DNA from: Halobacterium salinarum DSM 3754 | GTDB taxonomy: Archaea > Halobacteriota > Halobacteria > Halobacteriales > Halobacteriaceae | NCBI RefSeq assembly: GCF_008124605.1 | Contig: NZ_VRYN01000003.1 | Coordinates: forward strand, 62,001 to 126,000 | Length of the DNA stretch: 64,000 bases | Direction of reading: 5' to 3' | Shown here: one piece after another, positions 1-64,000 of the stretch | Layout of the letters: the number at the start of each line of letters is the position of its first letter | How positions within the stretch are numbered: position 1 is the first letter of the stretch | Notes under the pieces: generated by a model | What the model was told of the DNA's origin: nothing | Database searches by the model: none | Seen by the model: the letters and a program-made list of their open reading frames with translations, nothing else | Program-made: the position numbers and the translations under genes

Positions 1-1125
1 GGCGTCGTGCCAGGCGTCGTTGTACTCCTCGAGGCTCTCCGTGGCCGCCAGCCGCCCGGCAAGCAGGCCCGTCCGGTGGGCGACGTGGTCGCCGCCCTCG
101 TGGAACGCCGAGGTCGCGCCCATCGCGCCGCCGGTGACGGCGATGCCCGCCTCGACCGGTGATTCGATGGGTTGCGTCGACGAGATCGGGTAGGTTTCCG
201 TGCCGCCGGCTTTGCCGTGGTCGTCGACGATCGGGAACGCCGTGTCGATGTCGTACTCGTCGCCGTACACCTCGGTGAGGAAGCGGTGGATGTACTCGCT
301 GCCGGACGGGATCTTGTCGTCGTCCGCGCGCAGCAGCCGCCAGTCGTCGGGGTCGAAGTCGGCGATGTCCAGGCCGATGGGCATCGTCAGTCCGACCCGG
401 GCGACGTTGCCCTGGTTCGGGAACACCCAGGGGTAGGCGGTCTCGCCGGGCATCCATCCCCACCAGAACTTCAGGGAGGCGTCGTCGAAGACGTCGTCCG
501 GGAACTGGCGGTACTCCTGGTACGCGATGTGGTTGGCGTCCGGCGGGCTGAGCACCGTGCTGGCCTGCGTGTCCGCGGGCAACAGGGGGTCGAGGACGCG
601 CATGGTGATCTGACGCTGGGGGCCGTCGGCGAGCACGAGATACTCGGTGGTGACCGTCTCCCCACCACCGAGGTGGAGGGTGTGCTCGTGGCCGTCACCG
701 TCGATGTGTGAGTCCACCGTCTTCACCGTGGTGCCGGCCTCGTAGCGCGCGCCGGCGGCCTCGGCGCGATCCCGGAGCCAGTCGTCGAAGCGGGCGCGAT
801 GGAAGGTGAACCCGAAGGCGTCGTAGTCGTTGTCGATGCCGGTCCGGTCGACGGTCACGCGCTCGGTGGGTCCGATGAACTCGGCGTCGGCCAGGTCGTG
901 TTCGATCACGTCGTCGGGGATGTCCGCGACATCGAGGCCGGCGACGTCCAGCCAGTAATCCAGGAAGCCGGCTGCGTCCGTCGAGTCGGGGCCGAGGCGG
1001 TCGCGGTCACTTCGGGGCACGCCCTTCTCGTAGACGACGGCGTCAGCGCCTTCGTCGGCGGCCGCGTACGCAGCGGTCGACCCCGCTGGCCCACCACCAA
1101 CCACGGCGACATCCACGTCAGTCAT
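1..1125 (-). CDS. FAD-dependent geranylgeranyl reductase-like oxidoreductase (3' end outside window)
   Basis: The protein starts MTDVDVAVVGGGPAGSTAA, with the FAD-binding GxGxxG motif at residues 8-13, and reads without a stop for 375 codons to the window edge, so the C-terminus is missing. The overall form is that of the geranylgeranyl reductase family, which saturates isoprenoid chains of archaeal lipids or quinones. A segment near the visible end (GGAMGATSAFHEGGDHVA) fits the conserved loop over the FAD in these enzymes. The ATG at 1125 is supported by a TATA-like box 28 bases upstream. The exact substrate cannot be told from sequence; other flavin monooxygenases share this fold. Confidence 0.75.
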   Translation of the reverse strand, partial: MTDVDVAVVGGGPAGSTAAYAAADEGADAVVYEKGVPRSDRDRLGPDSTDAAGFLDYWLDVAGLDVADIPDDVIEHDLADAEFIGPTERVTVDRTGIDNDYDAFGFTFHRARFDDWLRDRAEAAGARYEAGTTVKTVDSHIDGDGHEHTLHLGGGETVTTEYLVLADGPQRQITMRVLDPLLPADTQASTVLSPPDANHIAYQEYRQFPDDVFDDASLKFWWGWMPGETAYPWVFPNQGNVARVGLTMPIGLDIADFDPDDWRLLRADDDKIPSGSEYIHRFLTEVYGDEYDIDTAFPIVDDHGKAGGTETYPISSTQPIESPVEAGIAVTGGAMGATSAFHEGGDHVAHRTGLLAGRLAATESLEEYNDAWHDA

Positions 1126-1150
1126 GTCTCTATGGTCACCGCGCCGCTGT

Positions 1151-1159
1151 TATAGTACT
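1151..1159 (-). promoter_or_regulatory. TATA-like box for the FAD reductase gene
   Basis: On the minus strand the box reads AGTACTATA. It is centred about 29 bases before the ATG at 1125, the spacing expected for a leaderless haloarchaeal transcript. Confidence 0.5.
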
Positions 1160-1230
1160 TCGAGTTTCGGGCTCGTGTGCGGGCGTTCACCACAACACAC
1201 TGTGTGAGCGGGCGTGAGAAACACCCGAAC

Positions 1231-1239
1231 AAATATAGC
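1231..1239 (+). promoter_or_regulatory. TATA-like box for the small membrane protein gene at 1262
   Basis: AAATATAGC is centred 27 bases before the ATG at 1262. This spacing argues for that start over the in-frame upstream one at 1214, which would lie before the promoter. Confidence 0.5.
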
Positions 1240-1261
1240 CAGTCGAACACGACAGCGAGAC

Positions 1262-1468
1262 ATGGACGTGGTGGGAGTGGGCTACGAATGCATCCGGGCG
1301 TACGTCTACGGGCTGGTGACGGCGACCACGGGCGGGGCCGTGTGGGTGGGCGCGCCCGACGTGACTGCGTCCCCGCGGATCGCGTCGGCGTGGTTCGCGG
1401 TTGCCGGCTTCGGGATGCTCGTGGTCGCGATGCTGACGCTCACGCATTTCGCGAACCGGGCGCTGTGA
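1262..1468 (+). CDS. Small membrane protein, function unknown
   Basis: A 68-residue protein with two hydrophobic segments: about residues 14-32 (YVYGLVTATTGGAVWVGA) and 38-60 (ASAWFAVAGFGMLVVAMLTL). It is predicted to be a two-helix membrane protein. The TATA-like box at 1231-1239 supports this start. It stands alone, divergent from the FAD reductase and convergent with the aldolase gene. No family is recognised. Confidence 0.6.
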   Translation: MDVVGVGYECIRAYVYGLVTATTGGAVWVGAPDVTASPRIASAWFAVAGFGMLVVAMLTLTHFANRAL

Positions 1469-1483
1469 GCCGCGGACGGTGGC

Positions 1484-2119
1484 TCAGTCGCCGCCCTGCC
1501 CGTAGGACTGGAACCGGCGCTCGACGGCGGCCAGTTGGTCGTCGGTGAGCGTGTCCGGGTCGCCGTGGCGGCGCGCCCGCAGATACACCTTGCACAGCTC
1601 CTCGACGTGGATGGTGTTCTCGACGGCGTCGGCCAGATCGTCGCCGACGACGACGAGGCCGTGGTGGGCGAGGATGCAGGCGTCGCTGTCCGCGTCGGCC
1701 ATCTCCGTGACGACGAGTTCGGCCAGATCGTCGGAGCCGTAGGGCGCGTACTCCGCGACCGGGACGCGCCGCCCGACCGCCGTGATCATGTAGTGGATCG
1801 GGGGGAGTTCGTCGCCCAGCACCGCCAGTGTGGACGCCCACGGCGAGTGCGTGTGCACGATCGCGCCCGCGTCAAGGCGCTGGTAGATGCCCGTGTGCAT
1901 CGGGACCTCGCTGGTGGGCGTCATCTCGCCGGCGACCACGTCACCGTCGAGGGTGACCACGGGCACGTCGCTGGCGTCGAAGCCGTCGTAGGGGACGCCG
2001 GTCGGCGTCGCGGCGAACCGGTCGCCGTCGCGAACGCTCAGGTTCCCGGTGCGGCCGGGCGTGAGGTCACTCAGTGCCGGTGCGTAGTCCACCACGTCGA
2101 CGCGTTCACGGGCGAGCAT
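1484..2119 (-). CDS. Class II (zinc) aldolase, fuculose-phosphate aldolase family
   Basis: A 211-residue cytosolic protein of the FucA/AraD/MtnB family. The expected catalytic set is visible: Glu71 in TSEVPMH, zinc ligands His89 and His91 in VHTHSPW, and His152 in LAHHG. Such enzymes split sugar 1-phosphates into dihydroxyacetone phosphate and an aldehyde, or dehydrate methylthioribulose phosphate. It starts two bases after the stop of the HAD hydrolase gene, so the two are probably one transcript. The MTA/SAH-type deaminase gene 2 kb upstream suggests a role in nucleoside or methylthio/deoxy-sugar salvage, but this is inference. The real substrate is not readable from sequence. Confidence 0.85.
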
Positions 2120-2121
2120 GG

Positions 2122-2820
2122 TTACAGTACCACGTCCGTTACGTCCCGGAACGATTCAATCCTGTGGTCGGGCGATTCGCGGCCGGTCAGCCCCGTGCGG
2201 TCGTTGTTGCACAGCACGCTCGTCAGCCCGACGCCGTTCGCGCCCACGACGTCCGACGCCACCGAGTCGCCGACCATCACTGCGTCCGCGGGTGCGACAC
2301 CGAGGCGTGCCAGCGGCACGGTGAACATCACGCTCGCGGGTTTCTCGCGACCGACTTCCTGGCTGGTGAGCACGCAGTCGACGCGGTCGGCCAGCCCCGT
2401 GGCCGCGAGCTTCCGCAGCTGCACGCGCGTCGTCAGGTTCGTCACCACAGCCACGTCCAGGCCGGCGTCACGGAGGCGGTCTAGTGTCTCCCGAACGCCG
2501 TCGAAAAGCGACAGCGCGTCGATGTAGGCGTCCCAGTAGGCGTCGGCCAGCGCCAGCGCGTCGGCCGCGTTGGGGGTGCCCGCCTGCAGTTCGATCGCGC
2601 GCTTGAAGTAGAGGCCGCGGTCGTGGGCGCTTGCGGTTTCGGAAACCTCGCGTTTGACCGCGGCGCGCGCCCGGGAGTACAGCGATTCGAACGCCGCCCG
2701 CGAGACGTCGTAGCCGCGGTCGGTGGCTGTCTCCCAGGCCGCCTGTTGGCCCGCCTCGTTGCACGGCTGGTAGGGGTAGAGGGTGTTGTCGAGGTCGACG
2801 AACACCGCCTCGTGGCTCAT
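2122..2820 (-). CDS. HAD-superfamily hydrolase (phosphatase-like)
   Basis: A 232-residue protein with all four HAD motifs: nucleophile DLDNT (Asp9, Asp11), a TNLTT segment for motif II, a Lys in GREKPAS for motif III, and GDSVASD for motif IV. A helical cap lies between motifs I and II, as in the pyrimidine nucleotidase/phosphoglycolate phosphatase type. The ATG at 2820 gives a start 8 residues before the nucleophile, which is normal; the longer reading frame has no family support. It is the first gene of a pair with the class II aldolase two bases downstream. Substrate unknown. Confidence 0.85.
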
Positions 2821-2863
2821 GCCCCGGGCTGTGAGGGCAGCGGGGTTAACTCCTCGGGTTGGG

Positions 2864-4114
2864 TTACGGGAACAGCCCGCGGAACTCGTGGGCGTCCGCG
2901 CTGCGCTCCAAGGCGATGGTGTAGGCGGCGGTGCGCAGCGTCGGGATGTTGCGGTCCTCGTAGGCCACCAGCATCTCGTCGAAGGCACCCGTGAGCCGCT
3001 GTCGGAGGTCGCGGTTGACCTCCTCGACGTCCCAGGAGTACTGCTGGCTGTTCTGCACCCATTCGAGGTACGAGACGATGACGCCGCCGGCGTTCGCGAG
3101 GATGTCCGGGACGACGGGGACGCCGCGGTCGCTGAGGACTTGGGCGGCGTCGAAGGTCGTCGGGCCGTTGGCGGCTTCCACGATCACGTCGGCCGCGAGG
3201 CGTTCGGCCACGTCGACGGTGATGACGTCCTCGATCGCGGCGGGGATCAGGGCGTCGACGTCCAGCGTGAGGAGGTCGTCGTTGGAGATGGGTTCGGCGT
3301 CGTACCCCTCCAGGCGGCCGCCGTTGGCGTCAGCGTACGCCTGCACGTCGGCGATGTCGAGCCCGGTTGGGTCGTGGATCGCGCCGGTCACGTCCGAGAC
3401 GGCGACGATGTTCGCGCCGCGCTCGGAGAGCAGATCGGCCGTGACGCTGCCGACGTTTCCGAAGCCCTGGATCGCCACGTCGGCGTCCTGGATGTCGGTG
3501 TCGAAGTATTCGAAGGTCTCCTCGGTGATGATGGAGACGCCGCGGCCGGTGGCCTCCACGCGGCCGTCGGTGCCGCCGATCTCCGGGGGTTTGCCGGTGA
3601 CGACTTCCGGAACCGCGTACCCCTGGTAGACGGAGTAGGTGTCCATGACCCACGCCATCGTGCGGGGGTCGGTGTTCATGTCGGGCGCGGGGATGTCCGT
3701 CTCCGGGCCGATCATCCGGCGGATGCCCTCGGTGTAGCGGCGGGTGAGCTGCTCGATCTCGTTGTCCGAGAGCTCCTTGGGGTTGCAGACGATGCCCCCC
3801 TTCGCGCCGCCGAACGGCAGGTCGACGAGCGCGGTCTTCCAGGTCATCCAGCCGGCCAGCGCGGACACCTCTTCCTCGGAGACGGTCGGGTGGTAGCGGA
3901 TGCCGCCCTTGTAGGGGCCGCGTGCGCTGTCGAACTGGCAGCGGTAGGCGTCGAACACTTCCACGCTGCCGTCGTCCATGCGCACCGGGAGACTGACGGA
4001 CAGCGTTCGCTCGGGGGACTTCAGTCGCTCGTAGATGCCGTCGTCGATGTCAACGTACTCGCGCGCCTGCTCCATCTGCGCGAGCATATTCTCCAGCGGA
4101 CCACTCTCGGTCAT
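2864..4114 (-). CDS. gdh: Glutamate dehydrogenase
   Basis: A 416-residue hexameric-type glutamate dehydrogenase that interconverts glutamate and 2-oxoglutarate plus ammonia. The catalytic lysine is Lys105 in PFGGAKGG and the substrate-binding RGPYKGG segment lies at 65-71. The Rossmann GFGNVGS motif for NAD(P) begins at residue 217. The length matches the archaeal family. The reading frame continues far upstream of 4114, but that part is low-complexity antisense of the deaminase, so the family start MTESGPLENML is used. It lies near the histidine-degradation genes, whose end product is glutamate. Cofactor preference is not clear from sequence. Confidence 0.95.
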   Translation of the reverse strand: MTESGPLENMLAQMEQAREYVDIDDGIYERLKSPERTLSVSLPVRMDDGSVEVFDAYRCQFDSARGPYKGGIRYHPTVSEEEVSALAGWMTWKTALVDLPFGGAKGGIVCNPKELSDNEIEQLTRRYTEGIRRMIGPETDIPAPDMNTDPRTMAWVMDTYSVYQGYAVPEVVTGKPPEIGGTDGRVEATGRGVSIITEETFEYFDTDIQDADVAIQGFGNVGSVTADLLSERGANIVAVSDVTGAIHDPTGLDIADVQAYADANGGRLEGYDAEPISNDDLLTLDVDALIPAAIEDVITVDVAERLAADVIVEAANGPTTFDAAQVLSDRGVPVVPDILANAGGVIVSYLEWVQNSQQYSWDVEEVNRDLRQRLTGAFDEMLVAYEDRNIPTLRTAAYTIALERSADAHEFRGLFP

Positions 4115-4218
4115 GTCCCCGCAAAATCTGTCGTGGTTGAAGTACGTCTCGGCTTGGAACGGGTGTGGCACGGGCAGCCATACCGCAACGCTGCGTGTCG
4201 GCCCGGGCGGCCGGCGGG

Positions 4219-5514
4219 TCAGAGTTCGGCGGCGAACTCGCGGGCGCGCTCCCGGATCGCGGGGGCGTCCATCCGGACGTGGGCGCCGTCCCGGTAGAGC
4301 ACGTCGCCAGCAACCATCGTGAGCGTCACGTCGTCGCCGTGGGCGGCGTACACCAGATGGGAGTACGGGTCGTGGATCGGCGTCGAGCGCGCGGCGTCGG
4401 TGCTGAGGCCCACGAGGTCCGCCGTCCATCCCTCCGCGATCCGCCCCACGTTCTCGAAGCCCGCGGCCTTCGCGCCGTTGCGCGTCGCCATCTCGAAGAC
4501 GCTGCGGGCGGGCAGCGCGGTCGGATCGAGGGCGTCGACTTTCCCCAGGAGGCTGGCCTGGCGCATCTCCGCGAACCCGTCGAGGGTGTTGTTGCACGGC
4601 GGGCCGTCGGTACCGAGCGCGACGTTGATCCCGCGCTCGCGGTAGTCCGCGACGGGCGCGACGCCCGAGGCCAGTTTCATGTTCGAGGACGGACAGTGCG
4701 TGACGTGCGTGCCCGTCTCCGCGAGCAGCGCGCGCTCGCTGTCGTCGGTCCACACGCAGTGTGCAAGCACCACGTCCTCGCCGGTCAACCCGACGTCGTC
4801 CAGCCAGTGGATGTTGCGCTTGCCGGTCTCGGCTTCGACGGTCTCGATCTCGCCCTGGTTTTCGCTTGCGTGCGTGTGGATGCGAACGCCGTACTCGTCC
4901 GCGAGCGCGCGGCAGCCACGCAGACACGCTTCCGTACACGAGACCGCAAACCGCGGGGTGATCGCGTACTGGATGCGCCCGTCACAAGCGCCGTCCCACT
5001 CGCGGATGAGCGCCTCCGTCTCGGCGAGCGCCGCGTCGGTGTCCTCCTGGAGGCCGTCCGGGGAGTCCTTGTCCATGAGCACCTTCCCGAGGCGCGCGCG
5101 CACGCCGCTGTCGGCGGCCGCCCCGAACGCCTCGCCGGCGTGATCGACCGAGAGGTGATCGACGACGCCGGTGGTGCCGGATTCGACGAACTCCAGGTAC
5201 GCCAGGTCGGCCGCCGCCCGCATTTCGGCGGCGTCCAGCCCCGCCTCCATCGGGAGCACGTGGTCGAACAGCCAGTCCAGCAGCTCCTGGTCGTCAGCGA
5301 TCCCGCGGCCGAGGCTCTGCACCGAATGCACGTGGGCACCCACCAGCCCGGGCGCGAGCACGTCCACGTCGATCCGCTCGTGGTCGGGGTAGGCGTCCGC
5401 CAGCGCGGCGCGGTCGCCGACCGCCGTGATCCGGTCGTCAACAACCACCACGGCTCCGTCCTGGAGCACGCGGTCCGCGTCCTGCACTACGGTGTCGGCG
5501 GTCAGTAGCGTCAT
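4219..5514 (-). CDS. Amidohydrolase, MTA/SAH (adenosine-type) deaminase family
   Basis: A 431-residue metal-dependent deaminase of the amidohydrolase superfamily. The metal-site residues are visible: His61 and His63 (AHVHS), His213 and His215 (IHTHASEN), His252 (LAHCVW) and Asp303 (GTDGPPCNN). The HxHASEN and GTD-NN pattern is typical of the ATZ/TRZ branch with 5-methylthioadenosine, S-adenosylhomocysteine or 5'-deoxyadenosine deaminases. It probably removes the amino group from such an adenosine derivative to give the inosine form. Upstream of the ATG at 5514 the frame lacks family sequence. Guanine or cytosine deaminase activity is less likely. Confidence 0.8.
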   Translation of the reverse strand: MTLLTADTVVQDADRVLQDGAVVVVDDRITAVGDRAALADAYPDHERIDVDVLAPGLVGAHVHSVQSLGRGIADDQELLDWLFDHVLPMEAGLDAAEMRAAADLAYLEFVESGTTGVVDHLSVDHAGEAFGAAADSGVRARLGKVLMDKDSPDGLQEDTDAALAETEALIREWDGACDGRIQYAITPRFAVSCTEACLRGCRALADEYGVRIHTHASENQGEIETVEAETGKRNIHWLDDVGLTGEDVVLAHCVWTDDSERALLAETGTHVTHCPSSNMKLASGVAPVADYRERGINVALGTDGPPCNNTLDGFAEMRQASLLGKVDALDPTALPARSVFEMATRNGAKAAGFENVGRIAEGWTADLVGLSTDAARSTPIHDPYSHLVYAAHGDDVTLTMVAGDVLYRDGAHVRMDAPAIRERAREFAAEL

Positions 5515-5579
5515 TCCCTCACAGCGTACGCCGCCGCGCACGCTAAGGCGTTGTGATTCGGGTGGTGGTCGCGGCCGCG

Positions 5580-6020
5580 TCAGTCCCGGCGTGCCGCCCG
5601 CGTCGTCGCCACCATCCAGCCACCCAGGTACCCCCCGGCGGTGAACGCCGCGGCGACGAGCAGCGCCGCGCCCGCGGCGACCGCCCGGGGTGCGGTGCGC
5701 ACCAGCCGGCCAGGGATCGGCGCGGTCGCGAGCACGTAGTGGAGTTGGTGGAACACGCCCACGGTGTCGCCGTACAGCACCGTCCACCAGAACGCCACGC
5801 CGACACCGACACCGGCGCTGGCGCCCGCCGCAGTCGCGGTCCGCAGGGGGTGGTGTGTACCGAGCGCGGCCGCGACGTAGCCGCCGATGAGGCCGGTGGT
5901 GCTCACGCGGAACGCCACCACCACCGCGCCCGGGTGGTGGGGGCTGAGCTGGCCGAACGTTCCGAGAATGGCGGCCTGCGCGAGCACGCCGCCGAGAACC
6001 ACGCCAGCGAATCGACGCAC
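5580..6020 (-). CDS. Hypothetical membrane protein
   Basis: A 146-residue protein if the GTG at 6020 (MRRFAGVVLGGVLAQAA) is the start. Upstream codons in the same frame are Pro/Ser/Arg-rich noise. There are about four hydrophobic segments: near residues 5-22, 33-50, 58-80 and 110-135. Gly and Ala dominate. No family is recognised. It lies between the deaminase and the Bat-like regulator on the same strand, 53 bases after the regulator, so may be cotranscribed with it. Confidence 0.6.
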   Translation of the reverse strand: MRRFAGVVLGGVLAQAAILGTFGQLSPHHPGAVVVAFRVSTTGLIGGYVAAALGTHHPLRTATAAGASAGVGVGVAFWWTVLYGDTVGVFHQLHYVLATAPIPGRLVRTAPRAVAAGAALLVAAAFTAGGYLGGWMVATTRAARRD

Positions 6021-6072
6021 ACACCGGGCTGGGTGTGCGGGCCGCAGAAGTGTTGTGGTATCGGGCCCGCCG

Positions 6073-6705
6073 TTAGTCGCGGACGGCGGCCCGCGCGAGC
6101 TTCCCCTCGGCGCGCCGCAGGTGTTCTTCGAGCGTGGACCGCGCGATGTCGAACCGGTCGGCGAGGGCGGCGGTGGTGGTTTCGCGGGGTCGCTCGTAGT
6201 AGCCGGCGTCGACGGCAGCACGGAGCACGGCGGCCTGGCGGGCTGTCAGATCGGCCGCCTGGGTGCCTGGGGCCGCGCTAGCGGGCGCGCTCACCTCGCG
6301 TTTGTCCGCAACCGTGATCTCGTAGTCCGCGCGCAGGGCGTGGTACACGTCGGTGAGCGCCGCCGGCGAAAGCGCGAGCACCTGGAGGTGTTTCTGGCCG
6401 TCATCGTAGGTCAGCGGTGGCACGAGCAGGCAGCCGTGGGCGGCGAGCGTGTCCTCAACGCCATCGGCGGTCGCCGCGCGCAGGCACGCCTCGGTCACAG
6501 CAACCGTGGTGTCGCCTTCGGTGACGCGATCGCGGATGCCGACGCGGGCGTCGACGGCGGCGAGCACGCGCGCCACACCGCCGCCGCTGATCTCCAGGAG
6601 GTCGCAGTGGTCGTTGCACCACAACTGCATGCGCGCGTCGGTGTTTGCGGTGGCGGCGGCGTACGCGCTCCCGGACCCGGCGAGCCGGAGCGTCGCTTGC
6701 TGCAT
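6073..6705 (-). CDS. Bat-type HTH (HTH_10) transcription regulator, candidate hut regulator
   Basis: A 210-residue protein whose last 55 residues (LTARQAAVLRAAVDAGYYERP then LADRFDIARSTLEEHLRRAE) form the HTH_10 domain of Bat/bacterioopsin-activator-like regulators. The N-terminal 140 residues fit the sensory half of that family. It is divergent from hutU with only 83 bases between the two starts, so control of histidine degradation is a reasonable inference, not shown. The ATG at 6705 is fixed by a TATA-like box centred 27 bases upstream. Confidence 0.8.
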   Translation of the reverse strand: MQQATLRLAGSGSAYAAATANTDARMQLWCNDHCDLLEISGGGVARVLAAVDARVGIRDRVTEGDTTVAVTEACLRAATADGVEDTLAAHGCLLVPPLTYDDGQKHLQVLALSPAALTDVYHALRADYEITVADKREVSAPASAAPGTQAADLTARQAAVLRAAVDAGYYERPRETTTAALADRFDIARSTLEEHLRRAEGKLARAAVRD

Positions 6706-6726
6706 ACGCCCAGCCCACAGCGACCA

Positions 6727-6736
6727 CCCATAAACG
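6727..6736 (-). promoter_or_regulatory. TATA-like box of the divergent regulator
   Basis: Minus strand CGTTTATGGG is centred 27 bases before the regulator start at 6705. The box lies in the 83-base region shared with hutU, so binding here could affect both directions. No equally clear box is seen for hutU at its -27 position (about 6762). Confidence 0.5.
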
Positions 6737-6788
6737 ACCCGTCTAGTGGCGGGTGTAGCGTCATGATCACGCGCGCCGAGTGTGCTGT

Positions 6789-8555
6789 ATGGACACACCA
6801 AGCGCGGCGGCGGAGACGAGCGAGCCGTCCGCCGAGTGGCAGGCCTATCGGGGCGCGCCGACCGGCACCGACATCGAGTGCGAGGGCTGGCGACAGGAAG
6901 CCGCGTTGCGCATGCTGAACAACAACCTCGACCCCGAGGTGGCAGAGGACCCCGAGAACCTCGTTGTCTACGGCGGCACCGGACGGGCCGCCCGGTCGTG
7001 GGACGCCTACGACGCCATCCTCGACGAACTCCGAACGCTTGCGGACGCCGAGACGCTGCTCGTGCAGTCCGGGAAACCGGTGGGGGTCTTCGAAACCCAC
7101 GAGCGCGCGCCCAGCGTGCTCATCGCGAACTCGAACCTGGTCGGCAACTGGGCCGACTGGGAGCAGTTCCACGAACTGGAGGCCGAGGGCAAGATCATGT
7201 ACGGCCAGATGACCGCGGGCTCGTGGGCGTACATCGGCACGCAGGGGATCATCCAGGGCACCTTCGAGACGCTGGCGGAGCTGGCCCGCGACCACTACCC
7301 CGACAACGACGGCCTCCGCGGGAAGATCGTCGCGACCGCCGGCCTCGGAGGGATGGGTGGCGCGCAGCCGCTGGCGGTCACGATGAACCACGGCGTCTGC
7401 ATCGCCGCCGAGGTCGACGAGGCCCGCATCGACCGCCGCATCGAGACCGGCTACTGCATGGAGAGAACCGACGACCTCGGCGAGGCCATCGAGCGCGCGA
7501 CAGCAGCCGCGGAGGCGGGCGACCCCTACAGCGTCGGCGTTCACGGCAACGCCGCGGACGTGCTGGAGGGGATGCTCGACCGCGACTTCGTGCCGGACGT
7601 GGTCACCGACCAGACGAGCGCGCACGACGAACTGGCGGGCTACTACCCGAGCGGGTACACCGTCGCGGACGCCGACGAGCTGCGGGAGGAGGACCCCGAC
7701 GCGTACCGCGAGGCGTCGATGGACACGATGGCGCGCCACGTCGCCGCCGTCCTCGCGATGCAGGACGCGGGCGCGGTCGCCTTCGAGTACGGGAACAACA
7801 TCCGTGGGCAGGTCGCCGCCCACCGCGGTGACGTGACGACAACCGCGGGGGAGTCCCACGACCCGTTCGACTTCCCGGGGTTCGTGCCGGCGTACATCCG
7901 GCCGCTGTTCTGCCGCGGGAAGGGGCCGTTCCGGTGGGTGGCGCTGTCCGGGAACCCCGCTGACATCCACCGCACTGACCGGGCCGTCACGGAGCTGTTC
8001 CCGGAGAAAGACGACCTGCACCGGTGGATCGACCTCGCGCAGGAACACGTCCAGTTCCAGGGGTTGCCCAGTCGGGTGTGCTGGCTTGGCTACTGCGCCG
8101 CGGACGACGGCCTCACCGAGCGCGCCCGGTTCGCGGTTCGGATCAACGAGCTCGTCGATAGCGGCGAGATCGAGGCCCCGATCGTCGTCACCCGCGACCA
8201 CCTCGACGCCGGCAGCGTCGCCAGCCCCAACCGCGAAACCGAGGCCATGCGGGACGGCACGGACGCCGTCGCCGACTGGCCGATCCTGAACGCACTCCTC
8301 AACACGGCGGCGGGCGCCGACATCGTCAGCGTCCACAACGGCGGCGGTGTGGGGATCGGAAACTCACTGCACACCAACAACCACGTGGTGCTCGACGGCT
8401 CGGACGCCGCCGCCGAGACGGCGCGGCGGGTGTTCACCACCGACCCCGGGATGGGCGTGATCCGGCACGCCGACGCCGGCTACGCGGACGCGCTCGTGGA
8501 GGCGGACGCGTCCGGCGTCACCGTTCCGATGCGGGACGCGGAGCGTGAGCAGTGA
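6789..8555 (+). CDS. hutU: Urocanate hydratase
   Basis: A 588-residue NAD+-dependent urocanase that turns urocanate into imidazolone propionate, step two of histidine degradation. Hallmark segments are present: [11 protein letters not shown] near the start, [15 protein letters not shown], the dinucleotide-binding [12 protein letters not shown], and the active-site cysteine region [20 protein letters not shown] lies near the C-terminus. The length is slightly longer than in bacteria (about 555) because of an acidic N-terminal extension. Its TGA shares one base with the ATG of hutG, so it is the first gene of a translationally coupled hutU-G-I-H operon. Confidence 0.97.
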
Positions 8556-9475
8556 TGTTCCAGGACGCGACCGACTGGGCGCCCACGAGCACCGATCCCC
8601 GGGACGAGCAGTTCGGGGGCGTCGTCGAGCCGGTCCCGACACCCAGTGACGCCGACGACTACGACGCCGTCCTCGTCGGCGAGCCGTACGACGGCGCGGT
8701 GATCGGCCGTCGGGGGGCGCGCGACGGGCCGTCCGCGATCCGGGAGTCGCTGGCGGGCGTGAAAACCCACCATTTCGACGCGGGGGCCGTCTCCGGGGTG
8801 GCGGACCTCGGTGACGTCGTGCTCCCCGACGGCGACGTGGCCGACACACAGGCGGCGGTCCGCGAAGCCGCCGCCGAGGTCCACGAAACGGCGGCGCTGC
8901 CGGTGTTCGTCGGCGGCGACAACTCCCTGTCGTACGCGAACGTCGCGCCCCTCGTCGCGGCGGACAACGGCGCGGTTGGTGTCGTGAGCGTCGACGCGCA
9001 CCTCGACTGCCGGGCGGTCGGTGACCGTGGCCCGACCAGCGGGACGCCGTACCGACAGCTGTTCGACGCCGGGCTGGACGCGCTCGCTGTCGTCGGCGGG
9101 CGCCACTTCGAAACCACCACCGTGTACGCCGAGTTCCTTCGCGAGCAGGGCGGCCGCATCGTCACGAGCGACGCCGTCGCCGCTGACCGCGACGGCAGCC
9201 TGGACGTCGCGCGCGAGGCCCTCGACGGCGTGGATCACGTCTACGTGAGCGTGGACATCGACGTGCTCGACGCCGCCTACCCGGGTGCGAGCGCGCCGAC
9301 ACCGGGCGGCATCCAGCCCCGGGAGCTGTTCGCGCTGGTGGAGGCGTTGGCCGCCAGCGACGACCGCATCCGCGGGTTCGAACTCGTCGAAACGGCACCC
9401 ACCCTCGACACCGGCGGGCGGACCGTCGACGCCGCCGCACGGACGATCGCGCATTTCCTCGCGGGGGCGCAATGA
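8555..9475 (+). CDS. hutG: Formimidoylglutamase (arginase/ureohydrolase family)
   Basis: A 306-residue ureohydrolase-fold enzyme that hydrolyses N-formimidoyl-glutamate to glutamate and formamide, the last step of histidine breakdown. Manganese-site motifs are DAHLD (Asp147, His149, Asp151) and DIDVLD (Asp234, Asp236). The first ligand motif reads GGDN, with Asn123 where arginases have GGDH. The PTPGG loop at 249-252 is conserved. The gene overlaps hutU by one base and hutI by four. The operon context makes formimidoylglutamase much more likely than agmatinase or arginase. Confidence 0.93.
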
Positions 9476-10725
9476 GCAGCCTCGACGCGGTCGTGCACGG
9501 CGCGCGCGAGTTGGTCGTCGGCCCCGCTGCGGGTGGGAGCACGCTCGAAACGCACGCCGACGGCGCGGTTGCGGTCGTCGACGGCGCGGTCGCCGCGGTC
9601 GGGGACACCGCGGACGTGCTCGCGGCGTACCCCGCCGAGAACGCCACCACGGCGATCGACGCCACCGGGAAGACCGTGCTCCCTGGGTTCGTTGACCCGC
9701 ACACGCACGCCCTGTTCGCGGGCGACCGCAGCGACGAGTTCGCCGCGAAGCTCCGCGGCAAGCCCTACCAGGAGATCCTCGCCGAGGGCGGTGGCATCCT
9801 CCGGACGGTTGACGCCGTGCGCGCGGCCAGCGACGCCGCCCTGGTGGCGAACCTCACCGCGCAACTCGACGTGATGCTCGCCCACGGCACCACGACCGCC
9901 GAGGTGAAGACCGGCTACGGGCTGGACACGGAGACGGAGTGTCGCATGCTCGACGCCATCGCGGCCGCCGCCGCCGAGCACCCCGTCGACGTGGTGACCA
10001 CGTTCCTCGGCGCGCACGCCGTGCCCGACGACACCGACGCCGACGCCTACGTCGACGCGGTGATCGCCGACCAGCTCCCGGCGGCCGCCAACGGCCCTGC
10101 GAGGTTCTGCGACGTGTTCTGTGAGGCGGACGTGTTCACCGTCGAGCAGTCCCGCCGGATCCTCGATGCCGGCCGCGAGCACGGACTCGCGCCGAAGCTT
10201 CACGCCGAGGAGTTCACCCGACTGGGGGGCGCGCAGCTCGCCGCCGACCTCGGGGCGACCAGCGCCGACCACCTCCTGCACGCCACGCCCGAGGACGCCG
10301 CCGCCCTCGCCGACGCCGGCGTGACGCCCGTGTTGCTCCCCGCGACGGCGTTCGTGCTGGACGAAGCGTACGCCGACCCACAGCAGTTCCTGGCGGCAGC
10401 CGACAACCGCACGGGCGCGCCGGTCGCGCTCGGCACAGACCTGAACCCGAACTGTTACACCCACAGCATGGGGTTCGTCGTATCCCTGGCGTGCAACGGG
10501 ATGCGGATGGCGCCCGCGGACGCGGTGCTGGCCGCGACCGCGTGGGCCGCGAGCGCACTCGACCGCAGCCAGGACGGCACCGGCACGCTCCGGGAAGGCA
10601 CCGACGGGGACGTGCTCGTCGTGGACGCCCCGAGCCACGTACACCTGCCGTACAACCCCGGTGTGAACAACGTCGAAGCCGTGCTGACGGACGGCACGGT
10701 CGCCGTCGGGGGTGGTGGGGCGTGA
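9472..10725 (+). CDS. hutI: Imidazolonepropionase
   Basis: A 417-residue amidohydrolase that opens the imidazolone ring to form N-formimidoyl-glutamate, step three of the pathway. The metal motif is His77-x-His79 in [15 protein letters not shown], which is highly typical of HutI. Later metal or active-site segments are [15 protein letters not shown] and GTDLNPN. The start is an ATGA overlap with the hutG stop. Its own TGA is entered by the GTG start of hutH in the same four-base manner. Confidence 0.96.
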
Positions 10726-12299
10726 CCACCGAGGGCGTCGTCATCGACGGCGAATCGCTGACCCCGGCAGGCGTCGACGCGGTTGCACGACACGACGCGC
10801 CCGTCAGCATCGCCGCCGGCGCGCGCGAGGCGGTGCGCGAGTCGCGAGCCCGCATCGCGGACGTGCTCGGCGGCGACGAAGCGGTCTACGGCGTGAACAC
10901 CGGCTTCGGGTCCATGAGCGACACTCGCATCGACGCCGCCGACCGGGAAGCCCTACAGGCGAACCTCGTGCGTAGTCACGCCGCCGGTGCCGGCAGCGAG
11001 CTCGACACGGCGGCGGTGCGTGCGCTCCTGGTGACGCGGCTGAACGCGCTCGCGAAGGGGTATTCGGGCATCCGCGAGCGCGTCCTGGACGTGCTCGTGG
11101 GGCTGCTGAACGAGGGCGTCCATCCCGTGGTGCCGTCACGGGGCAGTCTCGGTGCGAGCGGCGACCTCGCGCCGCTGGCACACATGAGCCGCGTGCTCAT
11201 CGGCGAGGGGCAGGCCGACGTGGCGGGCGAGCGCATGCCCGCCGCCGAGGCGCTCGCGGCGGCCGACCTGGAGCCGGTGACGCTGCAGGCCAAAGAGGGG
11301 CTCGCGCTGATCAACGGCACGCAACTGACCACCGGGGTGGCTGCGCTGGCGCTCGTGGACGCCGAGCGCGTGCTCCGCAGTGCGGACACCGCGGGCGCGC
11401 TCACGACGGAGGTGACGATGTCCACGACGGCGAGCTGTGCCCCCGCGATCCACGAGGTCCGCCCTCACGACGGGCAGGCGGTGAGCGCGCGACACATCAG
11501 GAACCTGACCGCCGGCAGCGAGGTTCTCGACCACCACCGGGACTGCGACCGCGTGCAGGACGCCTACTCGATTCGGTGCCTGCCACAGGTCCACGGGGCC
11601 GTTCGGGACGCGCTGGACCACCTCCGAGCGGCCGTGGCGACGGAGCTCAACAGCGCGACCGACAACCCACTGGTGTTCGCCGGCGACCGCGTGGGGCCGC
11701 GGGCCAGTGGCACCGACCGGGCGGCGGTCGTCTCCGGGGGGAACTTCCACGGCGAGGTGTTGGCGCTGCGCCTCGGGTACGCCGCCAGCGCGCTCGCCGA
11801 GCTCGCCGCGATCAGCGAGCGCCGCACCGACCGCCTGCTCAACCCCGAAACCCAGGAGCCACACCTGGAGCCGTTCCTCGCCCCGGACAGCGGGCTGCAC
11901 TCGGGGCTGATGATCCCGCAGTACACGGCCGCGTCGCTGGTCAACGACCTGCGGTCGCTCGGCCAGCCAACACTCGACAACGCGTCGGTGTCGGGCGCAC
12001 AGGAGGACCACGTGAGCATGAGCGCGGGGGCGGCGTACAACTTCCGGGAGGCCGTCGAGAAGGCCGCCACCGTGGTTGGCGTGGAGCTGCTGTGTGGCGC
12101 GCAAGGCCGGGAGTTCCTCGATCCGGATCTCGCGCTCGGTGCGGGCACAGCCGCGGCGTACGACCTCGTGCGCGAGGTGTCCGAGCCGGTCGCCGGCGAC
12201 CGGGCGCTGGCTGATGACATGGCTGCTGTCGGCGATCTCGTCCGTGCAGGGCTGGTCGAGGACGCAGTTGCGCGTGCGCTCGACGCGCCCCTCGCGTAA
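10722..12299 (+). CDS. hutH: Histidine ammonia-lyase
   Basis: A 525-residue lyase that removes ammonia from L-histidine to form urocanate, the first step of the pathway. The Ala145-Ser146-Gly147 triad in SLGASGDLAPLAH makes the MIO electrophile. The NTGFGSM and QDAYSIRC segments are also conserved. The GTG at 10722 is chosen because it overlaps the hutI stop by four bases and gives the usual family length; the frame runs on upstream only as hutI antiphase sequence. It closes the hut operon although it acts first. Confidence 0.97.
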   Translation: MTTEGVVIDGESLTPAGVDAVARHDAPVSIAAGAREAVRESRARIADVLGGDEAVYGVNTGFGSMSDTRIDAADREALQANLVRSHAAGAGSELDTAAVRALLVTRLNALAKGYSGIRERVLDVLVGLLNEGVHPVVPSRGSLGASGDLAPLAHMSRVLIGEGQADVAGERMPAAEALAAADLEPVTLQAKEGLALINGTQLTTGVAALALVDAERVLRSADTAGALTTEVTMSTTASCAPAIHEVRPHDGQAVSARHIRNLTAGSEVLDHHRDCDRVQDAYSIRCLPQVHGAVRDALDHLRAAVATELNSATDNPLVFAGDRVGPRASGTDRAAVVSGGNFHGEVLALRLGYAASALAELAAISERRTDRLLNPETQEPHLEPFLAPDSGLHSGLMIPQYTAASLVNDLRSLGQPTLDNASVSGAQEDHVSMSAGAAYNFREAVEKAATVVGVELLCGAQGREFLDPDLALGAGTAAAYDLVREVSEPVAGDRALADDMAAVGDLVRAGLVEDAVARALDAPLA

Positions 12300-12614
12300 G
12301 CCCGCGCCGTCGGCGATGGGCACGCAGTACACATCGCTAACACGGCACCACAAACCACACCTTACTGTGAAGGGGGAAGATTGACTATGTCCGCCGCACA
12401 ACAGACATACGTTCACCGGTCAGCTTGCAGGTCCGGTGGACGTGCCTCTGACATCGGGTGGCCGCTGCCCACGGCCACTTTTGACCGACTTCACTGCCAC
12501 GCGACGGCGACTCGACGACCCACCAGCGAGTGCGCCCCCGATACCGAGCGCTCGGCACCACGTACCCGCCCGGAGACCGCGCTGCCTATGTGCCAGCCAC
12601 CCCAGGCCGTGGAT
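12300..12614. other. Intergenic stretch between hutH and the RNase H-like gene
   Basis: This 315-base stretch holds no convincing gene. An open frame continuous with the next gene runs from 12381, but its first 78 codons are rich in Arg, Thr, Pro and Ser with no domain-like pattern. A CCTATG box near 12586-12591 lies about 27 bases before the ATG at 12615 and may be the promoter of that gene. Confidence 0.5.
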
Positions 12615-13367
12615 ATGCGCGTGGAGAACTCGTTTCTGCCGGCCGCCGGCGTCGGCGAGCGGACCGAACGCCGCCTCTGGCAACACGGCGTCACACACTG
12701 GACTGACTTCGACGGCGACGGCCCCGGCATCGGGGACGCCACCGCCGAGAACATCTACTCGTTCATCGACGCCGCCGAGCGCGCCCTCGACGCCGGCAAC
12801 ACGTCGTTTTTCGCCGACGCGCTGCCGTCGGGCGAGCTCTGGCGGCTCTACGAGAACGTCGCCGACGACGTCGCCTTCTTCGACATCGAAACCACCGGGC
12901 TCGACCAGCACAGCAGCGTCGTCACCACGGTCAGCGTCCACCGCGGCGGCGACACCACCACGCTCGTCCGCGGCAGCGACCTCACGGCCGAGCGCCTACA
13001 GGCCTTGCTCGACGCGCCCATGGTGGCGTCGTTCAACGGCAAACGCTTCGACGCCCCGTTCCTCGAGCACCACTTCGATCTCTCACTGGACAGCCCCCAC
13101 CTGGACCTGATGTATCCGTGCCGACGCCTGGATCTCACCGGCGGGCTGAAGCAGGTCGAACGCGACCTCGGGGTCGACCGTGCGGAGGTCGACGACGTTG
13201 ACGGTCGGGAGGCGGTCCGGCTGTGGCGTCGCTACGCCGAAGACAACGATGAAGCCGCGCTCGACCGCCTGGTGACGTACAACCAGTACGACACGCAGAA
13301 CCTCCAGGCGATCCTCGATGCGGTGGCCGAACGCCTCCACCGGGACGTGTTCGAACCGCACGTCTGA
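12615..13367 (+). CDS. RNase H-like (YprB-type) 3'-5' exonuclease domain protein
   Basis: A 250-residue protein with a DEDD-type nuclease core: DIETTG at about residues 92-97, FNGKRFDAPFLE, and YNQYDTQNLQAIL, which supplies the last acidic residue. This matches the YprB ribonuclease-H-like family, found as stand-alone proteins in haloarchaea. The first 60 residues have a helix-hairpin-like region (GVGERTERRLWQHG). The start MRVENSF is chosen because upstream codons are low complexity. A role in DNA or RNA processing is inferred; the substrate is unknown. Confidence 0.75.
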   Translation: MRVENSFLPAAGVGERTERRLWQHGVTHWTDFDGDGPGIGDATAENIYSFIDAAERALDAGNTSFFADALPSGELWRLYENVADDVAFFDIETTGLDQHSSVVTTVSVHRGGDTTTLVRGSDLTAERLQALLDAPMVASFNGKRFDAPFLEHHFDLSLDSPHLDLMYPCRRLDLTGGLKQVERDLGVDRAEVDDVDGREAVRLWRRYAEDNDEAALDRLVTYNQYDTQNLQAILDAVAERLHRDVFEPHV

Positions 13368-13404
13368 CCCGACACGACGGCGCACGCAAGCAACAGCGTA
13401 TCAA

Positions 13405-13477
13405 GCCAAGGGTGGGATTTGAACCCACGAACTCTCGATTACAAATCGAGTGCTTGGACCACCCAAGCTCCCTTGGC
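13405..13477 (-). tRNA. tRNA-Thr (anticodon TGT)
   Basis: The minus strand folds into a 73-base tRNA. The acceptor stem pairs GCCAAGG with CCTTGGC, the anticodon stem pairs CTCGA with TCGAG around loop TTTGTAA, and the T arm is GTGGG-TTCAAAT-CCCAC. The anticodon TGT reads ACA threonine codons. No intron is seen and CCA is not encoded. Confidence 0.96.
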
Positions 13478-13488
13478 GCACCCGGATG

Positions 13489-13971
13489 TTACGGGTCATC
13501 CTTTGAGTGGGTATCGTTTTCGACTGACTGCTCGAAGGTCACCCGGTGGGGGGCGTAGCCGCGGCGTTCGTACAGCCGGCGGGCGGCCGCGTTGTCCGCG
13601 AGCGCTTCGATTGCCAGCGCGTCCGCGCCCCGTGATCGGAGTTCGCGCTCGGCGTGCGTGAGCAGCGCCGACCCGCGGCCGTCGCCCCGGAACCCGGGCG
13701 CAACGTAGAGGTTGTCGATGACGCCACGGGTGCGGTCGGTCTCGTAGAACCCGGTTTCGGTGTGAAACATCACGAACCCGACCGTGCGTCCGGCCTGGGT
13801 CGTGACAGCGACACCGTCGGCGTGGACGTACTGCCCGATCAGGTCGCGGGCTTGGGCGTGGTTTTCGGCGGCCAGCAGGTGCGAGCCGTGGGCGCGTTGC
13901 TCGGCGGCCAGTTGGACCCATAGCTCCGCGACGGTGTCGATGTCCGTGCCGCTGGCGGGCCGCACCGTCAT
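13489..13971 (-). CDS. GNAT-family N-acetyltransferase
   Basis: A 160-residue acetyltransferase with the acetyl-CoA-binding segment PGFRGDGRGSALL (about 96-108) followed by the helix and NAAARRLYERRGY that close a GNAT fold. It overlaps the end of pgk by four bases (ATGA), so it is translated with it, although no functional link is evident. The acceptor is unknown; amino group acetylation of a protein or small molecule are both possible. Confidence 0.85.
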   Translation of the reverse strand: MTVRPASGTDIDTVAELWVQLAAEQRAHGSHLLAAENHAQARDLIGQYVHADGVAVTTQAGRTVGFVMFHTETGFYETDRTRGVIDNLYVAPGFRGDGRGSALLTHAERELRSRGADALAIEALADNAAARRLYERRGYAPHRVTFEQSVENDTHSKDDP

Positions 13972-15164
13972 CGCAGCGCCGCCACCGCGGGCAGGTCGGC
14001 GTCGGTCAGGAGGTTGATCGCGGCACCGCCGCCCGTGCTCACGTGGTCGAAGCCGGTGATGTCGAAGCGCCGGATCGCGGCCGCGGTGTCGCCGCCACCC
14101 ACGATGCTGTGCTCGACTTCCGACGCCGCGTCGAAGACGCCACGCGTCCCGTCGGCGAACAGGTCGTCCTCGAAGACGCCGGCCGGCCCGTTTACCACGA
14201 CGGTTTCGGAGTCCGCCAGCACGTCGGCGTACGCGTCGACGGTGTCACTGCCGATGTCACAGACGGCTTCGTCGCCGGCCGGGGGCAGGGCGTCGGTGGA
14301 GAGTTCACACCGCGCGCCGTCGCGCTCGACGGCCACGTCAACGGGCAGGTGGAGGGCGTCGTTGTGCGCCGCGAGCAGGTCGGCCGCGCGCGCGATCTCC
14401 GTCCCGTAGTCGCGCTCGTGGATGAAGTCGGTCGACGCCCGGCCGAGATCGACACCGGTGGCCGCCAGGAAGACGTTCGCCACCACGCCGGTCACGAGTA
14501 CGTTGTCGGCGAGCCCGTGGGAGAGGGCGTGGGCCGCGACTTCCACGGAGTCCGGCACTTTCGCGCCACCGACGACGTACGTGCGTGGCGTTGGCGTGTC
14601 GGCGACGCCGCTGAGTGCGTCCAGTTCGGCCTCCATCACGCGCCCCGCGTAGGACGGGAGGACTTCCGGGAACCCGACCAGGGAGGGTTGTGAGCGGTGG
14701 GCGGCGGCGAACGCGTCGTTCACGTACGCGTCCAGCGCCGGCGCGAGGCCATCGACGAGCGCGGTGTCGGCCGCGCGCTCGGGGGCGAACGTCATGTACT
14801 CCTCGCTGTAGAAGCGGGTGTTCTCAAGCACGACCGCCTCGCCGGGTGCGAGGTCGGCGACGGCGTCGCGTGCCCCCGTGGAGAACGTCGCGTCGCAGTA
14901 GGAGACGGGCGCATCGAGGAGCGCGTCGAGGCGGTCGGCATGGCGTTCGAGGCGCGCGAACTCGTCGCCGCCCGGTCGGCCCTGGTGGGCGAGCACGGCG
15001 ACGCGCGCGTCCGCAGCCAGCAGTTCGGCGAGCGTGTCGACGTGCGCGCGCAGGCGGGCGTCGTCGGCCAGCCCGCCGGCGGCCGTCAGCGGGCTGTTGA
15101 TGTCGACGCGCACCCCGATCGCGCGGTTGGCCGCCGCCAGGTCGTCGAGGGTCCGTATCGCCAT
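13968..15164 (-). CDS. pgk: Phosphoglycerate kinase
   Basis: A 398-residue archaeal phosphoglycerate kinase that interconverts 1,3-bisphosphoglycerate and 3-phosphoglycerate with ADP/ATP in glycolysis and gluconeogenesis. Visible markers are the RVDINSPL N-terminal substrate site, LAHQGRPG, LENTRFYSEE, GGAKVPDS and the C-terminal GGGDTAAA and STGGGA nucleotide-site loops. The full length is normal. It is the upstream member of a pair with the acetyltransferase. Confidence 0.96.
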   Translation of the reverse strand: MAIRTLDDLAAANRAIGVRVDINSPLTAAGGLADDARLRAHVDTLAELLAADARVAVLAHQGRPGGDEFARLERHADRLDALLDAPVSYCDATFSTGARDAVADLAPGEAVVLENTRFYSEEYMTFAPERAADTALVDGLAPALDAYVNDAFAAAHRSQPSLVGFPEVLPSYAGRVMEAELDALSGVADTPTPRTYVVGGAKVPDSVEVAAHALSHGLADNVLVTGVVANVFLAATGVDLGRASTDFIHERDYGTEIARAADLLAAHNDALHLPVDVAVERDGARCELSTDALPPAGDEAVCDIGSDTVDAYADVLADSETVVVNGPAGVFEDDLFADGTRGVFDAASEVEHSIVGGGDTAAAIRRFDITGFDHVSTGGGAAINLLTDADLPAVAALR

Positions 15165-15266
15165 GTATCGGAGCCACTGCGTGTGCCTGTAAATGCGTTT
15201 CCGTACGGACAGCCGCCCCGAACGGCAGTACTCGGGACCGAGTAAAGGTGCGTGCAGGCGGCTCGT

Positions 15267-15875
15267 TCACAACGACCGACATTCCGTACACAGCAGCCGG
15301 CCGTTGACGCGTCCGAGCGCCGCCGCGAGCCCGCCACAGCGCTCACAGACGCCCTGCTCGGAGTACGTGTTCGCCCCCGCCGTCGTGGGGTCGCCGTCAC
15401 GTGATCCGGGAGGATCGCCCGGTGCGCCGCCGGACGCACCGACCGGTGTCCGATCGGGGCCGCCGAGTGGCGGCCTGGAACCGCGGCGCTGGTCGTTGGT
15501 CGCCGCCAGCGCCGCGATCGCTTGGGCCGACGCGACACCGATCGCCTCCGCGTCGGCGTCCACGACGAGCACGCACCCGTCCCCGGTGCGCGCCATGGCG
15601 TCGATGGCGTCCGCAACCGTCGCGTCCACCGACAGCGACACCGGCGTGTCCGCCATCACGTCGGCGACGGTCACCGAATCCAGCCCGTGGCCGTCGGCGA
15701 CGGCGTCAACGACTGCGTCGGCGGTGAACACGCCCGCCAGGTCGCCCGCGCGTTGCACCACCGCAGCCGTGGCGTCGTGCTCGCGAAGCGTGGTGGCGGC
15801 GTCGGGCACCGCCGCGGACGCGCTGACAGTCACGCGCGATGCTGACAGTGCCTCTTCGAGGCGCACATCGTTCAT
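15267..15875 (-). CDS. CBS-domain protein with C-terminal zinc ribbon
   Basis: A 202-residue protein. Residues about 1-125 form a CBS pair (TTLREHDATAAVVQRAGDLAGVFTA and VADAIDAMARTGDGCVLVVD). A Gly/Pro/Asp-rich linker follows, then a treble-clef-like zinc ribbon CERCG plus CTEC at the end. Such proteins sense adenine nucleotides; the target is unknown. The ATG at 15875 (MNDVRLEEAL) is the natural domain start; the longer frame adds only low-complexity sequence. Confidence 0.8.
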   Translation of the reverse strand: MNDVRLEEALSASRVTVSASAAVPDAATTLREHDATAAVVQRAGDLAGVFTADAVVDAVADGHGLDSVTVADVMADTPVSLSVDATVADAIDAMARTGDGCVLVVDADAEAIGVASAQAIAALAATNDQRRGSRPPLGGPDRTPVGASGGAPGDPPGSRDGDPTTAGANTYSEQGVCERCGGLAAALGRVNGRLLCTECRSL

Positions 15876-16014
15876 ACGTCGGTATAGCAGACCACGGTAG
15901 TAAAAGCCATGCACGGACCGCGGTGGTGGACCCAGGGCCACCGCCATGACAGCGGTGGGCGTACAGCCCGCAAAACGCTGCATTCAACACGCCTCGCCGC
16001 CGTTCGCTGTGTCA

Positions 16015-16692
16015 ATGACCATCCCGTCGTTCGCGATCGGCATCGCCGGAGGCACGGGTGCCGGCAAAACCACGGTCGCCCGCGAGATCACCGACAACGT
16101 GGGCGAGTCGGCGACGCTGATTCCGCTGGACAACTACTACGAGGACCTCTCGGACCGCCCCTTCGAGGAGCGCGCGAACGCCAACTACGACCACCCGTCG
16201 GCGTTCGAGTGGGAGCTGCTTCGCACACACATCGACGCCTTGCTGTCCGGGCAGTCGATCGAGATGCCCCAGTACGACTTCGAGAGACACGTCCGGAAGG
16301 CCGACCGGGTTGTTGTCGAACCCACGGACGTGATCGTGCTGGAGGGGATTCTGGCGCTCTCCGACGAGACGGTCAACGACATGCTTGATCTCCACATCTA
16401 CGTGGAGACGGACGCCGACGTTCGCATCCTGCGCCGCATCGAGCGCGACGTCGTCGAGCGCGGCCGCGAACTGGAAGGCGTGATGGACCAGTATCTCTCG
16501 ACGGTGAAGCCGATGCACGAGCAGTTCATCGAACCGACGAAACGACACGCCGACATCATCATTCCGGAGGGCGCAAACTCGGTCGCGGTGAACCTGCTCG
16601 AAGAGAAAGTGCAGGCCGAAACCTCCGAGATGGCGGCGTGGGCCGCCCGCGACGACACCGCCTTCGAAGACGCCACCTACAATCCACAGTAG
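16015..16692 (+). CDS. udk: Uridine kinase
   Basis: A 225-residue P-loop kinase with Walker A GGTGAGKTT at residues 11-19, followed by DNYYEDLSDRPFEE and NYDHPSAFEW, the uridine/cytidine-binding segments. Arg-rich lid residues (RRIERDVVERGRE) follow. It phosphorylates uridine or cytidine with a nucleotide triphosphate for pyrimidine salvage. The ATG at 16015 is chosen from family length; the frame begins 69 bases earlier without homology-like sequence. Phosphoribulokinase-like activity is less likely. Confidence 0.93.
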   Translation: MTIPSFAIGIAGGTGAGKTTVAREITDNVGESATLIPLDNYYEDLSDRPFEERANANYDHPSAFEWELLRTHIDALLSGQSIEMPQYDFERHVRKADRVVVEPTDVIVLEGILALSDETVNDMLDLHIYVETDADVRILRRIERDVVERGRELEGVMDQYLSTVKPMHEQFIEPTKRHADIIIPEGANSVAVNLLEEKVQAETSEMAAWAARDDTAFEDATYNPQ

Positions 16693-16749
16693 CACCCCAG
16701 CGGCTGTGGTGGGGCCGGCCGGCCCGTGTGGCCCAGCGCGTGGCGACCG

Positions 16750-17073
16750 TTAGGCGTCGGGGTGGTAATCGAGGAAGTCGGCGTCCTGGAGCGCAGCACC
16801 GACGGTCTTGTGGAATCCGACTTTCGTCTCGAACTCGTCGGCGTCGATGTGCTCGAAGATGTCCGCCACCGACACGACCGTCTGGTGGTTGAGCCGAACC
16901 GGGTATTCACCGTACTCCGCGACGAACTCGGCGGCGTCCAGTGGGAAGTCTTCGCCCTCCACGGTCATCTTCGAGAGCACCGCCAGCCCGTACTTGCGGC
17001 CGCCCTCGCTGCCGTGCTCGCCGTCCGGGTCGTGGACCCAGTCCCGCCCCGAGGGGTCTTCCATCTCTGCCAT
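16750..17073 (-). CDS. Conserved haloarchaeal protein (DUF5785-like)
   Basis: A 107-residue acidic protein starting MAEMEDPSGRDWVHDPDG. It appears to belong to a small conserved haloarchaeal family of unknown function. No membrane segments or metal motifs are seen. It is convergent with udk, with 57 bases between the stops. The internal ATG at 17073 is preferred over the frame start at 17100 because the first residues there look random. Confidence 0.7.
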   Translation of the reverse strand: MAEMEDPSGRDWVHDPDGEHGSEGGRKYGLAVLSKMTVEGEDFPLDAAEFVAEYGEYPVRLNHQTVVSVADIFEHIDADEFETKVGFHKTVGAALQDADFLDYHPDA

Positions 17074-17154
17074 ACTCCCTTGGTCCGCCGCTGGCCTCAA
17101 AACGGTTTCTCAATCCGGCCGCTGGTCGCGGTCCCCCACCCCAAGTCTCAAGTG

Positions 17155-17355
17155 TTAGTCGGCGAAATCCCAGGCCGGATTGAACAGGACCGCTCGGTCG
17201 ACAGTCCGTTCCCAGTAGCGGTCGGGGCGCGACTGTGCGGCCGGCTCGCCGGCCGTGGGCGGCACGCGATCCGACTCGGCCGGGGTCAAGCGAGTGGCTC
17301 GGGCTGGGACGGGCGAGGAGCACGTCGTGTTGTCGGTGGTGCCGTAACTGCCCAC
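17155..17355 (-). CDS. Possible small protein downstream of tRNA-Ser
   Basis: A GTG-initiated frame of 66 codons starts 15 bases after the tRNA-Ser gene on the same strand and ends RPDRYWERTVDRAVLFNPAWDFAD-stop with a protein-like, acidic/aromatic tail. The first half is Thr/Pro/Ala-rich and less convincing. No family is recognised. It could also be chance coding potential in a 297-base gap. Confidence 0.3.
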   Translation of the reverse strand: MGSYGTTDNTTCSSPVPARATRLTPAESDRVPPTAGEPAAQSRPDRYWERTVDRAVLFNPAWDFAD

Positions 17356-17370
17356 GAAAGACGTCGAGAA

Positions 17371-17456
17371 GCGGTGAGGCTGGGATTCGAACCCAGGAGG
17401 CGTGACGCCACCGGTTTTCAAGACCGGCGCAATAGGCCGCTCTGCCACCTCACCGC
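17371..17456 (-). tRNA. tRNA-Ser (anticodon TGA)
   Basis: A type II tRNA with a long variable arm. The acceptor stem pairs GCGGTGA with TCACCGC, the anticodon arm is CCGGT-CTTGAAA-ACCGG, and the T arm is CTGGG-TTCGAAT-CCCAG. The anticodon TGA reads UCA serine codons. Length is 86 bases, without intron or encoded CCA. Confidence 0.96.
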
Positions 17457-17522
17457 ACACGACGCGATTGAACGGGGGGAGGGTTGAAACTGTCGTTGTC
17501 CGGCGAGCCCGGGGTCGGCTCT

Positions 17523-17547
17523 CCCACCCACCCCGTATTTCGAGTGT
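17523..17547 (-). repeat. ORB-like repeat copy A with G-string
   Basis: Read on the minus strand it begins ACACTCGAAATACGGGG and runs into TGGGTGGG. The first 21 bases differ from copy C at 18982 by a single base. The G-tract points away from the orc gene. Confidence 0.75.
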
Positions 17548-17562
17548 TTTGCGGTGCGGACA

Positions 17563-17606
17563 CCCCACCCACCCCCTCCCCCACCCCGATCTGCAAATGT
17601 TCGACT
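17563..17606 (-). repeat. Degenerate ORB-like repeat copy B with extended G-tracts
   Basis: On the minus strand GTCGAACATTTGCAGATCGG is followed by GGTGGGGGAGGGGG and TGGGTGGGG. The CATT..ATCNGGGG spacing resembles copy D with substitutions and a small insertion. It has the same orientation as copy A. Confidence 0.5.
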
Positions 17607-17764
17607 GTGTGCTCCGGGGGCCACCCCCCAACGGTGGCAGGGATCGGTGACACCGTGCCATCGGTTTGCACTGCCGCGGTCCGAGTCGTGACAAAACACC
17701 CGAAACAGCCGAAACACGAGAACCAAAGTGTTATGAAACGGTGGGTAGAAACTCTCGGCAAGCG

Positions 17765-18958
17765 ATGAAGACGCCGTTCCGGGACCGCGTCGAGCTGTTC
17801 GCCAACAAGGATGTCCTCAAGGACCACTACGAGCCCGAGGAGATCCGCGAACGCGACGAGGAGATCGACCAGTACGCCAACGCCCTCCAGGATGTCGTCG
17901 ACGGCTGGGAGCCTGATAACGTCTTCGTCTACGGGAAAACCGGCGTCGGGAAAACCGCGGTCACGCGGTACATGATGGACGCCCTGGAGTACGAGGCCGA
18001 CGACCGGGACGGCGTCGACAGCGTCACCAGCGTCGAAGTGAACTGCCACCACCATCCGTCGTCGTATCAGGCAGCGATCGCACTCGTGAACGAGCTGCGT
18101 GGGGATACCGACAGTGACCCACTCACAACCGGGCTGTCCACCTCCGACGTGCTGAACGCGCTGTTCGACGAGATCGAAGCCCGCGAGGGCACCGTGTTGA
18201 TCGTGCTCGACGAGATCGACAACCTCGACGACGACGACATGCTGTTGTACCAGCTCCCGCGCGCGAAGACCAACGGCAACATCGAGGACTCACAGGTCGC
18301 CGTCGTCGGCATCTCCAACGATTACACGTTCCGCAACGACCTCTCGCCGAAAGTCCAGGACACGCTCTGTGAGCGGGAGATCAAGTTCCCGCCCTACGAC
18401 GCCAACGAGTTGGTCACGATCCTCGACGACCGCGCCGAGCGTGCGCTCAGCAGCGGCGTGCTCACGGGCGGCGTGATCCCGCAGTGCGCGGCGCTTGCGG
18501 CCCGGGACCGGGGGAGTGCACGCCAGGCCATCGACCTGCTCCGCGAGTCGGTGAACGTGGCCATCGAGGACGAACGCGAGACGGTCACCGAGGACGACGT
18601 CGAGACGGCAGTTCGGCGCGTGGAGCGGGGTCGCATCAAGGACTCGATCAAGGACCTGACGACCCACGGGCAGTACGTTCTGTTGGCGGTGACACAGACC
18701 GCGATCGCGGACGACACCCCAGTGCGTGCCAAGGAGCTGTACGAGGTGTACGCCGACATCGCCGCGGAGTACGCCTCCGACCCGCTCAGTCAGCGCAGCG
18801 TTCACGATCACCTCAACGACCTGTCGATGTTGGGGTTCCTGCGCCAGCACGACCGCAACTACGGGCGCGGCGGCGGCCAGTTCTTCGAGTACGAGTTGGA
18901 CGTCGACGCCACGATGGTCCAGGAGGCCATCGCGGACGCCGACGACGCGACCGTGTAG
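17765..18958 (+). CDS. cdc6: Orc1/Cdc6 replication initiator
   Basis: A 397-residue AAA+ initiator. Walker A GKTGVGKTA is at 57-65, Walker B IVLDEID around 146-152, and sensor-like GISNDYTFRNDLSPKV follows. The arginine-finger region AARDRGSARQAIDLL comes next, with a winged-helix domain after about residue 300 (SQRSVHDHLNDLSMLGFL). It would bind origin recognition boxes and load the MCM helicase. The ATG at 17765 gives the family N-terminus FRDRVELFANKDVL, preceded by TTATGAAA about 31 bases upstream. The gene is flanked by paired inverted G-string repeats. Haloarchaea carry several paralogues, and which one this is cannot be told here. Confidence 0.95.
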   Translation: MKTPFRDRVELFANKDVLKDHYEPEEIRERDEEIDQYANALQDVVDGWEPDNVFVYGKTGVGKTAVTRYMMDALEYEADDRDGVDSVTSVEVNCHHHPSSYQAAIALVNELRGDTDSDPLTTGLSTSDVLNALFDEIEAREGTVLIVLDEIDNLDDDDMLLYQLPRAKTNGNIEDSQVAVVGISNDYTFRNDLSPKVQDTLCEREIKFPPYDANELVTILDDRAERALSSGVLTGGVIPQCAALAARDRGSARQAIDLLRESVNVAIEDERETVTEDDVETAVRRVERGRIKDSIKDLTTHGQYVLLAVTQTAIADDTPVRAKELYEVYADIAAEYASDPLSQRSVHDHLNDLSMLGFLRQHDRNYGRGGGQFFEYELDVDATMVQEAIADADDATV

Positions 18959-18981
18959 ACCCCGGGCTGTGCTCTGGAGAA

Positions 18982-19006
18982 ACACTCGAAATCCGGGGTG
19001 GGGGTG
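18982..19006 (+). repeat. ORB-like repeat copy C with G-string
   Basis: It begins ACACTCGAAATCCGGGG and continues TGGGGGTG. It lies 23 bases after the orc stop, in the opposite orientation to copies A and B, with the G-tract pointing away from the gene. Confidence 0.75.
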
Positions 19007-19080
19007 TTCGCCCGCACCGTGTCACTTGCTGTCATCCTGCAGCAGTCCCCACACCCCACCCCACCCAATCAGCACGCCCA

Positions 19081-19105
19081 ACATTCGAAATCCGGGGTGG
19101 GGGGG
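19081..19105 (+). repeat. ORB-like repeat copy D with G-string
   Basis: It begins ACATTCGAAATCCGGGG and ends in TGGGGGGG, the same orientation as copy C, 99 bases downstream. The G-tract abuts the stop codon of the convergent GT-A-like gene at 19106. Confidence 0.75.
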
Positions 19106-19867
19106 CTACGTTCGGCGCAGCGCCGGCAGCCCGGACTCGTCAGCCGCCACCCGAAGCCCGAGTGATTCGATGATCGCGGTGGTGTGGGCGGGCACCAGCC
19201 GCCCCGACGCGTGGCGCGCCCGGATCGCGGCCACCAGTGTCTGCAGCGCTCTTGCGGACCCGATGCGTCGCCGCCCCGGGAGGAAGTCCACGTCGTAGCC
19301 GGCGTCGACGGCGCGCGCGTTCACGTTCTCGACGGCCGGCGCTTCCAGGGCGCGCTTGAAGTCCACGGGCTCGGTGAATCCCGCGAAGTACACGTCACCG
19401 CCGTCCGCCGGCCCGAGCACGACCTCGCTGCGGCGGAGCTTCATCGTCGCGCTGTCGATGTCCTTCCGGAGCAGCGTCGGCGCGTCCGGCTCGATCACGG
19501 CAACCGACTGCGCGCCGCCGTTCTCCAGGAGGTGTGTCACCGTGTTGCCGACCCGCGCCGACCGCGACGATCCGACTTGCACTTCCACGCGCGCGGCTTC
19601 ATGCTGGTCGCCGTCCAGGGCGTCTTCGACGAGCGCGCGCACCTCCGATTCGGCGTCGCCGTCGGGCACCGCGTCGGGCAGCTGGTCGTCGGGGCGGTAG
19701 TTCACGAGCAACTCGCTGTTGCTCTCCGCGACCGCGTGCAGGATGTCGGCCACCATCGCCTCGTAGAGGCGGGTGGCCTCACTGGGCGAGAGTGGCGTTT
19801 CGTCGGGCAGCGTGGGCAACACCAGGCCATCACGTGGCGGGTCAACCAGTACGGCGGCGACAGGCAT
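19106..19867 (-). CDS. GT-A-fold protein resembling DUF2064 glycosyltransferases
   Basis: A 253-residue protein starting MPVAAVLVDPPRDGLVLPTL. The segment VAVIEPDAPTLL followed by SEVVLGPADGGDVYFAGF resembles the GSDCP ... VVLGPAxDGGYYLxG core of DUF2064 (COG3222) nucleotidyl/glycosyl transferase-fold proteins. The usual metal-binding DxD-like motif is altered here (EPDAP). It is convergent with orc1/cdc6; genes of this kind are, from memory, often found beside haloarchaeal origins. The reaction is unknown. The ATG at 19867 is the natural N-terminus; a longer frame upstream is not protein-like. Confidence 0.65.
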   Translation of the reverse strand: MPVAAVLVDPPRDGLVLPTLPDETPLSPSEATRLYEAMVADILHAVAESNSELLVNYRPDDQLPDAVPDGDAESEVRALVEDALDGDQHEAARVEVQVGSSRSARVGNTVTHLLENGGAQSVAVIEPDAPTLLRKDIDSATMKLRRSEVVLGPADGGDVYFAGFTEPVDFKRALEAPAVENVNARAVDAGYDVDFLPGRRRIGSARALQTLVAAIRARHASGRLVPAHTTAIIESLGLRVAADESGLPALRRT

Positions 19868-19955
19868 AGTATGGCGTGGGTGCTGGCGTGGCTTGAACGA
19901 CGCGGTCCGGGGTCGACCGGGGCGGCTAAGACGCGGGGCGACACAGCACGCAGTA

Positions 19956-20156
19956 ATGGTGACCGCTGCGGGTGTGTTCGCGCGGGGAACAGTGCTTGTG
20001 ATCAGCGCCGTGGTCGGCGGCGCACTGGTGGCCGCGGCGACGACCGTCTCGACATCGGTCGCGGCGCTGGTGGCGCTGGTGGTCGCCGCCGCCACCGTCG
20101 CCGGCGTGGTCGGCGTGGGTGTGATGGGGACCACCACGACAACCCCGTACTGGTAG
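19956..20156 (+). CDS. Small membrane protein, function unknown
   Basis: A 66-residue protein that is almost entirely Val/Ala/Gly/Thr. It has two predicted membrane helices, about residues 9-29 and 34-57, and ends TTTTTPYW. The start ATG at 19956 lies in the divergent gap after the GT-A-like gene. It ends 13 bases before the stop of the uracil-DNA glycosylase gene. No family is identified. Confidence 0.55.
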   Translation: MVTAAGVFARGTVLVISAVVGGALVAAATTVSTSVAALVALVVAAATVAGVVGVGVMGTTTTTPYW

Positions 20157-20169
20157 CCGGACGGGTGGC

Positions 20170-20802
20170 CTACCGCGACCGCCGGCCTTTCGTCTGGCGG
20201 TAGTCGGTGTCCTTGAACGACAGGAAGAAGTCGATCCACGCGTCGGTCTGTGCGTCCGACTGCTCGCGGGGATGGATCATCGGGACCAGTTCGAACCCGC
20301 GCCCGCGGACCGTGTCGCCGTGCAACTCGGTGACAGCCAGGCTGTCCGCCGGGGTGGTGGTGTACTCCTTGCCGAGCTCGGTGAGCGCGCGCTGGCCGAC
20401 GGGCACCAGCACCTCGGGGTTGATCATCCGGATGTCGGCGTTGAGGTACGGCTCGCATCGCGTGCGTTCGTCGGCGGTGGCTTCCCGGTCGGGGTGGCGA
20501 CACCGCGACAGCAGGGTCACGTACGCGTTCGCGAGCTCCGGCTCAGTGCTCGACGGGAGCGAGTGGTTCAGGCCGACGCTGCCGAGGATGTGTTGGAAGC
20601 GCTCGCCGGCGTCGTCGCCGACAAGCGGCACGCCCGCGGCCTCGCTTGCGGCGCTCGGTGACTCCGCGACGAACACGAAGTCAGCGCCCACGTCGCCGTA
20701 GCCGTGCACGACGCGCTCGCGCTGGTCACAGAGGCCGGGGCAGTTCCGGCAGTCCTCGTCCATCCCGTAGGGATTCCGGCGGGTCTCCTGTGCGGCGTCC
20801 AT
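20170..20802 (-). CDS. Uracil-DNA glycosylase, family 4/5-like with Fe-S cysteines
   Basis: A 210-residue protein with Cys18 and Cys21 (CRNCPGLC) and Cys101 and Cys116, spaced like the 4Fe-4S cluster ligands of family 4 uracil-DNA glycosylases. The active-site segment reads VAESPSAASEAAGVPLVGDDAG where family 4 has GEAPG ... G-PFVG-AG. MIHPREQS near the C-terminus fills the usual HPS/HPA position. It would remove uracil from DNA in base-excision repair. The changes in the first motif leave substrate range open. Confidence 0.75.
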   Translation of the reverse strand: MDAAQETRRNPYGMDEDCRNCPGLCDQRERVVHGYGDVGADFVFVAESPSAASEAAGVPLVGDDAGERFQHILGSVGLNHSLPSSTEPELANAYVTLLSRCRHPDREATADERTRCEPYLNADIRMINPEVLVPVGQRALTELGKEYTTTPADSLAVTELHGDTVRGRGFELVPMIHPREQSDAQTDAWIDFFLSFKDTDYRQTKGRRSR

Positions 20803-20977
20803 TCGTCCGGCAGTCGGTGCGCCGCCCGGAAAGCAACTTCGCTGGCGAACGCCCCGCGAGTACAGTGGCGCTCGGCCGGTGAGCACACGGCCGGTGTGAA
20901 CTCTGCCACAGTCGGCCAGCACACGACTCGTGTGTCACGCCGGTATTCCTTTGCACGACTGGGGTGAACACCCGTCT

Positions 20978-21184
20978 ATGGAGAATCCGCGTGCGATCGG
21001 TCTTCCCGCATTGGTCCTCGGCGTGCTGACCGTGGGGTCATCCGCCAGCGAGCTTCTCGGGGCGTCGGCCGCGTGGACAAGCCCCGGCGGGGTTGGCAAC
21101 ATCGCCGGTCTGATCGGCGGGCTGGCGTTGACGCTGATCGGGGTCGCTGTGCTTCAACAGTGGGGCGAGTTCGCGATCGATTGA
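20978..21184 (+). CDS. Small membrane protein, function unknown
   Basis: A 68-residue protein, MENPRAIGLPALVLGVLTVGSS, with a first hydrophobic segment at about 5-24 and a second at about 38-58 (IAGLIGGLALTLIGVAVLQQW). An A/T-rich GGTATTCC box lies about 33 bases upstream of the ATG. It is divergent from the glycosylase gene and convergent with aroC. No family is recognised. Confidence 0.55.
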   Translation: MENPRAIGLPALVLGVLTVGSSASELLGASAAWTSPGGVGNIAGLIGGLALTLIGVAVLQQWGEFAID

Positions 21185-21218
21185 GCGAACACGCGCCAGC
21201 AGCGACTGGTAGGCGCGC

Positions 21219-22403
21219 TCACTCGTTGCGCGGACTGCTCGGGTGGTAGTCGGTGTCGTACTGGCCGGGGTGGCCGTCCAGCCGGTCGGGGTTGATGCGG
21301 CCGCCCAGCAGCATGAAATCCAGGATCGTGCAGTACAGCATCGCTTCGACGACCGGCACCGCACGCGGCGGCAGCGAGGGGTCGTGGCGGCCAGTCACGG
21401 TGACCGCCTTCTCCTCGCCGGTCTCCCAGTCGACGGTCGCCTGGGTTTTCGGGATCGACGTCGGCGCGTGCCAGGACGCCTCGCCGTAGATCGGTTCGCC
21501 GGTCGTGATGCCGCCCTGGAGGCCGCCGTGGTCGTTGCCCGCGGGGATCGGGTCGCCCTCGTCGGCGACGACGTGGTCCTCGTCGCCGTCGGCGACCGTC
21601 CAGTCCTCGTTGCGCTGCTTGCCCGCCACCGAGCGGGCGTCCCGCCCGAGGCCGAACTCCACGCTGGTCGTCGCGGGGATCGCGAACAGCGCCTGCCCGA
21701 GGCGCGCGGGCACGCTGTCGAAGCGCGGCGCACCCAGCCCTCGCGGGACACCCCTCGCCTCGAAGTAGATCGACCCGCCGATGGAGTCGCCGCGCTCCTG
21801 GTAGTCGTCGATCAGCGCCCGCATCCGTTCAGCGGTCTCGGGGTCCGCACACCGCACCTCGTTGTCCTCGCTGTGTTCGCGGATGTCCTCGAAGGACACG
21901 TCCGGCGCTTCGATCTCCCCGATCTGGTTGACGTGGGCTTTCACCCGCACGTCGTGGTCAGACTGCGCCAGCACAGCCTTCGCCACTGCGCCCGCCGCCA
22001 CCCAGTTGACGGTCTCGCGGGCGGACGACCGGCCGCCGCCGCCCCAGTTGCGCGTCCCGAACTTCGCGGAGTACGTGTAGTCGCCGTGGGAGGGGCGGGG
22101 TGCGGTCACGAACGGTTCGTACTTGCCGGACTCGGCGTCCTTGTTCTCGATGGTCATCCCGATGGGCGTGCCGGTGGTGGCGCCGTCCTGGAGCCCGGAC
22201 TGGATCGAAACCTCGTCGGGCTCCCCGCGGGAGGTCGTGATCATCGACTGCCCGGGCTTCCGGCGGTCGAGTTCGTCCTGGATCATCCGTTCGTCGAGTG
22301 CCACGCCAGCCGGACACCCCGACACCACGACGCCCATCCCCGGACCGTGGCTCTCGCCGTAGGTCGTCACTTCGAACAGCCGCCCGAACCGGTTGCCGTT
22401 CAT
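21219..22403 (-). CDS. aroC: Chorismate synthase
   Basis: A 394-residue FMN-dependent enzyme that makes chorismate from EPSP, the last common step of aromatic amino acid synthesis. The signature GNRFGRLFEVTTYGESHGPGMGVVVSGCPAG opens the protein, and SSARETVNWVAAGAVAK and GRHDPSLPPRAVPVVEAM are further signatures. The ATG at 22403 is the family start; upstream codons are not homologous. aroA lies 1.3 kb away, on the other side of the IMPDH-like gene, on the same strand. Confidence 0.97.
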   Translation of the reverse strand: MNGNRFGRLFEVTTYGESHGPGMGVVVSGCPAGVALDERMIQDELDRRKPGQSMITTSRGEPDEVSIQSGLQDGATTGTPIGMTIENKDAESGKYEPFVTAPRPSHGDYTYSAKFGTRNWGGGGRSSARETVNWVAAGAVAKAVLAQSDHDVRVKAHVNQIGEIEAPDVSFEDIREHSEDNEVRCADPETAERMRALIDDYQERGDSIGGSIYFEARGVPRGLGAPRFDSVPARLGQALFAIPATTSVEFGLGRDARSVAGKQRNEDWTVADGDEDHVVADEGDPIPAGNDHGGLQGGITTGEPIYGEASWHAPTSIPKTQATVDWETGEEKAVTVTGRHDPSLPPRAVPVVEAMLYCTILDFMLLGGRINPDRLDGHPGQYDTDYHPSSPRNE

Positions 22404-22516
22404 TGGCTGAACATACGCGCCGAGGGGCTTATGACTTGCAGTCACCGCCCCTCTAGCCCGCCCACCGCACCCGCCACGACTAAGTAACGCGCTGGCCTGC
22501 ACTGTGACGGATCACG

Positions 22517-23584
22517 ATGGACCTCCGAACTGGGCTCTCCTACGGGGACGCGCTCTTGGTGCCACAGCGGTCGTCGGTCGACAGCCGCAGCGACGTCGAC
22601 CTCTCCACCCGGGTGACCGCGGACGTGGAACTCGGCGCGCCGCTGTTGGCCGCGCCGATGGACTCGGTGACCGAGGCACAGACGGCGATCGCGCTGTCGG
22701 CCGCCGGCGGACTCGGGACGATTCACCGCTTTCTCAGCATCGACGAACAGGCCAGCCAGGTCGAAACGGTGGTTGAGGCCGGCGAGCGCGCCGGTGCTGC
22801 GGTCGGCATCAACGAGTCGTTTCTCGAACGCACCGACGCTGTCGTGGCTGCCGGCGCGGACGTCGTGATGGTGGATGTCGCACACGGACACATGGAGGTC
22901 TGTCTGAACGCGGTGGCCGACATCGCGTCGGCGTTCCCGGACGTTCCGCTGGTCGCCGGCAACGTCGCCACGCCGGAGGGCGTCCGCGATCTCTACGCCG
23001 CGGGCGCGGACGGCGTGAAGGTCGGCATCGGGCCGGGCAGCCACTGCACCACGCGGAAGGTGGCTGGCGCTGGCGTCCCGCAGCTCACGGCGGTCGACGA
23101 CTGCGCCGACGCCGCCGCCGACCTCGGCATTCCGATCATCGCGGACGGCGGCATCCGGTCGTCGGGCGACGCCGCGAAGGCGCTGATGGCGGGCGCTGAC
23201 ACCGTCATGATGGGGTCGTTCTTCGCGGGGACCGACGAGGCTCCGGGCCGCGTCGTGCGGGTCGACGGCGCGCGCTACAAGGAGTCCCGCGGGATGGCGT
23301 CGACGGACGCCAACGACGCCCGGACGGACAAGGACATCGAGATTTCGGCCGACGAGGGCGTCGCCGGCCTGAGTCAGTACCGCGGCGCGCTCGCCGACGC
23401 CGTCGCCGAGTTCCTCGCCGGCGTGCGCTCGGGTGTGAGCTACTGCGGCGGCCACACGATTCCGGCGGCCCGCGAGCAGGCGGAGTTCATTCAGGTCGCG
23501 GCGAGCGCCGCTGAACGCGAGGGTGCCCACGGCATCGCCGGCGTCGAAGAGCTCGTTCGGAGCGAGACTGCCGACGGCAACTGA
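22517..23584 (+). CDS. guaB: IMP dehydrogenase/GMP reductase family enzyme without CBS domains
   Basis: A 355-residue TIM-barrel enzyme with the catalytic loop [20 protein letters not shown] (nucleophile Cys177), preceded by DVAHGH and followed by [15 protein letters not shown]. The CBS pair that most IMP dehydrogenases carry between strands 2 and 3 is absent. The flap region [11 protein letters not shown] and [11 protein letters not shown] mixes IMPDH-like and GMPR-like features. It acts in purine nucleotide interconversion, either IMP to XMP or GMP to IMP. The choice cannot be made from sequence alone; the gene symbol denotes family only. Confidence 0.8.
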
Positions 23585-23656
23585 CGCAGCGGTGTGGGTC
23601 CGGGGGCCGCCGAGCGCGTCGACGAACAGCACACCGACGTTCGCGGGACCGGTGTG

Positions 23657-24949
23657 TCAGCCGTCCGCGTCCGCGCCGAGCCCCGCCAACACCTCGAAGA
23701 AGTCGGGGAAGGAGACGTCGACGTGCTCGCTGCCCGCGATGGTGGTCTCGCCGTCGGCGACGAGCCCGGCGACGGCGAGCGCCATCACGAGCCGGTGGTC
23801 GCCGCGGCCGTCGACGCTCGCCCCCGAGAGTTCGGTGTCGCCGCCGTGGACGACCAGTTCGTCCGGTCGCTCCTCAACGCTCGCGCCCAGCTTCGACAGG
23901 GATTCGGCCATCGCCGCCACGCGGTCGGTCTCCTTGTACCGGACGTGCTCGGCGTCCGTGATGCGCGTCGTGCCGTCCGCGGCGGCACCCAACACCGCAA
24001 TCGTCGGCAGGAGGTCCGGCGTGTCCGCGACGCCGACCTCGACGCCGGACAGCTCGGACCGCTGTACCGTGATCACGCCCGACTCAGTGTCCCAGTCGAT
24101 GTCGGCACCCATGCGGTCGAGCACGTCGACGATGGCGGCGTCGCCTTGCGCGCTCGGGTGCATCCCTTCCACCACGACCGCCGCTCCGTCCGCGGCGGCG
24201 AGCGCGCCCGCGGCCAGGAGGTACGACGCCGACGAGAAGTCCCCGGGGACGGCGTACTCGGCGCCCGACGGGGCGTAGGCCTGCCCGCCTGGCACGCGGT
24301 AGCCGGCGGCCGTCTCGCTCGCGCTGACGCCGAACGCGTCCAGCACGTCCAGCGTGATGTCGACGTACGGCGCGGACTTCAGTTCGGTCGTCAGGTCGGT
24401 TTCGATGCCGGTCTCGGTCACGGCCCCCGCCATCAGCAGCGCGGTGACGAACTGCGAGGAGACGTCACCGGGCAGCGCCACGCTGCCGCCGGAAACCGGG
24501 CCGTCAACGACGAGCGGTGCCTGGCCGTTCCCGCGCGTCGAGCGCGCCGTCCCGCCGAGCCCCGAGAGCGTGTCCAGCAGCGGCCCGTGTGGGCGAGCGC
24601 GCAGCGAGGCGTCCCCGGTCAGGACGGTTGTGCCGTCGGCGAGCGCGGCCGCCGCCGTCACGAGTCGCATCGTCGTCCCCGAGTTCGCGCAGTCGATGAC
24701 GGCGTCCGGGACTGCGGGCCGGCTCCCGAACCCGGTCACGACCCAGTCGCCGTTCTCGCGTGTCGCCGCCCCGCCCAGCAGCCCAACGGCGCGCGCCGTC
24801 GCGCGGGTGTCCGCGCTCACCAGCGGGTCGCGGACGACCGTCTCCCCGTCCGCGTACCCCGCCGCGAGCAGCGCGCGGTGTGTGTAACTCTTTGATGGCG
24901 GCGCGCGCGCCCGCCCCCGTACCCGGGACGGCGAGACTGTCGCGTGCAT
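23657..24949 (-). CDS. aroA: 3-phosphoshikimate 1-carboxyvinyltransferase (EPSP synthase)
   Basis: A 430-residue enzyme that joins PEP and shikimate 3-phosphate, two steps before... chorismate formation by AroC. The N-terminal [19 protein letters not shown] (about 17-35), the NSGTTMRL signature, and [19 protein letters not shown] near the C-terminus are diagnostic. [14 protein letters not shown] closes the second domain. The ATG at 24949 is the family start MHATVSPS. It is convergent with the IMPDH-like gene. Confidence 0.97.
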
Positions 24950-25070
24950 ACCGGCGAGGAGGGCGGCCCACGGCATGAGGATTCCGGCGCCGGCACCGCC
25001 GTCGCGGCAGAGGGCGGGCGGCGGTTCCGGAGGCGGTAGCGTTTAGGCGTCGCCCCGAACAGTTCCGGGC

Positions 25071-26246
25071 ATGGACCCCGACTTCTCGCAACTCGACGAG
25101 TTCCTTGAGGACAGCGGCGTCGACGGCTACGCCTTCCACGACGACGACAGCAACTCCGACCTCTACTACCTCGCGGGCTTCGACGCACCGGACCCCTTCT
25201 TCGCCGTGTACACGCCCGCGCAGACCGGCGTGCTCGTCTCCCCGTTGGAGTACGGTCGCGCGAGCAAGGCGGCCCGCGCGGATGTCGTCGCCCGCCACTC
25301 GGACTACGACCTCCAGGCGAAACGAGAGGAGTACGGCCCGCGGGCGGCCAAAGAGCGCGTACTCGCCGAGTTCGTCGCGGACCTCGGTTGTGAGTCGCTG
25401 GCGGTCGGCGAGCGCTTCCCGGTGGGCACCGCGGACGCGCTCCGCGACCACGAGATCACCGTGGAACCGGACGAGGACAACGTCGTCGAGGACATCCGCG
25501 CGACGAAAACCGAGGCGGAAATCGAGCACGTCCGCGAGGCACAGCGCGCGAACGAGGCGGCGATGGCGCGCGCCGAGGAACTCATCCGGGGCGCCGACCG
25601 CGAGGACGGCGTCCTCGTGCGTGACGACGGTCAGCCCCTGACCAGCGAGTACGTCCGCCAGGAGATCGAGATCGAGCTGCTGCGCCACGGCTGTGCGCTC
25701 GACGACACCATCGTGGCTGGCGGCGCGCAGGCCGCCGACGCCCACGAGCGCGGCAGCGGCCCGCTGCCCGCCGACGACCCTGTCGTCGTCGACATCTTCC
25801 CGCGGAGCAAGGACTCGAAGTACCACAGCGACATGACGCGGACGTTCGCCAACGGCGACCCGAGCGACGCCCACCGGGAGCGCTACGCGGTCACCCGGGA
25901 AGCCTTCGAGGCTGCGCTGGACGCCATCGAACCGGGCGTCACCGGCGAGGCGGTCAATCAGGCGGTCATCGACGTCTTCGACGACCACGGCTACCCGAAC
26001 GTCTTCGCTGACCCCGACACCGAGTCCGGGTTCATCCACTCCACGGGCCACGGCGTCGGTCTCGACGTCCACGAGATGCCCGCCGTCTCTCAGGGCGGCG
26101 ACGAACTCCACGCGGGCAACGTCATCACCATCGAGCCCGGCCTCTACGAGCCCGGCGAGGGCGGCGTCCGCATCGAGGACATCGTCGTCGTCACCGAGGA
26201 CGGCTACGAGAACCTCACCGACTACGAGATCGCGCTGACCGACTGA
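25071..26246 (+). CDS. pepQ: Xaa-Pro aminopeptidase/dipeptidase (M24 family)
   Basis: A 391-residue creatinase/prolidase-fold peptidase. The dinuclear metal ligands are visible: Asp in VVDIFPRSKDSKYHSDMTRTF (two aspartates 10-11 residues apart), His in STGHGVGLDVHE, Glu in ITIEPGLYEPG and Glu in VRIEDIVVV. It cleaves bonds next to proline in short peptides. A GTTTAGG box lies about 28 bases before the ATG. The start divergent from aroA is clear. Confidence 0.92.
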   Translation: MDPDFSQLDEFLEDSGVDGYAFHDDDSNSDLYYLAGFDAPDPFFAVYTPAQTGVLVSPLEYGRASKAARADVVARHSDYDLQAKREEYGPRAAKERVLAEFVADLGCESLAVGERFPVGTADALRDHEITVEPDEDNVVEDIRATKTEAEIEHVREAQRANEAAMARAEELIRGADREDGVLVRDDGQPLTSEYVRQEIEIELLRHGCALDDTIVAGGAQAADAHERGSGPLPADDPVVVDIFPRSKDSKYHSDMTRTFANGDPSDAHRERYAVTREAFEAALDAIEPGVTGEAVNQAVIDVFDDHGYPNVFADPDTESGFIHSTGHGVGLDVHEMPAVSQGGDELHAGNVITIEPGLYEPGEGGVRIEDIVVVTEDGYENLTDYEIALTD

Positions 26247-26261
26247 CACGGCCCCCGGTGG

Positions 26262-27632
26262 TCACTGCGTTGCCGGCGTGATGACGATATCGCCGTCGTC
26301 GACGCTGACGGTGCCGCCGGTCTGCCTGACGATCCAGTAGACCACCCAGAGCCCGACCCCGGAGCTGTGCTTCAGGGGCGTTTCGGCTTGCCCGGACAGC
26401 ACGCGCTGCTCCGCCTCCGGGATCCCAGGGCCGTTGTCGTGGACGCGAACGGCCAGGGGGTTGCCGGTCACCGACACCTCGACGCGCGGGGCGTCGGTCG
26501 GTGCGTGCTCGGCGGCGTTCGACAGCAGCTCACGGATCCCGAGTCGCAGCCGTTCGTCGACCGCCGCGTCCGCCTCGACGGTCACGACGACGGCGGTCTC
26601 GGCGTGGGCGTCCCGAACCGCCGTCGCCTCCGTGCGCACGATGTCGGCCACCGACTCCGTGCCGGCGTCGCCGCGTGCGAGCGCATCGGCGAGCGCGCGC
26701 GACTTCTCGCTGGTCTCCAGCAACCCCGTCGCTGCGTCCTGGATCGCGGCGAGATCCGGTTCGTGCGTCGCCTGCCCCGCGGCGTCGTCCTCGTCGCCCA
26801 GCCTGGACTCGATGCGGTCGGCGCGCCCCAACACCACGTTCAGGGCGTTTCGCGTGTCGTGGCGGAGCACGCGCCGGAGCACGCGCAGCCGCTGGCTGTG
26901 GTCGCGGCGGTCGGTCACGTCGCGACACACCCAGACGTAGCCGTCAGCGACCGCGGTCATCGTGAGTTCCTGTGGGTACGTCGTGCCGTCCGCACCGCAG
27001 GCCGTCACGATCCCCTGCCACTGCTGTTGGTCGCCGTCGTCGAGGGCCACGAGTGCGTCCGCGATCGGTCCGTGGCTCTCGGACGGGTACAGCGACTGCC
27101 AGGACTGTCCGCGGACGCGCTCCGCGTCCGTGCCGCCGGTGAACGACGCGTTGGCGTACTGGACGGTTTGCTCGGCGTCGTCGATCATTGCGATGCCGTC
27201 CATCGCGGAGTCAAGCGCCGCCATCAGTCGCGCCCGAGAGCGCCCCCGCCACCGGTCTCGCTCCGCGTACGTTCCCGCGACCGCGCCGCCGAGCGCGCCG
27301 AAGCTCGCGTGCTGGATCACCACGTGCTGGACCGTGATCGCGCCGTACGCGCCGGCCAACACCGCCCACAGGTCCAGCGCGAGCACGAGGCCAGCGCCGC
27401 CGACCGCCCACACGGCCACCGCGTCGCCACGCGGCACCGACGACGCGAGCAGCCAGAACCACAGCCCGTACCCGAACACCCCAAGTGTCGGGATGATCAT
27501 TGCGGCGACGCGTACCGGGTGCTCGTAGTCGTCGTGTAACAGGAAGTGCGCCACGCTGGCTGCGGCGAGCACCGCGCCGAGCGCGGCGACCGCCCACTGT
27601 CGTTGGCGTGGCGGCGCGTCGATCCGCGGCAT
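26262..27632 (-). CDS. Membrane sensor histidine kinase with PAS domain
   Basis: A 456-residue protein. About four membrane helices occupy residues 14-121, a PAS domain follows (ALDSAMDGIAMIDDAEQTVQYANASF at about 140-164), and the phosphoacceptor helix VLRRVLRHDTRNALNVV carries His258. The ATPase domain has the N box NAAEHAP, DNGPGIP and GVGLWVVYWIV. Its stimulus is unknown. No response regulator is next to it, which is common for haloarchaeal kinases. The ATG at 27632 is chosen because the nine upstream codons look like leader sequence. It is divergent from tyrA. Confidence 0.88.
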   Translation of the reverse strand: MPRIDAPPRQRQWAVAALGAVLAAASVAHFLLHDDYEHPVRVAAMIIPTLGVFGYGLWFWLLASSVPRGDAVAVWAVGGAGLVLALDLWAVLAGAYGAITVQHVVIQHASFGALGGAVAGTYAERDRWRGRSRARLMAALDSAMDGIAMIDDAEQTVQYANASFTGGTDAERVRGQSWQSLYPSESHGPIADALVALDDGDQQQWQGIVTACGADGTTYPQELTMTAVADGYVWVCRDVTDRRDHSQRLRVLRRVLRHDTRNALNVVLGRADRIESRLGDEDDAAGQATHEPDLAAIQDAATGLLETSEKSRALADALARGDAGTESVADIVRTEATAVRDAHAETAVVVTVEADAAVDERLRLGIRELLSNAAEHAPTDAPRVEVSVTGNPLAVRVHDNGPGIPEAEQRVLSGQAETPLKHSSGVGLWVVYWIVRQTGGTVSVDDGDIVITPATQ

Positions 27633-27739
27633 GTCGCCCAACACACCGAAACCGAACACCCCAACGGTGAAAAAAATCCCGCACCCGGCCGGATCGGGTG
27701 CGAACGCCTTTTAGCAGCCGGGACGCTACACTCGCGTCA

Positions 27740-28477
27740 ATGGAGGTACTCGTTGTCGGGGCCGGCGCGGTCGGACGCTGGGTGGCTGAGACGGTCGCCG
27801 CGCCAGTGGCGTTCGCCGATACCGACCCACAGCGCGCCGTGGCCGCCGCCGACGCCACCGAGAACGCGCGCGCCGTCGCCGTGGACACGGCGGCGTCGTT
27901 CGCGGTCGTCGCGGTGGCGGTCCCGATGCGCGCTGCGGGCGCCGCGATCGACGCTCACGCCGCCGCCGCCGAGCGCGCCATCGTGGATTTCACGGGTGTG
28001 ATGGACGAGCCGCTGGCGGCGATGGCCGCGGCGGGGCCGCCCGGCGTCGAGCGCGCGAGCTTTCACCCGCTGTTCGCGCCGGCGCACGCGCCGGGCCGCA
28101 TCGCGGTGACCGACGGCGACGGCGGGCCGACGGTCGACCGGCTTCGAGGCTGGCTCGCCGACGCCGGCAACGAGCTGGTTGAGGTTCCAGCCGCCGTCCA
28201 CGACGACGCCATGGAGACCATCCAGGGGCGGACTCACGCCGCGATCCTGGCGTTCGCGCTGGCGGCCGACGACGTGCCGGACGCGCTCGCAACCCCGGTC
28301 TACGAGGAGCTATCGCGGCTCGCCGACCGGGTCACCGGTGGCACGCCGGGCGTGTACGCCGACATTCAATCGGCGTTCGGGGGGAGCCAGGAGGTCGCCG
28401 CTGCCGCCGACCGCATCGCGGCTGCGGCGGCCGGCGACGGTGACGCGTTCGCGGAGGTGTACGAGGATGCCAGTTGA
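27740..28477 (+). CDS. tyrA: Prephenate dehydrogenase
   Basis: A 245-residue NAD(P)-dependent enzyme that opens with Rossmann motif VLVVGAGAVGRWVAETV, followed by an AMRAAGA-type loop, a FHPLFAP segment and a helical dimer domain (METIQGRTHAAILAFALA). FHP-FAP corresponds to the conserved HPMFGP of prephenate dehydrogenases. It oxidises prephenate to hydroxyphenylpyruvate for tyrosine synthesis. Its last 11 bases overlap the following methyltransferase-like gene. aroC, aroA, aroQ and aroK are elsewhere in the window. Confidence 0.88.
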   Translation: MEVLVVGAGAVGRWVAETVAAPVAFADTDPQRAVAAADATENARAVAVDTAASFAVVAVAVPMRAAGAAIDAHAAAAERAIVDFTGVMDEPLAAMAAAGPPGVERASFHPLFAPAHAPGRIAVTDGDGGPTVDRLRGWLADAGNELVEVPAAVHDDAMETIQGRTHAAILAFALAADDVPDALATPVYEELSRLADRVTGGTPGVYADIQSAFGGSQEVAAAADRIAAAAAGDGDAFAEVYEDAS

Positions 28478-29858
28478 TCGCGGGGCGGTCCGGGACGCCG
28501 CGAAATACCTCCGTGGCGTTCGCCCCCTCGACCCGGCGGCGCTGCGCGAGTACGTCCCCGGGCAGCCCCACGAAGCCGTCGTGCGCCAGGTGCTCCGCGA
28601 GCAGGCCGCCGACCTGGGGATCATCGAGCGCGCCAACGGAACGTTCGTGGTGCCACCCGAGGAGCCAGTGGGGCCGCCGTTCAACGGCGTGAGTGCGCTC
28701 CCGGAGCGCTACGAGCGCGTGGTCGAGGCGGAGCTCACCGCGGCGTACGGCCCGGACTGGCACCGCGGGGACACCGGGGACAGCCTCCGAGAGACGATCC
28801 GCCGGTTCAAAGACGACTACTACCGCCGGAACCCCGTCGAGTACGACCGCGAGGTCGCGTTGGGGTACGCGGTCTACCATCTGGCGGGCTACTACGCGGC
28901 CGTCCAGTACGTGCTCGCGGGGCTTGCCCGTGATGGGCTGCTCGGCCACGACCTCCGTGTGCTGGACCTCGGCGCGGGGGTCGGCGGGCCGGCGGTGGGG
29001 CTGTTCGACTTCCTGCCCGACGAGGCGCTGGTGGAGTACCACGCCGTCGAGCCGAGCGCCGCCGCCGACGTGCTCGACGCACTGCTGGCCGAAACCCCGC
29101 GCAACGTCCACACGACGATCCACCGGGAGACCGCCGAGTCCTTCCAGCCGGACGGCGAGTACGACCTCGTGTTGGCGTGCTCGGTGCTCTCGGAGCTCGC
29201 CGACGCGGCGTCGGTCCTCCGGAAATACGCCGATGCGATGGCCGCCGACGGGACGGCTCTCGCGCTCGCGCCCGCGGACAAACACACGAGCACGCACCTC
29301 CGAGCGGTGGAGCGCGCCGTCGAGGACGACCCGTTTACCGTGTACGGGCCGACGCCGCGGCTCTGGCCGGATCGCCGGCCGACCGACAGCGGGTGGTCGT
29401 TCGACGAGCGGCCCGCGGTCGAGGTGCCCGCCGTGCAGTCGCGGCTCGCGGACGCCAGCCAGGACCCCGGGGAGTTCCGCCACACCGACGTGCGGTTCTC
29501 GTACTCGCTGTTGCGCCGCGACGACCGCCGCCGGCACGCCGTCGAGCTGTCCGGCGACCGCCTGCTCGCGCTGGGTGACGCCGACGACCGGGTGACCGAT
29601 CGCGCCGACCTGCTCGTGGCCAAGCTCTCTCGGAACCTCGCCGGCGCGGACGCCAACCCCGTCTTCAGGGTGAGCGACGGCAGCCAGACGACGGACTGCT
29701 ATGCCGTGCTGGTTCGACCGACGAGCCTGAACGGCGGCATCGAGGCCGCCGACTACGGCGACCTGGTGTCCATCGAGGACGCCCTCGTGCTCTGGAACGA
29801 CGACGAGGACGCGTACAACCTGGTCGTCGACGAGGAGACGGTTGTCGACGCCGTCTGA
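28467..29858 (+). CDS. Rsm22-like SAM-dependent methyltransferase family protein
   Basis: A 463-residue protein with a class I methyltransferase core: VLDLGAGVGGPAVGLFD (about residues 165-181) for SAM, then YHAVEPSAAADV and DLVLACSVLSEL. The preceding helical region (RRFKDDYYRRNPVEYDREVALGYAVYHLAGYYAAVQYVL) resembles the Rsm22 family linked to ribosomal small subunit assembly. The C-terminal 130 residues are probably an added beta domain. The ATG at 28467 lies within the end of tyrA, giving translational coupling. rRNA as substrate is inferred from family likeness. Confidence 0.65.
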   Translation: MPVDRGAVRDAAKYLRGVRPLDPAALREYVPGQPHEAVVRQVLREQAADLGIIERANGTFVVPPEEPVGPPFNGVSALPERYERVVEAELTAAYGPDWHRGDTGDSLRETIRRFKDDYYRRNPVEYDREVALGYAVYHLAGYYAAVQYVLAGLARDGLLGHDLRVLDLGAGVGGPAVGLFDFLPDEALVEYHAVEPSAAADVLDALLAETPRNVHTTIHRETAESFQPDGEYDLVLACSVLSELADAASVLRKYADAMAADGTALALAPADKHTSTHLRAVERAVEDDPFTVYGPTPRLWPDRRPTDSGWSFDERPAVEVPAVQSRLADASQDPGEFRHTDVRFSYSLLRRDDRRRHAVELSGDRLLALGDADDRVTDRADLLVAKLSRNLAGADANPVFRVSDGSQTTDCYAVLVRPTSLNGGIEAADYGDLVSIEDALVLWNDDEDAYNLVVDEETVVDAV

Positions 29859-29888
29859 CGCCGGGCAGCGGCGGTGACTGCGACAGAC

Positions 29889-29898
29889 CTTTTTACGG
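29889..29898 (+). promoter_or_regulatory. TATA box of the Lrp-family regulator gene
   Basis: CTTTTTACGG is centred about 25 bases before the ATG at 29918, matching a leaderless haloarchaeal promoter. Confidence 0.55.
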
Positions 29899-29917
29899 GC
29901 CGTCGGGATTACCAGTC

Positions 29918-30400
29918 ATGACACTCGACGGGCTCGACGACCTCGACCGAACGATCCTACACGCACTCCAGCGGGACGCCAGAAGCACGTCCTCCCAGGA
30001 CATCGCCGACGAAGCCGACGTATCGGCGAGCACCGTCCGCAACCGCATCGGACGCCTCGAAGAACGCGGGATTCTGACCGGCTACCACGCCGACGTGGAC
30101 TACGAACAGGCGGGCTATCAGTTGTACACGCTCATCGTGTGTACGGCACCGGTGCCACAGCGTGAGGAGCTGGCGGCGGCGGCCGTCGACGTGCCCGGCG
30201 TGGTGCGCGTCGAAGAGGTGATGACCGGGACGGAGAACATCCACGTGTTCGCCGTCGGGGCCGACAGTGACGACCTCAGCCGGATCGGCCGCGATCTCGA
30301 CGAGTTGGGCCTGGAGGTCGCCGATGAGGACCTCATCCGGAGCGTACACGCGGGACCGTTCGATGGGTTCTCGACACCGTCTGCAAACGATACTGAATAA
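29918..30400 (+). CDS. Lrp/AsnC-family transcription regulator
   Basis: A 160-residue protein with an N-terminal winged HTH (LDDLDRTILHALQRDARSTSSQDIADEADVSASTVRNRIGRLEERGIL) and a C-terminal RAM ligand-binding domain (YTLIVCTAP ... VPGVVRVEEVMTGTENIHVFAVG). Such proteins bind amino acids and control transport or metabolism genes. The downstream genes on the same strand are a TrkA-N protein and an amino acid permease, which are natural targets. The long A/T-rich gap after it contains a likely operator. Confidence 0.9.
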   Translation: MTLDGLDDLDRTILHALQRDARSTSSQDIADEADVSASTVRNRIGRLEERGILTGYHADVDYEQAGYQLYTLIVCTAPVPQREELAAAAVDVPGVVRVEEVMTGTENIHVFAVGADSDDLSRIGRDLDELGLEVADEDLIRSVHAGPFDGFSTPSANDTE

Positions 30401-30429
30401 TATACTCTCTCTTTGGGACGGAATAGCAG

Positions 30430-30455
30430 ATAATGCGGTTATTTTATATAGTTTT
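30430..30455 (+). promoter_or_regulatory. Promoter with inverted repeat before the TrkA-N/permease genes
   Basis: ATAATGCGGTTAT, an ATAA/TTAT inverted repeat, sits at 30430-30442 directly before the TATA box TTTTATATAG. Transcription from it would begin near 30477, leaving a leader of about 30 bases before the ATG at 30508. The repeat overlapping the promoter suits an operator for the neighbouring Lrp protein. Binding is inferred. Confidence 0.45.
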
Positions 30456-30507
30456 GTCCCCACCGATGGGATAGGCGGCGAACCCGGACCGACGCCGCAC
30501 ACCACCC

Positions 30508-30972
30508 ATGCCCGACACCACAACCACGGCCGACACGCCGACACACGCACCGACGGCCGTCATCGGTGGCGGCCACACCGGCCACGAGGTCGCCACACGA
30601 CTGCTCGCGTACGACTCCCCCGTCACACACATCACGACCAGCCCACCACCGGCCGACACACCGGACTCACTCACCGTCCACGTCGTTCCCGCCCTGGACG
30701 GCACCGCCCTCCGCGCCGTTCCTGGTGACCGGCCACACACGGTCGTCGTCATGTGCGTTGACGACGCCAACTCCCTGCTGGTCGCGCAACTCGCCCGCAG
30801 CCGGCTCGATCCCACCCACCTCATCGTCCACATCACCACACCGTCACGATCCCCCGCGTTCGAACGTCTCGACGCCGACATCATCACCACCCCGCACGCG
30901 CTCGCGGCCGCCACCGTCGACTCACACCCGGCCCCGCGAGCCAGCACCCACCACAGCAATGAAAACGCTTGA
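30508..30972 (+). CDS. Lone TrkA-N (RCK-like) Rossmann-domain protein
   Basis: A 154-residue protein made of a single nucleotide-binding domain: AVIGGGHTGHEVATRLL, then DDANSLLVAQLARSRLDPTHLIVHITTPSRSPAFERLDADIITTPHALA, which follows the TrkA-N consensus (dinucleotide loop, D-NL--A-LAR, F--LGAD-VI-P). There is no TrkA-C domain. The ends are rich in Thr, Pro, Ser and His. Its last 14 bases overlap the start of the amino acid permease, so the two are translationally coupled. A role as a soluble gating or regulatory subunit of that permease is inferred. Confidence 0.75.
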   Translation: MPDTTTTADTPTHAPTAVIGGGHTGHEVATRLLAYDSPVTHITTSPPPADTPDSLTVHVVPALDGTALRAVPGDRPHTVVVMCVDDANSLLVAQLARSRLDPTHLIVHITTPSRSPAFERLDADIITTPHALAAATVDSHPAPRASTHHSNENA

Positions 30973-33145
30973 GCGAGACCTCGGCCTCGGCGCGGTGTTC
31001 GCGATCAGCGTCGGCGCAATGATCGGCAGCGGCATCTTCATCCTGCCGGCGCTCGCGCTCAAAATGGCCGGCCCGGCGGTCATCGTGGCGTACCTGCTGG
31101 CCGGCCTGCTCGTCGTCCCGGCCGCCCTCTCGAAATCCGAGATGGCGACCGCGATGCCGGAAGCCGGCGGCACCTACATCTACATCGAGCGCGGCATGGG
31201 GCCGCTTCTGGGCACCGTCGCCGGCGTCGGCACGTGGTTCTCGCTGTCGTTCAAAAGCGCGCTCGCACTCGTCGGCGGCGTCCCCTACCTCGTGTTGCTG
31301 TTCGACCTCCCCGTCCAACCCGTGGCGCTCGGGCTCGCGGCCCTCCTCATCGTCGTGAACCTGCTCGGTGCGAAACAGACCGGTCGGCTCCAAACCGTCA
31401 TCGTCTCGCTCATGCTCGCCGCGCTGGGGTGGTTCGTCGCCGGCAGCGCCGGCCAGGTCCAGCAGGCGAACTTCCAGGGCTTTTTGACCGGCGGCTGGGA
31501 GGGGCTGCTGGCCGCCACCGGACTCGTGTTCGTCTCCTACGCGGGCGTCACGAAGGTCGCCAGCGTCGCCGAGGAGGTCGAAAACCCCGACCGGAACCTC
31601 CCGCTCGGCATCCTCGGCTCGCTTGCGTTCACCACGCTGCTGTACGTCGGCATCGTCGCCGTGATGGTCGGCGTCACGGACTCCGGTGCCGTCGCCGGCT
31701 CGGCCACCCCGGTCGCCGTGGCCGCCGACGCCACCCTCGGCACCGCCGGCGTCTACGCCGTCATCGCCGCCGCGGTGCTCGCGCTCGTCTCCACCGCCAA
31801 CGCCGGCATCCTCTCCTCGTCGCGGTACCCGTTCGCGATGAGCCGCGACCAGCTCGCGCCACCGACGTTCGCCGAGATCCACGACCGCTTTGGCACACCG
31901 ACGACGGCCATCACGCTCACCGGCGCGGTCGTCCTCGCGCTCATCGCGTTCGTCCCCATCCTCGACATCGCGAAGCTCGCCAGCGCCTTCCAGATCCTCG
32001 TGTTCGTGCTCGTGAACCTCGCGCTGGTCGCGTTCCGCACCGGCACCACCGACTACGACCCCGACTTCGAGTCGCCGCTGTACCCCTGGATGCAGGGCTT
32101 CGGCGTGCTCAGTGGGCTGGCGTTGCTCACGCAGATGGGGTGGGTCCCGATCGCCGGCGCGGCCGTCATCACGCTCGGCAGCGTCGTCTGGTACCGCGTC
32201 TACGCCCGGCCTCGCGTCCGCCGCGAGGGCGCTGCGACGGACGTGGTGCGACGGCGGCTGGGCCGCGATGTGCTGACCGAGACCGAAGCCCTCGTCGACG
32301 CCACCGGGGCCGAGGCGGGTGGCCCAGAGGTACTGGTCGCGCTCACCCGTGAGGCCAGCGCCGACCGCGAGCGCGCGCTGCTCTCGCTGGCTGCTGACCG
32401 CGCCCGAAACGAGGACGGGCAGGTCGTCGTCGTCCGGTTCGACGAGGTGCCCGATCAAGCACCCCTCGACCACGCCGCCGACGTGCAGTCGCCGGCCGAC
32501 GTACGCTTCGAGGAGCGCACCGAAGGGCTCTCCACGGAGTTCGACGTCGACATCACGTACGGCGAAGTCGTCAGCCACGACACCAAACGCGCCATCCTGA
32601 ACGTCGCCGAGCAGCGCAGCGTCGACACGGTTGTCGCCGAGCACGAGCGACTGCGGCTGCGTTCGCGGCTGCTCGGCGACCCCATCGACTGGGTGGTGCG
32701 ACACGCCCCCTGTGACGTGTTGCTCGTCGAGAACCGGGGCTACGACGCCCCACAGAACGTCGTGCTTGAGGGCGACGGCGGCCCCTACGATCCCGCGACC
32801 GTCGCCGTCGCCGACGCAGTCGCCGGCGCAGCCGGCGGCACCGTGACCCTCCAGTTCCCGCTGTCCGCGGACCACCCGGACAAACGCCAGGAGACCGTCC
32901 ACGCCTACCAGGACGAGCTCGCCGGCCTGCTGTCGGCACCGGTCAGAACCGCCGACCTCCGGGCGGACGGCGGCGACCAGACCGCCCCCGACCTGGTCGT
33001 CCGGACGGGCGCTCACCGCCGCGTCCGAGGCGGCCGCGGCAGCCACACCCAGACCGCCGCCGACTGCACCGAACTCACGGTCTACCCCCACGAGTCCCGC
33101 CAGCCAGGTCTGCTGCGGCGGCTCGCCGAACGACTCGTGTTCTGA
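30959..33145 (+). CDS. APC-family amino acid permease with C-terminal USP domains
   Basis: A 728-residue fusion. Residues about 10-420 form an amino acid permease with 12 predicted helices; the first holds the substrate-binding GSGIFILPALAL motif, followed by EMATAMPEAGGTYIYIERGMG. The C-terminal 300 residues are cytoplasmic and contain universal-stress-like domains, e.g. EVLVALTREASADRERALLSLAA and HAPCDVLLVENRG. Fusion of permease and USP is known in haloarchaeal cationic amino acid transporters. The ATG at 30959 lies inside the end of the TrkA-N gene. Substrate is not clear. Confidence 0.9.
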   Translation: MKTLERDLGLGAVFAISVGAMIGSGIFILPALALKMAGPAVIVAYLLAGLLVVPAALSKSEMATAMPEAGGTYIYIERGMGPLLGTVAGVGTWFSLSFKSALALVGGVPYLVLLFDLPVQPVALGLAALLIVVNLLGAKQTGRLQTVIVSLMLAALGWFVAGSAGQVQQANFQGFLTGGWEGLLAATGLVFVSYAGVTKVASVAEEVENPDRNLPLGILGSLAFTTLLYVGIVAVMVGVTDSGAVAGSATPVAVAADATLGTAGVYAVIAAAVLALVSTANAGILSSSRYPFAMSRDQLAPPTFAEIHDRFGTPTTAITLTGAVVLALIAFVPILDIAKLASAFQILVFVLVNLALVAFRTGTTDYDPDFESPLYPWMQGFGVLSGLALLTQMGWVPIAGAAVITLGSVVWYRVYARPRVRREGAATDVVRRRLGRDVLTETEALVDATGAEAGGPEVLVALTREASADRERALLSLAADRARNEDGQVVVVRFDEVPDQAPLDHAADVQSPADVRFEERTEGLSTEFDVDITYGEVVSHDTKRAILNVAEQRSVDTVVAEHERLRLRSRLLGDPIDWVVRHAPCDVLLVENRGYDAPQNVVLEGDGGPYDPATVAVADAVAGAAGGTVTLQFPLSADHPDKRQETVHAYQDELAGLLSAPVRTADLRADGGDQTAPDLVVRTGAHRRVRGGRGSHTQTAADCTELTVYPHESRQPGLLRRLAERLVF

Positions 33146-33220
33146 CCCACCGGGCCGCCCCGCAGCCACTGCCCGCCGCTTCCCGAAACGCTCTTTCGCC
33201 GTCGCGCCGACGGCTACACG

Positions 33221-33997
33221 ATGGACGCCGACGAGCCCGAGATTCTCGTGACGAACGACGATGGTATCGACGCACCGGGCATCCGCGCCCTCGCCGACGG
33301 CCTCGACGCGGTTGGCAACGTCACCGTCGTCGCGCCCGCGGACAACCAAAGCGCGACGGGGCGCGCGATGTCCCAGGAGGTCGCCGTCCACGACCACGAC
33401 CTCGGATACGCCGTCGAGGGGACGCCCGCGGACTGCGTGGTCGCCGGGCTGGAGGCGCTCGGCCCGTACCCCGACCTCGTGGTGTCGGGCGTGAACGAGG
33501 GCGGGAACCTCGGGATGTACGTCCTCGGGCGCTCGGGCACCGTCAGTGCGGCCGTCGAAGCGGCGTTCTTCGGCGTGCCCGCGATCGCAGTCTCGATGTA
33601 CATGCGCGAGGAGCAGTTCGGCGAGCCGACCGCAGTCGCCGACTACGAGCACGCCGTCGACGCCACCACACACCTCGCACACGACGCCGTCACCGACGGC
33701 ATCTTCGACACCGCTGACTACCTGAACGTCAACGCCCCCCACCCGGACGCCGACGCCACCGGCGATATGGTGGTCACCCGTCCCTCCCACGCCTACGATA
33801 TGACCGCCGCCCAGACCGGCGACACGGTCACGCTGTACGACCGCCTCTGGGAGGCGATGGCCGCCGGCGACATCCACGACCCCGACGGCACCGACCGCCG
33901 CGCCGTCCTCGACGGCCACGTCTCCGTCTCGCCGCTGACCGCCCCGCACTCGACGGAACACCACGACGCACTCGACGGGATCGCCACGGAGTTCTGA
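33221..33997 (+). CDS. surE: 5'/3'-nucleotidase SurE
   Basis: A 258-residue metal-dependent phosphatase for nucleoside monophosphates. It opens ILVTNDDGIDAPGIRALA, whose Asp-Asp pair binds metal. VVAPADNQSATGRAM (the Asn ligand) and VVSGVNEGGNLGMYVLGRSGTVSAAVEAAFFGVPAIA are further SurE signatures. A CTTTCG box lies about 25 bases before the ATG. It is convergent with the possible microgene at 34004-34163. Confidence 0.95.
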   Translation: MDADEPEILVTNDDGIDAPGIRALADGLDAVGNVTVVAPADNQSATGRAMSQEVAVHDHDLGYAVEGTPADCVVAGLEALGPYPDLVVSGVNEGGNLGMYVLGRSGTVSAAVEAAFFGVPAIAVSMYMREEQFGEPTAVADYEHAVDATTHLAHDAVTDGIFDTADYLNVNAPHPDADATGDMVVTRPSHAYDMTAAQTGDTVTLYDRLWEAMAAGDIHDPDGTDRRAVLDGHVSVSPLTAPHSTEHHDALDGIATEF

Positions 33998-34003
33998 GGC
34001 GCG

Positions 34004-34163
34004 TCAGTCGATCCGGCAGTCCCGCAGCATCGCCGCCGCGTCGACGCGGTCGGCGGTGTTCGTGGGTGCCCCGTCGAACCAGCCGGCCCGCTGGATTTCG
34101 CCGCTGTGCGCTCCGAGGTCGTCGCCGAACTCGGTCGCGGAGCGCGGCGACAGCGCTGTCCAT
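34004..34163 (-). pseudogene. Possible frameshifted microgene with its own promoter
   Basis: Two overlapping frames look like halves of one protein of about 53 residues. The ATG at 34163 begins MDSAVAALRDRV, while the frame ending in the TGA at 34004 reads EFGDDLGAHSGEIQRAGWFD and on to AAAMLRDCRID. Joining them needs a one-base change near 34128. A GTTTTTG box is centred 28 bases before the ATG. It could be an inactivated gene, a recoded gene or a sequencing slip. No family is recognised. Confidence 0.35.
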
Positions 34164-34187
34164 GGCTGGCGTACGACTGGTTGGTGG

Positions 34188-34194
34188 CAAAAAC
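34188..34194 (-). promoter_or_regulatory. TATA-like box of the possible microgene
   Basis: Minus strand GTTTTTG is centred 28 bases before the ATG at 34163, the usual leaderless spacing. Confidence 0.4.
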
Positions 34195-34239
34195 CTGCCG
34201 CCACCGTCGGGCCAGCGCACCCCCAGCGGGGTGGTCGGG

Positions 34240-34506
34240 CTACCGCGTCTCCCGCTGCTCGATTTTGTTCAACTCGATGAGCAGCCGGAACACCGCCTTC
34301 ACGAGGTTGTCGTCGACGCCGAACGCCGCGGCGTTCTCGCCGGCGCGCTCCATCACTGCGTCCTCCTGGGACTCGTCGGTCGTCGACAGCCCCTGCTCGG
34401 CTTTCACGTCGGCGATGGTCTCGGCGACGTACGTGCGTCGCGCGATCAGATCCACGATCTCGCGGTCGATGCTCTCGATCTCCGCGCGGAGTTCGTCCAA
34501 TGTCAT
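34240..34506 (-). CDS. aroQ: Chorismate mutase (AroQ type)
   Basis: An 88-residue all-helical chorismate mutase that converts chorismate to prephenate. MTLDELRAEIESIDREIVDLIARRTYVAETIADVK fits helix 1 with the conserved Arg and Lys residues. The C-terminal helix LVKAVFRLLIELNKIEQRETR completes the AroQ fold. The ATG at 34506 is chosen because it overlaps the aroK stop by exactly four bases (ATGA); the longer frame from 34569 adds a 21-residue polar extension inside aroK. AroK and AroQ act in the same pathway. Confidence 0.9.
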   Translation of the reverse strand: MTLDELRAEIESIDREIVDLIARRTYVAETIADVKAEQGLSTTDESQEDAVMERAGENAAAFGVDDNLVKAVFRLLIELNKIEQRETR

Positions 34507-35357
34507 GTCGTCCGGGCCCCGGCCAGTTGCGTCGTCGTCTCCCTGACCGTCCCGGGGTTCTCGTGCCATCGTGTGCTCACCTCCTCGATGCCGTCCTCGT
34601 CGCCGACCGCGACGTAGCTGGGGCCGGTGCCGGACAGCGACACACCGGCGGCGTGTGGGAGCGCCGTGACCGCGGGCGCGGTCGGGAAGTCAAGGGCGGC
34701 ACAGAACGCCAGACCGTTGACCGTCATCGCGGTGCCGTAGTCGCCGGCCGCCGCGAGCGCCGCGACGTGCTCGGCAAGTCCCGAAACGCGCTCGCACCGC
34801 GCCACGTCGGCGTCCGCGGAGTACGCGCGCTCGGGGGGCGTCCAGACGGCGGCGTGCCACTCGACCGCGTCGCGGAACAGGAGGTCGTCCTCGCGGTTGT
34901 CGGTCATCGCCACCCCGCCGAGCATGCTTGCCGCCGCGTCGTCGAACGCGCCGGTCACCGTCACGCCCGCGTCTCGGGCGGCCTGCACGCCGAGCCGCGC
35001 GGCCTCGATCCGCGGGACGCTCTCCGCAACGCCCAGCGCGTCCAGCGTCGCCAGCACGGTGGCGTTGGCCGCTGCACTGGAGCTTTTCAATCCGGCGGCC
35101 AGTGGCACCTCGCTTTCGGTGCGGACGTGGCCACCCTGCCCGTCACCGTAGCGGTCGATCACGCGCGAGACGCAGCGCTCGATGAGCGCGGTGTCGGCCT
35201 CGGGGTGGCCTGCGATCTCCCCGCTAACGCCGCTTTCCGACGGCGTCACCGAAACGGACGCTTCGGTGTCGATGTCCAGCGCGAACGCCGCCCCGACGCC
35301 GGTCGCCAGGGCGTTCAGAACCGTGCCGGCGGCCGGTGCCACCGCGCGCCCGTCCAT
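34503..35357 (-). CDS. aroK: Shikimate kinase, archaeal GHMP type
   Basis: A 284-residue GHMP-superfamily kinase that phosphorylates shikimate. The ATP-binding loop is PLAAGLKSSSAAANATVLATLDALG and the C-terminal motif is GVSLSGTGPSYVAVG. MDGRAVAPAAGTVLNALATGVGAAFALD is the typical archaeal start, and residues upstream of 35357 are not conserved. It is the archaeal replacement for the bacterial P-loop AroK. It is coupled to aroQ by a four-base overlap. Confidence 0.95.
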   Translation of the reverse strand: MDGRAVAPAAGTVLNALATGVGAAFALDIDTEASVSVTPSESGVSGEIAGHPEADTALIERCVSRVIDRYGDGQGGHVRTESEVPLAAGLKSSSAAANATVLATLDALGVAESVPRIEAARLGVQAARDAGVTVTGAFDDAAASMLGGVAMTDNREDDLLFRDAVEWHAAVWTPPERAYSADADVARCERVSGLAEHVAALAAAGDYGTAMTVNGLAFCAALDFPTAPAVTALPHAAGVSLSGTGPSYVAVGDEDGIEEVSTRWHENPGTVRETTTQLAGARTT

Positions 35358-35446
35358 GCCCACGCCTGGGGGCCGCCGTACTTGGTGTTGGCGCTCCGCG
35401 CAAACCGCGGGCTTTTCGGTGGGTCGGCGGCTACACGAACCCACGA

Positions 35447-35875
35447 ATGAGCGCCCGCAACGACATTGCGCCGAGCACGCTCGGCGTTGAACTGGCCGAA
35501 GAGGGCGTCTACGTCGAATACACTGACGGGCGGGAAGCCTTCTACAACGGCGTCCCGGAACCCATCGAGGGCACGCTGCACACCAATCCGGGGAAGGACG
35601 TCCACGTGCTGGTCACCGACCCCACGGAAACCGAGGGCGTGCTGGTGTACGTCAACGACCTGAAAACCCACGACGAGATCCTGGAGTCAACCGGCGTCGG
35701 CCGCCTGCTGCTCGACCCCGGCGAACGCGAGGAGCTGTTCCCGGGGGTCACCGTGCAGGCCGACGGCTACGCGATCGACATCGACGCCGACCCCGAGACC
35801 GCTCGGGGCCGCGTGTTCGTGTTCGCCGAGGACGAACTCTCCGAGTACGCCTACGAGATCGTCGGCCCGGCGTGA
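35447..35875 (+). CDS. Conserved haloarchaeal protein (DUF5796-like)
   Basis: A 142-residue acidic soluble protein, MSARNDIAPSTLGVELAEEGVYVEYTDGREAFYNGVPEP. It is predicted to be mostly beta strand and to belong to a conserved haloarchaeal family of unknown function. A GCTTTTCGG box lies about 33 bases before the ATG. It ends one base before the stop of the convergent zinc microprotein. Confidence 0.75.
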   Translation: MSARNDIAPSTLGVELAEEGVYVEYTDGREAFYNGVPEPIEGTLHTNPGKDVHVLVTDPTETEGVLVYVNDLKTHDEILESTGVGRLLLDPGEREELFPGVTVQADGYAIDIDADPETARGRVFVFAEDELSEYAYEIVGPA

Positions 35876-36010
35876 CTACCGCAGGTACGGTGGGTCCTCG
35901 GCGGTGCAGTTGGCTTCGTGTTGCTGAGCGTCGGCATCGATGTCGAACACCAACCCACACTCCTCACAGCGGTACCACGTCGCCTCGTCGCGGGTTGTCT
36001 CTTCGACCAT
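35876..36010 (-). CDS. Zinc-finger microprotein
   Basis: A 44-residue protein: MVEETTRDEATWYRCEECGLVFD, then DADAQQHEANC. The Cys-x2-Cys ... His-x3-Cys spacing makes a single zinc finger of the C2HC kind, resembling small haloarchaeal zinc-finger proteins. The ATG at 36010 is supported by a GTTTTTAGC box centred about 28 bases upstream. It lies 22 bases after the ABC ATPase gene. Function unknown; nucleic acid or protein binding is possible. Confidence 0.8.
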   Translation of the reverse strand: MVEETTRDEATWYRCEECGLVFDIDADAQQHEANCTAEDPPYLR

Positions 36011-36032
36011 ACGTCGCGTCTCGTCGCGAGCG

Positions 36033-36692
36033 CTAAAAACCGTTTTCCCGGTCGAGCAGGCGGTCGTAGACGCTGCCCGGGTCGTTCGGCGCGGCGGGCC
36101 GGTCCCACGAATCCAGGAGGCGGCCGTCCCGGACAACCGTCAGCGTCGCGTAGTCGTCCGCGAACGCGTTGAGGTGATGGGTGGACGCAACGACCGTGTG
36201 CTCGGCGCTGTATCGCGTGACCGTGTCCACCAGCCGTCGCCGCGTCGCCGGGTCCAGGTCGGCCAGCGGCTCGTCCAACAACAGGGCGTCGGGCCGCTTC
36301 AACAGCGCAAGCGCGAGATCCAGTTTCTTCTGGAACCCCCCGGAGAGTGCGCCCGCCGTCCGCCCGGCCACCGGATCGAGGCGCAGTTGATCGACCAGCG
36401 ACGCCCGCCACTCGTCGGTCGCCCCCGCGAGCGCGCCGAACACGTCGAGGTTCTCCGCGACCGTGAGGTCCGCGTAGACGTTCGGCGTCTGGAACGCGAC
36501 GCCCAGCGACTCGGGCACGGTGACGCTGCCGCTGTCGTGTCGTGTGAGCCCCGCAAGCACGCGCAGGAGGGTCGTCTTCCCCGAGCCGTTCGGCCCGGCC
36601 AAGCAGTGCAACCCCTCGTCCCAGGCGACTGAGACCGCCGCCAGTGCAGTCGTTTCGCCGTACGTCTTCGTGAGGTCCGTGGCTGTGATCAC
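36033..36692 (-). CDS. ABC transporter ATP-binding protein
   Basis: A 219-residue ATPase with Walker A GPNGSGKTT, ABC signature ALSGGFQKKLDLALALL (LSGGF instead of LSGGQ), Walker B DALLLDEPLADLDP and switch His in VVASTHH. The GTG at 36692 starts MITATDLTKTYGETTAL. It begins two bases after the permease stop, so the pair is one operon with the lipoprotein gene upstream. It powers the ABC-2 type permease; the short protein fits an exporter of unknown substrate. Confidence 0.9.
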   Translation of the reverse strand: MITATDLTKTYGETTALAAVSVAWDEGLHCLAGPNGSGKTTLLRVLAGLTRHDSGSVTVPESLGVAFQTPNVYADLTVAENLDVFGALAGATDEWRASLVDQLRLDPVAGRTAGALSGGFQKKLDLALALLKRPDALLLDEPLADLDPATRRRLVDTVTRYSAEHTVVASTHHLNAFADDYATLTVVRDGRLLDSWDRPAAPNDPGSVYDRLLDRENGF

Positions 36693-36694
36693 GG

Positions 36695-37765
36695 TCAGGC
36701 CCTCCGTTCGTACAGTTCGATTGTGCCCCCGGCCACCAACGCCGCCACGCCGACCGCGGCGACCAGGCCACCCAGCCAGTCGGCGTACGTGCTGATGGGT
36801 TGCCCGCGGAGCACGAGGCCGCGGACCGTGACCACCGCGTAATGCGTCGGCACCTGTCGAACCACCCACCGGCGGGCGGGCGAGAAGAACCCCACGGGGT
36901 ACACCACCCCGGAGAACCCGAGCACGAACAGCAACACCAGCAGGTTGAGGATGCGCCCCCAAACGCCGAACCCGGCGAGCAACTGGATGGCAACCGCCAC
37001 CAGCCCCAACAACAGGAACGTCACCACGACGACGGCCAGCGTCGCCACTCCCAACACGGACACCGAACCGCCGATCACGGCGGTGACGGCGTCGAACACG
37101 ACCAAGGGTACGACCAGCAGCGCCGCGAAAAACAGGAGCTTGCTCGCGACGACCGCGTACAGGCTGGTCTCCACACGCAGCCGATCCAGCACGGCCGCCT
37201 CCGCCTCGAACGTCTGTGGGAGGTAGCCCAACGCCACGATGGCGGTCAACGACACCACGAACGACGGCACGAGGTACGTCGACAACGAGTACTGGGTGCC
37301 GACGAACTCCCGGGACACGGTCACGTCGCGGGGAATTGCGGTGCCCAGTCCGGACTGCAGCAGGCGCACGATGGCCCGCGACGGCTCGTGGTACGGCACG
37401 ACGCTGCCGTCGATGTAGACCGTGAACGCGGCCGCGCCGCGCGCCGAGTCGGCGAGCGCGGGCGGCACGGAGACGACGGCGTACACCTGCTCGCGGCCGA
37501 GCGCGGTCAGTGCGTCTGCCCGAGACTGGTAGATCACGGGATCACTGAACACCGTGACAGCCGCCCGCGCGACGCGCAGATCGTCCCCGGTGACGGCCGC
37601 CGTCCGTGGTGCGACTGCGATCGGCGCGTCGGTCGGTAATACGTGCTGAAAGCCCACCGTGACGTACGCGAACACCGCCGGCAGCACGACGAAAACAGCC
37701 GCAAGCGCGAGCAGCTTGTGTCGTCCCCATCGGAGTTCCTTCCCGAGCAGGGACGGGACGTCCAT
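36695..37765 (-). CDS. ABC-2 type transporter permease
   Basis: A 356-residue membrane protein with one helix near residues 17-40, a large external domain (about 45-170, with RTAAVTGDDLRVARAAVTVFSDPVIY), and five further helices after residue 175. This is the standard ABC-2 exporter permease layout. It starts directly after the stop of the lipoprotein gene with no gap and ends two bases before the ATPase start. Together they would form an export or lipoprotein-handling complex. Confidence 0.88.
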   Translation of the reverse strand: MDVPSLLGKELRWGRHKLLALAAVFVVLPAVFAYVTVGFQHVLPTDAPIAVAPRTAAVTGDDLRVARAAVTVFSDPVIYQSRADALTALGREQVYAVVSVPPALADSARGAAAFTVYIDGSVVPYHEPSRAIVRLLQSGLGTAIPRDVTVSREFVGTQYSLSTYLVPSFVVSLTAIVALGYLPQTFEAEAAVLDRLRVETSLYAVVASKLLFFAALLVVPLVVFDAVTAVIGGSVSVLGVATLAVVVVTFLLLGLVAVAIQLLAGFGVWGRILNLLVLLFVLGFSGVVYPVGFFSPARRWVVRQVPTHYAVVTVRGLVLRGQPISTYADWLGGLVAAVGVAALVAGGTIELYERRA

Positions 37766-38857
37766 CTATGGGCGCGCCACTGACGCGGCGGACGAGTTGT
37801 CGAGCGTTGTCGTGTTGTCCGCCGTTTCGTTCGTCCCGAACGCCGCCTCGATCCGCGACTCGATGGTGTCCGCGGATTCGGCGTACGTGACGATGACCGT
37901 GTTTCCGTCCTGTTCGATCGAGCCCGCCTCGAACGACGGCCGCAGCTCTTCGGGGCTCACGCTGGCGTACAGCGACCGCGTCCCGTCGATGAGATCGTAG
38001 GCCCGCTCCGCGCTGTCCTCGGAGTCGGCGATGACGTGTTCCGTGGATGTGATGTCACCGTCGTCGGTGCCGAACGACACCGCGGTGTACTCGATGCCGC
38101 TCACCGCCGAGAGGTTGACCGGCGCGTTCTCGGCGACGCGCTCGTATCCAAGCAAGCTGTCGGAGCCGTTGGGTGCGGACAGCGCGTACTGTACGTAGCT
38201 GCCGCCGTTGACGCCCTCGAAGGCGCTTCTGAGGTCGCCCTCCAGGTGGTCGGCGTCGCCGCTGCGCACGTCGAGCATGCTCTCGACGCTGTCGCGGTCA
38301 CCGACCACGAACTCGCCGTCACCGAGCGCGGCCAACACGTTGTCGAACCCGCCCAGCGAGTCGTCGCTGTACACCGTGACGTTCCCGTACGTTCCCTCGT
38401 TGAGCGTCGTGTCCGTCGACGACTCGATGGCGTTGACCATCCCGGATTCGTCGTACGTCGTCGACAGCAATGCCGCCCCGCTGCTGGTGCCGGGCTGCGT
38501 GGTCGCAGTCGACGCCGTGAACATCGTCATGTTCTGGATCTTTCGCGGGTTGATATCGGTGGCCTCCTCGAAGTCGTCGAGCATCGACGACACGTCACTC
38601 GGGGCACTCGGGCCGAGGTCGGCCTCGGCCAGCGTCGTGTTCGTCACCGATCGGAGATCCGTGTCAGTTCGCATGCCAGCGACATCGACGTACGCGACGT
38701 ACTCAGCGGACGCCGGGACGCTGTCGAGTTTCGCGTTCGTTGTGGTGGCATCGGCGCTCGATCCACCGGGCATACCGGTACACCCAGCGGCAACCAGCAG
38801 CACTGCGAGCCCGACGGCTAACAGTGCAGTTCGTGGGACGTGGAGGTCGCGTACCAT
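37766..38857 (-). CDS. Lipoprotein, function unknown
   Basis: A 363-residue protein. It has a hydrophobic signal segment LLAVGLAVLLVAAGC with a lipobox (VAAGC) that would be lipidated at about Cys26. The mature part is rich in Ser, Thr, Asp and Glu and has several Asn-x-Ser/Thr sites, as expected for a surface-exposed haloarchaeal protein. It contains a YVAYVDVAGMRTDTDL segment but no recognised domain. It is the first gene of the ABC exporter operon. A TATA-like box is centred 29 bases before the ATG at 38857. Confidence 0.8.
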   Translation of the reverse strand: MVRDLHVPRTALLAVGLAVLLVAAGCTGMPGGSSADATTTNAKLDSVPASAEYVAYVDVAGMRTDTDLRSVTNTTLAEADLGPSAPSDVSSMLDDFEEATDINPRKIQNMTMFTASTATTQPGTSSGAALLSTTYDESGMVNAIESSTDTTLNEGTYGNVTVYSDDSLGGFDNVLAALGDGEFVVGDRDSVESMLDVRSGDADHLEGDLRSAFEGVNGGSYVQYALSAPNGSDSLLGYERVAENAPVNLSAVSGIEYTAVSFGTDDGDITSTEHVIADSEDSAERAYDLIDGTRSLYASVSPEELRPSFEAGSIEQDGNTVIVTYAESADTIESRIEAAFGTNETADNTTTLDNSSAASVARP

Positions 38858-38880
38858 GGTCGTGCGTACTCCCAGGCCAC

Positions 38881-38891
38881 TTGAATAGTTT
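38881..38891 (-). promoter_or_regulatory. TATA-like box of the lipoprotein-ABC exporter operon
   Basis: Minus strand AACTATTCAA is centred about 29 bases before the lipoprotein start at 38857. Confidence 0.45.
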
Positions 38892-38940
38892 GTGACCTGT
38901 GTTTGGTGTGACTCCCGTTCCCGCGGTGTGATGGCTCCCG

Positions 38941-41781
38941 CTACCAGAACGCCTTGGTGCGCGCGTACTCGCGCTCGCGCTCGAGGATGTCCCGGTAGAA
39001 CTCCGCCTCCGTCTCCCGGTGGCGGTTGATGACGCGGGCGGCGTTCCGGGGGCCGACGCCGCGCGCCGACAACGCGATCACGGCCCGCTTCCCGTGGCTC
39101 TGCACGATGCTGGCGTTCCGGTACGCGCGCTGTGTCCGGTCGTCCTGCTCGTCGTCCTTGTCGTCGGCACGCACCGCCGTTATCACCTCATCCGCCCACG
39201 GCGACAGCGCCGCGATCCGCGTTGACCCACACCGGGGGCACTCCGGCTGGTCGGTGACCCGACGGACCATCGTCTCGTGGCTCCAGTCGGCGCAATGCAC
39301 GCAGAACAGCTTCACGCGGTCGTCCTGGATGCGGTCTTTGATCGTCTGCACGACGCTGGCGTCGGCGTGCTCCGGCGTGAGCAACTCCGTTCCCGCCGAC
39401 CGGCCGCCGGCCCCCACGGCCGTGCGCTCGCCCACGATCTCGACGCCGAGCTCGCCGGACTGCACGCGCGCGAGCACGTCGCTGGCGCGCGCCACGTCCA
39501 GCGTGGTGTGGAACACCTCCCGGATCGCCTCCTCGTAGACGGGCGTATCTTCAAGCGCCCCCAGCAGCCGGGACAGCCCCACGCCGTCCCGCCCCTTCCA
39601 GCGCTTGAGCGCGCCGAACTTCGCGGCGACCTGTGCGAGCGTGAACTTCAGCGTCTCGGACTGTTTCAGGCTGAGTTCGAGCAACCCGGCCACGTGATCG
39701 GGGTCGGTGTCGCGCAACACCGCCACGACGTCCGTGGCGCTCACCCGGCTCGGGACCTCCAACTCGATGCGGTACGGGCCCGCGTCCAGCCCCACCGACG
39801 ACCCCGTCTGCTGACCGAGCAGCGCCGACACCAGCCGCCCCAACGTCTCGTTGACTTCGTGCCCGAAGCACGCGTTCACCACCACCGTCGAGCCGGCCTG
39901 CTCGACGACGATCCGCTCGGCGCTCGGCACGGGCGCGTCCTGCTCGGTCACGTGGCGGGCCATCCGGTCGAGCGCGCTGCCGGCGGTCCGGTGGGTGGTC
40001 GGATACCTCGCCGCCACGTCTCTCGCCACCGCATCCTTGGGCGTCCCGGTGCCGAGCTGCCGGCCGCCCGTCGCCCGCATCCCACCGACTGCCTGCGCGA
40101 CCGCGTACGGCACCGGGATCTCTTGGCCCGTCCAGGACGGCACCTCGCCCGCTGGGTCCTCGATGGGCGAGACCTCCACCTGCTGGTCGTCCTCGTCGAT
40201 GTTCGTGATGCGCCACATCTCGCCGCGCTGCACGAACGTCGCGCCCGGCTCCGCGAAGTTCACCACGAACCGCTCGTCGAGCGTGCCGACCTGCCGGCCG
40301 CCGGCCATGTCGTACACCTCGTAGGTCTCCTCGTCGGGGATCATCGAGAGGTTCGCGTAGTAGTACTGCCACGTCCCCCCGGACGTCGAGATGGTGTCGT
40401 CGTCCTCATCGACGTACACCACGCGGTTCCGGTGGAGCTCCATCGCCACCGCCCGGAACGTCTCCTCGGTGAGCTGCTTGAACGGATACGCGCGCGTGAT
40501 GATGTTGTACGCGTGCCAGGCTTCGGTCTCCCCGACATCCATCACGACGCCGACGATCTGGTTCGCAACAGTGTCGAGGCTGCCGTGATGAACCTGGGTG
40601 TCCTCGACGGCGCCATCGTTGGCCCGGTCTGCGACCGCCAGCGCCTCCAGGGTGTCGTCGGTGCTGCCCGTGATGACGGTGCCCTCGCTAACCGCGTCCC
40701 GGCTGTGACCTGCCCGCCCCACGCGTTGGAGCAGGCGCTTGACCCCCCGGGGCGAGTTGTACTGCACCACGTGGTCGATCCCGCCCACGTCGATCCCGAG
40801 CTCCATCGAGGACGTGCACAGCAGGCCGTCGAGTTCGCCGGATTTGAAGCGGTCCTCGACGTCGATACGGGCGTCTTTCGACAGCGAGCCGTGGTGCACG
40901 CCGATGTCCGCGTCCAGCTCCTTGAACCGCGACCCCAGCGCCTCCGCGGTCTGGCGGGTGTTCACGAAGATCAACACCGAGTCGTGGCGGTCGACGATCT
41001 CCCGGATCGCGCGGACGTGGCTGGCCATCGCCGGCGTGGTCAGCAGTTCGCTCGCCAACCGCTCGTCGGCGTCCGTGACGGCCGGCTCCCGCACCTCGAA
41101 CGACACGTTCGACGTCACGTCGACTTCGATGATCTCACACCCCCGGCCGCCGGTGAGAAACGCCCCGATCTCGTGGGGATCCCCGACCGTCGCCGACAGC
41201 CCGATCCGCTGGACGCGCCCGGCCACCTCCACGAGGCGTTCAAGCCCGATCGCCAGCTGCGCGCCGCGCTTCGCGCCCGCCAGCTCGTGGACCTCGTCGA
41301 CGACGACGTGCTCGACGTCTGCAAGTCCATCCCGGAGCGTCGACCCGGTCAGCATCGCCTGCAGGGTCTCCGGCGTGGTCACCAGCACGTCCGGCGGATC
41401 GGTGGCCTGCTGTCGGCGCTGGTAGTCCGTCGTGTCCCCGTGTCGCACGTCGACTTCCAGGCCCAGCGTCTCCCCCCACCAGTCCAGGCGCTCGCGCATG
41501 TCCCGGTTCAGCGCCCGCAGCGGCGTCACGTACAGCGCACCGAACCCGTCGGGCGGCCCGCCGTCTGAGACGAGCGCGTCGAAGACGGGCAGCATCGCCG
41601 TCTCCGTCTTCCCGGTCCCCGTCGGGGCGACGACCAACCCGTTTCGCCCGTCCGCGAGCGCGGGCACCGCGCGACGTTGGGGCTCCGTTGGCGTGGTGAA
41701 CCCGCGCTCGGAGAGCGCGTTCCGGACCTCGCTGCCGAGGTGAGTGAACGCGTCCATCCGGCCACCACCGGTCTCCGACAT
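38941..41781 (-). CDS. lhr: Lhr-type superfamily 2 DNA helicase
   Basis: A 946-residue ATP-dependent helicase. Walker A VAPTGTGKTE is near residues 51-60, the Walker B box is VVVDEVHE, and SATVGDP is motif III. Domain 2 has FVNTRQTAEALG and QRVGRAGHSRD. The Lhr-specific winged-helix/core region follows. A four-cysteine zinc site (CVHCADWS ... CPRCGS) and an HhH-like end (IALSARGVGPRNAARVI) come last. It acts in DNA repair or replication restart. It lies 60 bases after rpe. The ATG at 41781 has a TTATT box upstream; MDAFTHL 8 codons later is an alternative. Confidence 0.9.
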   Translation of the reverse strand: MSETGGGRMDAFTHLGSEVRNALSERGFTTPTEPQRRAVPALADGRNGLVVAPTGTGKTETAMLPVFDALVSDGGPPDGFGALYVTPLRALNRDMRERLDWWGETLGLEVDVRHGDTTDYQRRQQATDPPDVLVTTPETLQAMLTGSTLRDGLADVEHVVVDEVHELAGAKRGAQLAIGLERLVEVAGRVQRIGLSATVGDPHEIGAFLTGGRGCEIIEVDVTSNVSFEVREPAVTDADERLASELLTTPAMASHVRAIREIVDRHDSVLIFVNTRQTAEALGSRFKELDADIGVHHGSLSKDARIDVEDRFKSGELDGLLCTSSMELGIDVGGIDHVVQYNSPRGVKRLLQRVGRAGHSRDAVSEGTVITGSTDDTLEALAVADRANDGAVEDTQVHHGSLDTVANQIVGVVMDVGETEAWHAYNIITRAYPFKQLTEETFRAVAMELHRNRVVYVDEDDDTISTSGGTWQYYYANLSMIPDEETYEVYDMAGGRQVGTLDERFVVNFAEPGATFVQRGEMWRITNIDEDDQQVEVSPIEDPAGEVPSWTGQEIPVPYAVAQAVGGMRATGGRQLGTGTPKDAVARDVAARYPTTHRTAGSALDRMARHVTEQDAPVPSAERIVVEQAGSTVVVNACFGHEVNETLGRLVSALLGQQTGSSVGLDAGPYRIELEVPSRVSATDVVAVLRDTDPDHVAGLLELSLKQSETLKFTLAQVAAKFGALKRWKGRDGVGLSRLLGALEDTPVYEEAIREVFHTTLDVARASDVLARVQSGELGVEIVGERTAVGAGGRSAGTELLTPEHADASVVQTIKDRIQDDRVKLFCVHCADWSHETMVRRVTDQPECPRCGSTRIAALSPWADEVITAVRADDKDDEQDDRTQRAYRNASIVQSHGKRAVIALSARGVGPRNAARVINRHRETEAEFYRDILEREREYARTKAFW

Positions 41782-41841
41782 ACTGGCGTAGTCGTACGGT
41801 TGGCGCGCGAATAAGCACACTGCTCCCGGCGGTCGCGTCGG

Positions 41842-42585
41842 CTACACCCGATCGAATCGTCCCAGGCGCGTGCCGTCCTGCAAGTAGAGCTCCGCGTCGG
41901 GGCACCCCGCCGGCAGGAACGGCGCGAGGAACCCCTGGCCGTCGACGTTCACCCACGTCCCGCCGGAGAGGTCGTTAAACGCCGGGAAGACGGCGAGGTC
42001 GCCGTGCGCGTCGACGGCCTCGCCGTAGTGGTCGGTGAACGGCGCTGGGTCCAGGGGGCCGCGCAGCCACGCGCGCTGGACGCGCGTCCCGCCCACATCG
42101 TCGGTCAACCGCACCGCCGGGTGTTCGTGGCCGATACAGACCGTCTCGGCTTCGAGAACAGCCTGACTCGGCCACGTGTGTCCGTGTGCGAACCCCACGT
42201 CACCCAGCACCGTGCCGTCGCTTGGGGTCACCGTCACGTCAGCGGGCACCACGTCCTCGATGCCGCTGTCGTGGTTGCCCACAACGACCGTCGCGGGCAC
42301 GTCCACCGCGTCGAACAGCGCCGCCAACTCCTCGCGCTCGGCCCCCTCCGGCGCGCCGATCGCGTGCCCCACGTCGCCCAGAACCACCAAGCGGTCCGCG
42401 CCCTCCTCGCGTACGAGCCGCCGCAGCCGGCGCCGCCGCTGTGGGCCGCGGCCCTCCACTTCCAGCCCCTTCCGGCGCAGCGACACCTCGATGCCGGCGT
42501 GGTAATCCGCCACCACGAGCGCCCGGCCCCCGCCGGTCTCCGCGACAGCCGCGGGCTCCCCGAGCACGGGCTCGACGAGCGCCAT
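41842..42585 (-). CDS. rpe: RPA-associated calcineurin-like phosphoesterase
   Basis: A 247-residue metallophosphoesterase with DYHAG (Asp27, His29), LGDVGH (Asp71), GNHD (103-106), AHGHTWPS and IGHEHP motifs that build the two-metal site. Its ATG shares one base with the TGA of rpap3. Haloferax has the same gene order, rpa3-rpap3-rpe, in which the phosphoesterase is tied to the RPA single-strand DNA-binding system. Substrate is unknown; DNA ends or nucleotides are possible. Confidence 0.9.
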   Translation of the reverse strand: MALVEPVLGEPAAVAETGGGRALVVADYHAGIEVSLRRKGLEVEGRGPQRRRRLRRLVREEGADRLVVLGDVGHAIGAPEGAEREELAALFDAVDVPATVVVGNHDSGIEDVVPADVTVTPSDGTVLGDVGFAHGHTWPSQAVLEAETVCIGHEHPAVRLTDDVGGTRVQRAWLRGPLDPAPFTDHYGEAVDAHGDLAVFPAFNDLSGGTWVNVDGQGFLAPFLPAGCPDAELYLQDGTRLGRFDRV

Positions 42586-43982
42586 CAGATGGCTTTCAGG
42601 CGGTCGTCGCCGGACTCGTAACACCGCCCGCTCATCAGCGCCGACGTGACCGCCGCCTCGATCTCGTCGGCGTCGGCGTCGAGGCTGTCGGCCGCGGTCG
42701 ACACCACCTCACTGCGGGGCACACCGTCGCCGTCGTCGAGATCGTCCATCAGCTCCACGACGTACTCCTCGACGTCGACATCGGCGGGCGGTGAGTCATC
42801 CCCGGTCCCGTCGGCGTCGAAGTCACCGGGATCGGCGACGGCGTCACCGCCGTCGTCCGTCGATGCGGCCGCCGCCTCGGACTCGACGCCCTCGTCGGGG
42901 CCGGGCGCGTCGATGTCGTGCTCGCCCGCCTCCGGGATCTCGTCGCCCGTCGAGAAGTCCACGCCGTACTCGTCTTTGACTGCCTCGCGCTCCTCGGCCG
43001 AGAGTTCGTACATCTCGCCGTCCTCGTCGGCGGCACCGCTCTCGCCGTCCGTGACCGGCCCCGTGCTCGGGCCCGCGTCCCCGTCCGGCGACGCCGTCTC
43101 GGATGCCGGCTCACCGTCGTCCGTGTCGACCGAGGACGCGGTGCTGTCGGGTGTCCCCGCCGCCGTGCCAGCGTCACCGGCCGACGAGTCGGGCTGTGTC
43201 TCGGCGTCCGTCTCCGACGCCCCGCCGAACGACGCATCCGCGCCGAGGTCGGCGGCGAAATCCAGTGTGGCGTCGCCCGCCTCGCTGGGAGCCACCGCAA
43301 GGCCGCCAACCGTGTCGGTGTCGCCGGCGACGACGCGGGCCGCGTCCGCTGCGAGGTCGCGGACCGCCCCGAGATACGCCGGTGTCGTCCCGTAATGGTC
43401 GAACGCCCGCGGGATGCCGGACGCGAGCCCTGGCGCGACGCCCGCCGCCGCCAGCGCCGACTCCAGGCTGTCGCCGCGCTCGACGCGGTCGTGGGCTGCC
43501 GCCGCGGTCCGCACGCGCGACAGCGTGCGCTCGGCGGTCGCGACGACCCACCGGTCGCGGGTGTCGGCGTCAACTTCGCTGACCGTCTCCGGGCGGACCG
43601 ACGTGTACACCACGTCGGCGTCATCGGGCTCGAACGTCCGGGCTTTGCCCGTGACGGCGACGAACGACGGCGTCTCCGCGGCTTCGAGCGCCGCCAGTGC
43701 TTCCGGCTGGTACTGCCCGGCGTAGACGACGAACGCCCCCGTGGGGTCGACGACGCGCGCGCGCACCACGTCGTCGTTGACCGCCTCAACGGCCGTCAAG
43801 ACGCCCACGACGAACAGCCGGTTGACGCGCGCACCCGTCGGCGTCACCACGTAGTTCGGCGCACGCTCCTCGTCGCTTTCGGCGTACGAGAAGTCGGCGT
43901 CGTCGAACTCCGCCGCGAACAGTCGGTAGGCGACTTCGCGCCGGTTGCGCTCGCCGTCGTCGTCGGTGTCGGCGTCGCTCAT
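42585..43982 (-). CDS. rpap3: RPA-associated protein (RPAP3)
   Basis: A 465-residue protein. Residues about 40-130 hold an OB-like fold (YVVTPTGARVNRLFVVGVLTAVEAVNDDVVRARVVDPTG). Helices follow, then a very acidic Ser/Asp/Thr linker (about 240-390) and a C-terminal domain (DDGDGVPRSEVVSTAADSLDADADEIEAAVTSALMSGRCYE) like a winged helix. It is coupled to rpa3 by a four-base overlap and to rpe by one base. It is expected to bind RPA3 and help in DNA repair. Confidence 0.88.
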   Translation of the reverse strand: MSDADTDDDGERNRREVAYRLFAAEFDDADFSYAESDEERAPNYVVTPTGARVNRLFVVGVLTAVEAVNDDVVRARVVDPTGAFVVYAGQYQPEALAALEAAETPSFVAVTGKARTFEPDDADVVYTSVRPETVSEVDADTRDRWVVATAERTLSRVRTAAAAHDRVERGDSLESALAAAGVAPGLASGIPRAFDHYGTTPAYLGAVRDLAADAARVVAGDTDTVGGLAVAPSEAGDATLDFAADLGADASFGGASETDAETQPDSSAGDAGTAAGTPDSTASSVDTDDGEPASETASPDGDAGPSTGPVTDGESGAADEDGEMYELSAEEREAVKDEYGVDFSTGDEIPEAGEHDIDAPGPDEGVESEAAAASTDDGGDAVADPGDFDADGTGDDSPPADVDVEEYVVELMDDLDDGDGVPRSEVVSTAADSLDADADEIEAAVTSALMSGRCYESGDDRLKAI

Positions 43983-45250
43983 GCGTCCACCTCCGCAAGG
44001 AAGGCCGCTGCGCGCGCCGCTGGGTCGTCGTCGCGCTCCGCGAACGCGATCGTTTCGAGGTTCGCGCCGTACTCGTCAACCGAGAGGTGGCCCCGAACCC
44101 GGAACTCGCGGCCCACCACGTCCTCGGCGATGGTGTCGGCGACCACCGAGTGGTCCATGGCTTCCCGGGCCTGCTCGCGGGCGTCCGCCAGCGTACCGCC
44201 GTAGACGTCCGCGGTCAGCTCGCGGTCCAAGATCGCGGTGACGCTGTCGGTGCCGTCGTCCAGCACCGCCTTGACGCGCAGGTCGTCTTCGGCCTCGACC
44301 GCGCCGTGCTGGCGACACTGCCCCGTCTGGACCACCCGCCCACAGTCGGGACACCGCTTGATCAGCCCCGAGCCGTCCCGGATGTCGATGACGCTGCCCA
44401 CGAGTTCGACGTCGTAGGCACCCCCGCGGGCGACGGCGTCCCGGATCGCCATCCGGGTCGGACCGCCGACCTCGACCTCGTGGTCGAGGCGCTCAACCGT
44501 GGAGAACTCCGACACGTTCACCGATGGCACGCCCCGGAACTCCCGGACGTAGACGTCCTCGATGCGGACCGACGCCCCCGCTTCGATCTCGCCGTGGGGA
44601 TCCCAGTCGGTGAACGGGAGGCGCGCGGTCTCGTCGCCGAGCACGCCGGAGAGGATCTCCGTCTCGCCGTCCCGCCCATCGATGGTGCGCTCCTCGACCT
44701 CCGTGACCACGGCTTCGACGTTCCGCCCGCGATCGCCCGCCGAGAGCGCCGCGAGGTCGCGGTCCCCGCCCACCTCGGCGGCCATCTCAATGTCGCCGTC
44801 GGCGGTCGTGACCGTCGCGGACTCCCCGAAGTTCAACTCGGGGCTGCCCTCCCACTCGCGGACGCTGGCGTTCCCGATAGTAACGGTGTCGCCGGGTTCC
44901 AGGCCGAACTCCTCCCACGCCGTGTACGAGATGCGCCCGGTCTCGTCGGCCAGCTCGCCCTCGCCGATGACGTGGTCGTCGCCCTGATAGCGGATCGAGC
45001 GCTTCCCCGCGGTCAGCACCGTCGCCGTGACAGTGACGTTCCCGCTGTCCGTGTCGACGTCCGCGATGTCGACGGCGGTCGGCCCCCCGGATGGCGCCCC
45101 GTCATCGTCGCCGTACTTCCGCCGGAGGCTGCGCTTGGCCTCCTCCAGCGGCACGCTGTACTCCACGAGGTTCTGCAGGTTCTCTTTGACCTCCGCTTTG
45201 TCTACACCGAGGTCGGAGGCGAGCTCCTCGGCGTGATCGTCGACGTTCAT
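43979..45250 (-). CDS. rpa3: Replication protein A, RPA3-type single-strand DNA-binding protein
   Basis: A 423-residue protein with an N-terminal helical domain (MNVDDHAEELASDLGVDKAEVKENL) and at least three OB folds, around residues 70-145, 170-250 and 275-395. The last holds a zinc finger at Cys300, Cys303, Cys312 and His315. It would coat single-stranded DNA in replication and repair. The ATG at 45250 has a CCTTATGC box 30 bases upstream. It heads the rpa3-rpap3-rpe operon. The much longer frame upstream is antisense sequence. Confidence 0.93.
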   Translation of the reverse strand: MNVDDHAEELASDLGVDKAEVKENLQNLVEYSVPLEEAKRSLRRKYGDDDGAPSGGPTAVDIADVDTDSGNVTVTATVLTAGKRSIRYQGDDHVIGEGELADETGRISYTAWEEFGLEPGDTVTIGNASVREWEGSPELNFGESATVTTADGDIEMAAEVGGDRDLAALSAGDRGRNVEAVVTEVEERTIDGRDGETEILSGVLGDETARLPFTDWDPHGEIEAGASVRIEDVYVREFRGVPSVNVSEFSTVERLDHEVEVGGPTRMAIRDAVARGGAYDVELVGSVIDIRDGSGLIKRCPDCGRVVQTGQCRQHGAVEAEDDLRVKAVLDDGTDSVTAILDRELTADVYGGTLADAREQAREAMDHSVVADTIAEDVVGREFRVRGHLSVDEYGANLETIAFAERDDDPAARAAAFLAEVDA

Positions 45251-45275
45251 ACAGCGTACTGTCGGTCGTCCTGGG

Positions 45276-45283
45276 GCATAAGG
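45276..45283 (-). promoter_or_regulatory. TATA-like box of the rpa3 operon
   Basis: Minus strand CCTTATGC is centred about 30 bases before the rpa3 ATG at 45250 and supports that start. Confidence 0.45.
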
Positions 45284-45355
45284 GTTGGCGAGCCAGCGCC
45301 GGGCGCATACCACCGAACGAAAACCGGTTTCAGGCGGCCCCGACACCGCGACTGT

Positions 45356-46018
45356 ATGCATGTTGTCGTGAACGCCGCAATGAGCGCGGACGGCAAACTC
45401 TCGACCCGCCGCCGCGAGCAAGTCACCCTCAGCGGCGACGCGGACTTCGAACGCGTCGACGAACTGCGCGCGAGCGTCGACGCCGTCATGGTCGGCGTCG
45501 GCACTGTCCTGGCCGACGACCCGTCGCTGACGCTGGACGACAGCGACCACGTCGCCGCCCGCGAGGAGCGCGGCGAGTCCCCACACCCGGCGCGCGTCGT
45601 CGCGGACTCCCACGCCCGCACGCCGCCGGACGCACGGCTGTTGGACGGCGCTGCCGAGACGTACGTCCTCGTCGCCGAGGCGGAGCCGGTCGAACACCGG
45701 GAGAGCCTGGAGGCCGCGGGCGCGACTGTGGTCGTCGCCGGCGAGAACCGAGTCGACCTGCCGTCAGCCCTCGACGCCCTCGAATCCCGGGGCGTCGACC
45801 GCCTCATGGTGGAGGGTGGCGGCGAACTCATCTTCTCGCTGTTCGCCGAGGAGCTCGTCGACGAGCTGTCCGTGTTCGTCGCCCCCCAGCTCATCGGCGG
45901 GCGGGACGCCCCGACACTCGCCGACGGCGATGGATTCGTCGCGGAGTTCCCCACCTTCGAGTTGACCGGCGTCGACCGCCTCGACGACGGCGTGCTGCTG
46001 GCCTACGACTGCCGATAG
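45356..46018 (+). CDS. arfB: 2,5-diamino-6-ribosylaminopyrimidinone phosphate reductase
   Basis: A 220-residue reductase of the RibD/Rib7 C-terminal family. The N-terminus VVVNAAMSADGKLSTRRREQVTLS and the MVEGGGELIFSLFAEELVDEL segment mark the NADPH-dependent pyrimidine reductase fold. In archaea it reduces the ribosyl chain in riboflavin and coenzyme F420 precursor synthesis. The chosen ATG at 45356 gives the normal start MHVVVNAAMS. It is divergent from rpa3. The archaeal symbol for this step varies, so the symbol is less certain than the function. Confidence 0.88.
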   Translation: MHVVVNAAMSADGKLSTRRREQVTLSGDADFERVDELRASVDAVMVGVGTVLADDPSLTLDDSDHVAAREERGESPHPARVVADSHARTPPDARLLDGAAETYVLVAEAEPVEHRESLEAAGATVVVAGENRVDLPSALDALESRGVDRLMVEGGGELIFSLFAEELVDELSVFVAPQLIGGRDAPTLADGDGFVAEFPTFELTGVDRLDDGVLLAYDCR

Positions 46019-46025
46019 CGCAGGC

Positions 46026-46310
46026 TCAGTGCTGGTGGCCGGTCGCTTCCGCGTACGTCTGCCCGAACCGCTGCTCGAACTGATCGAGGGTGGCTTCCTC
46101 GATGGCCTCCAGGTCGTCGTCGACCTGCCCCTCGCTGTGGTGGACCACGGCGTGTGCGCGCTGTGCGAACGCCATCAGCGCGATGTCGCCGACGACCTGG
46201 GCGTCCGATTCGTCCTCGGCTTCCGCGAACAGCTCCACGAGCCCCGTGGGAAGCGTGACATCGTTCGCGTTGCCGGCTGCGTCCTCGATCGTGAACGTCG
46301 TTTCGTCCAT
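46026..46310 (-). CDS. Small conserved haloarchaeal protein (DUF7545-like)
   Basis: A 94-residue acidic protein starting MDETTFTIEDAAGNANDVTLPTGLVELFAEAEDES. It has a helical middle with HAVVHHSEGQVDDDLEAIEEATLDQFEQRFG and a His-containing tail ATGHQH. No catalytic motif is visible. A GCTTTTAGG box is centred 27 bases before the ATG. It lies between arfB (convergent) and trxB (same strand, 48 bases away). Confidence 0.7.
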   Translation of the reverse strand: MDETTFTIEDAAGNANDVTLPTGLVELFAEAEDESDAQVVGDIALMAFAQRAHAVVHHSEGQVDDDLEAIEEATLDQFEQRFGQTYAEATGHQH

Positions 46311-46358
46311 GCCAGTGCTGACGGGACGCCGCCTAAAAGCGGTGTGGGTACAGCGCCG

Positions 46359-47447
46359 TCAGTCGTCGGCCGGCGTGGCGTCGGCCGTCTCACCGGTGAC
46401 CCCATCGGCGACGCTCTCCAAGTATTCGTCGGCGTCGATGGCGGCCTTCGACCCCATGCCGGCGGCCGTGACCGCCTGCTGGTAGTGGTAGTCCACGACG
46501 TCGCCGGCGCCGAACACGCCCGTCACGTCGGTTTTGGTCTGGCCGCCGCCGGCACCCCCGACCGTCTGCACGTAGCCCGCATCGTCACAGACGACGCCGG
46601 TGTCGGCGAGGAACGACGTGTTCGGCGTGTGGCCGATGGCGATGAAGAACGCGCCGACGTCCAGCTCCAGCTGTTCGGTTTCGTCGGCATCGAGCTTCGC
46701 CGTCGGATGCCCCTCCGGGTGACGGACCAGCGACGCGCCCGTCACGCCCTCCTCGGGCGACCCGTGTACTTCGACGGCTTCCGTGTTCCACAGCACCTCG
46801 ATGTCGCCGTCGGCGACGTGCTCGCGGATGCGGTCGGCCCAGTAGTCCTCGGCGCGCAGTTCGTCGCGGCGGTGCACGAGATAGACGGTGTCCGCGAACT
46901 TCGTGAGGAAGCTCGCTTCCTCGGCGGCGGCGTCACCGCCACCCACCACGATCATGTCCTCCCCGCGGAAGAACGCGCCGTCACACGTTGCACACGTCGA
47001 GACGCCCTGCCCCATGAGTTCGTCCTCGCCAGGGATGCCCAGCGTGCGCGCGCTCGCGCCGGAGGCGACGATCACCGCGTCGGCGGTGTAGACATCACCG
47101 TTGGTGAGCGTGAGCCGGAACGGCCGCCCGGAGTCGTCGACGGATTCGACGATCCCGTGCTCGACCTCAGCGCCGAAGCGCGTGGCCTGGGTTTTCATCT
47201 CCTGGATGAGCTCCGCGCCCGCGATGCCCTCCGGGAACCCCGGGTAGTTCTCCACCTCGCTGGTGAGCGTGAGCTGGCCGCCGGGCTCGTCGCCCTCGAA
47301 CAGCAACGGGTCGTTGTTCGACCGTGCGGCGTACGTCGCCGCGCTCAACGCCGCGATCCCCGATCCCACGATCACCAGTTGCCGGTGCTCCACGACATCA
47401 CGCCCGCCATCCGTCAGTGCCGTCCTGTCGGTCGTGGCCTCAGTCAT
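46359..47447 (-). CDS. trxB: Thioredoxin reductase-like FAD/disulfide oxidoreductase
   Basis: A 362-residue flavoprotein with the redox pair Cys152 and Cys155 in STCATCDGAFF, the NAD(P) motif VVGGGDAAAEEA and the C-terminal FAD site GVFGAGDVVDYHYQQAVTAAGMGSKAA. The N-terminal FAD motif reads VGSGIAALSAA instead of the more usual GGGPAG. An N-terminal extension of about 22 residues precedes the fold. It would reduce thioredoxin or a related dithiol partner. The NADP/NADH preference is uncertain. Confidence 0.92.
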   Translation of the reverse strand: MTEATTDRTALTDGGRDVVEHRQLVIVGSGIAALSAATYAARSNNDPLLFEGDEPGGQLTLTSEVENYPGFPEGIAGAELIQEMKTQATRFGAEVEHGIVESVDDSGRPFRLTLTNGDVYTADAVIVASGASARTLGIPGEDELMGQGVSTCATCDGAFFRGEDMIVVGGGDAAAEEASFLTKFADTVYLVHRRDELRAEDYWADRIREHVADGDIEVLWNTEAVEVHGSPEEGVTGASLVRHPEGHPTAKLDADETEQLELDVGAFFIAIGHTPNTSFLADTGVVCDDAGYVQTVGGAGGGQTKTDVTGVFGAGDVVDYHYQQAVTAAGMGSKAAIDADEYLESVADGVTGETADATPADD

Positions 47448-47560
47448 ACACGTACGTCGGCGGCCGCGCTGTTTGTACGTTGTGTTGGCGTGCGCGCGTG
47501 CCGGTAGCGAAGCCGTCGCCCAGCAAAGCACTTAGTGCCGTCCGCCACGCAGACGCCAGT

Positions 47561-47845
47561 ATGGCTGCCGATCTCGCGGAGAAAACCGACCGCTACGAGG
47601 GCCTGCTTGCGGACGCACTGGCCGCCGCTGATCCCGTTCCCCCCGCCGGGTCGCCGCTGGGTGAAGCCGCCGCCGAGTACTTCGAGATGGCCGAATCCTA
47701 CCTCGAAGACGGCCGGCACTTCCGCGCGCACGACGACCCCGTGAACGCGCTGGCAGCGTTCTCCTACGGGCACGCGTGGCTCGACGCCGGCGCGCGGATC
47801 GGGCTGTTCGATGTGCCCGCTGCCGGGGAGTTGTTCACCGTGTAG
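47561..47845 (+). CDS. DUF357 family protein
   Basis: A 94-residue helical protein: MAADLAEKTDRYEGLLADALAAA, then EYFEMAESYLEDGRHFRAHDDPVNALAAFSYGHAWLDAGARIGLF. This repeats the DUF357/HEPN-like archaeal helical pattern of unknown function. A GCACTTAG box lies about 29 bases before the ATG. It is divergent from trxB. Confidence 0.82.
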   Translation: MAADLAEKTDRYEGLLADALAAADPVPPAGSPLGEAAAEYFEMAESYLEDGRHFRAHDDPVNALAAFSYGHAWLDAGARIGLFDVPAAGELFTV

Positions 47846-47988
47846 CCACCGCGACGGCGGCCCCGAACACCACCCTGCTGCGAGCGGTCGCTGCCCTGGC
47901 GTTCCCCACCGTGTCCCAACACCACGCGTGTTGTCGCGCGCCGAGAGTGGCGACAAAGCTTTTGGCGCTGTCGCGCCCACGACTACGT

Positions 47989-48171
47989 ATGCCACACGAG
48001 GCGTTCGTGCAGCTGTCCTGTCCGGAGTGTTCGAAGAGCTGGGAGAGCACGCCGAGCGAGCTGCCCGCTCACACCGACAATTTCAGCTGTCCGGGCTGTC
48101 ACGCGACGCGCCGCACGGCATTGTTCGCACGCACCGACCGCGACCTCGAAACCCTCAAAAACCTCCAGTAG
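47989..48171 (+). CDS. Zinc-ribbon microprotein
   Basis: A 60-residue protein MPHEAFVQLSCPECSKSWE ... NFSCPGCHATRRTALFA, with two Cys-x2-Cys knuckles (CPEC, CPGC) that form a zinc ribbon. The length and layout match small haloarchaeal zinc-ribbon proteins of unknown role. A GCTTTTGG box centred 28 bases upstream supports the ATG at 47989 over longer frames. It is convergent with the aIF2-beta gene, with a four-base gap. Confidence 0.8.
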   Translation: MPHEAFVQLSCPECSKSWESTPSELPAHTDNFSCPGCHATRRTALFARTDRDLETLKNLQ

Positions 48172-48175
48172 CGCC

Positions 48176-48574
48176 CTACACTGTCGAGCGCGCGCCACAG
48201 GCCTCGCAGTGCAGTTGTATCGTGTCGCCGTCGGTCTCTAGGTTGGTGTCCGGAAGCCCACACTCGGGACACGTGACGTACGTTTCGACGTACGCGTCTA
48301 GGGTGTCCGAGACCCGCCGTTGGCCGAACTCACCGGTGAGTCGCGCGCGCCCGCTCTCGTCGATGCTGGCGCTCGTCCCGACTTCGTTCTGGAGGAACTT
48401 CAGGACGTGATCCTGTGTCCGGCTCAGCGCGTCCAGCGTCGCCTGGAAGTTCTCGTACACCGTCACGTTGCCCTCCTTTCTGACGTTCGGATCGGGGACC
48501 TCGAATCGGGTTTCACTGCCCGTGACGTCGGGCTTTTCGTCCATTGCGCGGTCGAGTTGCTCTTCGTAGTCCAT
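48176..48574 (-). CDS. eif2b: Translation initiation factor aIF2 subunit beta
   Basis: A 132-residue archaeal aIF2-beta. The N-terminal MDYEEQLDRAMDEK helix binds the gamma subunit. The middle domain is ENFQATLDALSRTQDHVLKFLQNEVGTSASIDESGRARLTGEF, and the C-terminal zinc ribbon has CPECG and CEACG. It is part of the heterotrimer that brings initiator tRNA to the small subunit. A CCTTTTGTG box 28 bases upstream supports the ATG at 48574. Confidence 0.95.
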   Translation of the reverse strand: MDYEEQLDRAMDEKPDVTGSETRFEVPDPNVRKEGNVTVYENFQATLDALSRTQDHVLKFLQNEVGTSASIDESGRARLTGEFGQRRVSDTLDAYVETYVTCPECGLPDTNLETDGDTIQLHCEACGARSTV

Positions 48575-48680
48575 ACCATTCGGAAGTGGTGGCCACCACA
48601 AAAGGGTTTCAGGACGACCCAGAAACGCGTTACAACCTCACTCGCGTTCACACACGGCCGTGTGAATGCCTCTCAGGATA

Positions 48681-48690
48681 ATACTATAAC
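48681..48690 (+). promoter_or_regulatory. TATA box of the UPF0058 gene
   Basis: ATACTATAAC is centred about 30 bases before the ATG at 48716, in a short divergent region with the aIF2-beta gene. Confidence 0.5.
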
Positions 48691-48715
48691 CCCGTGACCG
48701 TAAGGACGTGTTGTC

Positions 48716-48958
48716 ATGAAGAAGCAGGAGCTCATCCACCTTCACGGCCTTCTCGCCGAGGTCAGCAACTACTACGAGGAGAACGCAGCAGAGGACGTTG
48801 ACCTGACCGACTACAACGACCTCGGCGTACGGCCGACCTCGATCCACAAATCCAAGACCGACCACAAGGCCGCTGTCTTTGCGCTCGCCGGCGGTATCAC
48901 ATCCACGATGGCAACCGAAGACGACGAGACCGAAGCTGTTCCCGCTTCTGCGGACTGA
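48716..48958 (+). CDS. UPF0058 family protein
   Basis: An 80-residue protein MKKQELIHLHGLLAEVSNYYEE ... YNDLGVRPTSIHKSKTDHKAAVFALAGGI, the full UPF0058 pattern found across haloarchaea. It is helical and soluble with conserved His residues, and its function is unknown. It ends in an acidic tail. Confidence 0.88.
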   Translation: MKKQELIHLHGLLAEVSNYYEENAAEDVDLTDYNDLGVRPTSIHKSKTDHKAAVFALAGGITSTMATEDDETEAVPASAD

Positions 48959-49033
48959 TCTCCACGCACGACGGATCCACGTCGGCGCTCTATCGACGCC
49001 AGCCGACAGCCACTGCGCCGCCGATGGCCGGTG

Positions 49034-49417
49034 CTACGCCGTCTCGGTGTCCCCACCGGTCGACTCCTGGGTGTCGTCGTCCGTGACGGTGTCGACCTCA
49101 AGCACCGCCAGGGGAATGTTCGCTAGGCGTTGGCCGATCTCCTTGCGCGCGATGCGCGCGGCGTGCTCGTCGCGTTCGACGTTGAACACCGTCATCGAGA
49201 GCTCAAGCGCGACGAGGCTCTCGTCGGCAGCGACGAACGCTGGTTCCGTGTCCGTCCCGCAGTGCGGACAGGACCGCGACCCCATCTCTATCTCGACGTA
49301 GTTCAGATCCGGGTTCAGCATTTCGCCCGTCTTCGAGATGGCGATGCGTACCGCTTCGTCGGTGGACTGCACGTCGTACACTGGGACTGCAGCCTCGACG
49401 ACCACCCTACAATCCAT
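49034..49417 (-). CDS. DUF555 family protein
   Basis: A 127-residue protein MDCRVVVEAAVPVYDVQSTDEAVRIAISKTGEMLNPDLNYVEIEMG, followed by a CPHCG zinc-type knuckle and a helix-strand end, which fits the archaeal DUF555 family of unknown function. An acidic Thr/Asp tail follows. The ATG at 49417 is fixed by a TATA-like box centred 28 bases upstream; the frame start at 49438 would fall too close to it. Confidence 0.85.
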   Translation of the reverse strand: MDCRVVVEAAVPVYDVQSTDEAVRIAISKTGEMLNPDLNYVEIEMGSRSCPHCGTDTEPAFVAADESLVALELSMTVFNVERDEHAARIARKEIGQRLANIPLAVLEVDTVTDDDTQESTGGDTETA

Positions 49418-49440
49418 GCTCACGTGTGACGTTCGCAACC

Positions 49441-49449
49441 ATTATAGAA
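49441..49449 (-). promoter_or_regulatory. TATA-like box of the DUF555 gene
   Basis: Minus strand TTCTATAAT is centred 28 bases before the ATG at 49417 and decides that start. Confidence 0.5.
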
Positions 49450-49501
49450 GAACTTTGGCCCGGATCGATGGGGCCTTTCGTCGGGATCACCGAACACGGC
49501 C

Positions 49502-50407
49502 ATGGAACGCGGGGCGATTCCTCTCGACGACGTGCCAGGTGCCGTCGACGTGCAAGCCACCCTCGAAAGCGGGCAAACCTACCTGTGGTGGCGTCCCGAC
49601 GGTGACACCTACCGCACCGACGGCCTCTCGGGCGGCGACGCCTGGTACCGGACCGTCATCGACGACGACGTCATCGACGTCCGCCAGACCGCAACCGCAA
49701 TCGAGTGGCGTGGCACGACCGACGCTGCCCCCATCGTTCGCGACGCGCTCGGCCTCCACGACGACTTAGACGCCGTTCGCGGTGCCGCTCGCAGCGACCC
49801 CCTCATCACAGCCGCGTGGGACGCCTACGACGGTCTCCGGATCGTCCGCGACCCGTTTTTCGGCTGCCTGGTTTCGTTCATCTGCTCGGCCCAGATGCGG
49901 GTCGAACGGATCTTCGAGATGCAAGAACGGCTCCGCCGGGAGTACGGCACGCCGATCACGTTCGACGGCCAGACGGTCTATAGCGTCCCCGAGCCGTCGG
50001 CACTGGCGGCCGCCACGGAGTCCGACCTCCGCGATCTCAAGCTCGGCTACCGCGCCCCCTACGTCCAGCGGACTGCTGCGATGGTGGCGTCGGGCGAACT
50101 CACGAAGCGGGATATCGATGGCCGCGCGTACGAGCTGGCGCGCGAGACAATGACCGACTTCGTGGGCGTCGGGAACAAGGTCGCTGACTGCGTGTTGTTG
50201 TTCTCGCTTGGCTATCTCGCCGCCGTACCCCTCGACACGTGGATGCAGACCGCCATCGAGGATCACTACCCCGACTGCGAGCGCGGGCGCTACGAGGACA
50301 CCTCGCGGGCGTTCCGGGAACACCTCGGACCACACGCCGGCTACACGCAGACGTATCTGTTCCATTACCTTCGCAGCGGGGGATCCGCCCCCGAACCGAC
50401 CGAATGA
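49502..50407 (+). CDS. ogg: 8-oxoguanine DNA glycosylase (OGG1 type)
   Basis: A 301-residue HhH-GPD glycosylase/lyase. The helix-hairpin-helix and catalytic segment VGVGNKVADCVLLFSLGYLAAVPLDTWMQ carries Lys226 and Asp245 in the Ogg1 arrangement. The N-terminal beta domain (VDVQATLESGQTYLWWRPDGDTY) resembles the OGG N-domain. It removes oxidised guanine from DNA. A GGCCTTTCG box about 27 bases upstream supports the ATG. A 3-methyladenine glycosylase is less likely, since the Lys is present. Confidence 0.9.
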   Translation: MERGAIPLDDVPGAVDVQATLESGQTYLWWRPDGDTYRTDGLSGGDAWYRTVIDDDVIDVRQTATAIEWRGTTDAAPIVRDALGLHDDLDAVRGAARSDPLITAAWDAYDGLRIVRDPFFGCLVSFICSAQMRVERIFEMQERLRREYGTPITFDGQTVYSVPEPSALAAATESDLRDLKLGYRAPYVQRTAAMVASGELTKRDIDGRAYELARETMTDFVGVGNKVADCVLLFSLGYLAAVPLDTWMQTAIEDHYPDCERGRYEDTSRAFREHLGPHAGYTQTYLFHYLRSGGSAPEPTE

Positions 50408-50442
50408 GCGGCCCAGACAGCCCCGACGCCGAACCACAGCAC

Positions 50443-50451
50443 ATATTTTAG
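50443..50451 (+). promoter_or_regulatory. TATA box of the exported protein gene at 50472
   Basis: ATATTTTAG is centred about 25 bases before the ATG at 50472 in an A/T-rich stretch that stands out from its GC-rich surroundings. Confidence 0.55.
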
Positions 50452-50471
50452 TTGAAACATAAATCAACGCA

Positions 50472-51365
50472 ATGCCCTCCAGACGACGCCTCCTGCGGAC
50501 CGTCGGCGCGCTCGCCGCTGTCCCCCTCGTCACGAGCGCGCCCGCTGCGGCAGCCCCAACTCGCGAGTTGTACGACCCACGCGCCGTCACCGACGCGCCC
50601 GTGGTTGCGGCTGGCGCCGCCGTGCCCGGCGTTCGCAGCCACGTCGCCCTCCCGCAGACGGTTACCAACAGGCTGCGCAGCATCACTCAGCGCTACGACT
50701 CGATCACAGCGAGCGACAGCACGCACGTCACGGCCGGCGTTGCGCGGTCGCCCGAACACGTTGCAGGCTGTCTGACCGTCCACGGATCGTTTGATGCCGC
50801 CGCCGTCCGGTCGGAGGCGCGTGCCGACACCGCGCTCACCGACGTTTCAGCGCGCGACGCCGACGCTGCCAGGTTCGAGGGAACCGACACGACACACGCG
50901 GTTTCGATCAGCGACGCCGCGATCCGGGTGGGTCACGCCCCGTCGCTGACCCGGGCGCACGCACACATCGACGCGGCGCGCTCGTCGACCGGGTTCGACG
51001 GCGACGCGGACACGTTCGGCGGCCTACGGGACGCGCTCTCCGGGGACGCCGTCGGATACGCGTCGCTGAGCGCCGACGCCCGTCCCGCGGTTCGGGCTGC
51101 GCTCCACGACATCCCCGGCGCACTCGACGCACTCCTGGCGCACGCCTCGGCAGTCGGTGTCTCGGTGACCACTCGTGACGACGCCGACACGCGCCTTCAG
51201 TACGGCGCGGTCTCGGACGCAGCGGACCTGTCGGTGGGCGAGACACGGCGACTGGTTGCGGCCGCCGACGCCACACTCGCCGACCCGGTCATCAGCCAGG
51301 ACGGCCACACTGTGGTGCTCGAAACCACAGCCGACACCCCGCCGCTGACGACGCTGGCGGTCTGA
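50472..51365 (+). CDS. Exported protein with Tat-like signal, function unknown
   Basis: A 297-residue protein starting MPSRRRLLRTVGALAAVPLVTSAPAAA, with a basic RRR segment, hydrophobic core and Ala-rich cleavage region at about residue 27, like a Tat signal. The mature part is Ala/Asp/Thr-rich with a repeated ADTALTDVSARDAD style and no recognised domain. The GC content matches the core genome, unlike the genes just after it. It is not in an operon: it follows ogg by 64 bases with its own promoter. Confidence 0.7.
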   Translation: MPSRRRLLRTVGALAAVPLVTSAPAAAAPTRELYDPRAVTDAPVVAAGAAVPGVRSHVALPQTVTNRLRSITQRYDSITASDSTHVTAGVARSPEHVAGCLTVHGSFDAAAVRSEARADTALTDVSARDADAARFEGTDTTHAVSISDAAIRVGHAPSLTRAHAHIDAARSSTGFDGDADTFGGLRDALSGDAVGYASLSADARPAVRAALHDIPGALDALLAHASAVGVSVTTRDDADTRLQYGAVSDAADLSVGETRRLVAAADATLADPVISQDGHTVVLETTADTPPLTTLAV

Positions 51366-51375
51366 CGGGTGGTGG

Positions 51376-51561
51376 TCAGTTTGGCGCAGTGTGCCAGCAA
51401 GCGAAACTCTGCACCCGATCGTGGACCGCCGTCCGGCTGCGTTGGACACCCAGATCTTCGAGTGATTCGACGGCATTCGCCAGCGACAGTCCCGTGATGT
51501 GCGATTGAATACCCTGCGCCGCTATCCACTCGGGTGTCCGTTCACGCTCCACAAAATACAC
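51376..51561 (-). mobile_element. Truncated IS6-family transposase remnant
   Basis: A 61-codon frame VERERTPEWIAAQGIQSHITGLSLANAVESLEDLGVQRSRTAVHDRVQ reads like the N-terminus of haloarchaeal IS6-type transposases (ERERTP-W ... GLSLSNTV-LE--GV-R-R-TVH-WV). A stop codon lies just before the first codon, and the whole DDE catalytic domain is missing. This is a fragment with no transposition ability. It marks the edge of an AT-richer island. Confidence 0.75.
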
Positions 51562-51620
51562 CCTCTATGACCACTGAGGCGGGTGATTTCTGCCATAGAC
51601 CAGCAAGACATTCTCCTGCC

Positions 51621-52421
51621 TCACTTTTCACCCTTAACTAAACACGATCTTTCAGTCGATCCTGTAAGATCTCTGAATGACGTTAAATTATCTTGAGATA
51701 GCCAGTATGGTTTACTAGCGTTAGACGTTCCTAGATCTGAAAATGTTATTGTGTTCTCAATATATTCACCATTTGTAAGGGTGATGTTGAGTTCGATCCG
51801 ACGGACTATATCCCCTTTAGCGACATAAACTTTAAACGAAGATTGTTCAATCTCACTACTATTGTAAACTAGCTTATCTCTACTGCTATAATCGTATATC
51901 TCGATAGATCGTCCTGGATTTGGAGGGTCTGTAGTTTCGAACAGAGAGACAGAGGTCCCGCTTATGGATCCTGGACCAATATAGTCATATTGTACCTCAC
52001 TAGGTAGATATGATGATATTCCTGCTGGGTTGGCAGTGACAATATCACCATCAAACATAGACACATTACGATCGGAATCGGGTCCGTTCAAATACGAATC
52101 ATTCCCATCATAGTATATTTCATATTGTTTTCCAAAAGTTTGAATATTGTATCGTGAGCGCGTGTCAGTTGAATTTACCTTAGCACTGACAACGTACGAG
52201 CTATTTACACTAGTTCCGTTTCCAATAATAGTTACCGTATATGTACCAAACTCAGGAATGTTTTCAGTATAATGGCCTGTCCCGCCACCGAATATCGTAG
52301 GACCTCCCTTACCAGCAGTGTCTGTGTTCAAAAAACCGATCATTCCGATCTCAATAAATATTGAAACAGCTAAGAAGAGAACAATTACTAATCCCAATTT
52401 CAATAACTTGTCTCGATTCAT
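51621..52421 (-). CDS. Membrane-anchored exported protein, function unknown (foreign-looking)
   Basis: A 266-residue protein MNRDKLLKLGLVIVLFLAVSIFIEIGMIGFL, with one N-terminal membrane anchor, then an extracellular beta-rich domain with many Asn-x-Ser/Thr sites (NGTSVNSSY, NVSMF, NITLTNG, NASKP). No family is recognised. The gene is much richer in A/T than the neighbours, uses A/T-ending codons, and lacks strong acidity, so it was probably acquired. The TATA box 28 bases before 52421 excludes the ATG at 52442. Confidence 0.7.
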   Translation of the reverse strand: MNRDKLLKLGLVIVLFLAVSIFIEIGMIGFLNTDTAGKGGPTIFGGGTGHYTENIPEFGTYTVTIIGNGTSVNSSYVVSAKVNSTDTRSRYNIQTFGKQYEIYYDGNDSYLNGPDSDRNVSMFDGDIVTANPAGISSYLPSEVQYDYIGPGSISGTSVSLFETTDPPNPGRSIEIYDYSSRDKLVYNSSEIEQSSFKVYVAKGDIVRRIELNITLTNGEYIENTITFSDLGTSNASKPYWLSQDNLTSFRDLTGSTERSCLVKGEK

Positions 52422-52860
52422 ACTCTTCAAACTGAATATCACAACATATAAACGATTCGTACGTGTTCAGCTCTGGCTGAGTTCGCCACTGTCTCGTAGA
52501 TGGTGGCACGTGAGGTACACATAACCTGTCAGTCGGGATTGGATATGTCTTCTCAGGGATGTCTCCGAGCAGCGGAAACCATCCCGACGGACTAGTGGCA
52601 ACACCTTCTGGGAAGGTGGAAGGTGTGCTCGATCACTGGCTCCCCGGCGAATGATGCCGCAGAGAATGCACGTCGTGAGCTGGTCTTGTTACGGAAATCA
52701 TCGGAACACCCCAGAACGACCGGGGCATGTTCGTTTGCGGGAATGTCTTGTCTCTGACGGCGACGTGGCGCCAGCAGGGACACAACCCATGAATTATCAT
52801 ACACGTAGGTGACACATATACAGCAGATCTAAATATCAAAACGACATTGTGATGACTATC
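52422..52860. other. Gap with no supported gene between two island genes
   Basis: This stretch of about 440 bases carries short open frames only. One on the plus strand (about 52668-52758) reads ARRELVLLRKSSEHPRTTGA and looks like a broken piece of coding sequence, but no family is recognised. Base composition falls between that of the island and the core. The left end holds the promoter of the minus-strand gene and the right end an A/T-rich promoter region for the gene at 52861. Confidence 0.4.
52445..52453 (-). promoter_or_regulatory. TATA box of the exported protein gene at 52421
   Basis: Minus strand GTTTATATG is centred 28 bases before the ATG at 52421 and decides that start. Confidence 0.55.
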
Positions 52861-53361
52861 ATGCCATTTACACTATTTCATTTCGGCCCCGGGCTTCTAT
52901 TTGGACTGCTATTGGTGAAGTATATTGATTTTCCCACGTTTGTGATAGCGAACGTGCTCATTGACTGGCGAGCTGCTCTCGTTGTGTTTGGACTCTGGCC
53001 AGGTCCGAGGCACAGCTGGATGCACACATATCTCGGTGCAATACTCTTCTCTATGATCCTAACCATAGGCATGGTACTGATCCGGCCTGAGTTAGACAAA
53101 CTGATGGAGTCAATGGGCCTTCACCAGCGGGTCTCAGTGACGAGAATTGCTGTTGCTGCTTTTCTCGGATCGATGATCCATGTAACAATTGATGCATTTC
53201 ACCACCCCTTGATGTATCCCTTCATGCCGTACGACATTAAGCCACTTTATGGCCTATTTTCAACACGCGAAATGCGGTTCTTCACAGCGTTTTGTGGTTT
53301 TCTTGCTATATTGTGGTATATAGGCGATTATTTTGGCCTCATCCATATTCCGACGAAATGA
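52861..53361 (+). CDS. Integral membrane protein, DUF4184/YdjM-like
   Basis: A 166-residue protein MPFTLFHFGPGLLFGLLLVKYIDFPTFVIANVLIDWRAALV, with about four to five membrane helices and several conserved-looking His (FHFGP, HSWMHT, HVTIDAFHHPLMYPF). This resembles the membrane-bound metal-dependent hydrolase-like families YdjM/DUF4184. Function is unknown. The gene is AT-rich. The second ATG (52861) is preferred because MPFT-FHFGPGL is the usual family start and CTAAATATC lies 26 bases upstream. Confidence 0.7.
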   Translation: MPFTLFHFGPGLLFGLLLVKYIDFPTFVIANVLIDWRAALVVFGLWPGPRHSWMHTYLGAILFSMILTIGMVLIRPELDKLMESMGLHQRVSVTRIAVAAFLGSMIHVTIDAFHHPLMYPFMPYDIKPLYGLFSTREMRFFTAFCGFLAILWYIGDYFGLIHIPTK

Positions 53362-53551
53362 CGTATTAGTTGTAGGTATCCGATCAGACCGTCCGGCATA
53401 TTTCACTCATAATCGGGAACACCCCCCAAGTCAAAAACAGGTCACAACGGACAGGGGGTTAGATTCTCAGGAAGCATCTGGATGTGGTTTGAATCGCCGC
53501 TCCCGTCTGACGACACCACACTCTTTTAGCGCGGCCGCCGAACAGTCGGGC
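53362..53551. other. Spacer between the island and nnr
   Basis: These 190 bases show no gene. The composition moves from the A/T-rich island back to the GC-rich core. The right end carries the CTCTTTTAGC box at 53521-53530, centred 26 bases before the nnr GTG start. Confidence 0.5.
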
Positions 53552-54988
53552 GTGATCTCAAGCGACCGGATGGCAGCAGTCGACCGCAACGCCGCTGCGC
53601 TCGGCGTTCCCCGGGCGCAGCTCATGGAGTCAAGCGGACACGCCGTCGGGCGCGCGGTCAAACGCGTCGCGGACCCCGGCGCGGGCGTCGCCATCGTCGC
53701 CGGCCGCGGCAACAACGGCGGCGACGCGTTCGCGGCGGCGCGCTTCCTCGACGACTACGCGGTGTCGGTCAGCCTGCTCGGCCGCCCCGAGTCGATCAAC
53801 GACCGGATCAGCCGCGCGAACTGGGACGCCCTGCAGGCCGGCGGCTACGACACCACGGCAGTGCGCGACGCCCACGCCCTCGCGCTCGACGACCCCGATG
53901 TCGTCGTGGACGCGCTCCTCGGAACGGGGATCTCGGGGCCGCCCCGGGAGCCCGAGGCGACGGCGATCGAACGCATCAACGCCACGGACGCCCCCACCGT
54001 CGCCGTAGACGTGCCGTCCGGGCTGGACGCCGACACGGGCGCGACGCCCGGGAGTGCCGTCGACGCTGACCGCGTGGTCACGTTCCACGACACCACACCC
54101 GGGCTGGCCGACCACGACCACGTCACCGTCGCCGACATCGGCATTCCAGAGGCGGCTGAAACCGTCGTCGGGCCGGGCGACCTGCTGGGGGTCGACCGCG
54201 ACCCCCACGGACACAAAGGCGACGCCGGGTCCGTGCTCGTGATCGGCGGCGGCCCGTACACCGGCGCGCCGGCGCTCTGCGCGCAGGCCGCGCTCCGCGC
54301 CGGCGCTGACCTCGTGCGGCTTGCCGTCCCGGACGCCGTTGCGGCCGAAGTCCAGGGGTTCGACGAGACGTTCATCGTCGACAGCGTGATCGGGACGCGA
54401 CTCGTCGAGGAACACGTACCCGACCTGCTGGCGCGCGCCGAGGACGCCGACGCCGTCGTGATCGGGCCCGGGCTCGGCGACGCCGACACCACGCAGGCCG
54501 CCGTCGCGGCGTTCCTCGCGGCCTTCGAGGGGCGCGCGGTCGTCGACGCCGACGCCCTCACGGCTGTTCCCGACGTGGAGACCGACGCCACCCTCGTGTG
54601 CACGCCCCACCGGGGAGAGCTGCAGGCGATGGGCGGCCCGACTGTTGACGGCTCGCAGCCGTCCCGGGACGCCGTCGAAGGGTTCGCCGCCGAACTGGGG
54701 CAGACGCTGCTGGTGACCGGCGCGCGAGACGTGCTCTCCGACGGTGACACGACGCGCGTCAACAGATCCGGGACGCCCGGGATGACCGTCGGGGGCACGG
54801 GCGACGTGTTGGCGGGCGCAACCGGCGCGATGCTCGCGACACAACCCCCCATCCAGGCCGCGAGCGCTGCCGCGTACGCCACTGGTGGGGCCGGTGAGCG
54901 CGCCGCTGAGGCCCGCGGGCACGGACTGCTCGCGACCGACATCTGTGACGCGCTGCCCGCCGCCATCTGGGGTGGCCAGGATGCCTGA
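53552..54988 (+). CDS. nnr: Bifunctional NAD(P)HX epimerase/dehydratase
   Basis: A 478-residue fusion that repairs hydrated NADH and NADPH. The N-terminal epimerase domain has MESSGHAVGRAVKR and VAGRGNNGGDAFAAARFL. The C-terminal ADP-dependent dehydratase domain has HKGDAGSVLVIGGGPYTGAPALCA, VIGPGLG and the ribokinase-like GTGDVLAGATGAMLA. The GTG at 53552 gives the family start MISSDRMAAVDRNAAALG, and a TATA-like box 26 bases upstream supports it. It overlaps moaC by eight bases. Confidence 0.95.
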   Translation: MISSDRMAAVDRNAAALGVPRAQLMESSGHAVGRAVKRVADPGAGVAIVAGRGNNGGDAFAAARFLDDYAVSVSLLGRPESINDRISRANWDALQAGGYDTTAVRDAHALALDDPDVVVDALLGTGISGPPREPEATAIERINATDAPTVAVDVPSGLDADTGATPGSAVDADRVVTFHDTTPGLADHDHVTVADIGIPEAAETVVGPGDLLGVDRDPHGHKGDAGSVLVIGGGPYTGAPALCAQAALRAGADLVRLAVPDAVAAEVQGFDETFIVDSVIGTRLVEEHVPDLLARAEDADAVVIGPGLGDADTTQAAVAAFLAAFEGRAVVDADALTAVPDVETDATLVCTPHRGELQAMGGPTVDGSQPSRDAVEGFAAELGQTLLVTGARDVLSDGDTTRVNRSGTPGMTVGGTGDVLAGATGAMLATQPPIQAASAAAYATGGAGERAAEARGHGLLATDICDALPAAIWGGQDA

Positions 54989-55469
54989 CGGCGACGACGA
55001 CGCCCTCACGCATACGACCGCCGACGGCGACGCGCAGATGGTGGACGTGGGCTCGAAGCCGGACACGGCGCGGCGCGCGGTCGCCAGCGGCGACCTCCAC
55101 CTCGCGGAGTCGACCATCGACGCCGTCCGTGACGACGGCATCGGGAAAGGGAACGTGCTCGCGACGGCCCGAGTGGGTGCGATCCAGGCGGTCAAACACA
55201 CCTGGGAGACGATCCCGATGTGCCACCAGATTCCCATCACGAACGTCGACACGACCTTCGACGTGCGAGACGACCGTGTCGCACTGGAGGTCGCCGTCGA
55301 GACCACTGGCAAGACCGGCTGCGAGATGGAGGCGTTGGAGGGCGTCACGACCGGACTCAACGTCGTCTGGGACATGGTGAAAGCCGCCGAGAAGGACGGC
55401 GACGGCCAGTACCCGGGCACGGCCATCGAGAACGTCCGGGTAGTCGAGAAGCAGAAGCACGAGTTGTAG
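54981..55469 (+). CDS. moaC: Cyclic pyranopterin monophosphate synthase
   Basis: A 162-residue MoaC that forms cyclic pyranopterin monophosphate in molybdenum cofactor synthesis. Signatures are AQMVDVGSKPDTARRAVASG, TIPMCHQIPITNVDTTFDV and GKTGCEMEALEGVTTGLNVVWDMVKAAEKD. The start overlaps the end of nnr. Both genes are GC-rich, unlike the islands on either side. Confidence 0.96.
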   Translation: MPDGDDDALTHTTADGDAQMVDVGSKPDTARRAVASGDLHLAESTIDAVRDDGIGKGNVLATARVGAIQAVKHTWETIPMCHQIPITNVDTTFDVRDDRVALEVAVETTGKTGCEMEALEGVTTGLNVVWDMVKAAEKDGDGQYPGTAIENVRVVEKQKHEL

Positions 55470-55707
55470 GTCGGGATCACGGAACCAACGGTGCCGAGAA
55501 GAATTTTGACAATCGCAAAGCTAACCCGCCACCTGTTGGCTCTGTTTAGAGCCGTCGTTGAGTCGCCGCTCTGATCGCTGTTGGTGACGCAAAGCAGCCC
55601 TCACTTGACAGGTAACTGTGTGTGGCCCGCGTATTCGCTCTCCCAAATTGTAGCCGTTACGTACGTATACAAAACACTCATGTCCTGAGTCATATTATCG
55701 AGAACAC
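55470..55707. other. A/T-richer spacer with a perfect hairpin
   Basis: These 238 bases hold no gene. GGCTCTGTTTAGAGCC at 55538-55553 is a perfect 6-base inverted repeat with loop GTTT. The GGCTCTGTT start resembles ends of IS6-type elements (GGCACTGTT or GGTTCTGTT), so this may be an element end left after loss of the rest. It could also serve as a terminator-like hairpin for moaC. Confidence 0.4.
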
Positions 55708-56364
55708 ATGTCAGGAACTACACGCAGAGGGATAATAAAGAAAGTAGGGATTACGAGTATAGGGGCACTGTCGTTCAGTGCAGGAAACGTTACCGCTGCG
55801 AGTGGTCGAAGAGGCCTCAAAGTCTCAACCCCTTCCCGAGCCGGAACGGATTACGAGATCTGGTTCACGACGACGGACATCAACCTCGAAAAGGAGGAAC
55901 CCGAGGAAACCGTCTCTACCGAGAGAATACACAACAGAACCTACGGCGTAGTCTCTGGACACGTTGCGTCGGGCCTGTTTTCGAAGTACGACAAAATCCG
56001 AATCCCTCAGGACGAATTCATTTACAAGGTGGACTCGATTGGGCGTGGACGGACAGTGGTCAGAGACATGAATAACGGCTCCGAGAAGGACAACACGCAT
56101 GGTGAAATAGAGATCACTGCGGATGACGACACTGGACGGCGTATGTACAACGTTAAGAGTACCAGCTCGATGTCGGAGACGTACGCGGATAATTTAGACG
56201 GCGCCGACCTCATAAGCCAGAAATTAGCCTTTGGTGAGATCTGGAAAGACGGGGTCGACTCCTACGAAATCGGCGGGCAGGCGACGAAGGTTGAGCTTCC
56301 CAGTGATTCCATGTACACTCGAACGGATACGGTGACTCCTGCAAGCACTTATAGTAATCCCTAG
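55708..56364 (+). CDS. Exported protein with Tat-like signal, function unknown
   Basis: A 218-residue protein MSGTTRRGIIKKVGITSIGALSFSAGNVTAA, with a twin-arginine start (TTRRGIIKK), a hydrophobic stretch and a cleavage region at about residue 31. The mature part has polar beta-like segments and several Ser/Thr-rich turns. No domain is recognised. The DNA is clearly richer in A/T than moaC, and the codon choice is mixed, suggesting transfer. It stands alone. Confidence 0.65.
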   Translation: MSGTTRRGIIKKVGITSIGALSFSAGNVTAASGRRGLKVSTPSRAGTDYEIWFTTTDINLEKEEPEETVSTERIHNRTYGVVSGHVASGLFSKYDKIRIPQDEFIYKVDSIGRGRTVVRDMNNGSEKDNTHGEIEITADDDTGRRMYNVKSTSSMSETYADNLDGADLISQKLAFGEIWKDGVDSYEIGGQATKVELPSDSMYTRTDTVTPASTYSNP

Positions 56365-56541
56365 AACCTGATTAACCGGTCCCTCCCGGAGCGACGAGTT
56401 TAGATACCAGTGTCTCCACGCCGGTACTCAAACCTCACGGGACTGTCGGCTGGTCAGCGGTCGCCGACGAGTACCGATAATAAAACGACGATTCGCTATT
56501 TTTCGACCAGATGCGAGATATCCGTCTCAGGTCGAACACAG

Positions 56542-57174
56542 TCACGACTCGGATGGGGAATATGTGACCGGGAGCTCACACCACACTCTGTCTTTTTGCT
56601 GTTCGTTAGAAAATTCGGCATGTACTTTCACGGTAAAGGTATCGCCCCACTGAGCTGACTCCGGCACAGGAAATTCCGTCACGAATATATCGGTAGTCGC
56701 GCTGACCATCGGCGTTTGACATCGGACTTGCCACACATGCCTGGCTGAGTCGTCGGTGGTCGCCATCCGATACGGTGTTTCAGCGTCGTCGGTTGGGGCT
56801 TGTACCAGCGTAGCACGCCGGGATAGGCCCCCTTCACCATCGTATCGGGTTCCTCCCCAGCGGTGTTCGACGTTGAATCCAGTTGACTTCCAACCGTTAC
56901 TCTCGTACGACTCACCAGGGTTCAGTTGGAAAATAGACACGAGCATCAGCAGCTCCGGCGTTTTGTGGACGTGGACGCGGAGTTCCACGACTCCGTTCTG
57001 GTCGGCGCCGGCCGTCGTCTTGTTTTCTCCGACAACTGGAGTGGAAAATGGGCGGTCTATCGGCTCTTCCCGACGAACTGCCGAGGGTAGTCGTTGGGTT
57101 GTCGAGGTTGAACAGCCGGCAAGTCCGGCCGAAATAGCCGCTGCGGTTCCGGAAAGCACGGTACGTCTGTTCAT
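56542..57174 (-). CDS. Tat lipoprotein, function unknown
   Basis: A 210-residue protein MNRRTVLSGTAAAISAGLAGC, with a twin-arginine motif (NRRTVL) and a lipobox ending at Cys21, so it should be exported folded and lipid-anchored. The mature domain is beta-rich, with VELRVHVHKTPELLMLVSIFQLNPGESYE and a DIFVTEFPVPE strand. No family is recognised. A GTTTACG box is centred 26 bases before the ATG. It lies in the second AT-richer island, convergent with the exported protein before it. Confidence 0.75.
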   Translation of the reverse strand: MNRRTVLSGTAAAISAGLAGCSTSTTQRLPSAVRREEPIDRPFSTPVVGENKTTAGADQNGVVELRVHVHKTPELLMLVSIFQLNPGESYESNGWKSTGFNVEHRWGGTRYDGEGGLSRRATLVQAPTDDAETPYRMATTDDSARHVWQVRCQTPMVSATTDIFVTEFPVPESAQWGDTFTVKVHAEFSNEQQKDRVWCELPVTYSPSES

Positions 57175-57196
57175 AAATATCAGAGTTAGTTTTCAA

Positions 57197-57203
57197 CGTA
57201 AAC
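57197..57203 (-). promoter_or_regulatory. TATA-like box of the Tat lipoprotein gene
   Basis: Minus strand GTTTACG is centred 26 bases before the ATG at 57174. Confidence 0.45.
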
Positions 57204-57287
57204 ATTTTTCCTGTTGCACCGAGTGAGATACTATTCATCCGGTTACGCTGATACCACCGATGTCGACTCTTCGGTGTTCGCCTGCAA

Positions 57288-57404
57288 CTACTCTGCGACG
57301 GAGGACCAACTCTCAACGTACATGATGGCTTCGTCGTTCGTGTGGCGTAAGTCGCCGAAACGGGCGTGACCATGGAGCCACGACTCCCTGGTGTCCTCGC
57401 TCAT
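57288..57404 (-). CDS. Possible 38-residue small protein
   Basis: The 307-base gap between the lipoprotein and hflX contains an ATG-started 38-codon frame MSEDTRESWLHGHARFGDLR ... AIMYVESWSSVAE on the minus strand. It looks protein-like (acidic, aromatic, His-containing) but has no clear promoter and no recognised family. It could be a degraded gene end. Confidence 0.25.
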   Translation of the reverse strand: MSEDTRESWLHGHARFGDLRHTNDEAIMYVESWSSVAE

Positions 57405-57481
57405 CAGGGGAATCGACTACTGACCGTCCAGTCGAGAGTACGGCGTCGACACGAAGGAGACCCGCCCGCTGGAGTCGGCAG

Positions 57482-58789
57482 TCAGGCCTCGGCCACTAGG
57501 TCGCTGGCCTTCGCGTGCGAGCGCTCCACGATCGTCGGGCGCGCCTCGAAGTCGATCACGACCTCCTGGTCGCCGTAATCGACCGTCCGCACGTGGGCGT
57601 GGTCGTGCACCCAGGAAACCACGCTCATCGTGTCCTCGGTCATCGGGAGCACGAGGCGTTCGCGTTCGCGCGCCGGAAGCGCCGCGTCGATGCGCTCGCG
57701 CAGCTCCTCAAGGTTGCTGGCGTCTCGGGCGCTGACCGCGACCGGGGCCGGCGCGAGCGCCGCCAGCGCCTCCATCTTCTCGGCGAGCGCCGCGTCCTCA
57801 ACCCGGTCGGTCTTGTTGAACACCGTGACGATCGGGGCTTCGTTGCGCTCGTACAGCGTGTCGTGGCTGGTCGCGAGCTTCTCCTGGATGTCCGCCAGGG
57901 GTTCGCTGGCGTCCACCACGAGCAACACGAGGTCCGCCTGGTAGACCGATTCCAGCGTGGATTTGAACGACTCCACGAGCCAGTGTGGCAGGTCGCTGAT
58001 GAACCCGACCGTGTCCGTCAACAGGACGTCCCGCCGCGCCAGCTCCATCCGGCGCGTCGTCGTCCCCAGCGTGGTGAACAGGTCGTCCTGGGACTCCGCG
58101 GTGGTGTCCAGATCCGGATGCCGGTCGTCGTTCTCGTCGACCGCGACGTCGGCGGCCAGCCGGCGCAACAGCGTGGATTTGCCGGCGTTCGTGTACCCAG
58201 CCAGCGCCACCAGGTCGAACCCGGACTCCCGGCGGGTTTCGCGGCGCTGCTGCTCGGTTTTCTCGATGTTCGACAGCTCGTCGCGGATCCGCGAAATGCG
58301 GGCTTTGATGTCCTGCTCGCGGCTCTCGTCGTACTCGCCGAGCCCCATGAATCCCGGCCGCTCGTTGCGCTTGGCGAGGCTGGTTTTGGCCTCCGCGCGG
58401 GGCAGCTCGTAGCGCAACTCCGCGAGCTCCACCTGTAGCTGTGCCTTCCGGGTGTTGGCGCGCTGCCCGAAGATGTCCAGGATCAGCCGGAACCGATCGA
58501 CGACCTCGGTGCCGTCGGGCAGCTCCTGGCCGAGGTTGAACGTCTGATAGGGACCCAGCCGGTTGTCGAAGACCACGCGGTCGGCGTCGGTGCGCGCGAC
58601 GCGCTCGGCGAGCTCCGTCACCTTCCCCGCGCCCAACTGCAACGCCGGGTCCGCGGTCCGCGACTGGGTGACTTCGCCGACCAACTCGTAGCCCGCAGCC
58701 TGGACGAGATCCCTGATCTCGGCTGTCTCGGGTGTGCCATCGTCGACGCGCTTCGCGACGACGGCCGTCGCCGTGGTGTCTCCGGTCAC
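57482..58789 (-). CDS. hflX: GTPase HflX
   Basis: A 435-residue GTPase that binds ribosomes. The N-terminal domain ends with LQVELAELRYELPR and the LxxR-rich coiled coil. The G domain has G1 AGYTNAGKSTLL, G3 DTVGFISDLPH, G4 FNKTD and G5 VSARDASNL. The GTG at 58789 is chosen because a CTTAAG box sits about 29 bases upstream; the GTG at 58816 would lie within that box. It follows the SBDS gene on the same strand with a 48-base gap. Confidence 0.93.
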   Translation of the reverse strand: MTGDTTATAVVAKRVDDGTPETAEIRDLVQAAGYELVGEVTQSRTADPALQLGAGKVTELAERVARTDADRVVFDNRLGPYQTFNLGQELPDGTEVVDRFRLILDIFGQRANTRKAQLQVELAELRYELPRAEAKTSLAKRNERPGFMGLGEYDESREQDIKARISRIRDELSNIEKTEQQRRETRRESGFDLVALAGYTNAGKSTLLRRLAADVAVDENDDRHPDLDTTAESQDDLFTTLGTTTRRMELARRDVLLTDTVGFISDLPHWLVESFKSTLESVYQADLVLLVVDASEPLADIQEKLATSHDTLYERNEAPIVTVFNKTDRVEDAALAEKMEALAALAPAPVAVSARDASNLEELRERIDAALPARERERLVLPMTEDTMSVVSWVHDHAHVRTVDYGDQEVVIDFEARPTIVERSHAKASDLVAEA

Positions 58790-58814
58790 TCTCTGTACGG
58801 TACGCACCCGGCGC

Positions 58815-58821
58815 ACTTAAG
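58815..58821 (-). promoter_or_regulatory. TATA-like box deciding the hflX start
   Basis: Minus strand GCTTAAG is centred about 29 bases before the GTG at 58789. The alternative GTG at 58816 falls inside it. Confidence 0.45.
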
Positions 58822-58837
58822 CCTCCGGCGCGGCGGC

Positions 58838-59563
58838 CTACCGCGTCTTCAGCTCGTCTTTGTCCTTCACGACGCTGGTCTCGCCGTTGCCCTCGGACAC
58901 CTCGTTGACGCGGCCGTAGAACTCGTCTTGCATGCCCGCGGGGAACGTGATGACGCCCACCCACGAGCCGTCGGCCTGCCACTCCTCGCGCTCCAGTTCG
59001 CCGAACTCGCGGAGTTTCGCCTGCCCGCTGCCGGCGTAGTCGGCGGGCAACTGGACGGCGACGGTCATCTCCTCGAACCGGATCGGGATGACGGGCCGCA
59101 GCGCCTCCAGGGCGTCGTCGACCTGTTCGTCGGCGGGCGTCATCGGATCGACGGTGAACCCCGCCTCGTCGAGCGCGCTCTCGATGCGGTCGGGTGGATG
59201 CGGTGCGCCGTCCATCTGTGGGTTGATGGCGTTGCGCGAGATCGTGTTGATGAGGCTGCGCTTCTTGCGCTGTTGCATCGCCTCGCGCTGATCGGCGGTG
59301 ATCTGGATCTCGCCCTGGCCGATGACCTCGGGGATGATCTCCAGGGGCTCGGTCGTCCCGAACACCGTCTCCAGGTCGGACTCCGCCGGGCGGTCGCCCC
59401 GGGAGGCGTTCTCGAAGACGTCGCGGGCCGCGATCACGTCCGTCAGCTCACCGTCGAACTCGTCGCGTCGCATCTCCAGCGCCGCGTCCGGGTCCACCAG
59501 TACCTCGAAGCGCTCGCCGTGCGTTTCCAGCCGTGCGGTCACGGCGTCGTCAAGCGAAATCAT
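58838..59563 (-). CDS. SBDS family ribosome maturation protein
   Basis: A 241-residue archaeal SBDS orthologue. MISLDDAVTARLETHGERFEVLVDPDAALEMRRDE is the first domain, QMDGAPHPPDRIESALDEAGFTVDP the middle, and IPIRFEEMTVAVQLPADYAGSGQAKLREFG the ferredoxin-like end. It helps release the subunit anti-association factor from the large ribosomal subunit. The ATG at 59563 is the family start. It lies 60 bases after rnp2; in many archaea a proteasome alpha gene sits in this slot. Confidence 0.93.
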   Translation of the reverse strand: MISLDDAVTARLETHGERFEVLVDPDAALEMRRDEFDGELTDVIAARDVFENASRGDRPAESDLETVFGTTEPLEIIPEVIGQGEIQITADQREAMQQRKKRSLINTISRNAINPQMDGAPHPPDRIESALDEAGFTVDPMTPADEQVDDALEALRPVIPIRFEEMTVAVQLPADYAGSGQAKLREFGELEREEWQADGSWVGVITFPAGMQDEFYGRVNEVSEGNGETSVVKDKDELKTR

Positions 59564-59623
59564 ACTGACTCCTTCGACGGGGCCACCAAAAGACCTTCTC
59601 CCATCCCGTGGTGCCGACCGCAC

Positions 59624-60118
59624 TCACTCCCCGTCCGTCCCGCAGTCCCGGCGGCGCGCCCCCACCCAGCCATCGTCGCCGGCAACGACGTCGACGTTCT
59701 CCCCGCGGCACACGCCATCGCGGGCGTCCCCGTCGAAGGCGACATCGCTCCGGCGTTCGGGGGTGTCGAGGCCGTCGAGATACCGCTCCCTGGCGGCGCG
59801 CATCGTCCCGGAGACGCCGCGGACGCACACCCGAACGGGGTGTTCTCGGACCGCGCTCACGCAGGCCACCGCGGCGCGCGCTCGTGACACGGTCCCGCGG
59901 CGCGCCCGCACCAGCGCCTCCCCGCGGCCGTCCCGGAACGAGTACGCGACGACACGCACCCCGGCGTCGGCGCTGCCGGGGTCGCCCAGCAGGTTTCCGG
60001 CGGCAAACCACAGGGCGCGCTGGAAGTCGCTGCGCTCGATCCCGGCGTCGGGCCACGCCTCGATCCCGACGGCGAGATACCGCCACCGCGGTCGCACGTG
60101 CTTGGGGAGGTGTTTCAT
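59624..60118 (-). CDS. rnp2: Ribonuclease P protein component 2 (Pop5)
   Basis: A 164-residue protein whose first 115 residues match archaeal Pop5: MKHLPKHVRPRWRYLAVGIEAWP, then RALWFAAGNLLGDPGSADAGVRVVAYSFRDGRGEALVRARRG. It supports the RNA subunit in 5' maturation of tRNAs. The C-terminal 45 residues form an acidic Arg/Asp-rich tail beyond the usual domain. The start overlaps the methyltransferase gene by four bases (ATGA). Confidence 0.92.
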   Translation of the reverse strand: MKHLPKHVRPRWRYLAVGIEAWPDAGIERSDFQRALWFAAGNLLGDPGSADAGVRVVAYSFRDGRGEALVRARRGTVSRARAAVACVSAVREHPVRVCVRGVSGTMRAARERYLDGLDTPERRSDVAFDGDARDGVCRGENVDVVAGDDGWVGARRRDCGTDGE

Positions 60119-60717
60119 CGCGTCTCGGCCACCAGCACGCCGACCTGCTCGTGGACCATCTCCACCGCCGTCACCGCGTACCCGGCGTCCGTGAACGCGT
60201 CGGCGAGCACGCCGACCGTCGCCGGGTCGTCGACTGCCGGCGAGTAGAACGGGGCATCGGGGTTCGGCCCCCCGAACAGCATCACGTCCCCGAGCACGAT
60301 CCGGTGGGGGTTCAGCCCGGCGATGGTGTCGATCGCACTGCGCTTTTCGGCGTCGCTCAGGTGGTGCATCGCGAAGTTCGACACCACCACGTCGGCGTCG
60401 CCGTCGTAGTTCGGCTCCCTGAACCGCCCCGTGTCGAACGCGACGTTGTCCACGCCGCGTGTGGTCGCCTTCTCGCGGGCCTGCGTCAGCATCCCGTCGC
60501 TGATGTCTCGACCCACGACCCTGCCGGCGTCCGCGGCGAGGCCGAGCGCGATCGCGCCCGTGCCACAGCCGAGATCCAGCACCGTGTCCGCGCCGCCCGC
60601 GTCAGCGTGCTCCAGCACCAGCGCCACACACTCGTTGTACTCCGGGGTCTGGTCGTCGTCGTAGGCCGCGGCCACGTCGTCGAAGCGCGCGGCGTGCTCC
60701 TCAAGGGTCTTCTTCAT
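60115..60717 (-). CDS. Class I SAM-dependent methyltransferase
   Basis: A 200-residue methyltransferase with the SAM site VLDLGCGTGAIALGLA (about residues 46-61), VGRDISDGML as the acidic loop, and ADVVVSNFAMHHL as motif IV. The ATG at 60717 gives MKKTLEEHAARFDDVAAAYD, a usual start for the UbiE/Methyltransf_11 form. It overlaps rnp3 by 17 bases and rnp2 by four, so all three are translated together. The substrate is unknown; an RNA target is suggested only by this context. Confidence 0.87.
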   Translation of the reverse strand: MKKTLEEHAARFDDVAAAYDDDQTPEYNECVALVLEHADAGGADTVLDLGCGTGAIALGLAADAGRVVGRDISDGMLTQAREKATTRGVDNVAFDTGRFREPNYDGDADVVVSNFAMHHLSDAEKRSAIDTIAGLNPHRIVLGDVMLFGGPNPDAPFYSPAVDDPATVGVLADAFTDAGYAVTAVEMVHEQVGVLVAETR

Positions 60718-61399
60718 ACCGGCCACGTTTGACCCCCGGTGCAATGAACTCCGCGGACAGCCGCCGGCGGTTCCGCGCCGCCAGGTGCGTCCACTCCCGC
60801 AGGCCGGCCCGCACCTGGGCGTCCGTGAACCCGATCTCCGCGCCGACGGCGACCAGTTCCCGGGGCGACCGCACGTGCAGGTGGCTGGCCGGCCGCCCGC
60901 TCACCACGAACGGCGCGTCGTAGTGCTCGACGAGCTCCCGGAGCTTCCGCAGCCCCCGCAGCGCCTGCACGCGGTCGCCCCCGCTGGCCCGCAACACGCC
61001 GGCGAAATCGAACTCCAAGCGCACCCCGTGTGTCCGCGCCGCCTTCACGATGACGTGGTTCACGTCCCCGCCGTCGGCCATCGGCGCGGCGAGCACGTCC
61101 ACGCGCTCGGACTCCGCGACGAACCGATTCAGCGACGGCGACGACGCCCGCGCCGCCACCACCACCGCGTTCTCGCGGCGGCGGCGGATCCGCTCGCTGG
61201 CCCCGGCGCGGTCCGTCACCGACACCGTCGTCCCCCTGACAACGTCCGCACCCGTGTCCGCACCGACCGCGTCCGGGTCGGCGCTCGTGGCCCCCCAGTT
61301 CCGAACCACGATGCCGTCGTAGCCGGCGCTGGCCGCGGTCGCCGCCAGCCGCGCGACCGTGCTGTCTCCGTCCGGGTGGGCGCACACCGCCTCGTACAC
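60701..61399 (-). CDS. rnp3: Ribonuclease P protein component 3 (Rpp30)
   Basis: A 232-residue TIM-barrel-like protein of the Rpp30 family, partner of Pop5. MYEAVCAHPDGDSTVARLAATAASAGYDGIVVRNW, VDVLAAPMADGGDVNHVIVKAA and FVVSGRPASHLHVRSPRELVAVGAEIG are typical. The GTG at 61399 is chosen because a TTTTTA box is centred 27.5 bases upstream; the GTG at 61405 is an alternative two codons earlier. It is the first gene of the rnp3-methyltransferase-rnp2 unit. Confidence 0.93.
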   Translation of the reverse strand: MYEAVCAHPDGDSTVARLAATAASAGYDGIVVRNWGATSADPDAVGADTGADVVRGTTVSVTDRAGASERIRRRRENAVVVAARASSPSLNRFVAESERVDVLAAPMADGGDVNHVIVKAARTHGVRLEFDFAGVLRASGGDRVQALRGLRKLRELVEHYDAPFVVSGRPASHLHVRSPRELVAVGAEIGFTDAQVRAGLREWTHLAARNRRRLSAEFIAPGVKRGRYEEDP

Positions 61400-61422
61400 G
61401 CTCACACGTTGGCGACCCCGCG

Positions 61423-61430
61423 GTAAAAAC
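61423..61430 (-). promoter_or_regulatory. TATA box of the rnp3 operon
   Basis: Minus strand GTTTTTAC is centred 27.5 bases before the GTG at 61399 and decides between two adjacent GTG codons. Confidence 0.5.
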
Positions 61431-61511
61431 GCGTGCGGTCTCCCTTGTTGCCCGCGGGCGGACACCGCCCGGCGACACCACGCAGCCGGCCGGTCAAGCA
61501 CCCGGTGTGGC

Positions 61512-62180
61512 TCACTCCGAGCCGGTGAACGTCTGCATGACGCTGCTGGTCACGCCGTGCTTGGAGAACGCGGTGATGAGGTCGCCGGCGTGGATCGTTG
61601 TCTCTCCGCGCGGCGTGATGACGTCGTCGCCGCGCTCGATGGCAACAACCAGGACATCGTCCCCGAGGAGTCCGTTGGTGTCCGCATCCTGGAGGGTCTG
61701 TTCGGCCAGCGGTGCGTCCTCGGTCACCGTGATTTCGAACACTTCGGCCTCCCCGCCGAGCGTCATGAAGTCCTTGATCGACGGGCGCTGGACCGCTCGA
61801 ACGAGGTACTCCCCGATCAGGCGCTGGGGGTTTTCGAGGACGTTCACCCCGATCCGGCGGAAGAGCTCCATGTTGTCGGGGTCCTGGACGACGCTCACCT
61901 TCGACTCGATGTCGAGTTCGTCCGCCAGCAGCATCACCATGATGTTCGTGGGGTCGCGGTCGGTGGTGGTGATGATGGCGTCGGCCTTCTCGGAGCCGGC
62001 GTCGACGAGCGTGTCCTTCGCCGTGGCGTCGGCGTTCAACACGAGACAGTCGTAGTCCCGGCTCACCTGGTCGGCCACGTCGGGGTCGGTCTCGATGACC
62101 ACGATCTCGTTTGCGCTTTTCGTGAGCAGTTGGATGACCTGCGATCCTATGTCACCAGCACCGACCACTATAATGTACAT
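61512..62180 (-). CDS. trkA: Trk potassium uptake protein TrkA
   Basis: A 222-residue regulatory subunit with an N-terminal NAD-binding RCK domain (IIVVGAGDIGSQVIQLL, VIETDPDVADQVSRDYDC, ADATAKDTLVDAG) and a C-terminal TrkA-C domain (GGEAEVFEITVTEDAPLAEQTLQD ... LVVAIERGDDVITPRGETTIHAGD). It gates the TrkH potassium channel from the cytoplasmic side. trkH and a small membrane protein gene lie directly upstream on the same strand, with a 44-base gap that holds an A/T-rich possible internal promoter (AAAAACTTAG). Confidence 0.95.
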   Translation of the reverse strand: MYIIVVGAGDIGSQVIQLLTKSANEIVVIETDPDVADQVSRDYDCLVLNADATAKDTLVDAGSEKADAIITTTDRDPTNIMVMLLADELDIESKVSVVQDPDNMELFRRIGVNVLENPQRLIGEYLVRAVQRPSIKDFMTLGGEAEVFEITVTEDAPLAEQTLQDADTNGLLGDDVLVVAIERGDDVITPRGETTIHAGDLITAFSKHGVTSSVMQTFTGSE

Positions 62181-62224
62181 ACTGCATCGTAAATCTCCGC
62201 CCTGCTAAGTTTTTCTCTCCTCAA

Positions 62225-62425
62225 TTAGCGGATGGCCTCGGAGAGGATGTAGGCGGCGAACCCGACGGTGTACGCGACCGCGAGCGCCAGCGACACGGGC
62301 GTCCGGCCGAGCAGCCGGATGGCCACGATGACCACCGGCCCCAACACGAGCAGCGCGTCGAAGACACGGTCGTCGGCGCCAGCGGCCAGCAGCGGCCCGA
62401 TAACCGGGATCGCATCGAGGCGCAT
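62225..62425 (-). CDS. Small membrane protein coupled to trkH
   Basis: A 66-residue protein MRLDAIPVIGPLLAAGADDR, with two predicted membrane helices, about residues 26-44 (DALLVLGPVVIVAIRLLG) and 46-64 (TPVSLALAVAYTVGFAAYIL). Its ATG shares one base with the trkH TGA, so it should be made in step with TrkH. It lies between trkH and trkA and may be an accessory subunit of the potassium transporter. No family is recognised; the function is inferred from position only. Confidence 0.75.
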   Translation of the reverse strand: MRLDAIPVIGPLLAAGADDRVFDALLVLGPVVIVAIRLLGRTPVSLALAVAYTVGFAAYILSEAIR

Positions 62426-64000
62426 CAGTCGTACACCTCCAGCGTGCTGAACAGGCCACGCAGGAGCACCAACACCGGAATGATCTCCAGGCGACCGATC
62501 CACATGTTGAACAGGAACATCGCCTTCGTGACCGTCGGCATCCCCGGCCCGGTGATGCCCGAGGACAGCCCGACGTTGCCCTGCGCGGACGCGACCTCGA
62601 AGAGGACGTTCTCGACGGTGTACGCGTCGGGCCCCATGGGGATCGCGAGCATGAACACGAACGCCGCCACCCCGAGGAAGACGAGCCAGAGGAACGTGAT
62701 GATCGCGGCCTCCTCGAACTCCTGGGCGGCCTCGGTGTCAGAGAGCGCGCGCCCGTCGAGGCGGAACGTGCGGACGGCATCCGACGGGTAGAACACCCCC
62801 CGAATCCGGAACAGAATGCCTTTCACGAGCGTGAGCAGTCGAATCAGCTTGATGCCGCCGACCGTTGATCCGGCGGCAGCCCCAACGACCATGCCGAACG
62901 CCACGGTCAACTGCGCGGGGGCCGTCCACCCCGACCCCAGCGCGCCCGCCGTCTGAAAGCCCGTACACGAGGCCGCGGACACGAACTGGAACAACGCGTA
63001 CCGGACCGTCTGGAAGAGCGTCGCTGCCGACCCATGCAGCACGACGCCGGCAACGGCGACTGACTCGGTCACGTAGTACCCCTGCTGGAGGAGGACCGCC
63101 GTCAGGAGCGCCGTCCCGAGCGCGAAAAACCCGAACACCCACCGGGTCTGGAGGTCCGTGTAGAGGTTGCGGAGGTCGCCCTGGAGGACGAGGTAGTGGA
63201 TGGGGAACGCGATGCTCCCCAGGACCATCACCGGGATGAGCGCGAAGTCGATGGCGGCGCTCCCGTAGGTCGCGATCGAGTTGTCCGTGATCGAGAACCC
63301 ACCGGTCGCGAGGCCGGTCATCGCGTGATTGATGGCGTCCCACATCGGCATCCCGGCGATCCAGAGGAGCAGGATCGAGAAGAACGTGAACAGGAGGAAG
63401 ATCCACCAGATGGTGCGCACCGTCGAGACGATGCTGGGGTGGATCTTCTCCGAGCGCGCCTCGCTCTCGTAGAGGGTCAGCGAGCCGCTGCCGGGTCGCG
63501 CGAGGATCGCCGTGGTAAGCACGATGACGCCGACGCCGCCGACCCATTCGATGAACGACCGCCACCACTGCAGGGTGTGGGGCAGCGCGGCCTCGTTGTC
63601 GGCCATCGTCAGCCCCGTGCCGGTGAACCCGCTCATGCTCTCGAAGAACCCGTTGAGCGGGTTCTGGAACGCGGCAAGCGTGCTGAACGTTCTGGTTCCC
63701 GGGACCGTGAACCGCGCCGGCACGTCGAGCATGCCGGGATCGAGCTGGGCGGTCCATGCGGCCAGGAGGAACGGCACGGAACCGAACGCGGCGACCAGAA
63801 ACCACCCCGACGCAGCGATCATCATGCCATGCAACCGGCCGGGATCGGCGGCGTGCTCGAACGTCCGCCTGAGCGTGAGCCCCACGACTAGCGGGATGAG
63901 TCCTGAGACGACCATCGCCGGCACCACCCAGAACTCCCCCCACACGAGGGGGACGAGCACGGAAACGAAGATGAGGCCGGCCAGCGCCTCAAGCATCCGC
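62425..64000 (-). CDS. trkH: Trk potassium transporter TrkH (5' end probably outside window)
   Basis: At least 523 residues of a TrkH/Ktr-type potassium channel-transporter. Selectivity-filter-like loops are present, e.g. SMSGFTGTGLTM in the first pore repeat, AMTGLATGGFSITDNS in the second, SAASCTGFQTAG in the third and SAQGNVGLSSGITGP in the fourth. About ten to twelve helices are visible. The frame is open to the window edge; MLEALAGLIFVSV at 63996 might be the start, but family members have a longer N-terminus. The TGA overlaps the small membrane protein start. Confidence 0.95.
   Translation of the reverse strand, partial: RMLEALAGLIFVSVLVPLVWGEFWVVPAMVVSGLIPLVVGLTLRRTFEHAADPGRLHGMMIAASGWFLVAAFGSVPFLLAAWTAQLDPGMLDVPARFTVPGTRTFSTLAAFQNPLNGFFESMSGFTGTGLTMADNEAALPHTLQWWRSFIEWVGGVGVIVLTTAILARPGSGSLTLYESEARSEKIHPSIVSTVRTIWWIFLLFTFFSILLLWIAGMPMWDAINHAMTGLATGGFSITDNSIATYGSAAIDFALIPVMVLGSIAFPIHYLVLQGDLRNLYTDLQTRWVFGFFALGTALLTAVLLQQGYYVTESVAVAGVVLHGSAATLFQTVRYALFQFVSAASCTGFQTAGALGSGWTAPAQLTVAFGMVVGAAAGSTVGGIKLIRLLTLVKGILFRIRGVFYPSDAVRTFRLDGRALSDTEAAQEFEEAAIITFLWLVFLGVAAFVFMLAIPMGPDAYTVENVLFEVASAQGNVGLSSGITGPGMPTVTKAMFLFNMWIGRLEIIPVLVLLRGLFSTLEVYD

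Follow-up and report, generated by a model that had tools for sequence, protein, structure and literature searches.

The DNA analyzed here (the window) is a 64,000-nucleotide stretch of the Halobacterium salinarum DSM 3754 genome, positions 62001-126000 of contig C3 in a 2.36-Mb assembly of 40 contigs. As an earlier note on this DNA had claimed, it carries an Orc1/Cdc6-family initiator gene; the gene lies at 17765-18958 on the plus strand and is identified here as orc8. The 397-aa product has the AAA+ ATPase, lid and C-terminal winged-helix domains of these initiators, all above curated cut-offs: it scores 464 bits against TIGR02928 (cut-off, 181) and contains the Pfam domains Cdc6_lid and Cdc6_C (winged helix). 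The closest solved structures are Sulfolobus Cdc6-1 (2qby_A, E 5e-58) and an Aeropyrum entry (2v1u, E 1e-55). The four primers with which orc8 was deleted in Halobacterium NRC-1, whose sequences were taken from PMC1906834, match the locus at the expected positions with 0, 0, 1 and 1 mismatches, and the gene is therefore the ortholog of NRC-1 orc8. The NRC-1 orc6 and orc7 primers match other loci of the same genome. To the left lies a minus-strand tRNA-Ser (tga) gene (17371-17454, found by ARAGORN) and to the right a minus-strand gene for a cofC/DUF2064-like nucleotidyltransferase (19106-19867; DUF2064, with a weak CofC match below the cut-off).

Two ORB-like boxes lie on each side of orc8, and the G-strings of all four lead away from the gene; the earlier note had read both the presence of repeats on the two sides and their outward direction correctly. 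The upstream pair is on the minus strand. Its outer member is a class A box (AACACTCGAAATACGGGGTGGGTGGG, 17523-17552, 32.9 bits) with a 20-base core matched without mismatch and a leftward G-string, and its inner member is a class B box (AACATTTGCAGATCGGGGTGGGGGAG, 17576-17605, 35.0 bits). Both downstream boxes are of class A, on the plus strand, with rightward G-strings (18977-19006, 37.0 bits; 19076-19105, 33.9 bits). The second ends beside the stop codon of the cofC-like gene, and the copies at 18981-19004 and 19080-19103 are 96% identical to each other. Class A is defined as AACACTCGAAAnnCGGGG, with a TCGAAA core, and class B as AACACTTGCAAAnCGGGG or ACATTTGCAGATCGGGG, with a TTGCAAA core. 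The scoring matrix was built solely from the orc8 loci of other species, and against the 32.9-37.0 bits of the four main boxes the highest value reached in 20 simulated contigs of 204 kb was 17.1. The consensus CACTYGMARNNNGGGGTGGG, with up to two mismatches allowed, occurs 5 times in the window where 0.09 occurrences are expected, each time near orc8. Repeats of this kind adjoining an orc gene are the mark of orc-adjacent origins in haloarchaea. A further, weaker box that had not been noted before lies past the tRNA-Ser gene (GACTAACACTTGAGACTTGGGGTGGGG, 17131-17160, minus strand, 24.2 bits). The same sequence is found in G003 (L030:173), and nothing above 11 bits was found in G006 and G010. 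This box comes directly after the stop of what may be a short reading frame on the minus strand.

All 11 Halobacterium genomes that bear orc8 carry the boxes, and the Orc8 protein is 89-94% identical across the genus. The upstream order, outer A and inner B, is kept in each of the 11. The inner copy had been taken for a degenerate repeat; it is indeed a repeat, and its supposed degeneracy is the conserved class B sequence. The downstream boxes could be read in 10 of the 11 genomes, the remaining contig stopping inside the gene. Their usual order is A, B and then A or B; the exceptions are G001, with a TTGAAA first box, G010, with a TTGAAA second box, and the window, with two A boxes only. The spacing between boxes is not conserved among the orc8-bearing genomes. 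In Halarchaeum, orc8 lies at a different location, near a tRNA-Leu gene, and has mostly B boxes on both flanks.

Two sister species, G007 and G012, lack orc8. In both, only a few tens of bases separate the tRNA-Ser gene and its conserved flank (GGTTGAAACTGTCGTTGTCCGG) from the cofC-like gene, and the sequence equivalent to approximately 17504-19105 is entirely absent. These empty sites define the extent of the orc8-ORB cassette (17504-19105), which is a discrete module missing as a whole in these species. An exact box search of both whole genomes gave no match, and at one mismatch there were few, scattered matches; those in G007 included clustered ones on contig 2 whose core, TTACAAT, is different. 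This cluster (G007:C2:88664-91849) consists of AACACTTACAATNNGGGG boxes and probably represents the ORBs of a different orc gene on a second replicon. A thiI tree nests the orc8-less pair among orc8-bearing species, the support being moderate (86/87); a single loss is therefore the more probable history, and a recent gain of the cassette is less likely. Since the sister species lack the exact cassette, they provide a natural experiment, in which the boxes, a remote satellite box and, in part, the replication skew have gone with the gene.

Within the H. salinarum genome the boxes are specific to orc8. The sites that match a loose 18-base pattern are the four boxes at orc8, a single one upstream of thiI and another in a trmO-like coding sequence; all other matches needed a mismatch. 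The ten further stretches around other orc genes of this genome contained neither box class above 11 bits. Thus the search of all orc loci that the earlier note had proposed found the boxes at orc8 only, and exact matches away from orc8 are too few for a repeat scattered over many orc-less sites, which that note had named as grounds for abandoning its reading. The trmO-like match (C3:10006) was rejected as a satellite, as it lies inside coding sequence and the flanks are conserved at the orthologous sites. Other single matches (L072/L074 and L075-L078) were left out because their flanks are as conserved as the box, as in coding DNA. We also considered whether the class B boxes might be the sites of another Orc protein. 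This was rejected: neither class occurs at any other orc locus and the thiI box is a mixture of A and B, so that a single protein for both classes is simpler. One other orc locus (L050, G000:C20, 8204-8640) has a box family of its own, TTTACACTCGACACCCGGGGTGTG, with five copies in the same orientation and a 33-nt inverted partner.

The inverted boxes bracket the orc8 gene, and the sole A+T-rich stretch lies upstream, where it overlaps the promoter. This stretch (17689-17745, plus strand) contains GAAAC repeats and a TATA-like element; it is taken as the orc8 promoter and is a candidate unwinding element. The 50 bp from 17689 are 58% A+T against a window mean of 31.5% (top 1.8% of 50-mers), which agrees with the A-richer upstream region noticed earlier at 17692-17740. 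A similar GAAAC..GAACC..TATTAT stretch, judged by eye, lies upstream of orc8 in relatives. The earlier note had gone further and proposed an origin with strand opening possible at either flank. Boxes of comparable strength on both sides would suit such an arrangement. However, the downstream flank reaches at most 40% A+T and has no A+T-rich stretch, and in Haloarcula hispanica, a relative in which it was tested, the downstream ORB array of oriC2 lacks origin (ARS) activity and acts as a repressor of the origin, probably through titration (PMC3936714). Unwinding at the downstream flank is accordingly not supported, and we regard a two-sided origin as very improbable.

The layout in Haloarcula hispanica, oriC2-cdc6E with oriC2D, likewise has the origin upstream and an ORB array downstream of the initiator gene, although its 11 downstream ORBs in 722 bp compare with two here and usually three in other Halobacterium. 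A downstream array of the oriC2D kind is thus present at orc8, with a putative role in negative control. By analogy with Haloarcula oriC2, titration of Orc8 is the more likely function of the downstream boxes.

Cumulative GC skew provided a record of replication. In the H. salinarum genome it peaks at 724 kb of contig C1, and orc7 lies at 725 kb; this coincidence with orc7/oriC1 fixes the sign of an origin for this genome. A peak of cumulative skew like that at oriC1 also occurs close to orc8. On C3, with 60- and 75-kb arms, the contrast between the left and right sides of orc8 exceeds that of every C1 position outside the oriC1 region, although positions close together are not independent. 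When the arms were set to 50 kb, the largest switch inside 100 kb was located about 0.1-0.5 kb from orc8 in G005, G008 and G006, about 7 kb away in H. salinarum and 14 kb away in G004. Gene orientation as the mere cause was rejected by the third-codon-position skew on each gene strand: that of plus- and minus-strand genes shifts in the oriC1 direction in all five orc8-bearing species compared, which are not independent of one another, and the minus-strand shift in G008 is nearly zero. At the empty sites the third-position skew is approximately zero in G012 and intermediate in G007, where it overlaps the weakest orc8-bearing species. Strand asymmetry centered at orc8 is therefore found in 5/5 species, weaker than at oriC1: the step is about a third to 40% of the oriC1 step in H. 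salinarum and smaller in relatives. The switch at orc8, together with its smaller size at empty sites, supports real origin use over evolutionary time. GC skew is a long-term record and not a measure of present firing.

Published work on the corresponding locus is divided. Berquist 2007 (PMC1906834) reported that NRC-1 orc8 can be deleted and that its region failed an autonomous-replication test. In Wu et al. 2012 (PMC3528665), ORBs are listed in both intergenic regions of orc8, and the NRC-1 orc8 origin is described as active by marker frequency despite the failed ARS test. Two later reviews recognize only orc7 and orc10 as active chromosomal origins, or give the number of origins as two. Given this conflict, firing in growing cells is unproven. 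The locus might be a dormant or relic origin, in which past initiation left the skew and which now fires only when the primary origins fail. The negative ARS test, the dispensability of orc8 (PMC1906834) and the fact that skew records the long term rather than current firing are all compatible with this possibility, and a precedent is given by a dormant origin of Haloferax mediterranei that fires once the primary origins are deleted (PMC4595724). We nevertheless consider dormancy somewhat doubtful, because the boxes and the protein (89-94% identity) have been kept across the genus and because the marker-frequency result stated by Wu et al. (PMC3528665) speaks for activity. The A-rich stretch also counts against an origin reading in general: it covers little sequence, and its A+T content does not exceed that of a promoter. 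The region between the arms of oriC1 has 46% A+T over 190 bp.

The explanation that we favor is that the cassette is probably a self-contained secondary chromosomal origin. Orc8 would bind both inverted arrays of boxes around its own gene. The strands would most likely open, and MCM be loaded, beside the upstream array, at the A-rich promoter stretch. The downstream array is most likely not a site of melting; it would hold Orc8 and so restrain initiation by titration. A solitary box of the Orc8 type in the thiI promoter would also belong to the binding network.

That solitary box is found upstream of thiI in all 11 orc8-bearing Halobacterium genomes, where its 5' end lies 48-52 bp before the start codon; a conserved CGATAGG promoter motif is 11-15 bp from that end. 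It combines features of classes A and B. Ten genomes have the same 18-base core and G004 has a variant of it, while identity in the 60-nt flanks is only 44-49%. In H. salinarum it lies between mat and thiI (G000:C3:131910-131939), about 5.9 kb to the right of the window. The box is absent from both orc8-less species, which retain the CGATAGG motif, and from Halarchaeum. Because the loss of the box and the loss of the gene form one event on the tree, the linkage between the thiI box and orc8 rests on a single loss. These data could also be read to mean that Orc8 now acts mainly as a DNA-binding regulator without a role in replication, the flanking boxes being autoregulatory and the thiI box serving thiI. 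The persistence of the thiI box (11/11, with identical cores in 10), its poorly conserved flanks and its loss together with orc8 would fit this, and in Sulfolobales an Orc1 paralog, Orc1-2, regulates transcription (PMC9738581). However, the skew switch at orc8 requires replication rather than transcription and the inner upstream box lies about 150 bp from the orc8 promoter, so a purely regulatory Orc8 appears unlikely.

ORBs on both flanks of orc8 appear in the list of Wu et al. 2012, so the central finding is not new. The orc8 locus of NRC-1 and H. salinarum R1 holds the same gene, as the primers match, with ORBs in both flanking intergenic regions (PMC3528665). In the published descriptions, as far as their text was available, the box classes, the empty site, the thiI satellite and the skew test were not found. 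What is new beyond the published layout is the discrete module, the replication footprint and boxes shared with the promoter of a distant gene. Through the cassette-less sister species, the disputed use of the orc8 origin and regulation by Orc8 become directly testable.

Comparison with other origins of these organisms places the orc8 locus more precisely. At oriC1 (orc7) of the same genome, the ORBs are also inverted with outward G-strings. However, the 31-bp ORBs of oriC1 bracket 190 bp and not the gene, whereas the orc8 boxes bracket the gene; the oriC1 ORBs also have one extra base between CGAAA and GGGG, and the skew at oriC1 is several times stronger. The orc10 origin of NRC-1 has ORBs on both sides too, according to PMC3528665, and orc10 is reported to be essential, unlike the dispensable NRC-1 orc8. 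Two NRC-1 orc10 knock-out primers had no match in the H. salinarum DSM 3754 genome at up to three mismatches, and the orc10 locus may be missing or divergent, or may fall in a gap of the assembly.

Orc8-type boxes are also found beyond thiI. Three species have a second solitary box, located downstream of a hydantoinase-like gene (G003:C1:2812259, G004:C1:883463 and G006:C1:1199535). Judged by sequence, the satellites may be remote titration or regulatory sites. We tentatively suggest, at a little less than even confidence, that Orc8 has a binding network beyond the origin, in which the thiI box (11/11) and the second satellite either tie the initiator to a tRNA-modification gene or act as datA-like remote titration sites, and which decays when orc8 is lost. 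In the literature searched, we found no description in archaea of an initiator box that is remote from its origin and lies at a conserved promoter, as the one that precedes thiI does in these genomes.

Follow-up and report, generated by a model that had tools for sequence, protein, structure and literature searches.

Within the 64,000-nucleotide stretch of Halobacterium salinarum DSM 3754 DNA that was analysed as a whole (the window), three genes lie close together on the + strand: lrp (29918-30400), encoding an Lrp/AsnC-type regulator of 160 residues, a gene for a 154-residue protein (30508-30972) and a gene for a 728-residue APC permease with a USP-like tail (30959-33145, ATG at 30959), with surE next in line at 33221. 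ORF coordinates and Pfam matches agree with the original prediction on this layout: the 154-residue product contains a TrkA-N domain only, its gene overlaps the permease-USP gene by 14 nt (30959-30972, + strand), and an Lrp regulator gene stands just before it. The lrp product has HTH_24 and HTH_AsnC-type Pfam matches, and no match to an AsnC ligand domain was found among the 25 of 33 families listed.

The 154-residue protein matches TrkA_N (PF02254) at 7.9e-11, above the cut-off, over residues 17-129, and has no Pfam match to TrkA_C, which sets it apart from the two-domain TrkA/KtrA type. AlphaFold2 predicts a Rossmann fold (mean pLDDT 91.4), and the PDB neighbours of the model are mostly RCK/KTN proteins, with TM1088A (2g1u, 3l4b) among the best. 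A profile built from 43 TrkA-N sequences matches TrkA (3.5e-29), TM1088A (4.2e-21) and KefC (1.7e-10). By profile match and predicted fold the protein is a member of the RCK/KTN N-domain group.

The permease matches AA_permease (2e-44), AA_permease_2 (1.1e-42) and, over residues 458-590, Usp (5e-12); it also matches the TIGR00909 amino-acid transporter model at 3.7e-73, yet below the curated cut-off. Its best sequence match is the CAT homologue GkApcT (5.5e-48), which is also the best match of the modelled membrane domain (residues 1 to about 420), with 28% identity and a TM-score of 0.82 by target length. All 44 aligned permeases share the TM1 residues G23, S24, G25 and F27. By sequence and membrane fold the protein groups with the CAT-type APC amino-acid transporters, including a GSGIF-type TM1, and its substrate is presumably an amino acid. 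In a profile alignment the TM5 Lys of GkApcT, a residue that matters for proton coupling in ApcT/GkApcT, lines up with a Met. The modelled tail forms two USP-like lobes (residues about 457-591 and 600-709), only the first of which is detected by Pfam, and the canonical ATP-binding motif of USP, G2xG9xG(S/T), occurs in 0 of the 44 aligned permeases. A 57%-identical APC-USP permease is encoded at L214, in a MAG labelled Bacteroidetes bacterium QS_3_64_15, reflecting mis-binning or transfer.

The 107-bp gap between lrp and the TrkA-N gene (30401-30507, + strand) contains a promoter-like block conserved over 14 aligned loci (consensus about GCAGAaAaT.cggTta.TTTATgc; agcagataatgcggttattttatatag in the window), which we take to be the BRE/TATA of a haloarchaeal promoter. 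Inside this block lies the inverted repeat ATAA-TGCGG-TTAT (30430-30442), through which Lrp had been proposed to control the genes. The repeat itself exists, and is the sole match in the window to the exact pattern ATAA-N5-TTAT (0 in shuffled sequence), a pattern chosen after the repeat had been seen; when any 4-nt arms with spacers of 3-8 nt are allowed, the gap holds three inverted repeats. None of the 13 other aligned loci retains the 30430-30442 repeat at the homologous position, and an unconserved repeat within a conserved promoter-like block provides no evidence for an Lrp site; a functional site at 30430-30442 was therefore rejected, and the proposed route of Lrp control is not supported. 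A sigma-70 promoter and terminator scan was set aside as uninformative for archaea. A palindrome-like sequence, ATATTCCTTATAT, occurs just after lrp in 5 of the 14 aligned loci (L034, L035, L038-L040) and is absent from the window.

Of 392 genomes from the order, 240 encode relatives of the APC-USP permease (E <= 1e-150). The non-random set of loci that was read comprised the 30 best matches and 79 hand-picked from further down the list; 110 loci were taken and 109 were distinct after removal of L142 as a copy of L036, a second G193 copy having been left out. With an HMM iterated on this same locus set, 64 of the 109 loci have a TrkA-N gene directly upstream of the permease and on its strand (truncated in three of these, L052, L068 and L117), as do 44 of the 80 loci that come from named records. 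The two genes share a 4-nt ATGA overlap in 29 of the 64 paired loci, and in the independent annotation of RefSeq a Halocatena marina plasmid carries an NAD-binding protein gene overlapping an amino acid permease gene by 4 nt, with an Lrp/AsnC gene divergent. Conservation of the pair in other haloarchaeal genomes, the check suggested for the original prediction, is thus confirmed, and the observation holds and reaches further than first stated. Among the closest relatives the TrkA-N frame stops about 67-77 nt before the permease, so that the 14-nt overlap is particular to the lineage of the window, overlaps being common in other clades. Fusion of TrkA-N to the APC-USP permease was seen in none of the loci read. 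A chance overlap or spurious ORF is ruled out by the conservation, the ATGA coupling and the dN/dS values given below.

The TrkA-N gene is absent from the remaining 45 of the 109 loci, among them L036 and L042 from the window's own genus, where lrp directly precedes the permease, and remnant-like matches are present at L109 (7.5e-4) and L101 (0.026). Of the 109 loci, 85 have an Lrp homologue close to the permease, which reads in the same direction in 40 and the opposite way in 45; among the 64 paired loci lrp is divergent in 26 and not found in 8. With TrkA-N missing at 45 loci and Lrp near at 85, the core pair is Lrp and permease, and TrkA-N is an optional member that has been repeatedly lost; its absence from so many loci also means that transport by the permease does not need it. 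At L121, L125, L127 and L129 the gap between lrp and the TrkA-N gene is unusually long and seemingly holds an extra short, similar frame starting with ATG.

Estimates of dN/dS indicate that the TrkA-N gene is real and loosely constrained, evolving under purifying selection in most lineages: values are 0.18-0.48 in 19 of 20 close pairs and 0.73 in the pair that includes the window. The partners give 0-0.28 (Lrp, 19 pairs) and 0-0.20 (permease, often compared over only the first ~100 codons). TrkA-N diverges much more quickly than its partners: between the window and G107 the TrkA-N proteins are 38% identical and the partners 85-87%. The 95% bootstrap intervals for the window copy (0.48-1.09, 0.52-1.16 and 0.60-1.33) all include 1, and upper bounds for other Halobacterium copies (L034 against L035 and L041) are 0.87 and 0.97, so constraint may be relaxed in the window's lineage. 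The window protein also forms the longest branch in its clade (0.84 vs 0.61 for G107) and is unusual in composition, with fewer acidic residues and more T, H and P.

Nucleotide-binding residues are unevenly retained across the family. GxGxxG is kept in 33 and an Asp at the end of beta-2 in 34 of 61 full-length TrkA-N copies; the window copy keeps GGGHTG and the near-invariant core residues D86, L90, L91 and Q94, and where beta-2 ends it has T instead of the acid. PMC4380455 describes AMP binding by TM1088A through the glycine motif and Asp37, and PMC11150392 describes a KefC RCK dimer that docks on the transport module when AMP is bound. Judged by these precedents and by the residue counts, nucleotide sensing is plausible in about half of the lone TrkA-N family. 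Nucleotide gating by the window copy, a central element of the original prediction, is doubtful, because the copy has lost the beta-2 acid, the ATP motif is missing from the USP part and the dN/dS intervals of the copy include 1; in the form claimed, this element is not supported.

The lone TrkA-N type is also found beside a different transporter. Among the matches listed for 195 genomes, 20 frames are shorter than 200 aa, of which 18 adjoin the permease and 2 adjoin a PF00999 cation/proton antiporter. A separate search found this antiporter in 57 of 392 genomes, and in 30 antiporter loci that were read TrkA-N stands directly before the antiporter in 5 and the same Lrp type before it in 11. 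In RefSeq annotation a Natrinema plasmid has Lrp followed by an NAD(P)-binding protein and then a cation:proton antiporter, while a Haloprofundus plasmid has an NAD(P)-binding protein followed by an antiporter. Lone TrkA-N genes directly before a PF00999 antiporter were noted at L301, L302, L303, L306, L307, L361 and L362, on chromosomes and plasmids alike, mostly accompanied by the same Lrp type; by analogy they look like a split Kef-like arrangement. In a tree of TrkA-N sequences, the proteins linked to antiporters branch among those linked to the permease, the lone clade having moderate support (0.72). A helper of this kind beside both a permease and an antiporter suggests, at the level of gene order and phylogeny, a swappable control subunit for transporters. 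No lone-type TrkA-N was seen outside the order among the matches listed from a sample of 196 genomes of the phylum, the frames of those matches being at least 217 aa.

The analysis also covered 40 further Lrp loci, which were hand-picked. In a parallel arrangement at L298, beside an Lrp locus, an APC permease without USP is followed three bases on by a gene for a 220-aa protein with TrkA_N and TrkA_C. This second permease has relatives in 34 of 195 genomes (E <= 1e-120), and in all 30 loci read (L331-L360) a TrkA-type gene comes directly after the permease on the same strand, split over two frames in L336; the window's own genome holds such a pair (L349, G000:C8:24550-25968). An Lrp match was found in only 2 of the 30. 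A further TrkA gene is often present upstream in these loci, in divergent orientation. By analogy, this second family is the strongest support for the proposed RCK control of amino-acid permeases.

On this basis the lone TrkA-N protein is probably, by a modest measure, a regulatory subunit of RCK/KTN type that acts in trans on the amino-acid permease. The two proteins would be produced together through translational coupling, after which a soluble dimer of the single-domain RCK/KTN protein would dock on the permease from the cytoplasmic side and modulate its activity in trans, in the manner of the RCK domains fused to KefC-type antiporters; TrkA-N would then serve as an optional tuning subunit. 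Of these steps we infer all that go beyond co-expression, including complex formation, the ligand and the sign of regulation. The separate RCK-like subunit of the original prediction is thereby retained in part: gene coupling in 64 of 109 loci and related RCK genes beside other transporters speak for it, and coupling of RCK genes to the permease and to other transporters is as predicted for a trans-acting subunit, but the subunit is optional rather than obligatory.

Other readings of the small gene and its partner can be weighed against the same data. TrkA-N might sense nucleotide, redox or ion state in the cytoplasm on behalf of Lrp or of some other transporter, and be a passenger in the operon that does not contact the permease. 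An Lrp relative is indeed the partner common to permease and antiporter loci, and L226 (G147) holds an Lrp/TrkA-N pair with no recognised transporter adjoining; however, the TrkA-N gene overlaps the start of the transporter gene (ATGA in 29 of 64) also where lrp is divergent or not found, and the second APC family has its TrkA gene directly downstream with Lrp rarely near, which makes this reading improbable. We consider it more improbable still that the permease really moves potassium, like KimA, or cations with chloride, like the CCC family, with the RCK gene an ordinary part of a potassium system. The best structural matches of the whole-length permease model, twin USP-like tail included, are the NKCC1/KCC cotransporters, a likeness that we read from the models as one of architecture (an APC fold with such a tail) and not of close sequence kinship. 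At the sequence level the KCC matches span only about 186-416 and that to NKCC1 about 26-240, both weak and far poorer than the CAT match, and cation-chloride cotransporter identity was rejected; KimA identity was likewise rejected, its weak match (9.6e-6) covering residues 48-331 and leaving out TM1, the segment in which four residues are invariant. GkApcT as best match in sequence and in the membrane domain and the sub-threshold TIGR00909 match point away from such a transporter.

Of more weight, though still unlikely, is that TrkA-N is a subunit elsewhere and is decaying in the window's lineage, where it would survive as a nearly unconstrained, still-open remnant. Its dN/dS is not different from 1, its branch length, composition and lost beta-2 acid fit such a course, and loss is common, as seen in the gene's absence from L036 and L042, the truncated copies and the remnant-like matches. 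Yet the frame is intact across the whole domain, the four core residues are present, GC3 is high (0.81 vs 0.56 for GC2) and the predicted fold is confident, though helped by its alignment.

The preferred reading of TrkA-N as a trans-acting subunit could extend further, and it may well be, with a chance a little short of even, that haloarchaeal RCK/KTN proteins are separate, interchangeable regulatory subunits of amino-acid permeases, found as lone TrkA-N before APC-USP, as two-domain TrkA after APC, and as the lone type swapped onto a cation/proton antiporter. Work on RCK/KTN domains has dealt with their control of K+ channels, K+ uptake systems and cation antiporters, and haloarchaea maintain very high internal K+. 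If the reading holds, RCK control would reach past K+ and cation transport to nutrient uptake and amino-acid transport would be linked to the cytoplasmic ion or nucleotide state, letting haloarchaea adjust the uptake of amino acids to ion or energy state. If amino-acid permeases do have an RCK partner acting in trans, the switch would be a general plug-in for secondary transporters. The natural paired (64/109) and unpaired (45/109) versions make the subunit idea directly testable.

In an open-access literature search no description of a TrkA-N/APC-USP permease pair was recognised, and no assay of amino-acid transport by the window permease was met. In the portions of the articles available, PMC3924187 mentions TrkA-N and a permease together, but as separate proteins, PMC5992828 concerns a different TrkA composite, and PMC8229911 deals with Lrp proteins carrying TrkA_C and not with an lrp/TrkA-N/permease cluster.

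Among the closest known systems is TM1088A of Thermotoga maritima, which PMC4380455 describes as a PF02254 protein (about 16 kDa) that likewise stands alone, is encoded beside its partner and acts as a separate gating subunit. In that system the partner, TM1088B, is an RCK protein of two domains, and a Trk K+ transporter forms the membrane part; the window locus, by contrast, has no second RCK gene next to it and pairs the lone protein with an APC permease that carries USP-like lobes. In KefC-type CPA2 antiporters, as described in PMC11150392 and PMC2920069, RCK likewise controls a secondary transporter and not a channel; the window system differs in having its RCK domain in trans, a different transporter fold and partly lost nucleotide residues. 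The membrane domain is held in common with GkApcT/CAT (5oqt, 6f34), to which the window permease adds the twin USP-like tail and the RCK partner, with Met at the TM5 Lys position. The nearest relatives of the lone TrkA-N group are the C-terminal TrkA-N domains of haloarchaeal NhaP-like antiporters (e.g. L002, in the window's own genome), which it joins with a node support of 0.98; unlike the window protein, these domains form one chain with the transporter, and a further C-terminal part comes after them.
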